Shown here: positions 1-37,023 of the stretch, one piece after another | Position numbering within the stretch: the stretch's first letter is position 1 | How the letters are laid out: each line of letters starts with the position of its first letter | Source: a virus | Virus record (IMG/VR): IMGVR_UViG_3300008258_000030 | Span: 1 to 37,023 of that record | DNA: 37,023 bases | Direction: 5' to 3' (one strand) | Notes under the pieces: generated by a model | Seen by the model: only the letters and a program-made list of their open reading frames with translations | Database searches by the model: none | Told to the model about the DNA's origin: nothing | Made by a program: the position numbers and the translations under genes

Positions 1-221
1 AGTTCAAGATACTTCTTGTTGATGACAACGTCACCAAGGAAGTAGACAGTATCCTGCTCCTTGACCTTCGCGTTGTGACGCTCGATCATAGTCTCGTTCA
101 TTTCCTCGTTAGAGGTGAACGGACGGAGAGGGCTACCATCCTCAAGCTTGAACTTTTCCCACGAGTTCGTATGACCAAGGTGATGGTCAGAGATAACGAA
201 ACGATTTACAAACTTTGTCAT
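1..221 (-). CDS. metallophosphoesterase (3' end outside window)
   Basis: The N-terminal 73 residues of a calcineurin-like phosphoesterase. It begins MTKFVNRFVISDHHLGH, and D12/H14 fit metal-binding motif I (DxH). A later YFLGDVV fits the GD motif II. The family hydrolyses phosphoesters using two metal ions; in phages such proteins may act on nucleotides or RNA ends, but the substrate is not visible here. The ATG at 219-221 has GGGTAAG just upstream and lies just downstream of an early-type promoter at 228-256. The gene runs off the left edge, so motifs III-V cannot be checked. Confidence 0.8.
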   Translation of the reverse strand, partial: MTKFVNRFVISDHHLGHTNSWEKFKLEDGSPLRPFTSNEEMNETMIERHNAKVKEQDTVYFLGDVVINKKYLE

Positions 222-227
222 ATTCTT

Positions 228-256
228 ACCCTATACGATATATCGATTAATGTACA
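228..256 (-). promoter_or_regulatory. early-type promoter TGTACA-N17-TAGGGT
   Basis: On the minus strand -35 TGTACA (251-256) and -10 TAGGGT (228-233) are 17 nt apart, preceded by AAATAAACA. It drives the phosphoesterase gene. Same architecture as the other TGTACA promoters in the window. Confidence 0.65.
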
Positions 257-265
257 TGTTTATTT

Positions 266-650
266 TCACACGAACGTAATTTTATCGAAACCTTCTGACA
301 TGAGAGGAATCTCATAGCTATCGATCATCTTATCAAGAACTTCCTGAGGAATGGTCTTGCCGCGCCGCGAGTTCAGGCGACGCTTCCACTCTTCCTTCGA
401 AAGAGCTTCCGAACCAACCTCAGGAAACACTACGCATTCGATCTCATACTTGTGTAGTTTCAGTTTCTGAATGAACTTAGCACGAGACTTTGCAGTCAGA
501 TTGGTGCGGTCGATAATAAAATCATTTCCGCGCATCAGACATGTAGTAATTTGCCTCCACATTATCTGTTCGGCAAACTGAATCAGTCCCTTGAATCCTT
601 CATCATTTACCAGATGCAGGAACACCAACTAACATTATACACTTAGGCAT
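266..650 (-). pseudogene. polynucleotide-kinase-like P-loop gene with internal deletion/frameshift
   Basis: An ATG at 648-650 opens MPKCIMLVGVPASGK, a textbook Walker A start, and is followed at once by TGA TGA. The +1 frame then reads on (from about 628 to 266) as the rest of a T4 PseT-like kinase: an FIIDRTNL motif, and a C-terminal KRRLNSRRGKT then PQEVLDKMIDSY segment. Compared with PseT-type kinases, the Ser/Thr after GK and about 40-50 residues (including the substrate Asp region) are missing. An in-frame readthrough would therefore still lack catalytic parts. The ATG overlaps the stop of the upstream 72-aa gene. With the neighbouring RNA ligase this would have been an RNA end-healing pair. 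It looks inactivated by deletion. Confidence 0.7.
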
Positions 651-861
651 CTTTTTTATCCAATTCTTTTATGAGATCAGCGCTGAGCGTCTGGACCTTT
701 TTTTGAAGTTCCCGACAAAGTGCTTCAGTCTTTTGAAGCTTCCACCATTGAGGCGTTTCTAGCATTTCATGTGGCTTACGGAAATAGGTTTGAAGGCCAA
801 TTTCTACCATATAGGTAGTCACTAACTGTTCTATCTCTTGAGCCAAATGTTTAGCTTTCAT
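643..861 (-). CDS. small conserved-type phage protein, unknown function
   Basis: A 72-residue, charged, mostly helical protein (MKAKHLAQEIEQL...). No family recognised. Its start overlaps the end of the RNA ligase gene by 11 bp and its stop overlaps the start of the kinase remnant, so it is translated as part of the ligase unit. It may be an accessory of the RNA-repair cassette by position only. Confidence 0.6.
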   Translation of the reverse strand: MKAKHLAQEIEQLVTTYMVEIGLQTYFRKPHEMLETPQWWKLQKTEALCRELQKKVQTLSADLIKELDKKDA

Positions 862-2047
862 TGTAAGTCACTCCTTTAAACCATACATCACGAATCTCTT
901 CGTACTTCACCGTCTTCGTCAAGTTGTTACGAATCGTGTTACGAACATCATCGAGAATTTTAATTGCAAGATTCATATCAAAAGGTGTATCAAAGTTTTT
1001 GAACACAATCGGACGAACATACCCATTAACGTTAGGAGCATGATTGATAGCATAAGACTTACGATCAACACCTGCCTTATCAATGTAGTAAAGAATCTGC
1101 ACAATATACGCAACAGTATCAGTAACAGCCTTATTGAAATCGCTCTCAAACTGAGTCAGACGATCACGATCTTCCTGAGGCAAGTGAGCCTTCACGTCAT
1201 CGAGGTTATTGTCAAGAATCAACTCAACAATGTTACGATCTTGAAGGATCTTTTCCTTTGCCTTGTGGATCTGAACATACCAATCGCACTTCAGCTTCAG
1301 CATATGCCCATCATCGAAACGAACAACAAAGCCTTCGAGATCCTCAAGATCACGAACGAAGTTAACAAACGAAGACATCGTCTTGTTACCCCTCTGCACC
1401 GTATTGTGCCATTGTTCAACCATTGCAAAGTCCCATTGACGAATGACAGGAACACCATACGATTTTGCTAATGAAACCAATCGATCATACGGAGCATATC
1501 CGCCAGTTTTAATATCACGAATGGCAGTTAGCACCAATTGGTCTTCTCGATAATCCAAAACAATACGCTGCTTACGCGAGCACCATTCGAAGATAGGAGT
1601 AAATCCCGAACCAATCAAATAACGAAACTCATCATACTGAGGATTGTTCTTTACGAACTCTTCGACAGGTTGAGCCACATCAGTAGCACCCATCTTCGTA
1701 CCCCAGATCATCTCACCATTCACAATGAACGGAGCAATCATCGAACCATCAAGCTTCTCAAGAATGGCATAATCACGAGACATATCGACTGCGTGGTCCT
1801 GAGTTTCTTCGCGTTCATTGACGTTGAAGAACTTGTGGAACGGACGACGAATGATCTCGCCAGTTGCAGTATCAAAAATAATACCACGGCACTCACGACG
1901 AATGTTACAGTCGAACGTATCAGCCATCATCACATTGTAGTTAATGACAGTATAGCCTTCCTTGACAGCCACGACAAATTCATCACGACCTTCGATTGCA
2001 GGCAGTACATCAGAGATGTTTGTGATATGTGGAAATTCGTAGTTCAT
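851..2047 (-). CDS. rnlA: RNA ligase, T4 Rnl1 family
   Basis: A 398-residue ATP-dependent RNA ligase that joins 3'-OH and 5'-PO4 RNA ends through a lysyl-AMP intermediate. The nucleotidyltransferase motif I is EKLDGS with Lys98 as predicted nucleophile. An upstream ECRGIIFD motif, a downstream FEWC block and LKLKCDWY (motif V-like) match T4 Rnl1 order and spacing. The length is close to T4 Rnl1 (374 aa). In T4 it counters host anticodon-nuclease cleavage, which fits a phage carrying many tRNAs. The ATG is preceded by AGGATTTATT. It is driven by the 2141-2169 promoter and sits behind an unusual 14-bp 5' stem-loop (2063-2137). Its natural partner kinase downstream appears broken. Confidence 0.9.
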   Translation of the reverse strand: MNYEFPHITNISDVLPAIEGRDEFVVAVKEGYTVINYNVMMADTFDCNIRRECRGIIFDTATGEIIRRPFHKFFNVNEREETQDHAVDMSRDYAILEKLDGSMIAPFIVNGEMIWGTKMGATDVAQPVEEFVKNNPQYDEFRYLIGSGFTPIFEWCSRKQRIVLDYREDQLVLTAIRDIKTGGYAPYDRLVSLAKSYGVPVIRQWDFAMVEQWHNTVQRGNKTMSSFVNFVRDLEDLEGFVVRFDDGHMLKLKCDWYVQIHKAKEKILQDRNIVELILDNNLDDVKAHLPQEDRDRLTQFESDFNKAVTDTVAYIVQILYYIDKAGVDRKSYAINHAPNVNGYVRPIVFKNFDTPFDMNLAIKILDDVRNTIRNNLTKTVKYEEIRDVWFKGVTYNES

Positions 2048-2062
2048 AATAAATCCTAAAAG

Positions 2063-2137
2063 AATGGCTGAAGCGACCGATCCACCCTGCAGTCACTAGC
2101 AATTTACGAAAGATCACTCGAGATCGCTTCAGCCATT
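2063..2137 (-). promoter_or_regulatory. 14-bp stem-loop at the 5' end of the RNA ligase mRNA
   Basis: A perfect inverted repeat AATGGCTGAAGCGA (2063-2076) / TCGCTTCAGCCATT (2124-2137) encloses a 47-nt loop. The predicted transcript start from the 2141-2169 promoter falls at the outer edge of the 5' arm. The 3' arm is followed by TCTTTT and then the ribosome site AGGA. It could stabilise the mRNA 5' end, attenuate transcription, or be a target of the ligase itself. Confidence 0.75.
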
Positions 2138-2140
2138 ATC

Positions 2141-2169
2141 AGCTTACACTGATTTCGATTAATTGTACA
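2141..2169 (-). promoter_or_regulatory. early-type promoter TGTACA-N17-TAAGCT
   Basis: Minus-strand -35 TGTACA (2164-2169), -10 TAAGCT (2141-2146), 17-nt spacer, with the AAATAAACA extension upstream. It drives the RNA ligase unit. Confidence 0.7.
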
Positions 2170-2172
2170 TGT

Positions 2173-2487
2173 TTATTTTGATATTCCTGCCATCTTCATT
2201 ATTTTTTCGTCTTTGTCGCTAATTTGACCCCATCGGCGGGCGGAGTCCAAACGGTTTTCATACCAAATTCTTCCATCTTCTTCGATGACAGTTACGTCAT
2301 ATTCAGTGCACCGACGAAGCCAACAAATCCGATCAGTTAACTTATTGTATCGAGCGTACAGTTTATCAAAATTTCCAAGGGCATCTATTTTTTCTCTAAC
2401 TAGTGCTGCTTGGCATGGCGTGCTAAACCAGCATTCGCGATCATATTCATTAAATATGTTGTAAAGAATTTCATCTGTGACGCGCAT
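2173..2487 (-). CDS. hypothetical phage protein, 104 aa
   Basis: It begins MRVTDEILYNIF and has a ribosome site AAGGAGAACTACA directly before ATG 2485-2487. Upstream in-frame Met codons were rejected because they lie in the promoter and terminator region. No family is recognised. It is rich in aromatic and charged residues, with Cys at several places (ECWFSTPCQ, ICWLRRC). It is transcribed alone from a near-consensus promoter at 2512-2540. Confidence 0.65.
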   Translation of the reverse strand: MRVTDEILYNIFNEYDRECWFSTPCQAALVREKIDALGNFDKLYARYNKLTDRICWLRRCTEYDVTVIEEDGRIWYENRLDSARRWGQISDKDEKIMKMAGISK

Positions 2488-2511
2488 TGTAGTTCTCCTT
2501 ATTAAAGAACC

Positions 2512-2540
2512 ATTATACCGCGTTTTAAATATATTGTAAA
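2512..2540 (-). promoter_or_regulatory. near-consensus promoter TTTACA-N17-TATAAT
   Basis: Minus-strand TTTACA (2535-2540) and TATAAT (2512-2517) are exactly 17 nt apart. The GTTTACAA core resembles T4 early -35 boxes and differs from the TGTACA promoters elsewhere in the window. It drives the 104-aa gene. Confidence 0.75.
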
Positions 2541-2571
2541 CAAAAAAATGGGCGACCCGAAAGCCGCCCAT
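2541..2571 (-). terminator. intrinsic terminator
   Basis: On the minus strand a 9-bp G/C-rich stem (ATGGGCGGC / GTCGCCCAT, one G-U pair) with loop TTTCGG is followed by a run of T. It ends the transcript coming from the gp41 side and the candidate RNA at 2572-2693. Confidence 0.85.
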
Positions 2572-2693
2572 CATGCGTGTAGCAGGAGGAACCCCACCTG
2601 TGACCCTGCCTATTCCAGTCGTCAATTAAGACACTTGCCTCTTATACAGATAAACTGCATATCCACGCACCACATAGTGTACATCTATTTATA
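2572..2693 (-). ncRNA. candidate structured RNA between a late promoter and a terminator
   Basis: About 120 nt with no convincing ORF (longest ATG frame 20 codons). It starts at a TATAAATA box (2686-2693) and ends in the intrinsic terminator at 2541-2571. A long-range helix pairs GTGCGTG (minus strand, 2670-2664) with CACGCAT (2579-2573) and continues inward with GCAG (2658-2655) to CTGC (2585-2582). Function unknown. It could be a small late RNA or a structured 3' end. Confidence 0.5.
2686..2693 (-). promoter_or_regulatory. late promoter TATAAATA
   Basis: An exact T4-type late box on the minus strand, overlapping the stop codon of the 80-aa gene. No gene follows before the terminator, so it would make an RNA of about 140 nt. 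Confidence 0.6.
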
Positions 2694-2931
2694 CAAGTTC
2701 TTCAGTCAATTCCAAAGTTTTTTCACGTTCGGCTAAAAAAAATTCTGGTGTGAAGCCGTCGAATCCTCCGCCGAAGTTAAGATGTCGAACCATCTCCTTG
2801 GCCTTACGCATTCCTAATCCCTTCAAAACAAGCTGGTTTGTTTTGGTTTCAAGGATGTCTCCGCCTACTTCAACATAGCCTGCACCGATATCAATCAGTT
2901 GCTTGTCATTCACGATCTTATAGTTAACCAT
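2689..2931 (-). CDS. hypothetical phage protein, 80 aa
   Basis: The start MVNYKIVNDKQ (ATG 2929-2931) is chosen because GGAGAAAGATTG lies immediately upstream; the longer frame to 3030 would overlap the previous gene by 107 bp. It overlaps the previous stop by 8 bp, suggesting coupled translation. It contains a glycine-rich stretch (NFGGGFDGF). No family recognised. Confidence 0.65.
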   Translation of the reverse strand: MVNYKIVNDKQLIDIGAGYVEVGGDILETKTNQLVLKGLGMRKAKEMVRHLNFGGGFDGFTPEFFLAEREKTLELTEELV

Positions 2932-3130
2932 CAATCTTTCTCCACTGAAATCCAAAACAAAGTTCTTGCATCTTACGGTGAAACCAGTTCGGTTCCATTC
3001 CCTTATTGGGTTGATAAACGATAGCGCCATGCTGGGACTTACCGTAATCCCCCATTAACCACACTTTCCACTCAGACTTTTCTGGCAGTTCAAGTATTTT
3101 TCCGGAGACATTCGTTGTGAATTCTACCAT
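2924..3130 (-). CDS. small conserved phage protein next to gp41, 68 aa
   Basis: It starts MVEFTTNVSGKILELPEKSEW with its ATG overlapping the gp41 stop (TGATG). The C-terminal pattern EPNWFHRKMQELCFGFQW resembles short proteins that recur in T4-like phages (PNxFHRxMQxLxFGxxW); the match is from memory. Function unknown. Confidence 0.65.
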   Translation of the reverse strand: MVEFTTNVSGKILELPEKSEWKVWLMGDYGKSQHGAIVYQPNKGMEPNWFHRKMQELCFGFQWRKIDG

Positions 3131-4545
3131 CAATTAAATCCTTGAAATTTGTTACGATTGAACTTGTTTACAGGTTTTGACTCATCGAGTAGACGACTGC
3201 CAGAATCAGACTTATCAAAGATAGGAACGTCATCGTCTTGCAGGACATCTTCTTGTGCTGACATCTCTACGTTGTACAGTCTCATCTTCGAGTAGTCAAC
3301 ACCAATCACAAAGCGTTTATGCACCGAAGGATCGCCGTAACGATTCTTCAACTGCTTTACCATGATCTGATTAAGCTGACGAAGTTCTTCACTCGTAATC
3401 AAGGCAAACATAAAGTCGGCCGTTGCTGGTAGACCGAAAGATTCAGAAGTATCTTCAAGACCAACATCAGAGTTGCTGAAACCAGAACGATTAGTCTGAG
3501 TAGCCGAAACTATGGGTACGTTGAACTCGACGGCGAGGCCGCGAAGTTCTTCGGCGATCGCCTTGATGTAGGTGTACGAGTTCACGTTCGACCCCGGCTT
3601 TATCCTCGAAGATGCACAGATGTTCAGATAATCGATGTAGATAATGTCGGGGATAAAGTTCTTCTTGATCTTCAACTCGTTCAAGAGATGTCGAAAGTTT
3701 GCGGATCCTGCGCATGCTGTTGGATACTCCTTCACAATGAGCTTGCCTTTGGCTCGTTCCTTGACTTTCCCTACCAACTTGTAATAGATGGCTTGTGGTA
3801 GATCTTTGAGATCATCGAGTGTCACACCAAGAAGATTGGCATCGATACGCTCGGCGATTCTTTCTTCTGCCATTTCCAAAGTGATATACAAGACATTCTG
3901 ACCTGACATCAAGTTTTGAGCCGCATTGTGACACATGAACAATGACTTACCGACACCAGTACCAGCAAGAGCAATGTTCAGAGTCTTACGAGGTAGACCG
4001 CCTTGAGTAATCTTGTTAAAGAAGTCAAGGTCGAAACCGATACGAACTTCCTTACGATGATAGAACTCATAACGTTCTGCTGCATCATTCAGAAAGTCAT
4101 GACCGATATGACTATCAAAGGAAACGCCGAGTGCATCAGTCAAGATCTGAGGAATAGCACCGACTGAGATGCTATCCTTCTTGCTATCATCTACCAATTG
4201 AATAGATTTCATCAGAGCATTATATAGTGCCTTATCTTTACAGAATTTCTCGGTGTTATCTACGAGCCATGCCACATCACGATCTTCTGACTTGTCAAGG
4301 CCAGAAATCACTTCCTTCGCCAGCTTGAACTGGTCGTCAGACAATCCACTTACTTCATTGATATCAATTTCAACAGCAGATTTTGTAGGAAAGTTGTTAT
4401 ACTTTCCCACATATTCATGAATGACAGAGAAGATCTTACGATCTACAGTATCTGTGAAGTACTCTTCTTTGAGGAATGGAATGACCTTGCGACCATACTC
4501 CTCGTTTTCAATAAGATTTCCAAATATAATGTGTTCAATTCTCAT
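3130..4545 (-). CDS. 41: replicative DNA helicase, T4 gp41 / DnaB family
   Basis: 471 residues. An N-terminal helical domain (about 1-150) is followed by a RecA-type motor. Walker A is GTGVGKS (195-201), the Walker B region is DIIYIDYL, and there is a SATQTNRSG sensor block. The hexamer unwinds duplex DNA at the phage fork and recruits primase. The length is near T4 gp41 (475 aa). It starts ATG 4543-4545 with a 4-bp overlap of the uvsX stop and is followed by two small overlapping genes. No primase (gp61) gene is in this window. Confidence 0.9.
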   Translation of the reverse strand: MRIEHIIFGNLIENEEYGRKVIPFLKEEYFTDTVDRKIFSVIHEYVGKYNNFPTKSAVEIDINEVSGLSDDQFKLAKEVISGLDKSEDRDVAWLVDNTEKFCKDKALYNALMKSIQLVDDSKKDSISVGAIPQILTDALGVSFDSHIGHDFLNDAAERYEFYHRKEVRIGFDLDFFNKITQGGLPRKTLNIALAGTGVGKSLFMCHNAAQNLMSGQNVLYITLEMAEERIAERIDANLLGVTLDDLKDLPQAIYYKLVGKVKERAKGKLIVKEYPTACAGSANFRHLLNELKIKKNFIPDIIYIDYLNICASSRIKPGSNVNSYTYIKAIAEELRGLAVEFNVPIVSATQTNRSGFSNSDVGLEDTSESFGLPATADFMFALITSEELRQLNQIMVKQLKNRYGDPSVHKRFVIGVDYSKMRLYNVEMSAQEDVLQDDDVPIFDKSDSGSRLLDESKPVNKFNRNKFQGFN

Positions 4546-5396
4546 TCATCCTCCATCTCATAGACTGCTGCTACCTCATCTTCTTCTTGCATAATAGCAC
4601 CATTCGATGCAGCATACTTCTTTTCAATGAATTCATTGAACTTAGGACACTGTAGAATAGGATGCCAGAAGCTGAAGCTGTACGTATCGTTCATGCGATA
4701 CGACTTTTCACCAATCTCTCCAGTTTCCATATCGACCTTCTGGAACCAACCAACCTTTGGCTTGATTACGTGACCAGACTCGAGAGCCATGTCAAGTAGA
4801 CCAGACCATTTGCTGATGCCTTCGTCCCATGATACTTCGATAGGAATCTTGCTCTTTTCTTTGACGAACCGAGACTTTTCGACATTGATGATGAAGTTGT
4901 AGCCAGTCACATCCTTGCCGTCTTTTTCTTGCTGACGACCGAGGATGAAGATGTTATCGGCTGAGTAGTAGATACCAGTACCACCAGAAACGACTGCCTT
5001 CGAGTACATTTCTTGAGTCTGGTATGTGTGATTGACCACGATCAGAGGAATATCCTTCAGATTGAGGTGGGGCGTAACCATACGGAACAGAGACTTCAGC
5101 TGTTTTGCTCGAGTCATATCTGCGGCAGAGTTTTGCTTGAGTGCATCCTCGACTTCTTTCTTCGAAGCGAGGTTACCGACCGAATCGATCACGACGATGA
5201 CATGATCACCGCGCTTGATCTCTTCGAACTGATGCATAATATCAAACTTCAACTGTTCGACATCAGTGATGGGAGTATGGAGAACTCGAGATGTGTCGAT
5301 GCCGAACGAGTCGAAGTAAGATTGTGGAGTACCAAATTCTGAGTCATAGAAAAGCATGACTGCGTCTTGATACTTGTCCATGTATGCCTTCGCCAT
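4542..5396 (-). CDS. uvsX: UvsX recombinase, 5'-truncated
   Basis: From ATG 5394-5396 the 284 residues align with T4 UvsX from about residue 73 to near the end: the DAVMLFYDSEFG region, the VIDSVGNLASKKE Walker B region, the VVNHTYQTQEM loop and NVEKSRFVKEKSK. UvsX normally has about 390 residues. Just upstream in the same frame is Q-G-F-K-T-S-F-S-L-L, the tail of the P-loop, and before that TGA and a promoter (5438-5466). So the N-terminal oligomerisation segment, start codon and first half of Walker A are absent. The ATG has no good ribosome site. It is either a non-functional remnant or the 3' part of a split gene. Confidence 0.85.
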   Translation of the reverse strand: MAKAYMDKYQDAVMLFYDSEFGTPQSYFDSFGIDTSRVLHTPITDVEQLKFDIMHQFEEIKRGDHVIVVIDSVGNLASKKEVEDALKQNSAADMTRAKQLKSLFRMVTPHLNLKDIPLIVVNHTYQTQEMYSKAVVSGGTGIYYSADNIFILGRQQEKDGKDVTGYNFIINVEKSRFVKEKSKIPIEVSWDEGISKWSGLLDMALESGHVIKPKVGWFQKVDMETGEIGEKSYRMNDTYSFSFWHPILQCPKFNEFIEKKYAASNGAIMQEEDEVAAVYEMEDE

Positions 5397-5437
5397 GAGA
5401 AGGCTGAACGAGGTTTTAAAGCCTTGTCATATTGTTC

Positions 5438-5466
5438 AGTATAACCGATGTATCTTTATTTGTACA
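5438..5466 (-). promoter_or_regulatory. early-type promoter TGTACA-N17-TATACT
   Basis: Minus-strand TGTACA (5461-5466) and TATACT (5438-5443) with a 17-nt spacer, directly in front of the truncated uvsX, so the truncated gene is still likely transcribed with gp41. Confidence 0.7.
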
Positions 5467-5475
5467 CCATAATAT

Positions 5476-5706
5476 TCAGCTATTCAAGATTTTATTCAGT
5501 TTAGTAATGAAGAGATCAATCTTCTCTCCACGATTCGGCCAATTAATAATTGGGTTTTTATCTGCATCTTTCTTTAAGTTTGTAAGTAAAGGCATGACGG
5601 CATCGTACATTGCCCTTGCCTTATCATTACCTTCTTGCTTGATTTCTTCTTCGGAAGAAGTCGTGAAACCGAAATCAAAGTCTAAGTCTATGTCTAGTTT
5701 TGCCAT
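5476..5706 (-). CDS. small acidic phage protein downstream of DNA polymerase, 76 aa
   Basis: It starts MAKLDIDLDFDFGFT at an ATG that overlaps the polymerase stop (TAATG). It is acidic at the N-terminus, then helical and basic, with the sequence NPIINWPNRGEKI. Similar short proteins follow gp43 in marine T4-like phages (from memory). Function unknown. Confidence 0.65.
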   Translation of the reverse strand: MAKLDIDLDFDFGFTTSSEEEIKQEGNDKARAMYDAVMPLLTNLKKDADKNPIINWPNRGEKIDLFITKLNKILNS

Positions 5707-8213
5707 TAGCTGAACCAATCCTCGAGTGTTGCGCGTTTTTCTGCTTGCCATCCCATCGTATTAGTGATCGACTCGATAGGGCTGAGATATCCTTTCTCGA
5801 ACTGTACCGCATAGTCGATGTAAGTTTCCATCTTCAATTCTTTTGGTAGACCATTCGGACACGAGATAACATAGTCTTGTGTCGGATTGGGATTCTTGAG
5901 ATAGGCAAACTTAATCTTCTCACCGCTGGTAATGGATTGATATTTATTTGTCAGCTTTTTCTTCTTCAACATTTCGTTGTAGACGACAGAGCCACGGACA
6001 TGGATAGGAGTCTGGCTTTGGAACCTACCGCCTACCCAATATTTCTCGATGTCTTTGACACCACGTGTGAAGGCCACGTCTTCGAATCCGAGCGAGGAAA
6101 ACTCTGACTTGAAATTGGCCACATACTTCTGAAGATCCGATTCAGATCCACCCATGATAATCTCGAGAGACTTCTTAATGGCATCACGACATGCAGTCGG
6201 AGTCGAGGATCGAACTGCTTCGATGCCAGTCATCTTCAACTTTGGCTTCTCATACTCAACGCCTTCAGAGTTCCATACGTTGAGGATGTACATCTTCTTG
6301 GCTTTCCAGATGCCTTTGTCGGCGATGTTCTCTCGCTTCATCTGCATCTTCTGATCATAGGCATGCATATAGTCGGCAAGCTCTTGATAAGAACGATCGA
6401 TGAATGGTTCGATACGTTCCTTACAAATCTTATCGATGTATTGTATCACCTTCTTGGTGTCAGGAACATCATCGCCGAATACATTCTTGACGAGGTATTC
6501 GAGAGAGATATACACTGAGTCGGTATCAGAAGCCAACACATAGTCAAAGTTTTCTGTCTTGAGTAGCCTGTTCAGATAGCCATTGATCTTGTTCTCGATC
6601 CAACGAATGCTGAGCTGGCCAGAGGTGGTAATGGCTTCGGCATTGTTCACGTCAAACCAACGGAACCACTTGTTACCGAGAGCACCATAAGCCGAGTTCA
6701 ACTGAATCTTCTTGGCCATCTGCATGTTATCGAGACGTGCAATTTCCTTGACAAGCTTTGGATCCTTCGTCTTCTCGTATTCCTTCTTGCACTCGATCAT
6801 CTGCTTCTTGTACTTCGTACGATCATCATACATACGATCCATAATCGATGGCAAGAAGCCACGCTTTTCTTTTGTATAGATACAAAGGTTGGCGGCGATA
6901 GTGCAGTTCGTTTTATTAAGATAGTCACCGAACTGACTAGCGCCACCAACAAGTAGGTCGTCGATCGACACCTTATCTTTCAAGCGTGTAACAAGAGTCT
7001 CGGGCGAGATGTTGTACTGCATAATAAGGTGAGGATAAAGGGAGTTAAGATCGAACGACACAACCCATTTACTCATGCCGACCTTCGGATCTTTGACGTA
7101 TCCACCTACAAAGGCTCGGTCGGGCTTGTTCTTATCGTTAAGAGGAACCACGATATTGCGATCGAGCAAGTAGTTGTGAGTGATCACGTCCCACTGTTTC
7201 ACAGTCGTCATGGTATCTTCATAGTTTACTTTTGCGTCATAAGCCAAAGCATAGACCAACTCGATCAACTTTAGCTTATCTTCGAGACGCTCGACGATCT
7301 CCACATCTCGAACGTTGTATTCGATGTAGAGTTGAAAGTTTCTTAGCCGAAGGTCGTCGAGGTCGGTATAACCTTCATCGCGGTAGTCAAGCTTTCCTTC
7401 GCCGAGTTCAACTTGAGCGATGTAGTCAAGTCGGTAAGATTCCTGCTCTGTGTACGTAAACTTCCTGTAGAGCTGGATGTAATCGAGGACTGCGATACCG
7501 ATAGGCGCGTAGCATATACAGTCTCGTCCACGGCTGTTAACTTTGTATTCACGTAGCATTTTCCAGGGAGAGAGGCGTTCAGCGTGATCAGATCCAAGAA
7601 CTTTTCGAATCCTGTTGACAAGATATGGGATATCGAAGAACTCGATGTTCCAGCCTGTGACAACGTCAGGCGAATAGAGTGATCCGTTCCAGACTTCGAG
7701 AAAGGCGAGTAAGAGTGCAGACTCGTCTGCGCATTTGTAATATTGTACATTGTCTTGATGCTCCTTATATTCACCGCAACCAAACGTAGTCTTTCTACCA
7801 TTGCGGCCGATGGTAATAGCCGTGATTTCATTGTCTGCCTTCTCGATATCAGGAAAACCGCCTTCAATGCTGGTCTCGATATCGATCGAACAAACTGAAA
7901 CGAGAGCGGGATCATACTTGATCTCACCCTTATACTTGTCATAAATATACATGTAAGGCCAATCAGAGAGGCCATAGATGTTCATGCCTGCCACGTTCTC
8001 GTAACTCTGCAGAAACTCTCGCGTCTCGGACATGGAATCGAATTGCATCTTGCCTACATATTCACCTTTCAGGTTCTTATGTTCGGTTTGTGCACTTGCT
8101 TGAACGAATAAATAAGGTTTGTATTTAACAGAAAACTTGACTGGTTTGCCGTCCGATATTCCACGTACTAAAATTTGATTACGATGACGAGTGACATTTG
8201 TATAAAAATTCAT
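5706..8213 (-). CDS. 43: DNA polymerase, T4 gp43 family B
   Basis: 835 residues: replicative polymerase with 3'-5' exonuclease. Exo I is SIDIETS (D111/E113). Motif A is SFDLNSLYP, followed by a motif-B-like KKIQLNSAYGALGNKW. Motif C is ASDTDSVY. The C-terminus fits the clamp-binding tail region (RATLEDWFS). T4 gp43 is 898 aa, so this is in range. The start at MNFYTNVTRH is chosen because GGAGATCC precedes it; a Met eight codons earlier lacks a site. It is transcribed from the 8243-8271 promoter. Confidence 0.95.
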   Translation of the reverse strand: MNFYTNVTRHRNQILVRGISDGKPVKFSVKYKPYLFVQASAQTEHKNLKGEYVGKMQFDSMSETREFLQSYENVAGMNIYGLSDWPYMYIYDKYKGEIKYDPALVSVCSIDIETSIEGGFPDIEKADNEITAITIGRNGRKTTFGCGEYKEHQDNVQYYKCADESALLLAFLEVWNGSLYSPDVVTGWNIEFFDIPYLVNRIRKVLGSDHAERLSPWKMLREYKVNSRGRDCICYAPIGIAVLDYIQLYRKFTYTEQESYRLDYIAQVELGEGKLDYRDEGYTDLDDLRLRNFQLYIEYNVRDVEIVERLEDKLKLIELVYALAYDAKVNYEDTMTTVKQWDVITHNYLLDRNIVVPLNDKNKPDRAFVGGYVKDPKVGMSKWVVSFDLNSLYPHLIMQYNISPETLVTRLKDKVSIDDLLVGGASQFGDYLNKTNCTIAANLCIYTKEKRGFLPSIMDRMYDDRTKYKKQMIECKKEYEKTKDPKLVKEIARLDNMQMAKKIQLNSAYGALGNKWFRWFDVNNAEAITTSGQLSIRWIENKINGYLNRLLKTENFDYVLASDTDSVYISLEYLVKNVFGDDVPDTKKVIQYIDKICKERIEPFIDRSYQELADYMHAYDQKMQMKRENIADKGIWKAKKMYILNVWNSEGVEYEKPKLKMTGIEAVRSSTPTACRDAIKKSLEIIMGGSESDLQKYVANFKSEFSSLGFEDVAFTRGVKDIEKYWVGGRFQSQTPIHVRGSVVYNEMLKKKKLTNKYQSITSGEKIKFAYLKNPNPTQDYVISCPNGLPKELKMETYIDYAVQFEKGYLSPIESITNTMGWQAEKRATLEDWFS

Positions 8214-8242
8214 TGGATCTCCAGTATCTGGCCGCATTATTA

Positions 8243-8271
8243 GTTATACTCTAAACCCCAAATAAAGTACA
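8243..8271 (-). promoter_or_regulatory. early-type promoter TGTACT-N17-TATAAC
   Basis: Minus-strand TGTACT (8266-8271) and TATAAC (8243-8248), 17-nt spacer, one base off the shared -35 box. It drives gene 43 and lies in the divergent gap with the endolysin. Confidence 0.6.
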
Positions 8272-8288
8272 TAGTAAAGGCGATAAAA

Positions 8289-9461
8289 ATGAAACTAACT
8301 GAACATTTTTCTTTGGCAGAGATGATTGTTTCTCCTACTGCAAAAAGACTTGGACTCAGCAATACCCCAACTCCAGAACATATCGAGAACATGCGTTACT
8401 GCTGCGAGAAGATTCTCGAACCAGTACGTAATCACTTTGGCAAACCTGTTCAGATCAACTCGTCTTATCGTGCACCGCTGGTGAACAAGGCAGTTGGCGG
8501 ATCGAAGACATCACAACACGTCAACGGCCAAGCAATCGACTTCGAAATTCCTGGTATTGACAACAAAGTAGTTGCTGACTGGATCGGTGACAACCTTGAA
8601 TTCGACCAAGTGATTCTCGAGTTCTACACAAAGGGTGATAAGAATTCTGGTTGGGTTCACGCTTCGATTAAGAAGGGCGGAGGCAATCGTAAGATGCGCA
8701 TGATCGCCACGAAGTCGAAGGCAGGTGGTACAGTGTATACTACTGTTGCTGACTTTGATCCTTCGACGACAAAGGCAGCTGGTGCACCTACTGTCAATCC
8801 ACAGATCACTGACGCTGTAACGCAAGCGAAACCAGTAGCTGCAGGACTTGGTCCATTAGCTGCACTCCAAACCAAATGTGGCATTACTGCCGACGGTAAA
8901 TGGGGACCTGGCACTTATAAGGCAGCCAGAGATTATTTCAAACTGACTAACAACCAAGCTGCGCACTTCTTTGGTCAGTGTGCTCACGAGTCAGGTGGCT
9001 TTAAGGTATTCTCTGAAAACCTGAACTACTCAGATAAGGGACTTAACGGCATCTTCAAGAAGTATTTTCCTACGATCGCTTCGACTGCAGGTTATGCACG
9101 TAAGCCAGAAAAGATCGCTAATAAGGTTTACGCTAATCGGATGGGGAACGGTTCAGAAGCCTCTGGAGATGGTTGGAAGTGGCGTGGTCGAGGCCCGATC
9201 CAACTGACCGGGAAAGACAACTATACAGCTTTTGCCGCTGACGTAAAACGTCCTGACGTCTTGAAGAATCCTGATCTTGTGGTTGGCGAGTTGGCTTTTG
9301 AGTCTGCATTATGGTTCTTCCGTAAGAATGGATTGCTTGCAATTGCAGATAAGGGTGTAACCGATGCTGTGATCACTCAAATCTCGAAGCGAGTGAATGG
9401 CGGTACACACGGTCTTGACGATCGTCTGAAGAAGACGAAGCAGTATGCCAACTGGGGCTAA
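8289..9461 (+). CDS. two-domain endolysin: M15 peptidase + GH19 glycosidase
   Basis: The only plus-strand protein gene; 390 residues, with no signal peptide seen. Residues 1-135 form a peptidase M15A fold with SxHxxGxAxD (S75, H77, D84) and WVHAS (H124), a zinc site that cuts peptidoglycan cross-links. A linker follows, then a short peptidoglycan-binding-like patch (TADGKWGPGTY, about 200-210). Residues about 215-390 form a GH19 lysozyme/chitinase domain with CAHESGGF (catalytic Glu234) and WKWRGRGPIQLTG. The ribosome site is AAAGG. Its 3' end overlaps the convergent oxygenase gene by 4 bp. No clear late promoter is visible in front. Confidence 0.92.
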   Translation: MKLTEHFSLAEMIVSPTAKRLGLSNTPTPEHIENMRYCCEKILEPVRNHFGKPVQINSSYRAPLVNKAVGGSKTSQHVNGQAIDFEIPGIDNKVVADWIGDNLEFDQVILEFYTKGDKNSGWVHASIKKGGGNRKMRMIATKSKAGGTVYTTVADFDPSTTKAAGAPTVNPQITDAVTQAKPVAAGLGPLAALQTKCGITADGKWGPGTYKAARDYFKLTNNQAAHFFGQCAHESGGFKVFSENLNYSDKGLNGIFKKYFPTIASTAGYARKPEKIANKVYANRMGNGSEASGDGWKWRGRGPIQLTGKDNYTAFAADVKRPDVLKNPDLVVGELAFESALWFFRKNGLLAIADKGVTDAVITQISKRVNGGTHGLDDRLKKTKQYANWG

Positions 9462-9970
9462 ATCTTGTTACAGAATATCTGAAGAGTAACTCTCAGTTTA
9501 CCGTTAGGATGCACAGGAGTCGTGCAGTGTTCGTGACCTAGGTCGTTGATCACTGCACGATTTCTTTTAGGTAAGATGGCTTTGATCTCTGCACGATCCT
9601 CGTACATAAAGTATCCGCCATAATCGCGGTCCCATTCAGGATTTAAATATACAGTGATAGCTGCCTGTTGTCTATCTGTGTCAGTATGCCAGGGAATATA
9701 GCTATGTGCGGTCCAAAAGTAGAATAAGATAGATCCTCCTTCTACCGGTCGATATCCATAGTTCATTGTACTATTGTAGATATTTTCAAATAAAGAACTA
9801 TCTCTATAGATGTTATGACATAAAACTGGATAGCTATCTTTTACAATTTCATACGGCCAATTTGCATTAGTAAAAAACACATTATCTCCAGCTCCATAAA
9901 TCTTTGCCGCAGAGTCATAACAGTTTTGGTAAAGTTCTTCTGATAAAAAATTATCTACTATTTTTACCAT
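9458..9970 (-). CDS. 2-oxoglutarate/Fe(II) oxygenase (prolyl-4-hydroxylase-like)
   Basis: 170 residues with a double-stranded beta-helix. The iron site is HTD (H95, D97) plus distal H154, and Arg160 fits the 2-oxoglutarate contact. Such enzymes hydroxylate proteins or nucleobases; the substrate is not predictable. The start MVKIVDNFL is chosen over a Met three codons upstream because GGGATG is better spaced. It is the first of three unrelated-looking 2OG oxygenases in the window. Confidence 0.85.
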   Translation of the reverse strand: MVKIVDNFLSEELYQNCYDSAAKIYGAGDNVFFTNANWPYEIVKDSYPVLCHNIYRDSSLFENIYNSTMNYGYRPVEGGSILFYFWTAHSYIPWHTDTDRQQAAITVYLNPEWDRDYGGYFMYEDRAEIKAILPKRNRAVINDLGHEHCTTPVHPNGKLRVTLQIFCNKI

Positions 9971-9989
9971 AATTATCATCCCATAAATT

Positions 9990-10018
9990 GAAGGGGACCG
10001 AAAGGTCCCCTTCTTTTT
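9990..10018. terminator. bidirectional intrinsic terminator
   Basis: A 10-bp perfect stem GAAGGGGACC / GGTCCCCTTC with loop GAAA. On the plus strand it is followed by TTTTT and would stop transcripts leaving the endolysin. On the minus strand the T tract is weak (AATTT) but the stem sits right after the heat-shock gene. Confidence 0.8.
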
Positions 10019-10499
10019 ACTTGGTTTTACCTTCTGCCAAGAATTCGGCAGCTTGCGACGGATATTCTTCGTCGTTAATTTCTACCTTCTTCGGCTTTTT
10101 TTCTTCTGGAATAAATGCTTCCAACCAAATCTTCAGCATGCCATTAACGAGAGAAGAACTCTTTACTTCAACGTTATCAGCGAGAGTGAATTCGCGTTTG
10201 AATCCTCGCTCGGCAATTCCCTTATAAAGATATTCAGTAGATTCAGGCGAGTCGCACTTTCCATGGATAGACAACTTGCCTTCTTGCAATTCAATATCAA
10301 TCTCTGACTTACCGAAACCAGCAACGGCTAGTTCGATTACATAGCGATTTTCATCGACTTTCTTGATATTGTATGGGGGATATTTAATCGGCATCATTTG
10401 TGCCGATTGATCGGCAATATCTGCCAACTTTTTCATGACGCGATCCGCGCCAACAAAATAGCGATCCATCTGTGGGATCATTGTTGTATCAAACTTCAT
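10017..10499 (-). CDS. small heat-shock protein, Hsp20/IbpA family
   Basis: 160 residues. An alpha-crystallin domain (about 40-135) starts at PPYNIKKVDENRYVIELAVAGF and includes a GKLSIHG strand and ERGFKREFTLADNVEV. An acidic C-terminal tail follows. It acts as an ATP-independent chaperone; Hsp20 genes are common in marine T4-like phages and may help capsid or host protein folding. The ribosome site is GGAGAAAATAT. A TATAAATA box at 10556-10563 indicates late expression. Confidence 0.9.
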   Translation of the reverse strand: MKFDTTMIPQMDRYFVGADRVMKKLADIADQSAQMMPIKYPPYNIKKVDENRYVIELAVAGFGKSEIDIELQEGKLSIHGKCDSPESTEYLYKGIAERGFKREFTLADNVEVKSSSLVNGMLKIWLEAFIPEEKKPKKVEINDEEYPSQAAEFLAEGKTK

Positions 10500-10532
10500 A
10501 TATTTTCTCCTATTAAGCGAGGTTATGTTGTG

Positions 10533-10976
10533 TCACCCAGTAGGCGTGACGGTTTTATTTATAAGATAAAGCTGGACACCAGCCTCAAGAAACATCTGTT
10601 TTGTGATGTCCCAACGCAAATGCGGTCGATCTTCTGTAGGTTCATATGATACCACCTTCGCGATACCTTTCTGAATGATCGACTTGGCACACTCATTACA
10701 CGGCAACAGCGGACTGAAGAGTGTGCAACCTTCGACAGAGAGCGGTGCATTATCAAGTGCGTTACGCTCCGCGTGTGCTACGAAGAGGTATTTTGTTTCT
10801 TTGTCGTTATAACGATCAGTGAGATCCTTGATACCACGAGGAAATCCGTTAAAGCCCAGTGATACCACACGATTCTGCTTATCGACGATCACACAGCCTA
10901 CCTGAGTAGAAGGATCTTTCGACCATGTAGCTACATGCTCGGCAAGACTCATGAATCGGTCAGCCCACTTACTCAC
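10533..10976 (-). CDS. cd: dCMP deaminase
   Basis: 147 residues; converts dCMP to dUMP for dTTP supply. The zinc site is HAE (H68, catalytic E70) and PCNEC (C93, C96). Another conserved block is STQVGCVIVD. The start overlaps the previous gene by 4 bp (ATGA). The 3' end carries a late promoter for the heat-shock gene and a hairpin GTCAC...GTGAC around the stop. Confidence 0.9.
   Translation of the reverse strand: MSKWADRFMSLAEHVATWSKDPSTQVGCVIVDKQNRVVSLGFNGFPRGIKDLTDRYNDKETKYLFVAHAERNALDNAPLSVEGCTLFSPLLPCNECAKSIIQKGIAKVVSYEPTEDRPHLRWDITKQMFLEAGVQLYLINKTVTPTG
10556..10563 (-). promoter_or_regulatory. late promoter TATAAATA inside the dCMP deaminase 3' end
   Basis: An exact TATAAATA on the minus strand, inside the last codons of the deaminase, 57 nt before the heat-shock ATG. 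It would uncouple late heat-shock expression from the early nucleotide gene. Confidence 0.6.
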
Positions 10977-11395
10977 TTCTTTTTCTCCGATTTAACGATA
11001 CGTTCGCGCAGGCTCGATGAACTATAATCGTGCTTGCGACAGCAATAGTGGATTGGAATGCCTAAGTCAGCTCCTGTGAAATCGGTTCGATCAATGTAAT
11101 CTGACCCGAGGAATCGAACACTCCAGTCGAAACTTGCAAGTAGATTATAAAGATCCGCTTCTGTGTCATATGGAATTACGTGATCGACATATTCACACGA
11201 ATCTACCTGCAAGTATCGCTCGTACATACCTTGAATCGGTTTATTTTTCTCGGGGCGATCGATTGTAGGATCTGACTGAAGAGCCACAATCAATCGATCG
11301 CATTCCTTCTTTGCTTCCATTAGCATAAGGACATGACCTGCATGAAACAGATCAAAACAACTTGCTACGATACCTACGCGTTCTTCAGATTCCAT
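10973..11395 (-). CDS. cytidylyltransferase-like nucleotidyltransferase
   Basis: 140 residues of the glycerol-3-phosphate cytidylyltransferase/TagD type. HxGH is HAGH (18-21) within CFDLFHAGH, and the C-terminal YSSSSLRERI fits the ISSTxxR signature. It joins CMP or AMP to a phosphorylated small molecule, for sugar-lipid or cofactor synthesis. T4-like phages carry similar genes of unknown role. It forms a tight operon with the dCMP deaminase. Confidence 0.82.
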   Translation of the reverse strand: MESEERVGIVASCFDLFHAGHVLMLMEAKKECDRLIVALQSDPTIDRPEKNKPIQGMYERYLQVDSCEYVDHVIPYDTEADLYNLLASFDWSVRFLGSDYIDRTDFTGADLGIPIHYCCRKHDYSSSSLRERIVKSEKKK

Positions 11396-11504
11396 TTACC
11401 AAAACTCCTATCACCATTCCTATAACTAGCAAAAGCACCATATAGAGACAGCCTGATCGAGTCAGGCCGTCCCACATCTCGCGTTGACGAGGATGATTAG
11501 TCAT
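11385..11504 (-). CDS. small single-span membrane protein, 39 aa
   Basis: MTNHPRQREMWDGLTRSGC followed by a hydrophobic helix (YMVLLLVIGMVIGVLV). Its ATG overlaps the upstream stop and its end overlaps the cytidylyltransferase start, so it fits the operon without a gap. Function unknown. Confidence 0.55.
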   Translation of the reverse strand: MTNHPRQREMWDGLTRSGCLYMVLLLVIGMVIGVLVNGI

Positions 11505-11709
11505 ACTCGATGCCGTCATCCTGCTTACGACCCATATAATGGTCGTCACTTACACAATGAAACTGTGCCTGCAGACTGGTATTGACGATAGTCTTTGTCA
11601 CCTGTCCAGCAAACTCTACACACTGCTCCGCACTGCTAGTCTCATAGACATCTTTTGCAAAGTACTCACCATCGGCGGTGAACAGATATACGATCAACCA
11701 AAAACTCAT
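11497..11709 (-). CDS. small hypothetical protein, 70 aa
   Basis: MSFWLIVYLFTADGEYFAK with two Cys in the body; an N-terminal hydrophobic strand, acidic C-terminus. It overlaps the next gene by 8 bp. No family recognised. Confidence 0.55.
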   Translation of the reverse strand: MSFWLIVYLFTADGEYFAKDVYETSSAEQCVEFAGQVTKTIVNTSLQAQFHCVSDDHYMGRKQDDGIEYD

Positions 11710-11710
11710 A

Positions 11711-11947
11711 TTAGTTTACCTTTACTTTTACGAGGTTAGCAGGAGCAACGCAGTATAAACCTGCATCGGTATCGACCTTAATCAGACCGCCATCATAGCA
11801 AGCCTTCGTGGTTGCTTCAGCCAGAGCTTTCTCAGCATTTTCGTTTTTGATAGCTGCTGTCAAAATAAGCATCAACAAAACAATTGCAACAGTCATAAAA
11901 CCGGCGAAGCTGAATACGGCTTCAAAAATCTCTTTAACAATTTTCAT
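11711..11947 (-). CDS. single-span membrane protein, 78 aa
   Basis: A helix at about 15-34 (FAGFMTVAIVLLMLILTAAI) followed by a soluble tail with two Cys (CYDGG, LYCVAP) that may face the periplasm. The ribosome site is AAAAGGAATTTGTT. Function unknown; lysis-related or membrane accessory by position only. Confidence 0.6.
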   Translation of the reverse strand: MKIVKEIFEAVFSFAGFMTVAIVLLMLILTAAIKNENAEKALAEATTKACYDGGLIKVDTDAGLYCVAPANLVKVKVN

Positions 11948-11963
11948 AACAAATTCCTTTTAA

Positions 11964-12422
11964 TTAACGATTCATCCACTTTGCATACAGGCCAACTTCA
12001 CGGCCATATGCTTCTATCTCCCAAGGAGCATCGAAGTATGCATCTTCTTTGCTCTTTGGTTTCCAGATTTCACCCATCCACTTGCTGTAGATTTTGAGAC
12101 CGCCACGAGCAGCAACCGCATGACCGGTCTGAAGTTCGTTTTTGGCGTGTTGTTTGACATGGACCATTTCGTGGCCAAGAGTCTTGATCATGGCACCAAT
12201 GTCTTGGCTCTTGAGGCCGATGGTGAACCACCGAGGATTCTTAAAACCATCTTCATCTACGCATTCGCCTTCGACGTCAAGGTTGTTGTAAACTTCGATG
12301 TCGAGGGTGATGTTGCGGGCCATCCGAGGATCCATCAGTTGGTTGGCGAAGAACTCTGCGGCTTCCTTGAGGAGGGCCTTTTCTTTACGCTTGCCAATCA
12401 TACCTGTGATCGTGATGTTCAT
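11964..12422 (-). CDS. SprT-like zinc metalloprotease
   Basis: 152 residues with the HExxH-type motif HEMVHVKQH (H84, E85, H88) and a downstream EIEAYGRE helix that could supply the third ligand. Family members (SprT/Spartan-like) act on proteins, some on DNA-bound proteins. The start MNITITGMIG is chosen because AAGGAC lies 5 nt upstream; an ATG ATG pair 15-18 nt earlier is possible. Driven by the 12450-12478 promoter. Confidence 0.75.
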   Translation of the reverse strand: MNITITGMIGKRKEKALLKEAAEFFANQLMDPRMARNITLDIEVYNNLDVEGECVDEDGFKNPRWFTIGLKSQDIGAMIKTLGHEMVHVKQHAKNELQTGHAVAARGGLKIYSKWMGEIWKPKSKEDAYFDAPWEIEAYGREVGLYAKWMNR

Positions 12423-12449
12423 GTTTTCGTCCTTCATCATTATAGGTCC

Positions 12450-12478
12450 ACCTTACCAAACTTTTGATAAAATGTACA
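12450..12478 (-). promoter_or_regulatory. early-type promoter TGTACA-N17-TAAGGT
   Basis: Minus-strand TGTACA (12473-12478), TAAGGT (12450-12455), 17-nt spacer; followed by TGGACCTATAAT, the same downstream block as in the 22140-22168 promoter. Confidence 0.7.
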
Positions 12479-12487
12479 TGCTAAAAA

Positions 12488-13102
12488 TCAACGTGAACGA
12501 TAATTTGGTCTCGGAAAATCTCTGTCTGCAAGTTCTGGCGTATCAGGATGGACATAGTGAATGAACAGCTGAACCAATGAGTCAATCTCGAGTGGATCTC
12601 GCCAATGCCACTTTCCTCCATACTCATGACCGCCATTAAAGATAATGGCATCTCCTTCATCGAGGTCGATAGGAATGGCATCGCTTTTGTCTTCGTTCTC
12701 ACTGAACCATAAGAACGTATTGCCTTCACCTCGTTTAGACATAGTCAAAGTCATCGAGTATTGACAAGCTTCTCGATCGCGATGGATCTTGAGTTCAGAT
12801 CCGCGATAATATTCTCGTGAATAAGAGTATGATGGCACCATGTCCTCAATACCCCAAATCTTTTCTATGATATGCTTGCAATAGAGAAGAATACTATCAT
12901 CGAAGAAGTTACGATCGACTTCTTCGATATGCCCATCAATATATGGTCCAAATTCTGGCTTTCTCATTCCTTTTGTGTGTGTGATGTCGATAAAAGCCTT
13001 ATACATCTCGATCATATCAGGAGACAAAACTCCTTTGATCTTTACGAATCCATTCTTTTCAAACTCATCTCTGTAAGATGCAAACATACTGTCGTCAATC
13101 AT
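12488..13102 (-). CDS. 2-oxoglutarate/Fe(II) oxygenase
   Basis: 204 residues. The iron motif is HRD (H107, D109), with a distal His in FNGGHEYGGKWH (H159 or H166). The overall shape resembles phytanoyl-CoA dioxygenase-like phage proteins. The substrate is unknown. The ribosome site is GAGGTAAT. It lies 6 nt after the cyclase gene stop, so it may be read through from the curli operon. Confidence 0.8.
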   Translation of the reverse strand: MIDDSMFASYRDEFEKNGFVKIKGVLSPDMIEMYKAFIDITHTKGMRKPEFGPYIDGHIEEVDRNFFDDSILLYCKHIIEKIWGIEDMVPSYSYSREYYRGSELKIHRDREACQYSMTLTMSKRGEGNTFLWFSENEDKSDAIPIDLDEGDAIIFNGGHEYGGKWHWRDPLEIDSLVQLFIHYVHPDTPELADRDFPRPNYRSR

Positions 13103-13108
13103 ATTACC

Positions 13109-15172
13109 TCACTTACTGGTAGCTCTATAAACTCCGTCCCACTTGAGTGGTTCATCAGTCTTCAAATCATATATTCTTTGTTCCATCATAGCATAGTATG
13201 CATTGAGCTCTTCGTTCCAGCATCGCTTGAGATCTTTTATAAGATTCAGAGCTTCATCCCATTTGCCTTGACGATAGAGATCGAGGAACTTCTTATGTAG
13301 TAATTCTCCAGCGCCGTCAGAAACATCGAGAACGGTGTAGATTCTTGCTGGTTCTGTCTTACCTTTGACAGCAATCAGATCGAGTTCGACTATTTGGTAT
13401 ACAGACCCCACCAATTCGGCCGTTTGTGGCCCGACGATGAGTTTAACTCCATAAGGCTTGGTTTGACCTTCCAGACGAGCAGCCAAATTAACGCCGTCGC
13501 CCAGACAAGTATAATCGAAACGCTGATCAGAGCCCATATTACCCACAACCACAGTGGCAGTGTTAATACCAAGACCCATACCGAAAGCTGGAATGCCTTC
13601 TCCTTTAATCTCTTCATTGAAAATCTCCAAATCTTTTAACATTTGAAAGGCAGTTCGAACAGCATCTAATGCATGCTTATTGTTATCGAGCGGAGCATTC
13701 CAGAATGCCATTTGCGCATCACCAATATACTTATCAAGTGTGCCGTTGTTTTCGAGAATCGCCCGTGTCATGACTGTCATGTAACGATTCATAATAGAAG
13801 TCAAGCCTTGGACATCATCTCCGTAGTGTTCAGAGATTGTAGTAAATCCGCGAACGTCTGTAAACATGATCGAAAGATCACGTGATTCTCCGCCAAGCTT
13901 CAAGAGTTCTGGTTGTCTTTGTAGTCTTGCTACCAGATCTGGGCTCAGATATGTGCCGAACTGTTTCTTAATCTGTTGCTTCTGTAAATACTCTGAGATA
14001 AATTTCACTGTATAGATATGAATGTAGATCAGCAGCGCGCCTAATACGTTGAAGCTGATATCCATCATTATACCATAAGTGCCGAATAAGTACACCGGTA
14101 AATACACATAGGCAGCAATCAATGCTGCGATATATACATACGAGAACTTAAATCGAGAGATAACTACCAATGCCAGGAAAAGAAGAAGAAACCCGCCAAG
14201 ATCTACAAGCGGAATCCAATTCGGAATCGACACAGAGTCCCCATTTATCAGAGTCTCAAGAATACTCGCTTGGAGTTGATGGGGATGTTGGGCACCTGAA
14301 GGAGTCGCTACAGGGTTACTTAGCCCAGCTGCAGTCACTCCAACAATCGCGATTTTACCTGCCAGATCGGGCAAAGGACCCGCACCAATTTCGTATGATT
14401 GAAATTGGTAGTTCGGATTGATGAAGGTTCTTCCATACTCGTCTGTTTTAATTGTTTCAAAAGAAGGAATTCGTAATGCTTCAACCCCAGTCTGATTTAT
14501 CTTGGCTTGATACGAAGAGTCTCCTGCAGCTACACGCAGCATCTCTAGAGCAAATGCGGGATAGTATTCGCCTGATGACTCAGATAGAAGAGGAACTCGC
14601 CTTACAACCCCATCAGTCTCGGGTAGGGTTGACGTTATCCCAACACCGGCTGCGGCTTCTTGAAGAACTGAGACATTACTTAGAACGCATGGGTATTGAG
14701 GAAGAAATTCAGTTGCTTCTCCATCGCCGATTACGGCAACGCCTGTCTTCCGAATTGTCGCGCTTGCCCGTGAACAAGAGTCGCTTACCGTCTGGCTAAG
14801 AACGACAGGATATTGCTTTAGCGAATCCGCAAGATCTCGATCAGTCCCCAACCGATCACGCTCAGGGTAAAGTATAGTGCTACCAACAAGAGCAGCCCCT
14901 CGGCCATAGACCTCAGAATGAATGTCAGCGTAGACTTTACGCGGGAACGGATATTGGCCATATTTCTCAATCGCTTTCTCGCCAATATTTATCAAAACGA
15001 TCTGTTCTGACTTCTTTGGTTCAGAAATCATAAGGTAGTCGTAAAACTTGAGGCGAGTGGCTTCGACGAGATATGGATCCGAGATCTTTACTGTCATAAG
15101 AAGAGCGAACGTAAAGATCGCCAGCCATGGGCTCAGAAGAATCGATTTAATTTTTTGTGTAGCTGTACCCAC
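13109..15172 (-). CDS. CHASE2-domain class III adenylate cyclase
   Basis: 687 residues. An N-terminal membrane helix (about 16-30) leads to an extracytoplasmic CHASE2 sensor (about 35-310) and three membrane helices (about 321-390). A class III cyclase domain (about 430-610) follows, then a short C-terminal helix region. Metal Asp439 (FTDVRGFT) and Asp485 (KYIGDAQ) are present. Lys481 and Asp553 (FDYT) match the adenine-specifying pair, and Asn562/Arg566 (GDGVNLAARLE) fit transition-state residues. It should make cAMP in response to a periplasmic signal. Its start overlaps the upstream curlin-like gene by 26 bp, making it the last gene of the curli operon. Confidence 0.9.
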   Translation of the reverse strand: MGTATQKIKSILLSPWLAIFTFALLMTVKISDPYLVEATRLKFYDYLMISEPKKSEQIVLINIGEKAIEKYGQYPFPRKVYADIHSEVYGRGAALVGSTILYPERDRLGTDRDLADSLKQYPVVLSQTVSDSCSRASATIRKTGVAVIGDGEATEFLPQYPCVLSNVSVLQEAAAGVGITSTLPETDGVVRRVPLLSESSGEYYPAFALEMLRVAAGDSSYQAKINQTGVEALRIPSFETIKTDEYGRTFINPNYQFQSYEIGAGPLPDLAGKIAIVGVTAAGLSNPVATPSGAQHPHQLQASILETLINGDSVSIPNWIPLVDLGGFLLLFLALVVISRFKFSYVYIAALIAAYVYLPVYLFGTYGIMMDISFNVLGALLIYIHIYTVKFISEYLQKQQIKKQFGTYLSPDLVARLQRQPELLKLGGESRDLSIMFTDVRGFTTISEHYGDDVQGLTSIMNRYMTVMTRAILENNGTLDKYIGDAQMAFWNAPLDNNKHALDAVRTAFQMLKDLEIFNEEIKGEGIPAFGMGLGINTATVVVGNMGSDQRFDYTCLGDGVNLAARLEGQTKPYGVKLIVGPQTAELVGSVYQIVELDLIAVKGKTEPARIYTVLDVSDGAGELLHKKFLDLYRQGKWDEALNLIKDLKRCWNEELNAYYAMMEQRIYDLKTDEPLKWDGVYRATSK

Positions 15173-16607
15173 TGCAAGGTCCTGTCGCGCATGTTATTGT
15201 CATTGAAGCGGAGTCAGTAGCACTCGCAGCAGTTTGCGATACAGTGACTCCAATTCCTGGATTATTTATTATCAGTTGAAACAGCTTTTGTGAAGCACCA
15301 GATTGAGTGATGGTTGCATTCAATCCGCCATAAGGTGCGCTGATATCTAAGAAGTGATTACCTGTGCCTTGTTGCAAAGTAGTAATTACATTCGAGTTAC
15401 CTAAGATATTGAAGAACGCATACTTTCCACCGGCATCTTTCTGCTGAGCAGTCAGTTGATTTCCCGTTCCATTCATTACCAGCTCTGTATACTTACCATT
15501 ATTTTGTTGTGTAAGAGATACGGTGTTATTATTACCAGTGACAGACACTTCGGCAAGATTGTTTCCGAGAACGGTAGTAGCAGTGCCTTGATTAATAGTA
15601 ATATTGTTGTTGCTACCATTAATTAACATGTCTTGAGAACCGTTAACACCTCTGATGGCATTAAACCTTGAGAACTGTTCGACGTTGACGGTATTATTAT
15701 CGCCGATATTTTGAATGTAAATCGAGTTACTTGTAATAGCATTCGTCTGGCCAAGCTTAATAGTCTGATTAGTCGTAATCGATACAGCAGGATATGCAGG
15801 CGCTGGAGGTGGAGGTGGAGGTGTGGTCGGTGCAGACGATCCTTCGTTTGGAGCTATAGGATTAAACGTGGTTCCATTCAGAGTTGTTGTTCCTTGCAAC
15901 TGGTCGATGAACAAGATAGGAGAAAGAGCTGTGTCACCAAGATTGAATGACGAGAAGCCGAGCGTATAGTTGCCATCAGTCGGTACAGTAAACACGGCGA
16001 GTTGCCAACCAGTGGCACCATAAGATCCTACTGAATAGTTACCAGTTCCTTGATTGGTAAATCCGAGCAGAGCATAATTCTGTGTCTGACCGTTTAAAGT
16101 TGGAATTCCTGGTCCATTCGTCAACGTAATCATCGAGCCGTCGTTGTAAGGAACATAGTCGGTCGACAGATATTGCCAGCCAAACGTGTATGTAATTCCG
16201 GCTTGTAGGAATACGGTTCTACTCACAGACGAAGCATTCGTAGGATACATTGACCCATTCGAATAGATCGTATTTCGAATGGTTGTAATATCGGTTGAGC
16301 TTAGACCAAGCGTAGTCATGGCTGTATTGAATTGAGGAGAACTTCCTCCTGCTTGGACCGATATCATATAAGAACCATAAGGTGTAATTGTCCAGCACTT
16401 ACCTCCACCTGGGCAATAGTTTTGCATGCCAGTTGTCACTTGAACTCCCTGACCAGAATCTGACCAACTCGTTCGAAGTGTGGTGGATCCGTTAGAAACT
16501 GTCCAACCTGCATAAGTTCCATCTTCGAAACCATAGTTCGAAGGCGTCTGCGCATTTAACTGTACGCTAAACGTTAACAGTAGTAGTGTTAAGATCCATC
16601 TGATCAT
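15147..16607 (-). CDS. secreted curlin-repeat protein with extra N-terminal beta domain
   Basis: 486 residues with a clear signal peptide (about 1-19, ending LNAQ). Residues about 20-255 form a beta-rich, Gly/Thr/Ser-rich module (NYGFEDGTYAGWT opening) resembling carbohydrate-binding or adhesin sandwiches; no exact family is claimed. A proline linker (PPPPPP, near 270) follows, then several imperfect curlin-type units with Gln/Asn spacing (NNTVNVEQ, NNITINQG, NNTVSLTQQ, NATITQSG). It is probably exported through CsgG and displayed or assembled outside. It overlaps FecR and cyclase genes at either end. Confidence 0.75.
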   Translation of the reverse strand: MIRWILTLLLLTFSVQLNAQTPSNYGFEDGTYAGWTVSNGSTTLRTSWSDSGQGVQVTTGMQNYCPGGGKCWTITPYGSYMISVQAGGSSPQFNTAMTTLGLSSTDITTIRNTIYSNGSMYPTNASSVSRTVFLQAGITYTFGWQYLSTDYVPYNDGSMITLTNGPGIPTLNGQTQNYALLGFTNQGTGNYSVGSYGATGWQLAVFTVPTDGNYTLGFSSFNLGDTALSPILFIDQLQGTTTLNGTTFNPIAPNEGSSAPTTPPPPPPAPAYPAVSITTNQTIKLGQTNAITSNSIYIQNIGDNNTVNVEQFSRFNAIRGVNGSQDMLINGSNNNITINQGTATTVLGNNLAEVSVTGNNNTVSLTQQNNGKYTELVMNGTGNQLTAQQKDAGGKYAFFNILGNSNVITTLQQGTGNHFLDISAPYGGLNATITQSGASQKLFQLIINNPGIGVTVSQTAASATDSASMTITCATGPCSGYSYTKN

Positions 16608-17740
16608 CTTGCACCTGACTCTTGTATTACGGTGATATTTCCTTGTGGTCTACCTGTACCTGTCGTAGTCCATTTATCATCCATAAAATTGTAGGCGTCG
16701 ACGATTCCATTCTGTACAGAAACGAGTTGAATTTCTGTGTCTTTTGGTAACCATACGATCACAGATTGATTCTTATCCTCTGAGATTCTCGAGTATACCC
16801 ATCCGACTTGCAGTTGTTTCTTGAAAGTAGGAGATACGTTTGTGTAGATAGTTTCTGTCGGTCTTGCACCAGAATTATACTCTGCATAGATATTTTGAAG
16901 TTCATCTTGAGTAGGCAAACGAAGAGTAGCAACTGCGACTTCTTCTACGCCGTCTCCACCGGTATTTGGATCTTGGTTGTCATCAGATGCGGCTTTTGCA
17001 GGATTGACAAATTTCTTGAGTGATTCGCGAGCAGCGTTGATGAGTGATTGTCCATCGTCTGTTTCGAGAGGAGAGATCTGAATATTGTTGTCCATACCCT
17101 TCATTGCAGGGTTAATTACGACCGGAGGAGCAGGAGGAGCGTAAGAATTCTCGACCATCGTTGCTTGGAATGGCTGAGTCAGAGTCACGATACCTGCAGC
17201 AGTGATAACATCGATAGCTCCAGACGGGCATTCGAAGTTGATCTTTGTAATATCTTTATCGTTATAACATTCTGGAACGAGGACAACAGTCGATCTGCCG
17301 GCCTCATCGACTGACATGACAAAGTCTGTGCCTCTTACGGCAATCGTTGCGGTGGGTGTCCGTATACCAACACCGCGAGCGTTGCCATGAGCAATGCCAC
17401 CAGAAGTATATCTCGCAGTTCCCAAAGCCAGCTTAAGACCAAGCTTGCCTTTGCTCTTATTGTTTCCATCATAGACGAAATCATCGATGACTAACCTTGA
17501 ATTTTGTGTGATGTTAACTGTGGTGGCATCGACGAATCGAATCTTAAATCTACCCTGAGAATTGGTAGAGACGGTATCGTTCTTTTCGATACTCGAGCCT
17601 TTAGCAGCAGGTGCGACCTTTGCACCACGCTTCACGGAACCTCCGCCCTGAAACTCTGATATCGATCCCACGCCTGCAAAGGCGGGAACCGATATCAGAA
17701 GTAAGAGATTAATGGCCAGTCTTGATATTAAACGTACCAT
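16604..17740 (-). CDS. FecR-domain periplasmic protein
   Basis: 378 residues. A signal peptide (ends about VPAFA) is followed by a FecR domain (about 25-200) with the characteristic RTPTATIAVRGTDFVMSV stretch. Residues 250-378 hold an acidic linker and a beta-rich tail. FecR domains sense or relay periplasmic signals, and FecR/CHASE2-cyclase pairs occur in bacteria (from memory). Here it is encoded between two curlin-like genes and upstream of the cyclase, suggesting a partner role. The start overlaps the previous gene by 32 bp. Confidence 0.85.
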   Translation of the reverse strand: MVRLISRLAINLLLLISVPAFAGVGSISEFQGGGSVKRGAKVAPAAKGSSIEKNDTVSTNSQGRFKIRFVDATTVNITQNSRLVIDDFVYDGNNKSKGKLGLKLALGTARYTSGGIAHGNARGVGIRTPTATIAVRGTDFVMSVDEAGRSTVVLVPECYNDKDITKINFECPSGAIDVITAAGIVTLTQPFQATMVENSYAPPAPPVVINPAMKGMDNNIQISPLETDDGQSLINAARESLKKFVNPAKAASDDNQDPNTGGDGVEEVAVATLRLPTQDELQNIYAEYNSGARPTETIYTNVSPTFKKQLQVGWVYSRISEDKNQSVIVWLPKDTEIQLVSVQNGIVDAYNFMDDKWTTTGTGRPQGNITVIQESGAR

Positions 17741-18482
17741 TTGAACCCGTCGACTTAAGATTGATTACGGTTTCCGAAGCTCCGTATTGCTGGGTTGTAA
17801 TGGTGTTCAGTGTACCTGTAAGATTCACATAGAGCGAATGTCCAAATGTTCCGCCGAGACCTGTTTGTGTCACGTCGAAGTCATTGTAGTCACCTGTGAC
17901 AAGAACAGTCTGCGTAGCATTTGGTGACAGCGCGTCGATATTGAACGTGTTGTTATCACCAGTGATATCCATCGAGTTACGGATATTTGCACCCGAACCA
18001 TGGAACACAAGAGAGTTTGAATCGCCAGTAAAGCGAGCGTTCATATCGAACTGATTACAGATCGCGTCAGATACTAAAGTACCGCAACGAATGTCTGCAG
18101 TATTTAGGTCGCCGATTTGGCGTATTGTAGCTGTGGCAACTCCTGTGCCTCCAGTTGCGGATACGATTCCCATGTAGAGTTGGTTTCCGTTACCTGTTTG
18201 TACAGCGATGACACTTTGATTATCGCCGCGTAGGTAGATAGGATCACCAGAATCGCCAATAATGTTGGCAGTGCCTGTCTGAACAATGTTAACATCAACG
18301 TTTCCGCCTTCTTGATCAATATACACCTTGTTGGTGGTTGCAACTGCGGCTGCAGTCACTTCATTCGGAGAGGTAGTTACGATTGTTGGTGGTGTTGGGG
18401 CTGTTGGTAGCACTGTTTGTGCAACCGCAGATGTTCCATAAAGAAGAGCAGCGCCAACGAATAAAGCTTTACTTAACTTCAT
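17709..18482 (-). CDS. curlin-repeat protein (CsgA/CsgB-like)
   Basis: 257 residues. A signal peptide ends about AVAQ. The body has repeated strand-turn units with the curlin spacing of I/V-x-Q-x-G-x-x-N, such as NIVQTGTANII, IAVQTGNGNQL, TIRQIGDLNTA, VTQTG and ITTQQYG. Curlins nucleate or form amyloid fibres. It starts MKLSKALFVGA with ribosome site AAAAGGAAACAACAA and overlaps the end of csgG by 14 bp. It is less regular than E. coli CsgA, so fibre formation is inference. Confidence 0.78.
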   Translation of the reverse strand: MKLSKALFVGAALLYGTSAVAQTVLPTAPTPPTIVTTSPNEVTAAAVATTNKVYIDQEGGNVDVNIVQTGTANIIGDSGDPIYLRGDNQSVIAVQTGNGNQLYMGIVSATGGTGVATATIRQIGDLNTADIRCGTLVSDAICNQFDMNARFTGDSNSLVFHGSGANIRNSMDITGDNNTFNIDALSPNATQTVLVTGDYNDFDVTQTGLGGTFGHSLYVNLTGTLNTITTQQYGASETVINLKSTGSNGTFNIKTGH

Positions 18483-19293
18483 TTGTTGTTTCCTTTTGCT
18501 TAAATCTCCATAGACCTTTACGTTCACCATCCTTGATCAATTCCACAACGGCCGTTTCTATGGCTGAACGGATCGCATAACTACCAGCTTCATTCGATGT
18601 TTGTTGTCCATCAAATTCAAAAGCTTTTGTTGCCATGTCAAAGAATTTAAATGCTGTCACTCCCTCGGATGTAGAGAGCAGATTCTTCTCAACAGTGACA
18701 GAGGTGAGGACTTCACCTGTCTGTACTGAGACGAGTCGCATACTAATAGTAACTTGATCTTCTGCGTACTGCTGATAAGGACCAATTCCAAGGAATCGTG
18801 CACCGTTACCACCAGTCTTGGTATTTGAACTATAGTCAATAATACCGCCTTCAAGAATGATACCTGCAACCATGAGAGGAGGAAGCGGTTCTGCACCTTC
18901 TCCGAGTTGCTGTTCTCTCATCTGTCTGACAAGCTGACGTTCTTTAATAAGAGAATCGATACCTACGCGTTCGACTGGACGAAACCACTTGCCATCGCCA
19001 GTATCTGCCAATGTTTTGATAACATAAGCATCGGCGCCTTGAGTTACCGCCGTCGAGAAGCTGGCTTGAGTAGCAGAAGGTTTACGTTGTCCTGTTCTAT
19101 CAGTGAACGAGTAGATAGCGATAGGAATCACTTGTCCATCGAGCTCTGGTAGATTTTTAAACAACTTAGGATTTGCAAATCTTTCTACCTCAGCATCTTC
19201 TCGTAGAAGATATGACTGATTCAGATGAGGATGCATTCCGCCTATGCAACCAGATGTTGCAAGAAGTATTGGAAGCAAGAGTAGTTTTTTCAT
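18469..19293 (-). CDS. csgG: CsgG curli secretion channel lipoprotein
   Basis: 274 residues, near the 277 of E. coli CsgG. The lipoprotein signal ends at Cys16 (LATSGC). Strong colinear matches include IYSFTDRTGQRKPSATQASFSTAV (shortened here), WFRPVERVGIDSLIKERQ, NTKTGGNGARFLGIG and AIETAVVELIKDG. CsgG forms a nonameric outer-membrane pore that exports curlins. It is flanked by csgF upstream and a curlin gene downstream, as in bacterial curli systems. CsgE is not seen in the window. Confidence 0.95.
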   Translation of the reverse strand: MKKLLLLPILLATSGCIGGMHPHLNQSYLLREDAEVERFANPKLFKNLPELDGQVIPIAIYSFTDRTGQRKPSATQASFSTAVTQGADAYVIKTLADTGDGKWFRPVERVGIDSLIKERQLVRQMREQQLGEGAEPLPPLMVAGIILEGGIIDYSSNTKTGGNGARFLGIGPYQQYAEDQVTISMRLVSVQTGEVLTSVTVEKNLLSTSEGVTAFKFFDMATKAFEFDGQQTSNEAGSYAIRSAIETAVVELIKDGERKGLWRFKQKETTNEVK

Positions 19294-19302
19294 GGCTTTT
19301 CC

Positions 19303-19749
19303 TTAGAACCCAAAGGTTGCGATAGGAACAGTCACGACTGTCGTATTACCAGCTTTGTCGACAACCGTCAACGTCACTGATGTACCAGTTTTTACATAGC
19401 TAATCGTATTACCATCGAGGGTGAATATGCCCTGTTGAGCAGAACCTTCAGCAAAAAGATTGTTTGAAAGCTGCGTCGCCAGCTGAGCATATACCTGAGA
19501 TGTAAACAGTGCCATAAACTTGGCAAGCGGAGTGTTAGCTGCTTCGGATCTCGCAAGAGCTAGCTTTGCGGCTTCGGCATCTTTGATTGCTTGCTCACGA
19601 GAACGCTCTTGCGCATCGATTGCTTGCACATGTTGTGACCATCCATATCCATTGAAGGAAGGACTTTTAAACTGTTGTACAATCGGATCAGCTTTTGCCG
19701 GCGCGCTGAAGCATATCAATAACGTCAATATTGCTAGTTTCTTCGACAC
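19303..19749 (-). CDS. csgF: CsgF curli assembly factor
   Basis: 148 residues with a GTG start (19747-19749) supported by AAGGAAG upstream and a signal peptide beginning right there (ends about PAKA). A longer TTG-started frame reaches 19815 but is lysine-rich and lacks a site. The mature N-terminus QFKSPSFNGYG matches the CsgF F-x-N-P-x-F-G-G motif that inserts in the CsgG pore. The C-terminal TISYVKTGTSVTLTVVDKAG strands also fit. An inserted Ala-rich helix lies in the middle. CsgF anchors the nucleator to CsgG at the cell surface. Confidence 0.88.
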   Translation of the reverse strand: MSKKLAILTLLICFSAPAKADPIVQQFKSPSFNGYGWSQHVQAIDAQERSREQAIKDAEAAKLALARSEAANTPLAKFMALFTSQVYAQLATQLSNNLFAEGSAQQGIFTLDGNTISYVKTGTSVTLTVVDKAGNTTVVTVPIATFGF

Positions 19750-19811
19750 TTTCTTCTTCCTTTTTCTTTTCAGAAGAAAGACTAAACTCAAGCGAGAAGA
19801 TCTTAATGATT

Positions 19812-20075
19812 TCAATCTTTAGATTTATATTCATCGTGATCTTCCTTTATCTGCAATACTACACTCACCTTCTGTTGTAACCGAATCATATCATTATCAA
19901 GCATGCGAACACGATCAATGAGAGCAATCAAAATAGCGTTTGTCTCACCAATCAATGGCATTAATTTATCTGTAACGAACTTGTAGATAAACCATACAAA
20001 ATATCCCATACCCACCGAGGAGACAATAGGAAAACCATATTGTTTTACAAGTTCAGCAACCGTATTTAAATCCAT
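19812..20075 (-). CDS. holin-like membrane protein, 87 aa (second copy)
   Basis: One membrane helix (about 15-33, FPIVSSVGMGYFVWFIYKFV) and a helical tail (IDRVRMLDNDMIRLQQKV), with a charged end. Layout resembles BhlA/UviB-type phage proteins and closely mirrors the gene upstream, so the two look like paralogues. The start directly abuts the previous stop. Holin function is inference. Confidence 0.55.
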   Translation of the reverse strand: MDLNTVAELVKQYGFPIVSSVGMGYFVWFIYKFVTDKLMPLIGETNAILIALIDRVRMLDNDMIRLQQKVSVVLQIKEDHDEYKSKD

Positions 20076-20362
20076 TAATCTTTTCTCGCATCGTTCTTCC
20101 CGTCGGCTCGAGCGATACGATCCAGATCCGGTTTCAGTCCTAGTGCCGAACTTACAACCGCATCCATTCGGATAATGTCATGGTTCATCGTTCGAACTCG
20201 ATTGTCGAGTCCCATGATAATACCTTGCATACCCTTAATGGCTTTCACAACACTTTCTAAAATATAATTAATGACGAAGTAAACAAAAACCCCAGCAATC
20301 AGCGCAGCTGCGATAGGGAATCCGACATCAGCAATCAATTTAAAAATAGCGTCGTAGTTCAT
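20075..20362 (-). CDS. holin-like membrane protein, 95 aa (first copy)
   Basis: Start MNYDAIFKLIADVGFPIAA; longer in-frame starts lie inside the previous gene. A membrane helix (about 13-35) is followed by a helical tail with NRVRTMNHDIIRMDAVV, parallel to the next gene. A TATAAATA box lies 5 nt before its ATG, so the mRNA may be leaderless. It opens the curli operon. Holin function is inference. Confidence 0.55.
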   Translation of the reverse strand: MNYDAIFKLIADVGFPIAAALIAGVFVYFVINYILESVVKAIKGMQGIIMGLDNRVRTMNHDIIRMDAVVSSALGLKPDLDRIARADGKNDARKD

Positions 20363-20367
20363 ACAAC

Positions 20368-20375
20368 TATTTATA
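20368..20375 (-). promoter_or_regulatory. late promoter TATAAATA of the curli operon
   Basis: An exact late box on the minus strand, right after the radical SAM stop and 5 nt before the first holin-like ATG. T4 late starts lie a few nt downstream of the box, so the start would fall on or beside the ATG. Confidence 0.65.
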
Positions 20376-21389
20376 CTACTTCGTAACTGAGGCGCTACAC
20401 TTCGTACAAATGTTATTATATGCTCTGTCGATGGTCTCGACGTGCTTATCACTCAACCACATCTCGGAGAGTTCTTGTTCAAGAACATTACCAAAAATAT
20501 AGTCGAAGTTATAGTCATTGCAACAGAGAATGGCATCTCCACTCGAGTTGATACTCAGCCACTCATAGTTGCGATCACCCCAGTTTTGACAACCTACGAC
20601 AGTACGATTCTTCATACGATCTTTCATGTAGTCTTCTTCAGTAATATACTGAGCGATAAGACCGGTACGATCAATCAGATCAGACTTTTCTATATCAAAC
20701 TTAGGGAACAGTTTCGTGGCAATATCTACTTGCCTCTGATGCTCTCCAGTCTGTAAGTCGAGATCGATGCCAAGCTCTTCAAACTTCGGGCCTTTCTTCA
20801 AAGATCCTGTCTTAAATGAGAGTTCGTTGACACCGTTGACGATAAGCTTCACTCTTCCTGCAAGTTTGCGAGTTACGGCATGATTATGCAGGTTTTCAAG
20901 ATTCTCCATCATATCATCGAATCGCTTGGCAGGAAATCCTGATCTCTTCGACCAGACTTCTGCATTTTCATATGCAGGAATGTTCAGTGCGATTTCTTGA
21001 ATGACAGAAGGAGTATACTTGTTGATGATATCGAGTTTATCAGGAGTCAGATTGACACCGTTGCTCAGAATGAAAGTCTTCAGACCATAGTGCTTTGCCA
21101 GTTCGAGTAGCTTCTCGAAGTCTTTGTACAGCAGCACTTCACTGTAGTGTGTGGTCAGAAAGAGATCAAAATCTGGACTGACGACTCCGTTTGGTGTCTC
21201 TCGTTCGACAATAAGTTTTCGAAAGATCTTCTCGACGTCCTCAATCGGCATCTGCTTCATACCAGATTCTGGTTGAGGAATGTACCTGACAGGACAATAC
21301 CAGCACTTGGCATTACAGAACCCAAAAAGGTCGATAGCCAAGCGCTGGATTTGATATGCTTTTAACCTAGAACGAATAAATGTCGACAA
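20376..21389 (-). CDS. radical SAM/SPASM protein
   Basis: 337 residues. The radical SAM cluster motif is CNAKCWYC (C25, C29, C32) for a 4Fe-4S/AdoMet reaction. The C-terminal region has a SPASM-like Cys set (VGCQNWG, AILCCNDYNFD, NICTKC). SPASM enzymes often modify peptides or proteins. The start is TTG (21387-21389) with GAGGTG upstream; no ATG is available. It lies immediately before the curli operon, so the substrate could be one of its products, but that is inference. Confidence 0.88.
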   Translation of the reverse strand: MSTFIRSRLKAYQIQRLAIDLFGFCNAKCWYCPVRYIPQPESGMKQMPIEDVEKIFRKLIVERETPNGVVSPDFDLFLTTHYSEVLLYKDFEKLLELAKHYGLKTFILSNGVNLTPDKLDIINKYTPSVIQEIALNIPAYENAEVWSKRSGFPAKRFDDMMENLENLHNHAVTRKLAGRVKLIVNGVNELSFKTGSLKKGPKFEELGIDLDLQTGEHQRQVDIATKLFPKFDIEKSDLIDRTGLIAQYITEEDYMKDRMKNRTVVGCQNWGDRNYEWLSINSSGDAILCCNDYNFDYIFGNVLEQELSEMWLSDKHVETIDRAYNNICTKCSASVTK

Positions 21390-21424
21390 AATTCACCTCA
21401 CGTGTTTGATACTGAGGTTATTTA

Positions 21425-21571
21425 TCAGCTCTTCAAGAAGAGCTGGTCGGCATTCAAAAACAATTCGTCGAACTTCTTCAACCACATCGCTTTAAACTCG
21501 GGGTTCTCGGCACGCTGAGATGCAACAAGAACGTTCTTCAAACGACGGGCAAGTACTCGATCTGGTTTCAT
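21425..21571 (-). CDS. small basic protein, 48 aa
   Basis: MKPDRVLARRLKNVL...; the start overlaps the upstream stop by 4 bp (ATGA). Its last codons form a near-perfect palindrome (21426-21445). Unknown function. Confidence 0.55.
   Translation of the reverse strand: MKPDRVLARRLKNVLVASQRAENPEFKAMWLKKFDELFLNADQLFLKS
21426..21445. repeat. 9-bp inverted repeat at gene end
   Basis: CAGCTCTTC-AA-GAAGAGCTG, overlapping the stop of the 48-aa gene. On the minus strand it is followed by ATAAATAACC rather than a T run, so it is not a standard terminator; a GATAAATA late-like box overlaps its edge. Confidence 0.6.
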
Positions 21572-21783
21572 ATAATAACTCCTACAAAAAGAATGGTAAC
21601 GATAAAGGCATTTACGACGAACAGAGCCTTATCTTTGGCAACTACGGCTACATAAGCCCAAAGGCCTGCGCCGAAGATCGAGAGAATAAGATCTATCGTA
21701 TGGAACTCAAAGGCTCGGCACGATGCGGCGATAATGACGCAGAGTGTGCCAATCCACTTGATGGTTTCGAGGAAATTAGTCAC
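21568..21783 (-). CDS. membrane protein, 71 aa
   Basis: GTG start inside the end of the upstream gene (GTGACTAA). Two or three hydrophobic helices (IKWIGTLCVIIAAS, LILSIFGAGLWAYVAVV, LFVVNAFIVTILFVGVII). Resembles small inner-membrane proteins seen in T4-like phages; function unknown. Confidence 0.65.
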   Translation of the reverse strand: MTNFLETIKWIGTLCVIIAASCRAFEFHTIDLILSIFGAGLWAYVAVVAKDKALFVVNAFIVTILFVGVII

Positions 21784-22111
21784 GCTGATAATTCTCCAAC
21801 AGAGCAAAGCCAAACGAAGCGCAGCGATAAAGCTGACCGTTATATTCGAGGATGTCACCGACCGACATCGAAGAAACAGCGCGAGTAACCTTTTGGACCT
21901 TATCGCTATTCCAAAGGTTCATATACTCAAAAGCTTTTTCCATGTCATTGGTATCAACAGTAGCAACGTGAGTGTAGTACTGAAAATTTTCAGCTTTGAA
22001 AGTACCATCGAAACTACGATCGAAGTAAGCCTTGATGCGGTCGCTAGTTTCACCGCTATTGATCATGTCAACTTCGGCGTCGGTAAGAGCGATCTGGTAA
22101 ACCTTAATCAT
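21776..22111 (-). CDS. hypothetical phage protein, 111 aa
   Basis: MIKVYQIALTDAEVDMIN; ribosome site AGAAGGAAA. First gene after the promoter at 22140-22168. Mixed alpha/beta, acidic; no family recognised. Confidence 0.65.
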   Translation of the reverse strand: MIKVYQIALTDAEVDMINSGETSDRIKAYFDRSFDGTFKAENFQYYTHVATVDTNDMEKAFEYMNLWNSDKVQKVTRAVSSMSVGDILEYNGQLYRCASFGFALLENYQRD

Positions 22112-22139
22112 TTTTTGTTTCCTTCTTTATTATAGGTCC

Positions 22140-22168
22140 ACCTTATATTGTTTTCGAAATAATGTACA
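22140..22168 (-). promoter_or_regulatory. early-type promoter TGTACA-N17-TAAGGT
   Basis: Minus-strand TGTACA (22163-22168), TAAGGT (22140-22145), 17-nt spacer. The TGGACCTATAAT block after it matches the 12450-12478 promoter. Confidence 0.7.
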
Positions 22169-22180
22169 TGCTTAAAACAC

Positions 22181-22219
22181 AAAAAAACGCACTCAAAATC
22201 ACTCGAGTGCGTTTTTTTT
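22181..22219. terminator. bidirectional intrinsic terminator
   Basis: The 7-bp stem CGCACTC / GAGTGCG (22188-22194, 22205-22211) is flanked by an A run on one side and a T run on the other, so it can stop transcripts from either direction. It ends the peroxiredoxin/YkgJ unit just before the next promoter. Confidence 0.88.
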
Positions 22220-22221
22220 GA

Positions 22222-22674
22222 TCAGCGATCTTCCGTGTTAAAACTTTCTGCAAAGCTTTGGTCGCCGTGGCTGTGCCACGTTCCTTTGACCTGAACTCGT
22301 AGATACATGTTATGACGAGCGCCATATTCATAGATCCACGATAAGACGCTCGGAGTTATTTCTTTACCAGCTTCTCGTACCTCAAGATACGTTCCACCTT
22401 GCCAGTCTCGATGTGTTAGGATCACGCCTGACAGATCTGGTCGAAACCATTCTGGAAATACCTTGTTACTGTCTAGCATCCACGAGCAAAAATAATTCTT
22501 ACAAGTCGAAGGTCGAAACTCGTAGATAGTACAAGCTTTTCCGAGGAAGTGGCAAGGGCGACCGGGGAACATTTCATGTCCCTCGATATTCGCGCTTTGC
22601 CACCCCTCACAACATGCGGTGCAATCACCACATGAGCGATTCATTACACGAGTCGTAGCTCTATTCGTCGCCAT
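22222..22674 (-). CDS. YkgJ-family cysteine-cluster protein
   Basis: 150 residues. CGDCTACC (C15, C18, C21, C22) with later Cys in PCHFLGKACTIYEFRPSTC fits the CxxCxxCC family, thought to bind zinc or an iron-sulfur cluster. Function is unknown; found in bacteria and phages. The start MATNRATTRV overlaps the stop of the upstream 57-aa gene. Confidence 0.8.
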   Translation of the reverse strand: MATNRATTRVMNRSCGDCTACCEGWQSANIEGHEMFPGRPCHFLGKACTIYEFRPSTCKNYFCSWMLDSNKVFPEWFRPDLSGVILTHRDWQGGTYLEVREAGKEITPSVLSWIYEYGARHNMYLRVQVKGTWHSHGDQSFAESFNTEDR

Positions 22675-22834
22675 TTTTCTTTGGATACCTCTGATAATAT
22701 GATTCTTCGATATTTTCTCCGAAGAAATCGATATCGAGTTCGTTGAGTTCCTTGACAACACGATAGCCGAGGTAGGAAAGGATTCCTACGACTGCTACGC
22801 CTGCAACTCCAGCAACGACCTTCTTCTTATCCAT
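22661..22834 (-). CDS. single-span membrane protein, 57 aa
   Basis: MDKKKVVAGVAGVAVVGILSYLGY: a short basic N-terminus then a Gly/Val-rich helix, with an acidic tail. It overlaps the end of the peroxiredoxin gene and the start of the YkgJ gene. Function unknown. Confidence 0.6.
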   Translation of the reverse strand: MDKKKVVAGVAGVAVVGILSYLGYRVVKELNELDIDFFGENIEESYYQRYPKKNGDE

Positions 22835-23417
22835 TTTCTTTCAGCCAATTTAAGATGTTTTCTGGAGTAGTTTCATCATAAGGATCTGTCTCGCAGTTAT
22901 CTTCAAAACCTGGTTCGACGAACCACTTCTCGATCTTACCGTTATTGACGATACAAGCATAACGCCATGAACGTTCACCGAAGCCAAGGTTTTCCTTGTA
23001 GACGTTCATCTGCATATCACGAGTAAACTTAGCAGATCCGTCAGGAATCATCTTTACCTTCTTAATCTTCTGTTGCTTCGCCCAACAATTCATCACGAAT
23101 GCATCGTTGACCGATACACAGACGATGTCGTCAATGCCAAGATCCTTGAAAGCCTTGAAGTTTTCTTCAAAACCAGGAAGCTGATACGTCGAACATGTAG
23201 GCGTGAAAGCACCAGGAAGTGAGAAGAGTACTACACGCTTCTTCGCGAAGTAGTCGAACGTTGTCTTATCTTCCCAACGATACGGATTCGATCCTTCGAT
23301 AGAATCGTCGCGGACACGAGTTTTAAATACGATATTTGGCACTACTTCTGGCAGTTCGCTAAACTCGCCATCTTTAAACTTGTGCCAATAACGTTTAACA
23401 GCAATTGTTTCTGCCAT
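22827..23417 (-). CDS. peroxiredoxin, Prx5-like
   Basis: 196 residues; thioredoxin fold that reduces peroxides. The active-site block PGAFTPTCS has peroxidatic Cys75. VSVNDAFVMNCWAK fits the Prx5 loop. The start MAETIAVKRYW is preferred because AAGGAATATATT precedes it. A phage-encoded peroxiredoxin may protect infected cells from oxidative stress. Confidence 0.9.
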   Translation of the reverse strand: MAETIAVKRYWHKFKDGEFSELPEVVPNIVFKTRVRDDSIEGSNPYRWEDKTTFDYFAKKRVVLFSLPGAFTPTCSTYQLPGFEENFKAFKDLGIDDIVCVSVNDAFVMNCWAKQQKIKKVKMIPDGSAKFTRDMQMNVYKENLGFGERSWRYACIVNNGKIEKWFVEPGFEDNCETDPYDETTPENILNWLKENG

Positions 23418-23427
23418 AATATATTCC

Positions 23428-23577
23428 TTACCAATGATGGATTGCATTTGCAATCAGAAAAATGTTTGCTATGACGGATTGTACAATAATCAACGTCCGG
23501 ATCCAAGCGACTTTATCAGACTCGCGATCACATGAAGTTGCTTTTTCGCCTAAAGCTTTTGCCCAAATACGCCACAT
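23428..23577 (-). CDS. small membrane protein, 49 aa
   Basis: MWRIWAKALGEKATSCDRES then a hydrophobic helix TLIIVQSVIANIFLIANAI. Starts at ATG 23575-23577 with GGAA upstream and ends 11 nt before the peroxiredoxin start. Similar W-rich small membrane proteins occur in T4-like phages (memory). Confidence 0.6.
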   Translation of the reverse strand: MWRIWAKALGEKATSCDRESDKVAWIRTLIIVQSVIANIFLIANAIHHW

Positions 23578-23589
23578 AACTAAATTCCA

Positions 23590-23860
23590 TGAATAAAGGC
23601 GAAGTGGGAGGATTCAGTTGTACCTCCAAGGCCCAGTCAATTACTATCTGTAATCTCAGCCTACGACTCGTTTGCCGGTTGAGCGGGAGACCAATCCCCG
23701 AGTCTACTTTATCCCCACTGACAAGGGGATTATTCAGTCACACTTCTTACCAGGTCCGTCGACCCAGATATCTATTTGCTCTGTGGGATCCGCCCCCACG
23801 TACCAGCCCTCAATGGCCGGATCTTAGTCTAATTGCACGGACTACCGTGTCCCAGATCAA
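23590..23860 (-). ncRNA. candidate structured RNA between barrel gene and peroxiredoxin unit
   Basis: A 297-nt gap (23578-23874) without a credible gene on the minus strand, but dense in hairpins. These include CACGG-ACTA-CCGTG (23836-23849), GATCCG/CGGATC (23787-23823), GGTC-CGTC-GACC, ATCCCC/GGGGAT (23711-23730), ATTAC-TATCT-GTAAT (23640-23654) and GGAGG/CCTCC (23607-23627). GGGGATT at 23725-23731 can also pair with AATCCCC at 23693-23699, giving two mutually exclusive folds. No known RNA family recognised. Confidence 0.55.
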
Positions 23861-23874
23861 GAGCAAAACTTATA

Positions 23875-24351
23875 TTAGAACCTTACACCGAGTCCTACAA
23901 GACCACCATGCTGGCCAACGCCACCATCAAAATCGGTGTAACGGTATTCGATCTTACCATAGACTGGACCATAAAGGTTGGCTTCAACGCCACCGCCTAC
24001 GCGGAGACCTTCAAGTTCAGCAGTCGTGGTTTGCTTCCAGTTGGCATAGCCAACCTTGCCATATACAAGTGCCTTATCGGCAACTACGAAACCGAGACGA
24101 GCTGCGGCACCAATGTTGCGACGATCAAAGACATTGTCAAGCGTAGCTTCAACGCCAACAACGACGTTCTTGTAAAGCTTTGCATCAAGACCAACACCAG
24201 CACCATATGCTACGTCAGTCGGATCAACTCCACCAGTAACATCATCTAAACCTGCAGTAACTTCTGCGCGTACACCAGCAAAGTCATTTGCCATGGCTGG
24301 AGTAGCTACAAACGCTGCCGCAACAGCAAGAGGAGCGAGATACTTTTTCAT
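23875..24351 (-). CDS. outer-membrane beta-barrel protein
   Basis: 158 residues. The signal peptide ends about PAMA. Alternating strands (GVRAEVTAGLD, VVVGVEATLD, ALVYGKVGYANW, YGKIEYRYTDF) end in a C-terminal GLGVRF with terminal Phe, the usual barrel-insertion signal. It resembles the short porin/Omp25-like barrels of alphaproteobacteria. A phage-encoded surface protein could block superinfection or support the curli pore. It is in the late tRNA-Asn unit. Confidence 0.85.
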   Translation of the reverse strand: MKKYLAPLAVAAAFVATPAMANDFAGVRAEVTAGLDDVTGGVDPTDVAYGAGVGLDAKLYKNVVVGVEATLDNVFDRRNIGAAARLGFVVADKALVYGKVGYANWKQTTTAELEGLRVGGGVEANLYGPVYGKIEYRYTDFDGGVGQHGGLVGLGVRF

Positions 24352-24405
24352 ACATTTACCTTTTATTGTTGTTGAGGTCGGCAGTTTAAGACATACCGAG
24401 GTCTA

Positions 24406-24518
24406 TTGAATGTAATGGCTACTGAGGTGTCGACACGCTACAGTCGGTAATTTCGCTCTTTACGTTCCTATCTTCCCCCAAATCGCTTGGTCGCCACAGG
24501 AACTTCCATCACATTCAA
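24406..24518 (-). ncRNA. candidate structured RNA following tRNA-Asn
   Basis: Closed by a 13-bp inverted repeat (24406-24418 with 24506-24518, one G-U). Inside are GTTCCT/AGGAAC (24464-24469, 24498-24503), a CCAA/TTGG hairpin and CGAC/GTCG (24431-24446). It begins 2 nt after the tRNA-Asn CCA, so it would be cut from the same late transcript, upstream of the barrel gene. No ORF or family recognised. Confidence 0.6.
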
Positions 24519-24520
24519 AC

Positions 24521-24595
24521 TGGCTCCTCAAGATGGATTCGAACCACCGACCAGGCGATTAACAGTCGCCGGCTCTACCGCTGAGCTATTGAGGA
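24521..24595 (-). tRNA. tRNA-Asn(GTT)
   Basis: A full cloverleaf with 7-bp acceptor TCCTCAA, anticodon loop CTGTTAA, T loop TTCGAAT and encoded CCA. Just downstream of a late promoter and upstream of a structured RNA. Confidence 0.95.
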
Positions 24596-24604
24596 ATAAC
24601 TCTT

Positions 24605-24612
24605 TATTTATA
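24605..24612 (-). promoter_or_regulatory. late promoter TATAAATA before tRNA-Asn
   Basis: Exact late box on the minus strand, 10 nt before tRNA-Asn, overlapping the end of the 83-aa gene. Likely drives tRNA-Asn, the 24406-24518 RNA and the barrel gene. Confidence 0.65.
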
Positions 24613-24859
24613 TACTATTGCTATCTTTGTTCATTGCCATCTGATCAAGTACACGCTGTTCTTCTTTCAAACGAGCTGCTTTCGCAGCAGGCGTTTCAAT
24701 CTTCTTTGCATTATGCTGATCACGCTCTTCAACCGTCATCTTGTTTGTCATATCAAGAATGATATTAAACAACCGATTAAACTCAGAAGAGTTAGGAAAA
24801 TAGCGCTGAACTGATGCGAAACGATTTTCAGCCATAGTCAAATAATCAGAATTAGTCAT
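24608..24859 (-). CDS. hypothetical phage protein, 83 aa
   Basis: MTNSDYLTMAENRFASVQRYF; start chosen by GGAG 6 nt upstream. Helical, charged, Lys/Glu-rich second half. No family recognised. Promoter at 24884-24912. Confidence 0.65.
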   Translation of the reverse strand: MTNSDYLTMAENRFASVQRYFPNSSEFNRLFNIILDMTNKMTVEERDQHNAKKIETPAAKAARLKEEQRVLDQMAMNKDSNSI

Positions 24860-24883
24860 TATAATCTCCATTTCTTATTATTC

Positions 24884-24912
24884 AATCTACTACAGTTTAC
24901 ATAATTTGTACA
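24884..24912 (-). promoter_or_regulatory. early-type promoter TGTACA-N17-TAGATT
   Basis: Minus-strand TGTACA (24907-24912), TAGATT (24884-24889), 17-nt spacer. Drives the 83-aa gene. Confidence 0.65.
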
Positions 24913-24916
24913 CCGT

Positions 24917-25444
24917 TTATTTCCACCAAAGCGCTTTTATTGGATAATCTGCCGGCTTAAGGACATACCAAATTGATAGTGTGTATCGATGATCATGTGC
25001 AATCATACTGACACCATGCTTTAGTTTATGTCCATTGAAGCCAACCATTCTTCCGCATTTTGGTTGAACACTTACTGGCTCTTCTGATTCGATGTACGTG
25101 TTTCCACCTGAGTATGTATCATTCAAATACAAAACGGTTGTAAACGATCCAAAGTCTCCAGCTCTCTCATCAAAGTGAGCCACGTGTTCAGTGTTCGGAG
25201 ATCTACACTCAATTTGTGCTCTTTGCACTAAGAAGTTCTCGTCAATCGGCGTAAGCACTTTTGTTAAAATGCTTTTGATATAGTCATCATATGGTTGACG
25301 ATCATGACGTGAAACTACAGTTTTGAAAACATAGTTATAGCCTTGACCATGAAGAATCGGACTCGACTCGTAGAAACGAATCAAGTCTTGACACTCTTCG
25401 CGAGTCAACACATCATTAAGGATTGTGATATCTTCTTTAAACAT
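24917..25444 (-). CDS. 2-oxoglutarate/Fe(II) oxygenase (prolyl-4-hydroxylase-like)
   Basis: 175 residues. Iron motif HFD (H90, D92), distal H143 in KLKHGVS and Arg153. The block LYLNDTYSGGNTYIE is typical of P4H-like proteins. Closest in layout to the 9458-9970 oxygenase, but the sequences are clearly different. Substrate unknown. Sits between tRNA-Arg(ACG) and the 83-aa gene. Confidence 0.85.
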   Translation of the reverse strand: MFKEDITILNDVLTREECQDLIRFYESSPILHGQGYNYVFKTVVSRHDRQPYDDYIKSILTKVLTPIDENFLVQRAQIECRSPNTEHVAHFDERAGDFGSFTTVLYLNDTYSGGNTYIESEEPVSVQPKCGRMVGFNGHKLKHGVSMIAHDHRYTLSIWYVLKPADYPIKALWWK

Positions 25445-25456
25445 ACTTTATATATC

Positions 25457-25533
25457 TGGAGCCCTCGGCAGGATTCGAGCCTGCAACCTTTTGATTCGTA
25501 ATCAAGAGCTCTATCCAGTTGAGCTACGAGGGC
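25457..25533 (-). tRNA. tRNA-Arg(ACG)
   Basis: Acceptor GCCCTCG, anticodon loop TTACGAA, T loop TCGAAT, CCA encoded. The outermost anticodon-stem pair is a C-A mismatch. Confidence 0.92.
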
Positions 25534-25538
25534 ATAAA

Positions 25539-25613
25539 TGGTACCGGATGACGGGATTGAACCGCCGACCCTCTCGGTGTAAACGAGACGCTCTACCGCT
25601 GAGCTAATCCGGC
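25539..25613 (-). tRNA. tRNA-Val(TAC)
   Basis: Acceptor GCCGGAT, anticodon loop TTTACAC on a 5-bp TCTCG/CGAGA stem, CCA encoded. Confidence 0.94.
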
Positions 25614-25620
25614 ATTAAAC

Positions 25621-25704
25621 TGGTACGGATGAAGGGACTCGAACCCCCACGACCGAAGTCACTGGTACCTAAAACCAGGGCGTCTACCATTCCGCCACAT
25701 CCGC
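25621..25704 (-). tRNA. tRNA-Leu(TAG)
   Basis: Class II with a long variable arm (GACTTCGGTC), anticodon loop TTTAGGT, acceptor GCGGATG, CCA encoded. Confidence 0.93.
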
Positions 25705-25705
25705 A

Positions 25706-25781
25706 TGGTGCCTTTGGAGAGATTCGAACTCCCGACACGTGGATCTTCAATCCACTGCTCTACCAACTGAGCTACAAAGGC
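25706..25781 (-). tRNA. tRNA-Phe(GAA)
   Basis: Acceptor GCCTTTG, anticodon loop TTGAAGA on GTGGA/TCCAC, CCA encoded. Confidence 0.95.
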
Positions 25782-25790
25782 ATTATAAGT

Positions 25791-25920
25791 GACCACCTGC
25801 AGTGTGCCTTGATTGCTTACTTCCGGACGTTGCAATCTTCCCAGATAGTCTTTACTGTTGCAACAGCAAGTGCTATCACCTTCTCTAGTGCTTTCGCTGC
25901 GGGGTTCAGCAGAGGTGGTC
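25791..25920 (-). ncRNA. candidate structured RNA inside the tRNA array, 130 nt
   Basis: The ends form a perfect 8-bp helix GACCACCT / AGGTGGTC (25791-25798, 25913-25920). Inside is a 7-bp stem GTTGCAA/TTGCAAC (25829-25835, 25858-25864) and a CTGC/GCAG hairpin near the 5' end. It lies between tRNA-Phe and tRNA-Ala. The position recalls the small stable RNAs C and D of the T4 tRNA cluster. No family recognised. Confidence 0.6.
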
Positions 25921-26133
25921 TATATTGGTGGAGGATAACGGGATCGAACCGTTGACCTTCTGCGTGCAAGGCAGACGCTCTCCCAGCTGAGCTAATCCCC
26001 CAATATCTTTAAACACAATTTTAATATTCGAAACTTTGTATATCTCTGCTAAAACGGTTTCATCTGTAAACGCCGCACGATTCAAAGGTGTATCTGGCAC
26101 ATACATCACACATTCCGCAGATTCGCTTCTCAT
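25906..26133 (-). CDS. small ORF running into tRNA-Ala (possibly truncated gene)
   Basis: MRSESAECVMYVPDTPLNRA for about 43 plausible codons, ribosome site GGGA. The frame then continues through tRNA-Ala and stops in the 25791-25920 RNA. Either a genuine small gene whose end overlaps the tRNA or a gene cut by tRNA insertion. Confidence 0.35.
   Translation of the reverse strand: MRSESAECVMYVPDTPLNRAAFTDETVLAEIYKVSNIKIVFKDIGGLAQLGERLPCTQKVNGSIPLSSTNIDHLC
25926..26001 (-). tRNA. tRNA-Ala(TGC)
   Basis: Acceptor GGGGGAT with one G-U, anticodon loop CTTGCAC on TCTGC/GCAGA, CCA encoded. Confidence 0.94.
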
Positions 26134-26148
26134 ATTCACATTCCCAAA

Positions 26149-26223
26149 TGGTGACACAGGATGGATTCGAACCACCGGCTAACGGCGTATGAGACCGTCG
26201 CTCTACCACTGAGCTACTGTGCC
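26149..26223 (-). tRNA. tRNA-Met(CAT), elongator type
   Basis: Acceptor GGCACAG with a G1-C72 pair (no initiator mismatch), anticodon loop CTCATAC, CCA encoded. Confidence 0.85.
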
Positions 26224-26229
26224 ATATTC

Positions 26230-26303
26230 TGGTGCGGACGGAGAGAATCGAACTCTCAACTACTGGGTGGAAGCCAGTCACGTTACCACTACGCCACGCC
26301 CGC
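26230..26303 (-). tRNA. tRNA-Gly(TCC)
   Basis: Acceptor GCGGGCG with one G-U, anticodon loop CTTCCAC on ACTGG/CCAGT, CCA encoded. Confidence 0.94.
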
Positions 26304-26312
26304 ATTAATTCT

Positions 26313-26386
26313 GCTACTCATTTATCAGACCCGCGAGTTGTGCGAAGTCACCTCTGACCCGAAGCATCAGTAGGAGGTTTAGTAGC
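26313..26386 (-). ncRNA. candidate tRNA-sized structured RNA, 74 nt
   Basis: Closed by GCTACT/AGTAGC (26313-26318, 26381-26386). Inside are a hairpin with CTGA/TCAG and ACCT/AGGT pairing and a second hairpin with GAC/GTC and CGC/GCG pairs. No T loop or CCA, so it is not a tRNA. Lies between tRNA-Thr and tRNA-Gly. Confidence 0.5.
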
Positions 26387-26402
26387 TAACCTATTTAATA
26401 TC

Positions 26403-26478
<76 letters not shown>

Positions 26479-26482
26479 GAAA

Positions 26483-26560
26483 TGGTCGGGAATGTAGGAT
26501 TCGAACCTACGACCTCCTGCTCCCAAAGCAGGCGCGCTGACCAGACTGTGCTAATCCCCG
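26483..26560 (-). tRNA. tRNA-Pro(TGG)
   Basis: Acceptor CGGGGAT, anticodon loop TTTGGGA on CCTGC/GCAGG, CCA encoded. Confidence 0.93.
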
Positions 26561-26584
26561 TTATTGGCCTACTATATATACAAG

Positions 26585-26737
26585 TTATAGTCGACTATCA
26601 ACTAATTTCCACATAATTTGTTCAATAATATTCGCTTCTTCATCCATATCTGCTTCAAACAATGCGTTCTGCAGGGATCCGACGTCACCGTTAACTAGTT
26701 CATCGAAATACGGAGAATCTTCCAAAAGCTTACTCAT
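26585..26737 (-). CDS. small acidic protein, 50 aa
   Basis: MSKLLEDSPYFDELVNGDVG; start set by AAGGATATATT. Lies between tRNA-Gln and tRNA-Pro. The longer frame to 26830 reads into tRNA-Gln and was rejected. Unknown function. Confidence 0.6.
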   Translation of the reverse strand: MSKLLEDSPYFDELVNGDVGSLQNALFEADMDEEANIIEQIMWKLVDSRL

Positions 26738-26753
26738 AATATATCCTTTATAA

Positions 26754-26829
26754 TGGATGCCCCTCCAGGGATCGAACCTGAACTCTTCGGAATCAAAATC
26801 CGACGTGTTGCCAATTACACCAAGGGGCA
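26754..26829 (-). tRNA. tRNA-Gln(TTG)
   Basis: Acceptor TGCCCCT, anticodon loop TTTTGAT on TCGGA/TCCGA, CCA encoded. Confidence 0.94.
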
Positions 26830-26836
26830 ATAAAAG

Positions 26837-26920
26837 TGGTGGGAAAGTGAGGTATCGATCCTCCCCCGCGAACGGATCAGATTTACAGTCTGACTGCCTA
26901 GGTCTCTCCGGTAGGTTCTA
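26837..26920 (-). tRNA. tRNA-Tyr(GTA)-like gene with a damaged acceptor stem
   Basis: Anticodon arm CAGA-CTGTAAA-TCTG, a variable arm, a T arm with altered loop ATCGATA, and 3' CTTTCCCACCA. The 5' strand should read near GGGAAAG but reads TAGAACC, so the acceptor stem cannot pair. A palindromic CCGGTA...TACCGG element (26908-26929) covers the 5' end. Probably a pseudo-tRNA. Confidence 0.6.
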
Positions 26921-26936
26921 GAATACCGGATAATTC

Positions 26937-27012
26937 TGGTGAACGATCTGGGGCTCGAACCCAGGACCTACAGGTTAAAAGCCCGTTGCTCTACCTACTG
27001 AGCTAATCGTTC
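26937..27012 (-). tRNA. tRNA-Lys(TTT)
   Basis: Acceptor GAACGAT, anticodon loop CTTTTAA on ACGGG/CCTGT, CCA encoded. Confidence 0.94.
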
Positions 27013-27016
27013 GAAA

Positions 27017-27092
27017 TGGTAGACGATGTAGGATTCGAACCTACGACCTAAGGATTAAGAGTCCCGCGCTCTACCGACTGAGCTAATCGTCC
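27017..27092 (-). tRNA. tRNA-Lys(CTT)
   Basis: Acceptor GGACGAT with a terminal G-U, anticodon loop CTCTTAA, CCA encoded. A second Lys tRNA reading AAG. Confidence 0.9.
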
Positions 27093-27100
27093 ATTAAACT

Positions 27101-27301
27101 TTAACCGATGTAGATCCGATGACGATCGGAATCTACAGGTGCACCGACTACACGATGTTCTATATAGTAGGACTGAATGAACTGATCACCGTCACGAGTA
27201 TACACACCGTAAGCAGTCCGCGCTTCTTCTTCGGATGCATACACACCCAGTAGAATCGAACCTTCGTAATCCCATTCACCTAACAATGCAAAAACTTCCA
27301 T
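27101..27301 (-). CDS. small hypothetical protein, 66 aa
   Basis: MEVFALLGEWDYEGSILLGVY; ribosome site AAAGGAATTTATT. Resembles small DUF-type proteins with a beta strand then helix (YASEEEARTAY). Lies between tRNA-Lys(CTT) and the next small gene. Confidence 0.65.
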   Translation of the reverse strand: MEVFALLGEWDYEGSILLGVYASEEEARTAYGVYTRDGDQFIQSYYIEHRVVGAPVDSDRHRIYIG

Positions 27302-27322
27302 AATAAATTCCTTTAATTCAAA

Positions 27323-27487
27323 TTAGATAGACAAAGCTGAACGTTGATACTTGATCTCGCGCATAAACTGATTAGTAGTTGCTTCGCTGAAATCAAAACC
27401 ATTGCATTCCATTTCGTCTTGAATGCGAAGAGCATCATCAAGGCTAATTTCAAGAATCTTAGCAATTTCACGTGTGTAGTAGTTCAT
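27323..27487 (-). CDS. small helix-turn-helix-like protein, 54 aa
   Basis: MNYYTREIAKILEISLDDALRIQ: a compact helical start that could be an HTH, but too short to be sure. Start set by AAGGAATTTTGTC. Promoter at 27519-27547. Confidence 0.6.
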   Translation of the reverse strand: MNYYTREIAKILEISLDDALRIQDEMECNGFDFSEATTNQFMREIKYQRSALSI

Positions 27488-27518
27488 GACAAAATTCCTT
27501 TTCAATCTGTATATTCTT

Positions 27519-27547
27519 ACCCTACTGCATAAGAGATAATTTGTACA
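27519..27547 (-). promoter_or_regulatory. early-type promoter TGTACA-N17-TAGGGT
   Basis: Minus-strand TGTACA (27542-27547), TAGGGT (27519-27524), 17-nt spacer. Drives the 54-aa and 66-aa genes and the tRNAs after them. Confidence 0.68.
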
Positions 27548-27577
27548 CCCTAAAAACGAATTTTATTAAAAATAATT

Positions 27578-27655
27578 TGGTAGGGGTAGTGGGATTCGAA
27601 CCCACACTGTGCGAATTTTAAGTCCGCTGACTCTAACCATTTGGCCCATACCCCC
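27578..27655 (-). tRNA. tRNA-Leu(TAA) with a short variable loop
   Basis: Acceptor GGGGGTA with a G-U pair, anticodon loop CTTAAAA on GCGGA/TTCGC, T loop TTCGAAT, CCA encoded. The variable region is only about 5 nt, unlike the long class II arm usual for Leu, so its charging identity is open. Confidence 0.85.
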
Positions 27656-27660
27656 GTTGA

Positions 27661-27819
27661 TTACCATTCATTGATAATCTGAATTCCTTTTTTGCGGTAG
27701 TGCTGCCTCCAATAGAAGCATTCATCCATCATAGCATGACCGCTATAGTTCTTATACTCAATCTTACGAAGAACCCTGTTGGTTTTAACGTTGCGAATGG
27801 TGAGAGTGTAATTGAGCAT
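27661..27819 (-). CDS. small hypothetical protein, 52 aa
   Basis: MLNYTLTIRNVKTNRVLRK; ribosome site AGAAAGGAAACGAAG. Not covered by longer ORF calls because of its size. Promoter at 27847-27875. Basic, with aromatic C-terminus. Confidence 0.6.
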   Translation of the reverse strand: MLNYTLTIRNVKTNRVLRKIEYKNYSGHAMMDECFYWRQHYRKKGIQIINEW

Positions 27820-27846
27820 CTTCGTTTCCTTTCTGATTATAGATTC

Positions 27847-27875
27847 ATCTTACATCAGAAATGGAATAATGTACA
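27847..27875 (-). promoter_or_regulatory. early-type promoter TGTACA-N17-TAAGAT
   Basis: Minus-strand TGTACA (27870-27875), TAAGAT (27847-27852), 17-nt spacer. Drives the 52-aa gene. Confidence 0.7.
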
Positions 27876-27883
27876 CCAAAAAA

Positions 27884-27959
27884 TGGGGTGATCGACGGGT
27901 ATCGAGCCCGCAACTCCGGATTCACAATCCAGCGTGTATCCATTAACACCTCGACCACC
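27884..27959 (-). tRNA. tRNA-His(GTG)
   Basis: Encodes the extra G at position -1 opposite discriminator C73, the His hallmark. Anticodon loop TTGTGAA, CCA encoded. Confidence 0.94.
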
Positions 27960-28118
27960 ATAAACTCGTGTCAGACCCCGCCAGCTACCCAGCACCTCAC
28001 GACACTCGCTACGCAAGCACCGTCTGACATTGCCCTAGCGTTACCCTCAACTTGGCGGAGTTGCCAATCGCGCAAGAGAACACCACAGCGATCAACCATT
28101 ACCGTGTACTCGACTCCA
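27960..28118 (-). ncRNA. candidate structured RNA between tRNA-Ser and tRNA-His
   Basis: 159 nt with no good ORF start. Stems include GTCAGAC/GTCTGAC (27971-27977, 28023-28029), TTGGC-AACTCC-GCCAA, ATCGC/GCGAT and a CTTGC-GTA-GCGAG hairpin. No family recognised. The exact ends are uncertain. Confidence 0.5.
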
Positions 28119-28120
28119 TA

Positions 28121-28206
28121 TGGCGGAACGTCAGGGAGTCGAACCCTGTCTACCCTAAGGTAGTACACCTTAGCAGGGTGCTGCATTACCGTCCTGCCCA
28201 CGTTCC
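28121..28206 (-). tRNA. tRNA-Ser(GCT)
   Basis: Class II, acceptor GGAACGT, anticodon loop CTGCTAA, long variable arm CTACC/GGTAG, CCA encoded. Confidence 0.93.
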
Positions 28207-28213
28207 TGAAACT

Positions 28214-28288
28214 TGGTAGCCCCGAGCGGTTTCGATCCGCCTTCTCGTCAGTGAAAGTGACGTGTCCTAGCCAGTAGACGACGGGGCC
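28214..28288 (-). tRNA. tRNA-Glu(TTC)
   Basis: Acceptor GGCCCCG, anticodon loop CTTTCAC on CGTCA/TGACG, CCA encoded. Confidence 0.93.
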
Positions 28289-28289
28289 A

Positions 28290-28379
28290 TGGAGGAAGCG
28301 GTGGGATTCGAACCCACGGTACCCGCGAAGGTACGCTGGTTTTCAAGACCAGATCAATCGACCGCTCTGACACGCTTCC
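28290..28379 (-). tRNA. tRNA-Ser(TGA)
   Basis: Class II, acceptor GGAAGCG, anticodon loop CTTGAAA, variable arm GTACC/GGTAC, CCA encoded. Confidence 0.93.
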
Positions 28380-28385
28380 AAATTT

Positions 28386-28461
28386 TGGTACGGGTAACAG
28401 GGATCGAACCTGTGACCTAACGATTATCGGTCGTTTGCTCTACCAGCTGAGCTATACCCGC
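28386..28461 (-). tRNA. tRNA-Ile(GAT)
   Basis: Acceptor GCGGGTA, anticodon loop CCGATAA on AACGA/TCGTT, CCA encoded. Confidence 0.94.
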
Positions 28462-28494
28462 ACATAAACTTTATAACAATGAGAAAGAACAAAC

Positions 28495-28568
28495 TGGCCC
28501 CGGTGGAGGGAGTCGAACCCTCGCTAGCGGTTTTGGAGACCGACGTGCTACCGTAACACTTCACCGGA
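28495..28568 (-). tRNA. tRNA-Trp(CCA)
   Basis: Acceptor TCCGGTG, anticodon loop CTCCAAA, T loop TTCGACT, CCA encoded. Confidence 0.93.
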
Positions 28569-28574
28569 ATAACT

Positions 28575-28650
28575 TGGCGAACTTGATGGGTTTCGATCCC
28601 ACTACCTCCAGCGTGACAAGCTGGCGCTCTCCCGATTGAGCTACAAGTCC
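28575..28650 (-). tRNA. tRNA-Asp(GTC)
   Basis: Acceptor GGACTTG, anticodon loop TTGTCAC on CCAGC/GCTGG, CCA encoded. First tRNA after the 28661-28699 promoter pair. Confidence 0.94.
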
Positions 28651-28660
28651 AATGAACTCT

Positions 28661-28668
28661 TATTTATA
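28661..28668 (-). promoter_or_regulatory. late promoter TATAAATA of the main tRNA block
   Basis: Exact late box on the minus strand, 10 nt before tRNA-Asp and just after the TGTACA promoter. Confidence 0.65.
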
Positions 28669-28670
28669 CC

Positions 28671-28699
28671 CTTCTACACAATTCACGCTTAATTGTACA
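28671..28699 (-). promoter_or_regulatory. early-type promoter TGTACA-N17-TAGAAG
   Basis: Minus-strand TGTACA (28694-28699), TAGAAG (28671-28676), 17-nt spacer, with the AAATAAACA extension. Early promoter of the tRNA block; a late box follows directly, so the block can be made in both phases. Confidence 0.65.
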
Positions 28700-28708
28700 T
28701 GTTTATTT

Positions 28709-29152
28709 TCAGTTTAAATGACGTACAGCGTGATCGGCAGCATGAGTAGCAGCAAAAGCAGAAGGCTTGATCTTGGCATCAATACCAAGAGAACCCTTCA
28801 CCCAACCAAGGGCTTCCTTCACCGCAACCGAAGACTTATGCTTCGGATTAGGATTAATATCAAGGTGGATCTCCATATGGCGATCACCGAGTACTTCAAT
28901 GATTTCAGTCGCAGTAGCCACAGCGTGCTGAACCTCAGTCAACAGACGTTGCTTTAGGTTACCATAGTCAGGCATATCGACAGACTCATGGAACAGACGG
29001 CAACCTTTCTTGGAATCCATGTGTACAATCACGACTGTGCTGTACTTGGCATACCACATCTTGTTCTTACGAAAACGAATCGAGTCACAGCCGATATAGA
29101 CCGATGACTCTTGACTCGAATCGAGAATTGCTTGTTTAGCTTCTTCAATCAT
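28709..29152 (-). CDS. RNase H-like YkuK/DUF458 family protein
   Basis: 147 residues. An RNase H-like fold is suggested by SVYIGCDSIRF (Asp in the first strand), EIHLDINPNPKHKS and a C-terminal AATHAADHAVRH. The YkuK family is found in bacteria and phages; activity not established to my knowledge. It follows purT with a 3-nt gap. Confidence 0.8.
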   Translation of the reverse strand: MIEEAKQAILDSSQESSVYIGCDSIRFRKNKMWYAKYSTVVIVHMDSKKGCRLFHESVDMPDYGNLKQRLLTEVQHAVATATEIIEVLGDRHMEIHLDINPNPKHKSSVAVKEALGWVKGSLGIDAKIKPSAFAATHAADHAVRHLN

Positions 29153-29155
29153 AGC

Positions 29156-30313
29156 TCAAACCACTTTAATTCTTCCTGCTGCTTCACGAGCTTCTTCTAT
29201 ACTGTGAGCCAGTACAACACCCATGCGTCGATTTTTACGACAGTATGGCTTACCGAAAACACGAACCTCAACACCTGGTGTTTTTAGAGCATCTTCAATA
29301 CCTTCATAACGCGGTTTTGTATACGTATCTTTTTCAGCAAGAATAACAGCTGATGCACCAAAACCACCGGCAATCTTAATATTTGGAATAGGAAGACCAA
29401 GAATTGCTCTGAGGTGAAGATCGAACTGTGAGATATTCTGACTAATCATAGTTACCATACCAGTATCGTGTGGACGTGGTGATAGTTCTGAGAAGTAAAC
29501 AACGTCACCCTTGACAAAGAACTCAACCCCAAACAAACCGGCACCACCCAAGTCATCCGTAATCGTCTTAGCCATAGCCTGCGTTACACCGTACGTTGCG
29601 ATATTTTTAAATGGCTCCGGCTGCCATGAATATTGATAGTCTCCGTTTACCTGAACGTGTCCGATAGGATTACAGAAGAGAGTCGGGCCATCTTTCTGCT
29701 TAACAGTCAGAAGAGTGATCTCATAATCAAAATTAATAAACTCTTCGATGATAACTCGTTGACGATTACCGCGCATATTTTCACATGCATAATGCCATGC
29801 AGAACGTACTTGAAGTTCGATATCAACATCAGTGTCACAATCTACTACGGATTGTCCTTTACCCGATGATGACATAACTGGCTTGATAACAGCTTTCTTT
29901 GATGCTATCTTATTATAAGCGTCGACAAGTTCTTGCTCTGATTCAGCATAAGCAAATGCAGCTACCTTCAACCCAAGCTCATGAGCACGATCGCGAATAG
30001 CATCGCGATTCATTGTAAGGTTAACAGCTCGTGCGGACGGAACAACCTGAGTACCAGCGGCCTCTACTCCATAGAGTACATCGGTAGCAATTGCTTCAAT
30101 CTCAGGCACAATAATATCTGGGCAGTAAATGTCAATCATGGTTTCAAGTCTACGAGCGTCGAGCATATCGAACACTTCATACGTATCTGCTACCTGCATT
30201 GCTGGTGCATTCCGATAAGAGTCACACGCAATAACATAGTGACCCATACGCTTGGCTGAAATTACAAACTCTTTGCCCAGTTCACCCGAACCAAGTAACA
30301 TAATTACTTTCAT
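29156..30313 (-). CDS. purT: formate-dependent GAR transformylase PurT
   Basis: 385 residues, an ATP-grasp enzyme that formylates glycinamide ribonucleotide using formate and ATP in purine synthesis. The N-terminal LLGSGELGKEF binding loop, the VIKPVMSSSGKGQS ATP loop, GVEFFVKGDVVYFSELSPRPHDTGMVT and the C-terminal RMGVVLA are typical. E. coli PurT is 392 aa. The start MKVIMLL is chosen by AAAGGATACAAT; a longer frame to 30337 lacks a site. Host-metabolism gene for nucleotide supply. Confidence 0.93.
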   Translation of the reverse strand: MKVIMLLGSGELGKEFVISAKRMGHYVIACDSYRNAPAMQVADTYEVFDMLDARRLETMIDIYCPDIIVPEIEAIATDVLYGVEAAGTQVVPSARAVNLTMNRDAIRDRAHELGLKVAAFAYAESEQELVDAYNKIASKKAVIKPVMSSSGKGQSVVDCDTDVDIELQVRSAWHYACENMRGNRQRVIIEEFINFDYEITLLTVKQKDGPTLFCNPIGHVQVNGDYQYSWQPEPFKNIATYGVTQAMAKTITDDLGGAGLFGVEFFVKGDVVYFSELSPRPHDTGMVTMISQNISQFDLHLRAILGLPIPNIKIAGGFGASAVILAEKDTYTKPRYEGIEDALKTPGVEVRVFGKPYCRKNRRMGVVLAHSIEEAREAAGRIKVV

Positions 30314-30328
30314 ATTGTATCCTTTAAA

Positions 30329-30406
30329 TGGAGTCACGGGCGGGATTCGAACCCGCGGCTTTCAGGTTTTGCAGACCTGTGCATTGGACCACTCTGCCAC
30401 CGTGAC
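30329..30406 (-). tRNA. tRNA-Cys(GCA)
   Basis: Acceptor GTCACGG, anticodon loop CTGCAAA on CAGGT/ACCTG, CCA encoded. Confidence 0.94.
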
Positions 30407-30407
30407 G

Positions 30408-30482
30408 TGGTACTCCTGAAGGGACTCGAACCCCTAACCAAGCCGTTATGAGCGGCCGGCTCTACCATTGAGCTACAGGAGT
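30408..30482 (-). tRNA. tRNA with CAT anticodon (Ile2-like or Met)
   Basis: Acceptor ACTCCTG, anticodon loop CTCATAA with GGCCG/CGGCT stem, CCA encoded. The stem and following TTGG look more like tRNA-Ile2 (lysidine-modified CAT) than elongator Met; no C1-A72 initiator mark. Confidence 0.85.
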
Positions 30483-30487
30483 GGAAT

Positions 30488-30565
30488 TGGTGCGCCGTGC
30501 AGGACTCGAACCTGCTACCTCAAGTTTAGAAGACTCGCGCTCTATCCAGGTGAGCTAACGGCGCA
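30488..30565 (-). tRNA. tRNA-Arg(TCT)
   Basis: Acceptor TGCGCCG, anticodon loop CTTCTAA on CGAGT/ACTTG, CCA encoded. Second Arg tRNA, reading AGA. Confidence 0.93.
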
Positions 30566-30570
30566 TTCGA

Positions 30571-30744
30571 TTAGGCGATACGACCTATTCGATGGAGGAG
30601 ACTGGCAACTTTCGACAGTTCTTCCGAAACATTGCGCTCGCTTTCTTCGGACTGCACGAGCATGTCCTTGTAGTAGAATAGAGCGTTCTTGATCAGAGGC
30701 ATGTCTGCAGGTGCAAACGTACCGCCTTTGACTTCATTCGGCAT
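30571..30744 (-). CDS. small hypothetical protein, 57 aa
   Basis: MPNEVKGGTFAPADMPLIKN; the ATG overlaps the stop of the 53-aa gene (TAATG). Helical C-terminus. No family recognised. Ends just before tRNA-Arg(TCT). Confidence 0.65.
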   Translation of the reverse strand: MPNEVKGGTFAPADMPLIKNALFYYKDMLVQSEESERNVSEELSKVASLLHRIGRIA

Positions 30745-30905
30745 TACTTCGACTCCAATAACCAGTTGTTGGCGGTATCCATCCAATCGAGTGCTTCGAC
30801 AGGAAGAGATTCGCCTCTACGTTTGGCATTCAGAAGATCACAAAACGTGTCTTCGACAGCCTTCGGATTTTCCATTGTTGGAAATGCAAAAAGTTCAACT
30901 TCCAT
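30744..30905 (-). CDS. small hypothetical protein, 53 aa
   Basis: MEVELFAFPTMENPKAVEDT; start preceded by GGAGGTGAAT. Acidic, helical. Coupled to both neighbours by overlapping stop/start codons. Confidence 0.65.
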   Translation of the reverse strand: MEVELFAFPTMENPKAVEDTFCDLLNAKRRGESLPVEALDWMDTANNWLLESK

Positions 30906-30907
30906 AT

Positions 30908-31072
30908 TCACCTCCGTAGTATACTATATATCAGCCCCGAATGAGGGCGAAAAGGAGCCAATACCCACAACCACGACCATGTAATATGTCCAGTCAACTT
31001 GAGAGTGATAAAAATCAGACCAAGGATTCCAAGGATCGGGAACTGAACAATAGGGGTTTTAGAATTCGACAT
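30908..31072 (-). CDS. small membrane protein, 54 aa
   Basis: MSNSKTPIVQFPILGILGLIF: a single hydrophobic helix followed by a Trp-rich patch (HITWSWLWVLAPF), a pattern seen in short phage membrane proteins. Follows the 101-aa gene without a gap. Confidence 0.6.
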   Translation of the reverse strand: MSNSKTPIVQFPILGILGLIFITLKLTGHITWSWLWVLAPFRPHSGLIYSILRR

Positions 31073-31074
31073 GA

Positions 31075-31380
31075 TTAAGCTCCAGTATAGTCGTATACGG
31101 TGAAGTGAGTGGCATCAGCAATCAGACAATCTTGCATTGCGCGATGGCGCGAACGAAGATAAGTAGTATTATCGTTGCGAGTCATTTCGCGGCCGATAGA
31201 AACAGCACGTGGGCCACGGTAGCGAAGACGGATACGAGTGTTGGTCTCGCGGTAGGCGGCCAAAACTTGTTCGCGAAGCTCGATTGGAATCCAATAGGCC
31301 AAAACGGGATAATAGTTTTGGCGAGTCGCGTCGGTAGGGACGGCGTAAGTGGATTCAATCTGTTCAACGGTAAGAGTCAT
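31075..31380 (-). CDS. hypothetical protein, 101 aa
   Basis: MTLTVEQIESTYAVPTDATR; ribosome site AAAGGAATATATT. Arg- and Tyr-rich, with no recognised family. First gene after the 31408-31436 promoter. Confidence 0.65.
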   Translation of the reverse strand: MTLTVEQIESTYAVPTDATRQNYYPVLAYWIPIELREQVLAAYRETNTRIRLRYRGPRAVSIGREMTRNDNTTYLRSRHRAMQDCLIADATHFTVYDYTGA

Positions 31381-31407
31381 AATATATTCCTTTCAACTGA
31401 TAATATC

Positions 31408-31436
31408 ATCTTACACCGGTTTCGGATTATTGTACA
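31408..31436 (-). promoter_or_regulatory. early-type promoter TGTACA-N17-TAAGAT
   Basis: Minus-strand TGTACA (31431-31436), TAAGAT (31408-31413), 17-nt spacer, with AAATAAACA extension. The best match of the series. Confidence 0.75.
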
Positions 31437-31439
31437 TGT

Positions 31440-31751
31440 TTATTTCGCATTTAACAAGCTTTTTGCTCGCCTAATAACCCATGGTTCGAACGGCAGATGT
31501 GTGCCAGTGGCACCGGTCCAATCAGAGAACTCTTTATCGTAGAATCCTATTGTCTTCTTCTGCTTCTGTAATTCAGTGAGCTCATCAGCCCATTCTTGCC
31601 ATTTTCCATCGCTAATGACGTTCTCATCAAGAACATAGTAGAGATAGGAATGGACGAGCATTTGTATCCTACGCTGACGAATCTTCTCAGACAGAGTCTG
31701 AACCTCGTTCACCATGGGATCGTCGTCCAACCAGGCTGAGAGATCGGCCAT
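31440..31751 (-). CDS. hypothetical protein resembling the LigA Ia domain
   Basis: 103 residues. MADLSAWLDDDP start, ATG overlapping the upstream stop (TAATG). The stretch RRRIQMLVHSYLYYVLDENVISD resembles the N-terminal helical Ia domain of NAD-dependent DNA ligases and similar short phage proteins. No ligase catalytic lysine motif is present, so it is not a ligase by itself. Confidence 0.6.
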   Translation of the reverse strand: MADLSAWLDDDPMVNEVQTLSEKIRQRRIQMLVHSYLYYVLDENVISDGKWQEWADELTELQKQKKTIGFYDKEFSDWTGATGTHLPFEPWVIRRAKSLLNAK

Positions 31752-32143
31752 TACTCGGACAACCACCGAGCAATGGAGCCATACTTGAGATTGAGTTCGT
31801 GCTCAAGAATCTCAAGGCCATAGTGATCGAACTCTCGTTCATTGATGCCTTCGGCTTCGGCGATGATCTCGATCGCACGTTCGCGAGTAGCACCTTCGAT
31901 GATTTCCATCGTCTCTTGAACACGCTCAACGAAGGCAGCAAAGTTGCGAGACTGCTGAATGCGCTCTTCTTCGATCTGCTCGTCGAGTCGATTGCAGAGG
32001 AAATCATAGTCATCTTGAAACTCTTCGAGAGACTCGAACTGTGCACCCCGCGGGCGACTACCGTACACGTCCTTGTACAAGTCAGAGTAGATATCGCCGT
32101 CACGGCTATTGGTGAGAGCGTTGATGTCCGAGAGAGTAAGCAT
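31751..32143 (-). CDS. hypothetical phage protein, 130 aa
   Basis: Start MLTLSDINALT chosen because AAAGGAAC precedes it (the site is made of a would-be upstream ATG). Strongly charged and helical (EERIQQSRNFAAFVERV). No family recognised. Promoter at 32174-32202. Confidence 0.65.
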   Translation of the reverse strand: MLTLSDINALTNSRDGDIYSDLYKDVYGSRPRGAQFESLEEFQDDYDFLCNRLDEQIEEERIQQSRNFAAFVERVQETMEIIEGATRERAIEIIAEAEGINEREFDHYGLEILEHELNLKYGSIARWLSE

Positions 32144-32173
32144 GTCAGTAGTTCCTTTCATCATCATATATCC

Positions 32174-32202
32174 AGGATACCTTGTTTTGATAATAATGTA
32201 CA
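32174..32202 (-). promoter_or_regulatory. early-type promoter TGTACA-N17-TATCCT
   Basis: Minus-strand TGTACA (32197-32202), TATCCT (32174-32179), 17-nt spacer. Drives the 130-aa gene and the LigA-like gene. Confidence 0.65.
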
Positions 32203-32261
32203 TGCTAAAATGCGCCCGAAAGCGAATCCGAGCGCATTTATTTTAAAAAAGTTTTTAGGCT

Positions 32262-32456
32262 TTAGTCGTTAAGAGCTGCTAGCTTCTCTACAACTTCATC
32301 GATGGTATCGAGAATGGTATCAGAACCACGATCGTCGATAGTACGAATCATCACCTTGCCACGGTGTTCAACGACACCAATCAGAAGGTCGACATTGACA
32401 AGATACTTGCCACCTGTCTCGTTGATGAACTCTACGAATTTTACTTGCTTGCTCAT
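32262..32456 (-). CDS. small hypothetical protein, 64 aa
   Basis: MSKQVKFVEFINETGGKYLVN: beta-rich start, acidic helix at the end (DTIDEVVEKLAALND). Overlaps regA by 4 bp. Vaguely like FlbD-type small proteins; function not assigned. Confidence 0.65.
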   Translation of the reverse strand: MSKQVKFVEFINETGGKYLVNVDLLIGVVEHRGKVMIRTIDDRGSDTILDTIDEVVEKLAALND

Positions 32457-32848
32457 TTCTTTCTTCCTATATTATATTTTGTCACGAGGCTCCATTCATT
32501 TTTCTCTTTGAATGGAAGGATCTTAATTTGGTTCAATGGAGTCTGAGGATCCACGATCTTATCTGGATCCACTACGGCAATTAATCCCCAGTCAGATAGA
32601 AGTTTGACGACAGTATTTCTACGTCCTTGATCTTCTGAGGAAAAATCTGTTGGCTTACCGTCAAGAGCAAACAGCTCTTTAAAATGAACGATGTAATATT
32701 TGCCTTGTTTGTGTAGGATATGGCAAGACTGATAAAGAGTCTTGTCCTTGCGTGAAGCAACGCCGATGCGAGTTAAGGTCTCGCGAACCTTTAAGAAATC
32801 ATCTTCTTCGCCCAGCCTCACTTCAATTAAACTTTCTAAAACACTCAT
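32453..32848 (-). CDS. regA: RegA translational repressor
   Basis: 131 residues, close to T4 RegA (122). Matching blocks: EDDFLKVRETLTRIGVAS, KTLYQSCHILHKQGKYYIVHFKE, LLSDWGLI and the end KYNIG. RegA binds initiation regions of early mRNAs, in T4 including gene 44, and represses their translation. Here it is encoded directly downstream of gp62, as in T4. Confidence 0.95.
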   Translation of the reverse strand: MSVLESLIEVRLGEEDDFLKVRETLTRIGVASRKDKTLYQSCHILHKQGKYYIVHFKELFALDGKPTDFSSEDQGRRNTVVKLLSDWGLIAVVDPDKIVDPQTPLNQIKILPFKEKNEWSLVTKYNIGRKK

Positions 32849-33231
32849 GTTTCACCCTTCTGAATCTTTTTCTTTATTATGTTTATATGTTCAGAGGAGA
32901 GGATATCAAGAGCTGCCTTGGCAGCACGACGGTTATAACCGTAATACTCTGCAACCGCTTCGAGATCTCCATCCTTTTCTTTCTTCACCCACTTTGCAAA
33001 GCGTTTACTGGGCCGAATAATATTTATCAAAAAAGAATATTGGAGTTTATTGTCGAGGTGGTGGTTGCAGTTCATCATGTTTGCGGCATGGATACTATCC
33101 GCAAAGTAAGACAGAGATCGATTAGTTAGCCAAGGACTATAAGTCTTCTCAGCTAGAGTATCATTCTCCGTACCTTTCATCAGGTTCTTCTTGGTCGAAT
33201 TTATCGAAGTCACGAAGTCGAACGGTTTCAT
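32845..33231 (-). CDS. 62: clamp loader small subunit, gp62
   Basis: 128 residues. N-terminal FDFVTSINSTKKNLM and WLTNRSLSYF with C-terminal RPSKRFAKWVKK and AVAEYYGYNRRAAKAALDIL match gp62 of T4-like phages (T4: PRGKRYGKWAKL). It binds gp44 to load the gp45 clamp. The start at 33231 is chosen by homology; it overlaps the zinc-finger gene by 71 bp. ATG 33180 is the alternative with a better ribosome site. Confidence 0.85.
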   Translation of the reverse strand: MKPFDFVTSINSTKKNLMKGTENDTLAEKTYSPWLTNRSLSYFADSIHAANMMNCNHHLDNKLQYSFLINIIRPSKRFAKWVKKEKDGDLEAVAEYYGYNRRAAKAALDILSSEHINIIKKKIQKGET

Positions 33232-33400
33232 CGCTACGGCCTTTCATAATCACATCAGCAGACTTGTCAAAGAAGTCTGCACATTTTTCACAGATCTCAA
33301 GAGATACTGTCCCTTCTGCAGTTTCGAGGCGGAGTTCATGGAACGCCGCTTTCTTAGGATACTTATCCGTGCAGACAGGACACTTCTTTTTCCAGATCAC
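33161..33400 (-). CDS. small zinc-ribbon-like protein, 79 aa
   Basis: Two CxxC pairs (CPVC near residue 8, CEKC near residue 39) fit a zinc ribbon. The start overlaps the gp44 stop by 4 bp and the end overlaps gp62 by 71 bp. Such inserts between 44 and 62 are seen in some T4-like phages (memory); role unknown. Confidence 0.7.
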   Translation of the reverse strand: MIWKKKCPVCTDKYPKKAAFHELRLETAEGTVSLEICEKCADFFDKSADVIMKGRSDETVRLRDFDKFDQEEPDERYGE

Positions 33401-34332
33401 AGGAACTCACAGTCAGCCATAATTTCGGTGAGACATGCCATGAGATTGATTTCAGGATCGGCCGAGAAAGCATTCTGATACTGATACTTCGCGAGGTGCA
33501 GTACGAGTTGAGGCATACTACTCTTTGCGATATGATCTTCTGCCTTATCAAAGAAGGCACGGAAGAATTCAGTAGGCTCGATGTCAGACTCTCCAAGCCA
33601 CTTACGAGCAGCTGTGAAGTTCTTGTCCTTCATGTAACCGATCAGCTTAGTGAGAGCAGAATCCGAGAAATTCCTAAGGATCCCAGTGTCAATGCTGCCA
33701 GTAGCACTATACCTCTGAAGCTCGTTGATAACACGGCGCCAATCTGGAAAGTGAGTTTTGATGACTTCAGCAACGACCGCTTTTTCATAAGAAACCGATT
33801 CATTGTCGAGGATTCCACATACCCTCTGCATAAACTGCTTCGCGAGAGAAGGGAGTTCTGACTTAGGAATCTTAAACTTGATAACCGAGCATCGAGAATG
33901 TAGTGGCTCAATAATCCGATCGACAAAATTACAAGTAAGAATGAATCCACAATTTGCACTGAATTCCTCCATAAAGTTACGCAGAGCTGGCTGAGTGGAC
34001 TGAGGATTGAGATAGTCGGCCTCATCGAGGATCACCATCTTTCTGCCACCCATCAGGGACACAGAGCTAGCAAACTGAGAGATGTCGTTACGCAGCATGT
34101 CGATGTTGCCATTCATCGAACCGTTGATAACGATGTAGTCACATCCAAGTTCTTCGCACATGGCTTTGGCGACAGTCGTCTTACCGACACCTGCCGTACC
34201 AGAGAGAATGAGGTTAGGAATGTTCTTCTGATCTACGAACTGCTGAAATGTCTTCTTCAGTTCATCTGTCAGGATAGTGTCGGACACAGTCTTTGGGCGA
34301 TACTTCTCGACCCACAAAAAATCTTCAAGCAT
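33397..34332 (-). CDS. 44: clamp loader large subunit, gp44
   Basis: 311 residues, AAA+ ATPase. Walker A GTAGVGKT (45-52), Walker B ILDEAD (101-106), and the LHSRCSVI arginine-finger block. With gp62 it opens and loads the gp45 clamp. T4 gp44 is 319 aa. Ribosome site GGAGATATATT. The leader has a three-hairpin block (34358-34444). Confidence 0.95.
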   Translation of the reverse strand: MLEDFLWVEKYRPKTVSDTILTDELKKTFQQFVDQKNIPNLILSGTAGVGKTTVAKAMCEELGCDYIVINGSMNGNIDMLRNDISQFASSVSLMGGRKMVILDEADYLNPQSTQPALRNFMEEFSANCGFILTCNFVDRIIEPLHSRCSVIKFKIPKSELPSLAKQFMQRVCGILDNESVSYEKAVVAEVIKTHFPDWRRVINELQRYSATGSIDTGILRNFSDSALTKLIGYMKDKNFTAARKWLGESDIEPTEFFRAFFDKAEDHIAKSSMPQLVLHLAKYQYQNAFSADPEINLMACLTEIMADCEFL

Positions 34333-34357
34333 AATATATCTCCGTCAAAATCAAAGT

Positions 34358-34444
34358 ACCGGTTACGAGTTCCGGTGTCGCCTTTTCGTATCGACCGCTT
34401 CACCCGAAGGTGCACTGTATACGCTGGCATCTTATGGCGGCCAG
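34358..34444 (-). promoter_or_regulatory. three-hairpin leader of gene 44
   Basis: In the 122-nt gap before gene 44: CTGGC/GCCAG (34424-34444), a TTCG tetraloop hairpin CACC-TTCG-GGTG (34411-34422) and ACCGG/CCGGT (34358-34376). No T run follows, so not a terminator. Could affect translation of gp44 or processing after gp45. Confidence 0.5.
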
Positions 34445-34454
34445 TCACCATCCG

Positions 34455-35114
34455 TTAAGCTTCGAACGAAGAGTTGGATTCGACGGCGATCCAGTACTCT
34501 ACAGTAGCACCCTTCCAATGGCTGAGTCCCTTCGAAGAGATCGAAACATCGTAAGAACCAGGAATCAGCTTCATACAATCCGAACGGAATACCATGCGGA
34601 AGCGAGCTTCAGTTTCACCGACTTCGACACTAAAAGAGTCGTTGCTAGTTCCACGTGTATCGACTGCTTGAAGCAAGATCTTACCGTTCTTACCGACGAT
34701 GGCGATTTCTGGCAACTGAGATACACTCAGAGCCTTCATTACTCGATTGAGTGCTTCCTCAGAAATCAAGCAATTGACTTCAGGATTTGGCAATTCAATC
34801 TCACGATCAGGTGGAACGATGATCAGCGAAGGATCAGTGACAGCGTACTGAAACTTGTTGTTGCCTTCGATGAGCTCTACGTATGAATCCTTGATTTCAA
34901 TCTCAGGATCATTAAACAAGGAAAGGGTGCCGATAAACCGTGAGAGGTCGTATACGGCAAAACCCTTCTCGAAGTCTTGCTTAATTGTTGCTTTCGCAAG
35001 AACAGACTTTGTACTGGAAATAGTACGGATCACATTACCCGGTTTGAACATGATGTTCTTATTAATAGCCGAGAAATTCTTAAGTACTTGCAACGTATCA
35101 TTATCTAATTTCAT
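34455..35114 (-). CDS. 45: sliding clamp, gp45
   Basis: 219 residues (T4: 228). It begins MKLDNDTLQVLKNFSAINKNIMF and shares the AVYDLSRFIGTLSLFNDPEI block. The trimeric ring holds gp43 on DNA and, with gp33/gp55, activates late transcription from TATAAATA promoters. The start at 35114 is preferred because GGAGATTTATA precedes it; the frame to 35144 is not needed. Confidence 0.93.
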   Translation of the reverse strand: MKLDNDTLQVLKNFSAINKNIMFKPGNVIRTISSTKSVLAKATIKQDFEKGFAVYDLSRFIGTLSLFNDPEIEIKDSYVELIEGNNKFQYAVTDPSLIIVPPDREIELPNPEVNCLISEEALNRVMKALSVSQLPEIAIVGKNGKILLQAVDTRGTSNDSFSVEVGETEARFRMVFRSDCMKLIPGSYDVSISSKGLSHWKGATVEYWIAVESNSSFEA

Positions 35115-35142
35115 TATAAATCTCCATATGTTCGGAATATTC

Positions 35143-35171
35143 ACTATACCAATTGTGGTGTTTATTGTACA
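35143..35171 (-). promoter_or_regulatory. early-type promoter TGTACA-N17-TATAGT
   Basis: Minus-strand TGTACA (35166-35171), TATAGT (35143-35148), 17-nt spacer. Drives the 45-44-62-regA unit. Confidence 0.72.
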
Positions 35172-35174
35172 CTC

Positions 35175-36152
35175 TTATTTTTTGTTCTTTCCAAGTGCAG
35201 AAGGATCTGCAGTTGCAGAAGCACCGATGCGAGCAATATCTGGTAGAGAACCACCAAACACATACGAACCGACGTGCTTCAATTCCATCCAAGGGCATAG
35301 CCATACATGCATGCCAGCATTGCGAACCCACTGACAGAACATATAGTCTTCAGAGAGGTAACGCTTCGAGTAATCCTTCAGCAGACCATTGTTCGGATCT
35401 TGCACGAATGCCAAGATCTCTTCGGCCTTTGCCTTCGGATTCTTCTCGAGGAATTCCTTGAGTTCAGCATTGATGTTCGTACGCTTATGATCGATAGGTG
35501 TATCGAAGAATGCCATGATCTCGCGGCTACCATCAAAGTGTTCAGTACGAACGTGATCTGGCTTATAGAACTGCTGAGGATAGGCTTCTTGGAACTTCTC
35601 GAAGGTGTTGCGGCGAATCATCATGAAACCTGTGCCAGCTTCAAGCACTTCGACTGGTTCGCCGAGAGGAATTTCATTGGTCGTGCCAGTCGGATTGAAG
35701 ACGTAGTCACCTACATACTTCTCAAGATCATTTGGATTCTCGTCAGCCATACCCTTGTCGACGGCAACTTTGATCTTTTCCCAGCTAATGCACTTCTTCG
35801 GATATGGACCAGCGATAATATCGTAGTTATCTTCAGTTGCATCTGGATTTTGTAGAGCGAGAAGAGCGATCACGTCATTTGGATTGAATCCAATGTCTGA
35901 GTCGATGAACATCAAGTGAGTATCACCTGAACGCATGAACTCATCAGCACAGTAGTTACGTGCGCGAGTAATCAGAGACTCATTGAAGAGGAAGTAGAAT
36001 CTGACTTGAATTCCATAGTGTGTGCAGAGTGCCGAGAGATCTGCGATTGAGCGGGTAAACATACCTGCACATTGTCCACCATACATTGGCGCGGCGATAA
36101 AGAGCTTGCGCTTACGTAGCTCTTCCATTGGAACATTAATTTCAATACCCAT
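35175..36152 (-). CDS. GT-A-like glycosyltransferase family protein
   Basis: 325 residues. A nucleotide-sugar-type fold with DSD (84-86) in HLMFIDSDIGF, a DxD metal site, and TGFMMIRRNTFE later. Similar proteins occur in T4-like and cyanophages. Could modify phage DNA, capsid or host surface; target not visible. Ribosome site AAGGATTAATA. Confidence 0.8.
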   Translation of the reverse strand: MGIEINVPMEELRKRKLFIAAPMYGGQCAGMFTRSIADLSALCTHYGIQVRFYFLFNESLITRARNYCADEFMRSGDTHLMFIDSDIGFNPNDVIALLALQNPDATEDNYDIIAGPYPKKCISWEKIKVAVDKGMADENPNDLEKYVGDYVFNPTGTTNEIPLGEPVEVLEAGTGFMMIRRNTFEKFQEAYPQQFYKPDHVRTEHFDGSREIMAFFDTPIDHKRTNINAELKEFLEKNPKAKAEEILAFVQDPNNGLLKDYSKRYLSEDYMFCQWVRNAGMHVWLCPWMELKHVGSYVFGGSLPDIARIGASATADPSALGKNKK

Positions 36153-36154
36153 TA

Positions 36155-36604
36155 TTAATCCTTATATTCAGTGTCGTGTACGTGGAGTTGCATGATGGCG
36201 TAGTGAATAACCTTCATGAGGTCCTTTCGCCATTCTTTTGGATCGCCTTTGCGACCATATCGTTGCGTATACTTCATCATATTCCCGATGTTGAAACCAG
36301 TACCATGACCGGCGTCAATGATGAATTCTGTTGCTTGAAATTTATTTCGGGAATAATGCTGAGCGTAGGTAGCATCGACGTAAGACTGAATTTGTTTAAT
36401 CAATTCGCCTTCATTGTATTTATAATCAATGAGATGCTTCGCTGGAAAACCAGGAATAAAAGTTTCAGCTGTTCCCATGTTACCCTTAAGGCCGGTAGTT
36501 GGGGCCATTTTACCTGGAAGGCTGGTAATAGACAAGGTAGATCCGTGTCCTACTACTTCGTGCTTTGGGACTGGAAATCCCATCACGTTTTCATTATCAC
36601 TCAT
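36155..36604 (-). CDS. DUF3310 (SaV-like) protein
   Basis: 149 residues. The C-terminal block FNIGNMMKYTQRYGRKGDPKEW fits DUF3310 (typical FNLGNAIKYxxRxGxKG), a small family related to T7 gp1.7-type nucleotide metabolism proteins. The N-terminal 60 residues look disordered. Overlaps its upstream gene by 4 bp. Confidence 0.8.
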   Translation of the reverse strand: MSDNENVMGFPVPKHEVVGHGSTLSITSLPGKMAPTTGLKGNMGTAETFIPGFPAKHLIDYKYNEGELIKQIQSYVDATYAQHYSRNKFQATEFIIDAGHGTGFNIGNMMKYTQRYGRKGDPKEWRKDLMKVIHYAIMQLHVHDTEYKD

Positions 36605-37023
36605 GCAAAAAAGTCCTCTAGAGTTGCGGGTTTATTTTCAGATAGACCAGACCATTTACGGCCTTGCCAATGTGGATAAGATGCTCGTGAGAGATGAACC
36701 GACTTTGGTTTTTCCATGCATTCGAAGTCGAGCTCGCCTCTGTCATTGAGAAGCGGATCAACCCATTCGATGAAATTGACACTGCCTTGAGCACACAGCT
36801 TTCTCATCTCATCTTTAAAGGCGAGACGCACTGCGTTACGCTGATCCCAAGATCCGTAAAATGGTGTGCCTTTATAGTAGCCAGTTTTTGGAAGAACACG
36901 AGATTCATTCTCGATAGGAAGCAACTCGTATGCAGAGACCTTTGCAAGATCTAGTTGAGAGAGTTGTTCATAGTATCTATTCGCCAAATCTCGTGCTGCT
37001 TGTTCAGGATTTGGTTGCCGACA
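36601..37023 (-). CDS. SGNH-hydrolase-like protein (5' end outside window)
   Basis: 141 codons, open to the right edge, so the start is missing. The C-terminal region (RNAVRLAFKDEMRKLCAQG then FIEWVDPLLNDRGELDFE and a KPKSVHL motif) resembles the last part of SGNH/GDSL-type phage proteins, with His as the possible catalytic residue. The N-terminal GDS block is not in view, so the call is tentative. Confidence 0.45.
   Translation of the reverse strand, partial: CRQPNPEQAARDLANRYYEQLSQLDLAKVSAYELLPIENESRVLPKTGYYKGTPFYGSWDQRNAVRLAFKDEMRKLCAQGSVNFIEWVDPLLNDRGELDFECMEKPKSVHLSRASYPHWQGRKWSGLSENKPATLEDFFA

Follow-up and report, generated by a model that had tools for sequence, protein, structure and literature searches.

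Curli pore genes have been published for pelagimyophages (PMC7029224) and for an OM43 phage (PMC9004378), in line with the initial annotation, which had noted such genes in a few marine phages. For SAR11 phages an eight-gene set was published in 2022, in a paper whose sections cited here describe the head of this type VIII secretion (T8SS) module as one or two histidine kinases (PMC9599517). The cultured phages HTVC008M (NC_020484) and Melnitz (MZ577097) carry the eight genes in the same order as the phage studied here, and no CsgE was found in them, as here. Bacterial curli operons resemble the phage module in containing CsgG, CsgF, and curlin-repeat proteins, and those of alphaproteobacteria are also described as being without CsgC, CsgD, and CsgE in the cited part of an earlier survey (Dueholm 2012, PMC3521004). 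None of 76 bacterial CsgG loci, covering up to 10 kb on each side and in three cases under 10 kb in all, had a FecR gene, a cyclase gene, or the small membrane pair described below. One described parallel to the signaling genes is a biofilm-regulating operon of Burkholderia, in which a CHASE2 sensor likewise neighbors a FecR protein of the periplasm; unlike in the phage, the CHASE2 sensor there signals through a histidine kinase and the FecR protein also has LysM, and the portion of the paper cited describes no curli genes (PMC5192318).

The window studied here is the whole 37,023-nucleotide stretch of IMG/VR virus record IMGVR_UViG_3300008258_000030. An eight-gene curli module lies on its minus strand, with genes that overlap or nearly do so, and its features are listed in the order in which they follow the late promoter box.

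20368..20375, minus strand: T4-type late promoter box TATAAATA, separated by 5 nt from the first start codon
20075..20362, minus strand: "hol1" (small membrane protein 1), 95 aa with a single hydrophobic stretch, alignment of 58
19812..20075, minus strand: "hol2" (small membrane protein 2), 87 aa, paralogous to hol1, alignment of 65
19303..19749, minus strand: CsgF, 148 aa, signal peptide by eye, Pfam CsgF 3.1e-17
18469..19293, minus strand: CsgG outer-membrane curli pore, Pfam 2.8e-52, lipobox LLATSGC by eye
17709..18482, minus strand: first curlin, Pfam curlin repeat 5.8e-06, above cutoff
16604..17740, minus strand: periplasmic FecR-domain protein, Pfam FecR 1.4e-12, signal peptide by eye
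15147..16607, minus strand: second curlin, N-terminal CBM-like domain and C-terminal curlin repeats
15822..16550, minus strand: CBM-like beta-sandwich at the N terminus of the second curlin, residues 20-262, model pLDDT 85.2, pTM 0.87
13109..15172, minus strand: CHASE2 adenylyl cyclase, 687 aa, Pfam CHASE2 2e-34, cyclase 3.6e-16

All eight genes named in the initial annotation are present, and Pfam confirms CsgG, CsgF, FecR, CHASE2 with its cyclase, and the first curlin. A full-length match to E. coli had been claimed for both pore proteins; it stands for CsgG (PDB CsgG match 2.4e-45, residues 2-268), whereas CsgF was matched by its Pfam profile only (profile positions 5-132 of 132); a one-sequence search of the PDB, taken as far as E 1, did not recover it. 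The start of CsgF is most likely the GTG at 19749, preceded by a Shine-Dalgarno-like AGGAAGAAGAAA, and is less likely to be the TTG of a longer frame that reaches 19815. Misassembly of host DNA into the phage is excluded, because all 36 close IMG/VR relatives contain the module, 28 of them with all eight genes matched in this order (some of these 28 have a cyclase truncated where the locus stops) and the other 8 with a module that runs off the end of the available sequence. In the CsgG tree a single branch parts phage from bacterial CsgG (SH-aLRT 97). The phage CsgG is 42 to 49% identical to those of HTVC008M and Melnitz, depending on the stretch aligned, and the GC content is about 44%, compared with 31 to 34% in the rows of the pelagimyophage table cited (PMC7029224). 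The set had been thought unusual, a view that does not survive its publication for SAR11 phages and its identical order in HTVC008M and Melnitz; the phage is instead a divergent new member of the published pelagiphage T8SS module. The psbA family was not found in any of 17 long relatives, and a cyanophage identity was rejected on that result, though the DNA polymerase is nearest those of cyanophages. The phage has 24 tRNAs; a tRNA search was uninformative, with matches in 100 of 100 genomes of one bacterial order, 73 to 89% identical among the matches listed.

The late box reported in the initial annotation is an exact match to TATAAATA, which occurs six times in the window, always on the minus strand, against 1.22 copies expected. 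Among 97 distinct sequences in which small gene 1 and CsgF share a strand, the box lies upstream in 57, compared with 1.55 expected from shuffles, and over all arrangements it stands exactly 5 nt before the start in 29 of 73 boxes. An exact box is missing before the other 40 of the 97 copies, which counts against the late-switched module that we favor below.

The first gene behind the box starts at 20362 and not at 20452, a correction made because relatives show it. Both small proteins match phrog_18771; hol1 has a conserved C-terminal motif, LDNRV.TMNHD, and hol2 has the motif LIDRIRMLDNDLIRL. From their position they are apparently the genes meant by the "histidine kinases" in the cited sections of PMC9599517. 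That label was dropped for the pair, since Pfam kinase models gave no match at E up to 5 in six small proteins (87 to 115 aa) from three phages. The label "holin-like" comes from weak matches (PHROG holin E 0.015 and 0.043; YvrJ 0.12). The PHROG matches, the size of the proteins, and their one hydrophobic stretch with a G-x-P motif ahead of it would fit true holins, in which case the module would be a lysis cassette that also ships fibers. However, true holins ought to have family members in other phages as well, and among 50,697 phage records homologues of the pair occurred only in curli phages, while 133 of 143 newly found IMG/VR loci, among the matches listed, had a further module gene in reach. 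The endolysin, moreover, lies apart from the module on the opposite strand (8289-9461), and we consider true holins distinctly improbable. The pair are one-helix membrane proteins found almost only alongside the curli module.

The relatives on which these comparisons rest were the best 80 of at least 589 CsgG matches, the best 80 of at least 579 for small protein 2, and the best 80 of at least 463 for small protein 1; 6 and 11 loci already in the set were not recounted in the small-protein scans, and locus counts are not independent because several loci share one contig. Among 72 more distant loci, CsgG and FecR were both present in 67, and a curlin match lay between them in all 67. Median dN/dS for the eight module genes ranged from 0.018 to 0.159, which therefore indicates purifying selection, with dS partly saturated and usable pairs as few as 1 for small gene 1 and 7 for FecR. 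The first curlin, which probably begins at residue 17 of its listed frame, just ahead of a signal peptide, has 9 repeat cores compared with 1.3 expected, a number reached in 0 of 2,000 shuffles. These observations bear on the proposal of the Melnitz paper, argued in the part cited from missing curlin genes, that no working fiber is made and that CsgG and CsgF instead form a pinholin-like or gated channel that helps to time lysis (PMC9004378). The late box and the two holin-like genes at the head of the operon are consistent with it. So are the missing CsgE, noted initially and found in 0 of 20 phage records including the window (many possibly fragments, with both bacterial curli genomes alongside positive), and the absence of clumping from the Melnitz cytograms and electron micrographs in the cited part of that paper (PMC9004378); both of these also count against fibers. 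Yet the Melnitz record has two annotated curlin repeat genes, which were recovered by profile too, the curlins are consistently placed and under purifying selection, and the pore belongs to the outer membrane with the endolysin elsewhere. A lysis-timing pore therefore seems quite unlikely.

The second curlin falls below the Pfam curlin cutoff (E 0.01). We kept its identity because some relatives exceed the cutoff (others do not), its C-terminal G..N repeats are in excess (8 versus 3.2 expected, p 0.0065; two stricter patterns are not significant, p 0.09 and 0.24), and its C terminus is predicted to be a beta-solenoid. A Foldseek search of the full model against viral models returned uncultured-phage proteins named "Curlin associated", with up to 41% identity in the best match. 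Because confidence in the full-length model was low (pLDDT 68.8) and the PDB matches to its N-terminal part were only middling (Z 7-8), the N-terminal domain was folded alone. That model matched CBM61 (Foldseek 2.9e-05) and a porphyran-binding CBM (Z 9.9, rmsd 2.9, 122 aligned), with MAM domains, tailspikes, and other beta-sandwiches also among the fold matches. The predicted fold is sugar-binding-like, a likeness that does not prove function.

In contrast to the CBM-like domain here, HTVC008M has PA14 at this position; PA14 is above the Pfam cutoff on the second curlins of HTVC008M, L184, L187, L212, L185, L223, and L122, three of the seven with weaker GLEYA matches as well, and F5/8-C is found on the second-curlin N terminus in L154, L131, L136, and L240. 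Over 30 rows of a CsgG tree the three N-terminal classes require 8 changes, the least possible being 2. This second tree was built because a first, thinned one had too few class rows for judging domain classes (9 rows, 3 changes); near-copies were removed only within a class, a thinning chosen after the first tree had been seen. The profiles that we built for PA14 and F5/8-C are more permissive than those of Pfam: among the loci labeled by them and then scanned, Pfam finds no PA14 in L156, L161, and L169, and in L141 the F5/8-C match stays under the cutoff. A stricter recount, which omits these labels and the unscanned L132 and L134 and puts L248 in the class of the window, gives 7 changes over 25 rows. 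With two separate adhesin-like genes left out there are 5 over 23 rows; in L150 and L179 an F5/8-C protein without a curlin match may be a separate adhesin gene. The domain thus appears to have been exchanged several times. The second curlin is dispensable, because FecR and the cyclase are direct neighbors in 31 of 164 loci; in 2 of these (one contig) an adhesin-bearing curlin follows the cyclase, and in the other 29 none of the three N-terminal classes was found in the locus. The same genes and timing would also suit a fiber coat that shields the infected cell from other phages rather than gathering hosts, as proposed in the cited part of PMC9599517. Late expression would come too late for such superinfection exclusion, and swapped sugar-binding-like domains would suit attachment more than a passive coat, and we regard it as unlikely.

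The CHASE2 cyclase has D439, K481, D485, T555, N562, and R566 at its catalytic positions, where we take D439 and D485 to be the metal aspartates and K481 and T555 the adenine pair, N562 and R566 being the further catalytic residues. Both metal aspartates, the lysine, and the arginine are kept in all 135 aligned rows; the threonine position holds T in 79, D in 42, and S in 14, and the asparagine position N in 93 and S in 42. By sequence the active site is intact. FecR-cyclase pairs exist in bacteria away from curli: of the 24 distinct bacterial cyclase locations recovered, 8 have a FecR match nearby. Pycsar defense was rejected, as the cyclase domain is all that PycC models recognize (8.2e-24), and PADLOC at E up to 0.01 gave no match among the other module proteins (8 proteins scanned).

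We consider it moderately probable that the locus is a late-switched phage curli module for adhesin-bearing fibers with FecR-CHASE2 cAMP sensing, so that the eight-gene set probably makes the dying host grow sticky amyloid fibers. The initial annotation had already proposed a phage curli operon that brings its own FecR and CHASE2 cyclase genes, lies behind a late-type promoter, and builds an outer-membrane channel. The analysis supports this, with fibers as the most likely use of the channel; the suggestion of outer-membrane breaching found no positive evidence here. Both curlins would exit through Sec and then the CsgG-CsgF pore and assemble as fibers on the infected cell surface, the second placing the adhesin on the fiber. 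Periplasmic FecR and inner-membrane CHASE2 would sense secretion or the state of the envelope or fiber and raise cAMP, which a host receptor would read, because a phage cAMP receptor (PF00027) was not found in any of 20 phage records. The membrane pair would be an inner-membrane partner of the same system, possibly replacing the absent gate CsgE. The adhesin fiber would most likely keep the infected cell, or the debris and progeny that it leaves, near fresh hosts or particles. A further possibility, which we advance tentatively, is a trans-envelope machine unlike bacterial curli, in which the phage-only inner-membrane pair and CsgG-CsgF export amyloid fibers with exchangeable sugar-binding domains and FecR-CHASE2 reports export as cAMP; the dying cell would become a trap that binds the next host, its adhesin swapped between phages like tail-fiber tips.

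Phage curli were reported in 2020, and the literature is still without an agreed function for them; in that literature, supplements aside, we found no mention of sugar-binding-like tips or of a dedicated membrane pair. The module extends well past the SAR11 and OM43 phages for which it has been published and is present on contigs of 200 to 383 kb. The membrane pair, so far labeled histidine kinase or hypothetical, becomes a marker of the module and a probable dedicated part of it, and the second curlin, with its exchangeable sugar-binding-like domains, would supply a direct, testable reason for the fiber, namely adhesion.

The operon of curli genes with FecR and CHASE2 cyclase genes claimed in the initial annotation proved real, and its eight genes lie on the minus strand in the claimed order: late box, small membrane protein 1, small membrane protein 2, CsgF, CsgG, curlin 1, FecR, curlin 2, and CHASE2 cyclase, with start codons reset using relatives and ribosome-binding sites. 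The full-length match of CsgG to its E. coli counterpart was borne out against solved E. coli CsgG. Curlin 1 contained 9 repeat cores versus 1.3 in shuffles. The C-terminal half of curlin 2 contained 8 G..N motifs versus 3.2, with stricter patterns there not significant, and the FecR protein, counted as a control, showed no excess. The module is a real, functional-looking phage set. It is not, as had been proposed, an unusual one. HTVC008M and Melnitz carry all eight genes in the same order (42-49% identity to the window CsgG and 40-41% to the cyclase), and PMC9599517 describes the set, as kinase(s), CsgF, CsgG, curlin, FecR, curlin, and cyclase, in SAR11 podo- and myophages. Other papers describe CsgF and CsgG in phages (PMC7029224, PMC9004378) and curli genes in a T4-like virus predicted to infect Bacteroidetes (PMC7198788) and in temperate viruses of sediment (PMC9636769). 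In published reports on phage curli, we found no demonstration of a fibre, binding, or a signal. The module belongs to an already published kind, of which the window is a further, new member.

The window (37,023 bases, GC about 44%, 24 tRNA genes) carries T4-type genes for DNA polymerase, UvsX-like recombinase, DnaB-like helicase, clamp, clamp loader, and RNA ligase/tail fibre attachment. A megablast search with the first 25,000 bases matched 65 of 50,697 phage records, of which 63 are titled Synechococcus phage and 2 cyanophage; among the 20 matches listed, cover was 1% of the query, all at the DNA polymerase. Other features are as follows.

8289-9461, plus strand: endolysin gene
20376-21389, minus strand: radical SAM/SPASM protein, directly upstream of the module, matched in 6 of 36 close relatives
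23597-23766, minus strand: manA RNA (Rfam RF01745, 60.7 bits, over the cut-off), between the tRNA region and a peroxiredoxin-like gene
24605-24612 and 28661-28668, minus strand: two of six late boxes, directly upstream of tRNA-Asn and tRNA-Asp

The position of these two boxes suggests possible late transcription of the tRNA clusters. At the module, 57 of 97 copies of membrane gene 1 on the strand of CsgF had TATAAATA upstream (1.55 expected, 11 antisense), versus just 6 of 40 copies with the pair turned towards the cyclase (4 antisense); in the latter arrangement, CsgF was preceded by a late box in 4 of 16 cases. The box ended 5 nt from the start codon in 29 of 73 cases. Since the T4 late promoter has its box at a set position relative to the transcript start, this spacing would give a nearly leaderless message.

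Scanning IMG/VR with the window CsgG brought up 36 loci that were 82-100% identical, and a profile scan gave at least 589 confirmed relatives, with contigs of up to 383 kb among the best 80 of 589. In a CsgG tree of 105 rows, one branch (SH-aLRT 97) split 20 bacterial rows from all phage rows; the bacteria were drawn from the best 80 matches to a pattern built from phage CsgG, which may have left out further bacterial relatives. Four short contigs that hold all or part of the phage module (L040, L041, L045, and L067) are catalogued as Flavobacteriaceae, Flavobacteriales, Saprospirales, and Synechococcus MAGs. Because they have the phage gene layout and were placed among phage rows in the tree, they are probably phage contigs misbinned as bacteria. 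In locus L136 (11720-12880), the FecR frame is in four pieces, either from misassembly or because the gene is decaying.

Both membrane proteins matched one PHROG family, annotated as of unknown function, and kinase models did not match either. Their 58 and 65 distinct homologues mostly show a G-x-P motif, then one hydrophobic stretch, with a charged C-terminal motif kept. Among 50,697 phage records, the pair occurred in 6 (HTVC008M two, Melnitz four), the same 6 that hold phage curli genes. A seventh match of the CsgG search, OR851715.1, is an unannotated record of 1,499 bases, titled as a Salmonella phage, that encodes a CsgG relative and is possibly a bacterial fragment. The pair alone, among the best 80 matches per protein, led to 143 new IMG/VR loci: CsgF or CsgG was reachable in 103, another module gene in 30, and none in 10, of which 9 end within about 3.6 kb downstream and the tenth (L295) has the pair at the contig start. 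The pair lies upstream of CsgF on the same strand or past the cyclase and facing it, and with two such positions its linkage to the module outlives rearrangement. That it keeps to curli genes in phage records and IMG/VR, across rearrangement, suggests that it is a dedicated component of the curli system. A full-text search for pelagiphage CsgG with histidine kinase, holin, and transmembrane returned only a review on another secretion system.

The N-terminal domain of curlin 2 varies among relatives. PA14 exceeded the Pfam cut-off in HTVC008M (2.7e-06), L187 (1.7e-10), L184 (8.3e-15), and L212, L185, L223, and L122 (8.3e-09 to 6.5e-14); three of the PA14-type proteins gave a weaker match to GLEYA, a yeast flocculin domain. 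F5/8-C was found in L154 (5.8e-09), L131 (5e-11), L136, and L240. Pfam scans gave no N-terminal domain in 6 of 10 relatives of one batch and 1 of 10 of another, and no match for the window-type domain. Folded alone, the domain of the window itself gave a confident model (pLDDT 85.2, pTM 0.87) whose best solved matches were carbohydrate-binding modules: CBM61 (Foldseek E 2.9e-05), a porphyran-binding CBM (Z 9.9, rmsd 2.9, 122 residues), and CBM16 (Z 8.9). Other beta-sandwiches scored close behind, among them a glucosyltransferase (Z 9.9) and, near Z 8, MAM domains and tailspikes. L133 combines a window-type domain with an inserted discoidin-like stretch, read by eye. By home-made profiles looser than Pfam, the genes between FecR and cyclase at 164 loci were classed as window-type (39), PA14-type (21), F5/8-C-type (13), or other (60); 31 loci had no gene there. 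On a CsgG tree, the three classes required 8 changes over 30 rows, or with stricter labels 7 over 25 or 5 over 23, against a minimum of 2. In one contig (L248 and L286), a window-type curlin 2 lies beyond the cyclase, not before it. A full-text search found no paper joining curlin, PA14 domain, and phage; in the main texts, PA14 and carbohydrate are absent from PMC9599517, and PA14 and lectin from PMC7029224 and PMC9004378, where adhesin occurs in references only. These sugar-binding-like domains are named in no paper that we found.

The window cyclase has the residues of an active class III adenylyl cyclase. Its last about 100 residues (13109-13447) have stand-alone relatives of 102-154 aa in seven other phages (L159, L180, L148, L178, L140, L190, and L150), next to the module, where they precede CsgF or the membrane pair. 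Among the 17 bacterial genomes that carry the nearest curli loci, 12 had a related cyclase, and a FecR match lay close to the cyclase in 8 of 24 distinct bacterial places, the flanks being short for some. Bacterial FecR-cyclase pairs thus exist, yet none of 76 bacterial CsgG loci had FecR or cyclase nearby, so the phage module seems to combine a curli operon with a FecR-CHASE2 cassette. A cyclic-nucleotide-binding domain was found in none of the 20 phage records searched, some possibly fragments, and cAMP would therefore have to work via the host. PMC5192318 describes a Burkholderia biofilm operon in which FecR is paired with a CHASE2 kinase, whereas the phage module has a cyclase; that operon is a precedent for a FecR-CHASE2 pair in control of a surface matrix. 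For the phage module, what was found on the adhesin and the membrane pair speaks more for predicted surface fibres than for a pore alone.
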